Assembly: GCA_022361135.1 (NCBI GenBank)
Contig: JAKSBM010000386.1
Span: forward strand, 1 to 5,860
Direction of reading: 5' to 3'
Source of the DNA: Desulfobacterales bacterium
GTDB lineage: Bacteria > Desulfobacterota > Desulfobacteria > Desulfobacterales > Desulfobacteraceae
DNA length: 5,860 nt
Every line of letters begins with the position of its first letter. Position 1 is the first letter of the stretch. The notes beneath the pieces were generated by a model. It made no database searches and had not been told where the DNA came from. It worked only from the letters and a program-made list of their open reading frames with translations. Of this stretch, positions 1 to 5,860 are shown piece after piece. A program made the translations under genes and the position numbers.

Positions 1-181
1 CTTTAACTACAGCGTTTTCAACAGTGGGGGCGCCCAGGGTGAGTTCCTCACCATCGGAATACAAGAGGACGTCATTGAATTCAACTTCGGAACCCTCGGT
101 GCCTTCCAGTTTTTCAACCTTCAGGATCTGGTTCTCTTGAACCTTGTATTGTTTCCCACCGGTTCTGATTACTGCGTACAT
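1..181 (-). CDS. rplU: 50S ribosomal protein L21, N-terminal 60 residues (partial)
   Basis: L21 is a structural protein of the large ribosomal subunit that binds 23S rRNA. The start codon is at 181-179 on the minus strand and the frame is open to the left edge, so about 60 of the usual roughly 103 residues are visible. The N-terminus MYAVIRTGGKQYKV is the characteristic L21 opening, and the later segment LGAPTVENAVV is also typical. A good Shine-Dalgarno sequence, AAGGAG, precedes the ATG by about eight bases, and a near-consensus promoter lies further upstream. In most bacteria rplU is followed by rpmA and often obgE; these would lie off the left edge. The gene is divergent from the plus-strand operon starting at 469. 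Identification is secure; only the C-terminus is missing because of the window boundary. Confidence 0.97.
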   Translation of the reverse strand, partial: MYAVIRTGGKQYKVQENQILKVEKLEGTEGSEVEFNDVLLYSDGEELTLGAPTVENAVVK

Positions 182-234
182 GTTAAACTCTCCTTATCAA
201 TCCAATCTTTTATCGCAAGTTTAAAAAACTCGTA

Positions 235-263
235 ATATTATAATTTATCATCATATTTGTCAA
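235..263 (-). promoter_or_regulatory. Sigma-70-type promoter of rplU
   Basis: On the minus strand a perfect -35 box TTGACA (263-258) is followed after 17 bases by TAATAT (240-235). The perfect -10 hexamer TATAAT sits two bases closer (242-237) but with a short 15-base spacer. Transcription would begin near 228, giving a leader of about 47 bases before the rplU start at 181. The surrounding DNA is strongly AT-rich. A strong constitutive promoter is what a ribosomal protein gene would be expected to have. Confidence 0.82.
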
Positions 264-397
264 TGTTTATTTGACCTTCAGTGGAGGGATGAGGGTTTCA
301 AACCATTGGAATATACGTTTTTTTTCCATGAAGGTCCAGATAAAAGGGGGAAAGTTGCCAAAAAAAGTATTTCATTGGTGCCGGGGCTCTCCTTGTC

Positions 398-426
398 TTG
401 ACTTCCCATTGACCCGGGGTCATAGT
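398..426 (+). promoter_or_regulatory. Candidate promoter of the GNAT/ATP-grasp/PP-loop operon
   Basis: TTGACT (398-403, five of six matches to the -35 consensus) is followed after exactly 17 bases by CATAGT (421-426, four of six matches to the -10 consensus). The predicted transcription start is near 433, leaving a short leader before the preferred start codon at 469. It is weaker than the divergent rplU promoter, as would suit a regulated or low-level operon. The spacer contains a perfect palindrome (listed separately). This is a motif match only and could be coincidental. Confidence 0.4.
410..422. promoter_or_regulatory. 13-base palindrome in the promoter spacer, possible operator
   Basis: TGACCC-G-GGGTCA is a perfect inverted repeat with a single central base. 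It fills most of the spacer of the candidate promoter at 398-426 and covers the first two bases of its -10 box. A dimeric repressor bound here would block RNA polymerase. The half-site has no obvious match to a regulator I can name, and no regulator gene is encoded beside it. The functional role is inferred from position and symmetry only. Confidence 0.35.
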
Positions 427-468
427 ATCCCATGTATTAAGATGAAGTATTTTTCTGGAAGTTTCAAT

Positions 469-1779
469 ATGATGGATAAAAATTTAAAACAGCCGGCCGG
501 ACTCACCGGCCGAACCCCCGCAGAAGGCCAAGTCGATTCCCAGGGGATCCTTGAAGTGGATCTGACACAGATCCCTTCCCGGGGTATTCCCCTGATAAGT
601 GGGGATGGGTCCATTGGTATTATGGTGGGAACGCCCTTGCCCGGGGCCGAATTGATGCAGTCCGCCCATGGATTGTGCCTGGAAAAATTAATGGATGCAT
701 TGCCCCCGGACCAGGTTCTGGGCATCACCTTGATCCCCGGAGGGGAAGAACCCGGGGAAGATGTTCTGGAACTCCTGGCCGCCTGGGTGGAAAAGGGGCT
801 TGCCCTGGTCCATTGGCAATGCCGGGATATTCCCCCTGCCTCCTTTCAAAGATTTCTCTGGAAAATCGCCCGCCTGGGCATCTGGAATCATTTCAGCCTC
901 ACCGGTCTTTTATCCCCCGGGGAGCAGACTGACACTGCCACGGCGGCCTGGACGGGATTTGCCATGGAGAATCCTTATATTATCCATTCCTATGGGGATG
1001 GGGAAAATGGGGCCAGGGGGCAGGTGGCCCGGTATGGTGATACCCGCCCCCTTCCCGGCATTCCCCTTTGGCAGACATTGGACGGATGCCGGGGGATCCT
1101 GGCGGCCCTGGCTGGAAAGGAGGGGCGGAAATCGGCCAAGGCTTTGGCTGCCCTGCGTTGGGATGAAGATATGAAAAGGGCCACTCCCCTTGGGACGGAC
1201 ATGGTGTTTGCCTTCCAATCCCCCGGTGATTTGCCGGAAGGATATCTGGAAGAGATCTGTCGCATGGTGGCGGCGGGCGGTTCCGTGGATATCACCCATG
1301 TGAAGGCCAATTTAAAGCGGGCCCATAAAATTGCATATGCCTTGGAAAACGGGGTCATCGTGGGCAACTCCAGCCTTAAGCATCCCCGTCCCGAATTCTT
1401 TGACTACCTGCGCCGGGTCACCGGCCTGGATTTCACGGGTTTTGTGGAGCGGGGGTATACCTCGGTGCGGCCGGAATACCGGGCCTTTGGGGTGGGGAAA
1501 AAATTGTTGGAAGGATTGACCTCCAGGGCCGGGGAATTCAAGGTTTTTTCCCTCATATCCGAGGATAATCTGGCCACCCAGAAGATTGCCCTGCGCAATC
1601 GAACTCGGAAGTTGCTTACCTATACCAGTGAACGATCGGGAAAGGCCATGGGCCTCTGGATGCCCGAATCCATGGTTCCCACAATGGATGACCAATGGCA
1701 GGAAGCCCTTCACACCTTTAATCGGGGTGAATTTCAGCCCGGCATCCCCGGGGGCGACCGGGAAGGAGGCGGGGAATGA
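469..1779 (+). CDS. GNAT-family acyltransferase with a large unrecognised N-terminal region
   Basis: This encodes 436 residues and is the first gene of the operon. The C-terminal part (about residues 256-400) looks like a GNAT fold: a beta-strand ending in TSV at 331-333 runs into RPEYRAFGVGKKL (334-346), the acetyl-CoA pyrophosphate-binding loop, followed by a helix and a strand (FKVFSLISEDN). GNAT enzymes move an acyl group from acyl-CoA, or in some families an aminoacyl group from tRNA, to an amine. Residues 1-255 match no family I recognise; they appear globular and soluble, with no signal peptide or membrane segment. The start at 469 is preferred because GGAAG lies seven bases upstream and DNA before it is AT-rich; ATG codons at 442 and 472 are alternatives. 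The stop overlaps the next start (ATGA), implying translational coupling to the ATP-grasp ligase. The substrate is unknown, and a fused or degenerate double-GNAT arrangement is possible. Confidence 0.72.
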   Translation: MMDKNLKQPAGLTGRTPAEGQVDSQGILEVDLTQIPSRGIPLISGDGSIGIMVGTPLPGAELMQSAHGLCLEKLMDALPPDQVLGITLIPGGEEPGEDVLELLAAWVEKGLALVHWQCRDIPPASFQRFLWKIARLGIWNHFSLTGLLSPGEQTDTATAAWTGFAMENPYIIHSYGDGENGARGQVARYGDTRPLPGIPLWQTLDGCRGILAALAGKEGRKSAKALAALRWDEDMKRATPLGTDMVFAFQSPGDLPEGYLEEICRMVAAGGSVDITHVKANLKRAHKIAYALENGVIVGNSSLKHPRPEFFDYLRRVTGLDFTGFVERGYTSVRPEYRAFGVGKKLLEGLTSRAGEFKVFSLISEDNLATQKIALRNRTRKLLTYTSERSGKAMGLWMPESMVPTMDDQWQEALHTFNRGEFQPGIPGGDREGGGE

Positions 1780-2645
1780 TCATCGGAATTCTCACCGTGA
1801 ACGGACCGGAGTTCCACCCCAACGGGCGCCTCATGGCTGCTGCCAAAGCCCGGGGCCATGGGGTTGTATTGATGGATCCCTACGGCCTCATGCCCACAAC
1901 GGGAAGGGGGGATTTCCTTGACCCTCTTCCCCACGGGGTCTTACCCCGCCAGGGGTCGCCCATGGGGGAATACGGATTTGTGATTCTCCGGGAGTTGGAG
2001 CGCCGGGGGGTACCCTTAATTAATGGGGTCCGGGGGGTGACCCTGGCCCGGCATCAATACCTGACCCTCCAGGCATTGGAGGGGGCGGGATTGCCCGTGC
2101 CCCGCTCCTGTTTCATCAGTCGGTCCCGGGAAATGGAAGATGCGGCATCCCATTTGGGGGGCTGGCCCCTGGTTTTGAAACATCCCACCGGCATGGGGGG
2201 CGACGGGGTGGTCTGCATGGATGATTTGCCCCGGTCCCTGGCCTGGCTTGAAACGCAATTGGTCCATAAGCAGGGGGTGGTGGTCCAGGAATATATTCCC
2301 CCGGTCGGCCGGATGGATTTGCGGATTCTGGTGGTGGGGGACCGCGTGGTGGGGGCCATGGCATTGACCCCATCGGACGGGGAATTCCGTGCCAATGTCC
2401 ACCAGAAGGGACGGGCCGAATCCATCCCATTGGACCCGGCCTGGGAAACCATGGCCCTCCAGGCGGCAAAGGCCTGTTGCCTGGACATTGCCGGGGTGGA
2501 CATGATGGTTTCCGCCCAGGGGCGCCCCATGGTTTCCGAAGTGAACTATTCCCCGGGATTCAGGGGATTGGAAGCGGCCACGGGGCTGGATATTGCCGGA
2601 ATGATCGTGGATCATGCCATTTCCTGCATTGAAGCAAACACCTAA
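1776..2645 (+). CDS. RimK/LysX-type ATP-grasp carboxylate-amine ligase
   Basis: The 289 residues are close to the length of E. coli RimK (300). These enzymes phosphorylate a carboxylate with ATP and join it to an amine, making an amide or peptide bond; RimK adds glutamate to ribosomal protein S6, and LysX/ArgX act on an amino-group carrier protein. Visible landmarks are VLPRQG (55-60), the ATP-binding lysine in PLVLK (K135) followed by the glycine-rich loop GMGGDG, VQEYI (170-174), DLRILVVGD (181-189), EFRANVH (203-209), AGVDMM (239-244), and the metal-binding EVNYSPG (E255, N257) ending in ATGLDIAG. One oddity is ARHQ (91-94), where RimK has RDK and an ATP-contacting lysine. A strong AAGGAGG lies six bases before the start, which overlaps the preceding stop. 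The family is secure; the substrate, and so any gene name, is not. Confidence 0.92.
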   Translation: MIIGILTVNGPEFHPNGRLMAAAKARGHGVVLMDPYGLMPTTGRGDFLDPLPHGVLPRQGSPMGEYGFVILRELERRGVPLINGVRGVTLARHQYLTLQALEGAGLPVPRSCFISRSREMEDAASHLGGWPLVLKHPTGMGGDGVVCMDDLPRSLAWLETQLVHKQGVVVQEYIPPVGRMDLRILVVGDRVVGAMALTPSDGEFRANVHQKGRAESIPLDPAWETMALQAAKACCLDIAGVDMMVSAQGRPMVSEVNYSPGFRGLEAATGLDIAGMIVDHAISCIEANT

Positions 2646-2667
2646 AATGGGGATTGTCCCCCTTTGG

Positions 2668-2698
2668 GTGGGCCATCCGGGGCGCCTGGATGGCTCAC
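2668..2698 (+). other. Hairpin between the ligase and PP-loop genes, abutting the ribosome-binding site
   Basis: GTGGGCCATCC (2668-2678) pairs with GGATGGCTCAC (2688-2698) as an 11-bp stem with one G-U pair and a nine-base loop. The Shine-Dalgarno AGGAG of the next gene (2699-2703) begins at the very next base, and the ATG is at 2712. No U-tract follows, so it is unlikely to be a normal intrinsic terminator. It could stabilise or help process the mRNA, or tune translation of the third gene by limiting ribosome access. A shorter hairpin (GGGGA/TCCCC, 2649-2661) lies just upstream. The pairing is directly visible; the function is inferred. Confidence 0.55.
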
Positions 2699-2711
2699 AG
2701 GAGAAAATAGA

Positions 2712-3848
2712 ATGAAAATTGACCAGATACAGCGGAGCCGGGATGGGGAGTTTTATGCATTGACCGCCCGGGTTCGTTTTGAAAATAGTGATGCCCCGGA
2801 AAAGGAGGTCTTCATTAAAACCCCCCTGGCCCATGGCGAGGGCTTCACGGCCAATGCCGATGCCTTTCTCACGGGTTGTCTTTTGCCCGCCCTTCACCTG
2901 GGGGAGGAGCGGATTTTCCTGGACGGCGAGGTCTGTCCCTTTTTAAAGGAAGGGCTTGAGACGGCCATGGGCCTGCTCCATCACTGGACCGGGGGGCGGT
3001 ACACCCCCATTCCCATTGAGGCCGGAGTCCGGGGAGAGATCCACATGCCCGACCCGCCCCGGGCCGGCATGGTCATGTCCGGGGGCATGGATTCCCTGGC
3101 CGCCCTGCATCTGAATCGTCTCAATTATCCCCCGGAGCATCCTGCATATGTCAAAGATGGATTTTTTATCCATGGCTTCGACATCGGGGGGGTGGTTGAG
3201 CGGGGGGCCAAATACCATGTATACGACCGGGCCGCCGAAGCCATTGGAAAAATCTGCCGGGATGCCGGTCTGGAACTCATTCCGGTTTATACCAATATCC
3301 GCCACCTTTGCGACGAAAGGGAACTCTGGCTGGACAGCTTTTTCGGTGCCGTTCTCGGGGCCGTGGCCCATGCCTTTTCAGGCCGGATCAACCTGATGTT
3401 CATCGGTTCTTCCTATGATATTCCCCACCTCCACCCCTGTGGCTCCCATCCCCTGTTGGATCCGGAGTATTCCAGCCTTGGGGTGCGCATCCGCCACCGG
3501 GACTATGCCCTGTCCCGGCTGGAGAAAATAGAGGTGGTCTCCCAATGGGATACGGCATTCCAGAATTTCCGGGTCTGCCTGGCCAATGTCCCGGATCGGC
3601 TGAATTGCGGAAAATGCGAAAAATGCGTCCGCACCATGACCGAGCTCACGGCCCTGGGCCTTCTGGATAAGACCACGGCCTTTGTGGAGGACAAGGTTCT
3701 GCCCGAACACTTGGAGCCCTACGACATCACCATCCGGGTCCGTCCACCCTTTTATTTCCCCCTGATTCCGTTGTTGCGGCAGCGGGGGCGGGATGACATG
3801 GCCGACTTGATTGAATTCAAGCTGAAGGATGTGCCCCTCCCGGGATAG
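2712..3848 (+). CDS. QueC-like PP-loop ATPase with zinc-binding cysteine cluster
   Basis: This encodes 378 residues. The PP-loop signature SGGMDS (123-128) binds ATP pyrophosphate in enzymes that adenylate a carboxylate or carbonyl. Near the C-terminus, C289 and the CGKCEKC cluster (C299, C302, C305) form the four-cysteine zinc site typical of QueC, the 7-cyano-7-deazaguanine synthase. GSSYDIPH and GSHPLLDP (about 232-251) are typical of QueC-like relatives. True QueC is only about 220-230 residues; here roughly 115 extra N-terminal residues of unknown role precede the PP-loop, and a tail follows the zinc site. No queuosine genes (queD, queE, folE) are adjacent. QueC-like proteins also occur in other settings, including the Qat and type IV CBASS defence systems, but their partner genes are absent. 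The start at 2712 is chosen for AGGAG eight bases upstream; a TTG at 2664 is in frame but lacks a site. The enzyme probably activates an acid in the same pathway as the two upstream genes. Confidence 0.86.
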   Translation: MKIDQIQRSRDGEFYALTARVRFENSDAPEKEVFIKTPLAHGEGFTANADAFLTGCLLPALHLGEERIFLDGEVCPFLKEGLETAMGLLHHWTGGRYTPIPIEAGVRGEIHMPDPPRAGMVMSGGMDSLAALHLNRLNYPPEHPAYVKDGFFIHGFDIGGVVERGAKYHVYDRAAEAIGKICRDAGLELIPVYTNIRHLCDERELWLDSFFGAVLGAVAHAFSGRINLMFIGSSYDIPHLHPCGSHPLLDPEYSSLGVRIRHRDYALSRLEKIEVVSQWDTAFQNFRVCLANVPDRLNCGKCEKCVRTMTELTALGLLDKTTAFVEDKVLPEHLEPYDITIRVRPPFYFPLIPLLRQRGRDDMADLIEFKLKDVPLPG

Positions 3849-3867
3849 GCGGGGGATTTGAAACAAA

Positions 3868-3907
3868 GAAACAAGGCCCGGATCCGTGGGGATCCGGGCC
3901 TTGTTTT
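3868..3907. terminator. Strong intrinsic terminator, probably bidirectional
   Basis: The arm 3869-3885 pairs without mismatch with 3890-3906, a 17-bp stem closed by the four-base loop GTGG; a further G-U pair is possible at 3868/3907. The core is GGCCCGGATCC with its complement. On the plus strand the stem runs into TTTTATTTT (3904-3912), a classic U-tract ending the operon 20 bases after its last stop codon. On the minus strand the stem is followed by the T-rich TTCTTTGTTTC, so the same element can also end transcription of the convergent HEAT/cNMP gene. Confidence 0.93.
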
Positions 3908-3913
3908 ATTTTG

Positions 3914-3949
3914 GGGATGGGCACCACAGCCTTGGGCTGCCCCCATCCC
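3914..3949. other. Second, branched hairpin between the convergent genes
   Basis: GGGATGGG (3914-3921) pairs with CCCATCCC (3942-3949), and inside it CAGCC (3927-3931) pairs with GGCTG (3935-3939) around a TTG loop, with a small asymmetric internal loop between the stems. It lies downstream of the main terminator on the plus strand and just upstream of it for transcripts from the minus gene. No U-tract follows on either strand. It may protect the 3' end of the minus-strand mRNA from exonucleases or back up termination. The structure is visible; its role is inferred. Confidence 0.5.
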
Positions 3950-3986
3950 GGTTTCCTTTACTTTGGGTCGGTGAATTGGGATTCCA

Positions 3987-5860
3987 TCATCCTTCAGTGT
4001 TCTGCACCCGGGCGTGGAGATGGCGGATGCGCTGGCTGAGCACCGAGCAGATCTGGAGGGCGATGCGGGGGAACTCCATGGCGGTTTCCTTGAACTCCTG
4101 TTTGTGGAGGATGAGGAAGCGGCAGGGGGTGACGGTGCGGATGGTGGCCGACCGGGGGGCATTGTCGATGAGGGCCATTTCCCCAAAGGCATTTCCCCCT
4201 TCCATGTGGTCGATGATCTCTTCCCGTCCGTCCTTGGTTTCCATGATCACGGCCACCTTGCCTTGGATGATGAGGAATACGGTTTCCCCCAGGGAGTCCT
4301 GCTTGATTACGGTGCTTTCTTCCGGGTAGGCCAACTCCTTGGTCACCCCGGCAATGGCAGCCAGTTCCGCTGCACTGAGTCCTGAAAATATGTCGATTTC
4401 CCGGAGGAGGAGGATTTTTTCGCCCAGGCTGATTTCCGGGCTCTGGATGCCTTCGGCCGGGTCCGGGGTTTGAACTTTTTCCGGGCGGGTTTTTTCCTTG
4501 GCTGATGTCATCTGAGCTTCCTTTAAAATAATGGGGTTAAGGGTGGTTTCCTGCTGGGTGATTCGATCCGGAATTTTTGCCAGTCCTGGGTTTTCACGGA
4601 CCATACCCAGGGCCATGACCACATCCACCCAGTCCTCGGACTCCAGAAGCTGGGCAACCGCATCCCTGCCATCGGGTTCGAATTTGGGAATCTTGGCCAC
4701 TTTTTTGCCGTCGTTCAATGCCACCTCCGTGGTGGGGCTTTCCAAAAGGGGGAGCATGGCATTGAAGGTTTTCCGGTCCAGGATGTCGGAGACCAGTTCG
4801 ATGGCATTGGCCCGTTGCCGGGTGTCCGGGGAAAAGATTCCCCGCCAGGCCGTTTGCATCCGGCCGGTCTGGTCATGGATGGCCAAAACCCGGATCACAT
4901 TTTCCAGGACCACCTCTTTTTTCTCTTCCAGATGTTCAATGGTGAGTTTGATCATGGGGGTCTGGGGAAGGCCGGACAGGGTCTGGGACATGGCCAGAAA
5001 GCCATAGCTTTTGTCCAAGCTTTCCTTGGCAAAGAAGAGGACCTCCAGTTCCTTGATGTCCTGTTCCTCCAATAGTTCGAACAGGCCCCTGCGGGTCCGG
5101 GTGGAGGGAATCCCCAGGGACTCCACCAAAAGCCGGTTGTTCTGGTACTCGGCATTTTTGATTTTTTCCCGGGCAAATTCATGGAGGGTGTCCGAGGGGC
5201 TGCCCATGAGCTGGATGGCCTTTTTCAAGGTGGCTTCGTCGTTGATTTCCAAGGCGTCCAGGGCGGCCATCTGGGTGGCCTTGTCCCTATGGCTGAGGTA
5301 GGAGAAAACCACGGTGTTCAGCTCCCGGGCGCCCAGACGGGAAAGGGCAATGATGATATCCGGGATGATGGGGGCGTTCTCCGGTCGATCCAGGAGGGCC
5401 AGCAGGATATCAATATAGGAGTGGCGGTTGCTCAAACCGGCGCTGATGACGCCGGATTGGCGGAGTTTCACATCTCCATTCTCCAGCCATTGGTCGATGC
5501 GTTCCTGGTGGTCCGCGGGATTGCGATAAAAATAACAGGCCCCTGCAAATCCCCGGACAACGGGATGGGTGTGGGTGAGGTATGCTTCCAGTTCCATCCC
5601 CCTTGAGACCTCCAACCGGTTCTGGCAGACCAGTTTGAGGATGGCAATGGTCAATTCCGGTTCCTTGGGATCCAGGAAGGGGATCAGTCGTGCTGCGGCG
5701 GATTTCCGGGAGCCCGGGGTGATCATTTTGATCAAGGTGATGCGGGTGTCCGCATCCTGCCGGGGCAGGGCCTCCAGGATGAGCCGATCCATTTCCTTGG
5801 GGGAAAAGTTTTTAATGAGTTTGGCATACCAGACGGCATCCTCCCCCCGGGCCTTGAGGA
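3987..5860 (-). CDS. HEAT-repeat protein with C-terminal cyclic-nucleotide-binding domain (5' end outside window)
   Basis: The frame is open from the right edge to the TGA at 3989-3987, giving 623 complete codons; the true start is off-window, since the in-frame ATG at 5792 is preceded by at least 22 open codons in the same style. Most of the visible part (about 5860-4570) is a series of amphipathic helical pairs of HEAT/armadillo type, which usually form protein-binding solenoids. A proline- and charge-rich linker (about 4565-4430) leads to a cNMP-binding domain (about 4427-3990). Its phosphate-binding cassette FGEMALIDNAPRSAT (from 4187) keeps the glutamate and the arginine (codon 4154-4152) that hold the cyclic phosphate, so ligand binding is plausible. 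No helix-turn-helix follows, so it is not a CRP-like regulator. Some bacterial proteins place HEAT repeats and a cNMP domain behind an Npt-type nucleotide transporter or MFS-like membrane region; whether that is true here depends on off-window sequence. Confidence 0.88.
   Translation of the reverse strand, partial: LKARGEDAVWYAKLIKNFSPKEMDRLILEALPRQDADTRITLIKMITPGSRKSAAARLIPFLDPKEPELTIAILKLVCQNRLEVSRGMELEAYLTHTHPVVRGFAGACYFYRNPADHQERIDQWLENGDVKLRQSGVISAGLSNRHSYIDILLALLDRPENAPIIPDIIIALSRLGARELNTVVFSYLSHRDKATQMAALDALEINDEATLKKAIQLMGSPSDTLHEFAREKIKNAEYQNNRLLVESLGIPSTRTRRGLFELLEEQDIKELEVLFFAKESLDKSYGFLAMSQTLSGLPQTPMIKLTIEHLEEKKEVVLENVIRVLAIHDQTGRMQTAWRGIFSPDTRQRANAIELVSDILDRKTFNAMLPLLESPTTEVALNDGKKVAKIPKFEPDGRDAVAQLLESEDWVDVVMALGMVRENPGLAKIPDRITQQETTLNPIILKEAQMTSAKEKTRPEKVQTPDPAEGIQSPEISLGEKILLLREIDIFSGLSAAELAAIAGVTKELAYPEESTVIKQDSLGETVFLIIQGKVAVIMETKDGREEIIDHMEGGNAFGEMALIDNAPRSATIRTVTPCRFLILHKQEFKETAMEFPRIALQICSVLSQRIRHLHARVQNTEG

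Follow-up and report, generated by a model that had tools for sequence, protein, structure and literature searches.

A GNAT, ATP-grasp and PP-loop gene trio of Desulfobacterota-like bacteria is part of a larger conserved gene set that may assemble and cap a peptide-like metabolite

What do three neighbouring genes for a GNAT protein, an ATP-grasp ligase and a QueC-like PP-loop enzyme make, and do they act alone? This question is raised by a stretch of 5,860 nucleotides of a Desulfobacterales bacterium (contig JAKSBM010000386.1), which was analyzed as a whole and is here called the window. The following features were observed.

469-1779, plus strand: GNAT protein P0001, 436 aa; N-terminal remnant and C-terminal GNAT domain
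550-1182, plus strand: remnant of the N-terminal part of long GNAT proteins (tblastn, hhalign), by position degenerate and radical-SAM-derived
1465-1497, plus strand: acetyl-CoA-binding loop VRPEYRAFGVG of the GNAT domain (alignment of 25 sequences)
1776-2645, plus strand: RimK-family ATP-grasp ligase P0002, 289 aa; start inside the ATGA overlap 1776-1779
2699-2703, plus strand: AGGAG, ribosome-binding-like site 8 nt 5' of the ATG at 2712 (sequence reading)
2712-3848, plus strand: PP-loop enzyme P0003, 378 aa; unnamed family with a QueC-type zinc motif
3078-3095, plus strand: SGGMDS, ATP-binding PP-loop, residues 123-128 of P0003 (alignment of 31 sequences)
3576-3626, plus strand: zinc motif C289-x9-C299-xx-C302-xx-C305 of P0003 (alignments A1 and A8, hhalign)
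3869-3906, no strand assigned: strong terminator-like hairpin between convergent genes (folding)
3987-5858, minus strand: C-terminal part (HEAT repeats, cNMP-binding) of a TLC-like membrane/HEAT/cNMP protein, running past the window edge

An earlier note on this DNA had described three genes in one direction, and this was confirmed: the first two overlap by ATGA, and the 66-nt spacer between the second and the third contains the AGGAG. The note had also placed the trio between a promoter candidate and a strong terminator. Six sigma-70-like sites were found in the window against 2.9 ± 1.5 expected, and the promoter candidate was not clearly above chance. The hairpin is indeed strong (region 3862-3915, -37.1 kcal/mol, z -8.5, 0 of 200 shuffles as low); it is flanked by convergent genes and could be the end of both transcripts. 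Rfam gave no match in the window.

The PP-loop family was found in 48 related loci, and in 39 of them the GNAT, ATP-grasp and PP-loop genes lie in the same order and on the same strand. Gaps were 405 nt or less in 37 of the 39 complete loci, and 3.8-3.9 kb separated the GNAT and ATP-grasp genes in L034 and L037. Six of the nine incomplete loci (L011, L019, L021, L031, L033 and L046) have 214 nt or less of contig left upstream, two (L027 and L036) have the GNAT gene on another contig of the same genome, and L045 is decayed; GNAT relatives were present in 39 of the 48 loci. The conservation of the trio exceeds chance, and three different amide- or acyl-transfer chemistries are kept in one order across many genera with variable flanks, as had been proposed. 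All close loci came from Desulfobacterota-like records. The alignments used chosen locus subsets (A1, 31 rows; A2, 23; A3, 25; A4, 14; A5, 12; A6, 5; A7, 5; A9, 8), and the protein searches covered the best 120 of 895 and the best 120 of 199 matches.

The ligase P0002 passed TIGR00768 (RimK-family alpha-L-glutamate ligase) with 164.3 bits against a cut-off of 143.4 and matched the RimK-type ligase 7qyr of the PDB at E 2.2e-43, sharing the SPG..G.E motif of the family (RimK, MptN, CofF, LysX) in the 7qyr alignment. However, it was far under the equivalog cut-offs for RimK, the ribosomal protein S6 ligase (NF007764; 141.2 of 331 bits), MptN (116 of 350) and LysX (112 of 276). The Pfam GNAT match of P0001 (16.5 bits) was under the cut-off of 20.7. 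GNAT acyltransferases have an acetyl-CoA-binding loop of the form R/Q-x-x-G-x-G/A; VRPEYRAFGVG fits this pattern, which is kept in the relatives, and the columns V333, P335, E336, Y337, R338, G341 and G343 were invariant or nearly so in 25 sequences.

P0003 had no Pfam, NCBIfam or PADLOC match at E ≤ 0.1, the QueC model PF06508 included, and at the same threshold none of the three trio proteins matched the PADLOC models of Qat or type IV CBASS. Its assignment as a PP-loop enzyme comes from SGGMDS, the C-x9-CxxCxxC motif and a weak QueC profile match. G124, G125, D127 and S128 were invariant and S123 nearly so in 31 sequences, and the cysteines C289, C299, C302 and C305 were invariant both among the 31 sequences of A1 and among the 11 of A8, which include distant homologs. 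When the P0003 profile was compared with eight QueC sequences by hhalign, E values of 2e-4 to 1e-3 and probabilities of 19-46% were obtained over the zinc region only, and a forced global alignment gave no match. When P0003 and A1 were read at the sequence level, the QueC substrate motifs YxQxHxxE, VPxRN and YPDC were not seen. An excerpt of PMC13329287 gives the QueC zinc motif as C-x8-CxxCxxC, that is, x8 against x9 in P0003. The zinc motif is thus of QueC type, whereas the QueC Pfam test failed. P0003 is similar to QueC, Cap9 and QatC in SGGxDS, in the zinc motif (with x9) and in the alignment of its zinc region with QueC, and it has an extra N-terminal region as does QatC; it differs from them in the missing PF06508 match, the substrate motifs and the gene neighbours. 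A canonical QueC, Qat or CBASS label was rejected on the outcome of Pfam, NCBIfam, PADLOC and the weak profile comparison. Solved relatives were sought for P0003, for its profile and for the GNAT domain: P0003 had none in the PDB, A1 gave only chance matches to the short zinc region of eS31, and the best E values were 0.17 for A4 and 0.048, to a response regulator, for A3.

The trio had been taken to be self-contained, which it is not, and to have no visible exporter, an impression that was an effect of the window. The neighbour at 3987-5858, which matches Pfam HEAT_2 and cNMP_binding, makes up the C-terminal part of a larger protein; the relatives are about 1070 aa long and start with a transporter-like membrane half (TLC ATP/ADP-transporter match). 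It was present in 36 of the 48 loci, downstream and convergent in 22 and upstream in 14, and in 27 of 28 PP-loop genomes. A second partner, lying outside the window, is a GshB-like ATP-grasp ligase. The L010 protein resembles glutathione synthetase GshB in matching both GSH-S domains and differs in falling just under NF003573 (265.3 of 272 bits) and further under TIGR01380 (241.1 of 299). In 27 genomes its gene was 25 kb or less from the PP-loop gene (16), on the same contig 0.36-2.4 Mb away (4) or on another contig (7). In two Geothermobacter loci and in G323 the genes for the membrane protein, the GNAT and the PP-loop enzyme share a strand and come in that order, and two of these three loci have the GshB-like gene directly after them in the same orientation; in Geothermobacter ehrlichii the four genes are one same-strand run. 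No RimK-like gene was found in the 16 kb around the Geothermobacter module, and for G323, G370 and G410 the coverage for this gene was the 15-18 kb surrounding each module. A fusion of GNAT and membrane protein in G323 was rejected, the 1649-aa frame with the GNAT domain being another frame than that of the membrane protein.

Among 147 genomes of one class, the PP-loop gene was counted in 28 (omitting weaker matches in G011, G078, G082 and G124), GNAT in 28, the RimK-like gene in 29 (omitting matches of E 1e-69 to 1e-75 in G040, G081, G097, G104 and G122), the membrane protein in 30 (omitting weaker matches in G015, G017, G023, G040 and G060) and the GshB-like gene in 28. All five families occurred in 26 of the 31 genomes that have any of them, figures that shared ancestry alone inflates because the genomes are kin. 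The trio, the membrane/HEAT/cNMP protein and the GshB-like ligase thus share nearly one distribution, which is near all-or-none, and relatives usually retain or lose the set as a whole. In G036 the PP-loop and GNAT genes are broken and the other three families gave no match; in G147 the membrane protein is present without the other four. A radical-SAM-like protein was found in 13 of the 147 genomes, all of them PP-loop genomes. The earlier note's observation was confirmed. Its refuting case, that the three genes would seldom co-occur in related genomes, was checked and did not hold, and its overall interpretation was supported in part.

These results suggest, with a probability that we put at roughly 45%, that the trio provides the biosynthesis within a larger conserved module, which assembles and caps a small peptide-like metabolite. 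Besides the conserved order and strand and the joint distribution, this reading draws on the retention of the GshB-like gene even at a distance from the PP-loop gene, on the decay in G036, on the same-strand runs of Geothermobacter and G323, and on the pairwise distances of the three trio proteins, which correlate with r of 0.86-0.91. It also draws on the 471 small open reading frames that lie around the trio across the loci and in the window, none of which was conserved (clusters of at most four loci), and on the absence of PADLOC matches. A RiPP-like precursor was rejected as well, the largest clusters being or overlapping the ribosomal genes rplU/rpmA. Counting against the module are the kinship of the 147 genomes, that RimK itself modifies a protein and that the window contains only part of the module, with neither a GshB-like gene nor a glutaminase gene for ammonia supply. 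The weak relation of the PP-loop enzyme to QueC and its distant homologs in surface-polysaccharide clusters without other module genes also count against it.

In this reading the product would be a peptide-like metabolite that is N-acylated and capped by an amide. Both ligases, GshB-like and RimK-like, would join amino acids to a carboxylate via acyl phosphates with release of ADP, and the GNAT would acylate an amino group from an acyl-CoA donor. The PP-loop enzyme would convert the remaining carboxylate to an acyl adenylate, releasing AMP and PPi, and pass it to ammonia or an amine to form an amide end. The membrane/HEAT/cNMP protein may move or sense the product under cyclic-nucleotide control. 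The radical-SAM-like enzyme, as its restriction to PP-loop genomes suggests, may tailor it in a subset of genomes.

Iyer et al. reportedly described in 2009 amidoligase operons including the ATP-grasp of the GAK system; the trio is alike in having ATP-grasp and GNAT genes within uncharacterised operons, and GAK membership was excluded by the score of P0002 (49 bits against a cut-off of 300). The closest working parallel is the synthesis of N-acetylglutaminylglutamine amide (NAGGN), in which Ngg, going by the name of its NCBIfam model, carries the ATP-grasp domain. An excerpt of PMC8070244 describes how AsnO and Ngg (PA3459-PA3461) combine a GNAT activity, an ATP-grasp ligase and a PP-loop amidotransferase to give a capped peptide. 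The module would work alike from other, non-homologous families. In the trio, unlike NAGGN, the GNAT and ATP-grasp are separate proteins, and the module adds the GshB-like ligase and the membrane/HEAT/cNMP protein. NAGGN membership was excluded because P0002 reached only 27.2 bits of the 569 required by TIGR03103 and P0003, unlike the NAGGN amidotransferase, had no asparagine-synthase match. The earlier note knew of no named pathway with exactly this trio, and no assigned pathway was found in openly licensed PMC literature.

The ligases could instead tag a cellular protein or peptide, which we regard as somewhat unlikely: the RimK-like ligase may extend a C-terminus with glutamate, and the PP-loop enzyme may couple a small carboxylate to an amine of a protein, a reaction that Cap9 performs in type IV CBASS and that is proposed for QatC. 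That P0002 is closest to RimK-type ligases, that QueC-family enzymes modify protein N-termini (excerpts of PMC13279940 and PMC13329287) and that no small-molecule precursor is encoded beside the trio fit such tagging, and a housekeeping protein is at most a possible substrate. However, neither a conserved small open reading frame nor a dedicated partner protein was found near the trio, the QueC, Cap9 and QatC models did not match P0003, and the GshB-like ligase and transporter-like protein would fit a small molecule better. Use of 7-carboxy-7-deazaguanine by a QueC/Cap9/QatC-type P0003, or a role in phage defence, is very improbable. The PP-loop and zinc motif, close to the C-x8-CxxCxxC of QueC (excerpt of PMC13329287), and the UniRef name 7-cyano-7-deazaguanine synthase on the Geothermobacter homolog point that way. 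The absent model matches and substrate motifs argue against it, as does the lack of any matched defence partner; in 4 of the 11 module genomes tested no match to canonical QueC was obtained, the strongest hit reaching E 2e-6 at best, a count that hinges on genome completeness.

Decoration of an envelope glycan, with the PP-loop enzyme amidating or amine-linking a sugar carboxylate and the ligases and GNAT acting on a glycan or lipid-linked sugar, seems unlikely. Distant P0003 homologs (20-39% identity, A8) have glycosyltransferases, flippases or pyruvyl transferases as neighbours in records of Nostoc, Gloeothece, Azospirillum, Gemmobacter, Priestia and Pseudobutyrivibrio; the PP-loop, ATP-grasp and GNAT genes adjoin in Gemmobacter, and tandem PP-loop pairs in G078 and G011 adjoin what by eye are polysaccharide-export genes. 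Yet no glycosyltransferase family was among the neighbours common to at least 4 of the 48 loci, the distant members examined have other residues in place of C200 and C243, which do not vary among the 31 close sequences, and the Paracoccus record L066 has no polysaccharide genes nearby. We consider it quite improbable that the five genes are merely co-inherited in one lineage while serving different pathways. The origin of all close loci, the correlated distances, as under vertical inheritance, and G147 agree with this, whereas the membrane gene has been rearranged and is still a neighbour, the GshB-like gene is retained at a distance, and Geothermobacter has the module in a different gene order.

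Within the metabolite reading, a more specific and decidedly doubtful proposal is a new low-molecular-weight, glutathione-like acylated peptide amide of sulfate- and iron-reducing bacteria. The GshB-like and partly the RimK-like ligase would make a peptide with gamma or alpha linkage from cysteine or another small amino acid as its core, the GNAT would acylate its amine, much as MshD acylates an amine in mycothiol, and the QueC-like PP-loop enzyme would amidate its carboxylate. The GCS2 gamma-glutamylcysteine ligase family, which covers the GCS2-type GshA only, gave no match in 15 of 20 module genomes; the product may be a thiol that carries sulfide or protects anaerobes mostly without detectable GCS2-type GshA. 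Export or sensing might be tied to cyclic nucleotides through the membrane/HEAT/cNMP protein. If the module reading is true, many uncultured and some cultured Desulfobacterota carry a conserved uncharacterised pathway that combines two ATP-grasp ligases, a GNAT and a PP-loop enzyme of QueC-like type. No Pfam or NCBIfam model covers this last enzyme, and the pathway would add a reaction to the PP-loop superfamily, whose range was recently shown to extend from tRNA bases as far as protein conjugation. The strict joint distribution names concrete genes that can be targeted by knock-out and metabolomics, and the module carriers Geothermobacter and Desulfatitalea can be grown.

The GNAT protein had been called a fusion. 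Long relatives (at least 560 aa) align to P0001 only from their residue 270-390 or so onward, which indicates that roughly 300 N-terminal residues are absent from P0001, and the long form of L004 matches 550-1695 of the window by tblastn. The N-terminal alignment A5 of the long proteins matched a radical SAM protein of the same genome by hhalign; the match itself falls in the part lost from the window's GNAT. The cluster motif CX3-5CX2C was absent from all 39 GNAT homologs and from P0001, as was CX3CX2C from the homologs; active relatives carry CX4CX2C, and CYWxxCxxC is present in the radical-SAM-like relatives. Judged by these alignments, P0001 is the eroded remainder of a longer protein with a radical-SAM-like N-terminus devoid of cluster cysteines, and the gradual erosion of this region offers a small, clear case of a dispensable domain.

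The coding features of the window were arranged as follows:
2-181, minus strand: start of rplU, upstream of the trio
469-1779, plus strand: open reading frame of the GNAT fusion (P0001)
1776-2645, plus strand: open reading frame of the RimK-family ATP-grasp protein (P0002)
2712-3848, plus strand: open reading frame of the PP-loop enzyme (P0003)
3987-5858, minus strand: gene for a HEAT/cNMP-binding protein, downstream of the trio and cut by the window end

As the earlier note had described, the three genes run in one direction. The GNAT and ATP-grasp genes share an ATGA overlap, and 66 nt lie between the ATP-grasp and PP-loop genes. The trio had also been placed between a promoter candidate and a strong terminator. 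A strong hairpin was indeed found between the convergent PP-loop and HEAT/cNMP-binding genes, but promoter-like sites in the window were not clearly more numerous than expected by chance. None of the Rfam families searched matched the window.

A scan of GTDB genomes gave 48 loci, nearly all of which carried record titles of Desulfobacterales, Desulfobacteraceae, Desulfotignum, Desulfobacula or other deltaproteobacterial genomes. The proposed co-occurrence of the three families was borne out, with all three genes present in 39 of the 48 loci. Six of the other nine end at a contig edge (at most 214 nt left), two have the GNAT gene on another contig, and one locus is decayed. Furthermore, pairwise distances of the three proteins correlate (r 0.86-0.91, 703-903 pairs), as expected for joint inheritance. 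In two loci (L034 and L037), an insert of 3.8-3.9 kb with genes for a sigma-54 activator and a multihaem cytochrome separates the GNAT and ATP-grasp genes.

The trio had been regarded as self-contained, which it is not. Clustering of flanking open reading frames revealed recurrent neighbours, which were tallied with representatives over the 48 loci. Near the trio, 36 loci have a TLC-like membrane/HEAT/cNMP protein (convergent on the downstream side in 22, on the upstream side in 14), 32 have an FGE/SUMF1-like protein and 26 a nucleotide-cyclase-domain protein. Less frequent were a GshB-like ATP-grasp (19 loci), an OppA-like protein (11) and a radical-SAM-like protein (nine). The last scores under the Pfam cut-off but has the three cysteines. 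In three loci, the gene directly 3' of the PP-loop gene and on its strand encodes a radical-SAM-like protein with CYWxxCxYC and a length of about 410 aa (L037:9141-10397, L036:9173-10399 and L044:4109-5338). The product of 3987-5858 (minus strand) corresponds to the C-terminal part of a protein that in relatives reaches about 1070 aa and combines a TLC ATP/ADP-transporter-like membrane half with HEAT repeats and a cNMP-binding domain.

Profiles of the trio, the membrane/HEAT/cNMP protein and the GshB-like protein were searched in the same 147 genomes from the class of Desulfatitalea alkaliphila (G001), and weaker paralogs were dropped. The PP-loop, GNAT and GshB-like families were each positive in 28 genomes, the RimK-like family in 29 and the membrane/HEAT/cNMP family in 30. 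All five occurred together in 26 genomes and any of them in 31, the partial carriers being G036, G110, G111, G141 and G147; 27 of the 28 PP-loop genomes carry the membrane/HEAT/cNMP protein. Fisher's test of the PP-loop with the GshB-like family gave p = 3e-27, which is not a proper probability because the genomes are related. Of 27 genomes, 16 have the GshB-like gene no more than 25 kb from the PP-loop gene, and four have both on one contig at a distance of 0.36-2.4 Mb; in the other seven the GshB-like gene is on a separate contig, where it may still be near as the assemblies are drafts. In G036 (the genome of locus L045), the PP-loop gene has in-frame stops and the GNAT gene is in fragments, and profiles found no RimK-like, GshB-like or membrane/HEAT/cNMP gene, as would be seen if the module were decaying as a whole. 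The radical-SAM-like family was present in 13 of the 147 genomes, all of them PP-loop positive.

Outside the class, the PP-loop profile matched at E<=1e-40 in six of 297 genomes drawn from the phylum. Two of the six are the Geothermobacter genomes G370, recognised also by protein identity with a named record, and G410. In Geothermobacter ehrlichii (G370, L106), the membrane protein, GNAT, PP-loop and GshB-like genes follow one another on a single strand; G323 (L104) has the same succession, GshB-like gene included, and in G. hydrogeniphilus (G410, L105) the GshB-like gene is divergent. Since the GshB-like gene is present and no RimK-like gene was seen in the 15-18 kb around these three modules, the GshB-like gene may be the older partner, to which the RimK-like gene was added.

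P0002 scores above the RimK-family model cut-off, and the solved structures closest to it are RimK-type ligases. It did not pass the equivalog models of RimK, MptN or LysX. The GNAT domain of P0001 scores under Pfam cut-offs and its CoA loop is conserved. P0003 matched no Pfam, NCBIfam or PADLOC model, nor any solved structure by sequence. In its alignment of 31 sequences, SGGxDS is seen, C289-x9-C299xxC302xxC305 is invariant, and so are other blocks, among them TNIRHLCDxR, PCGSHPxLD and NxRVCLANV. When the P0003 profile was compared with eight QueC sequences, the alignment was confined to the zinc region (E 2e-4 to 1e-3, probability 19-46%), and a forced global alignment gave no match; hence, we call the enzyme QueC-like rather than QueC.

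Among 39 GNAT homologs, 35 could be sized, four being cut by contig ends: 17 have at least 560 aa, eight are intermediate like P0001, and ten are stand-alone GNATs of 174-210 aa. A profile of the N-terminal region of these long forms of at least 560 aa (A5) retrieved radical SAM proteins of the same genomes (E 2.4e-7 in G115 and 2.9e-7 in G006; weaker in G001 and G005). With hhalign, one such protein aligned at 97% probability over 236 columns. This protein passes PF04055; we read its N-terminus as a B12-binding domain, with no match to PF02310. The CX3-5CX2C motif, present in active relatives as CYWxxCxxC, was found in neither the 39 homologs nor P0001. The N-terminal region of the long GNATs is thus a degenerate radical-SAM relative, which some genomes have in shortened form or lack. 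The sequence that the window retains follows the radical-SAM-matched stretch, and from this position we infer that it is a remnant of that region.

The analysis shows the genes, their order, their motifs and their joint distribution; the chemistry is proposed from family membership. The ATP-grasp ligases would act via an acyl phosphate, the PP-loop enzyme would form an acyl adenylate, and the GNAT would transfer an acyl group from acyl-CoA. PP-loop amidoligases are well precedented, e.g. Dph6 (PMC3541065), and enzymes of the QueC type can also accept amines in place of ammonia (PMC13279940). A capped peptide-like metabolite as the product would account for two ligases, a GNAT, a PP-loop enzyme and a transporter-like protein. 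GCS2-family proteins, present in five of 20 module genomes, count against a thiol or glutathione role of the product. C200 and C243 of P0003 are invariant in the 31 close sequences and absent from aligned distant homologs; they may be close to the active site, a hint of thiol chemistry. The earlier note knew of no named pathway with exactly this trio; consistent with this, we found no paper on the gene set in searches of openly licensed PMC papers. One paper (PMC10607449) reportedly deals with an N-acetyl sugar amidotransferase in LPS synthesis.

Glycan modification is kept alive as a function of the PP-loop enzyme because of the settings of its distant relatives. The PP-loop profile matched 21 plasmid records, and in six of the eight inspected the homolog lies among glycan genes (Nostoc, Gloeothece, Azospirillum, Gemmobacter, Priestia and Pseudobutyrivibrio), the Azospirillum setting being one pyruvyl transferase. 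The Halorientalis setting is mixed and that of Paracoccus is without glycan genes. These relatives retain the zinc cysteines and not C200 and C243. On a Gemmobacter aquarius plasmid (L062:7872-11336), PP-loop homolog, ATP-grasp and GNAT genes adjoin near polysaccharide genes and may form an independent trio of similar make-up. At L067:8153-10722 and L068:8893-11308, distant PP-loop homologs occur as tandem pairs, with neighbours that, judged by eye, resemble genes for ABC polysaccharide export, a sulfotransferase and a GMC oxidoreductase.
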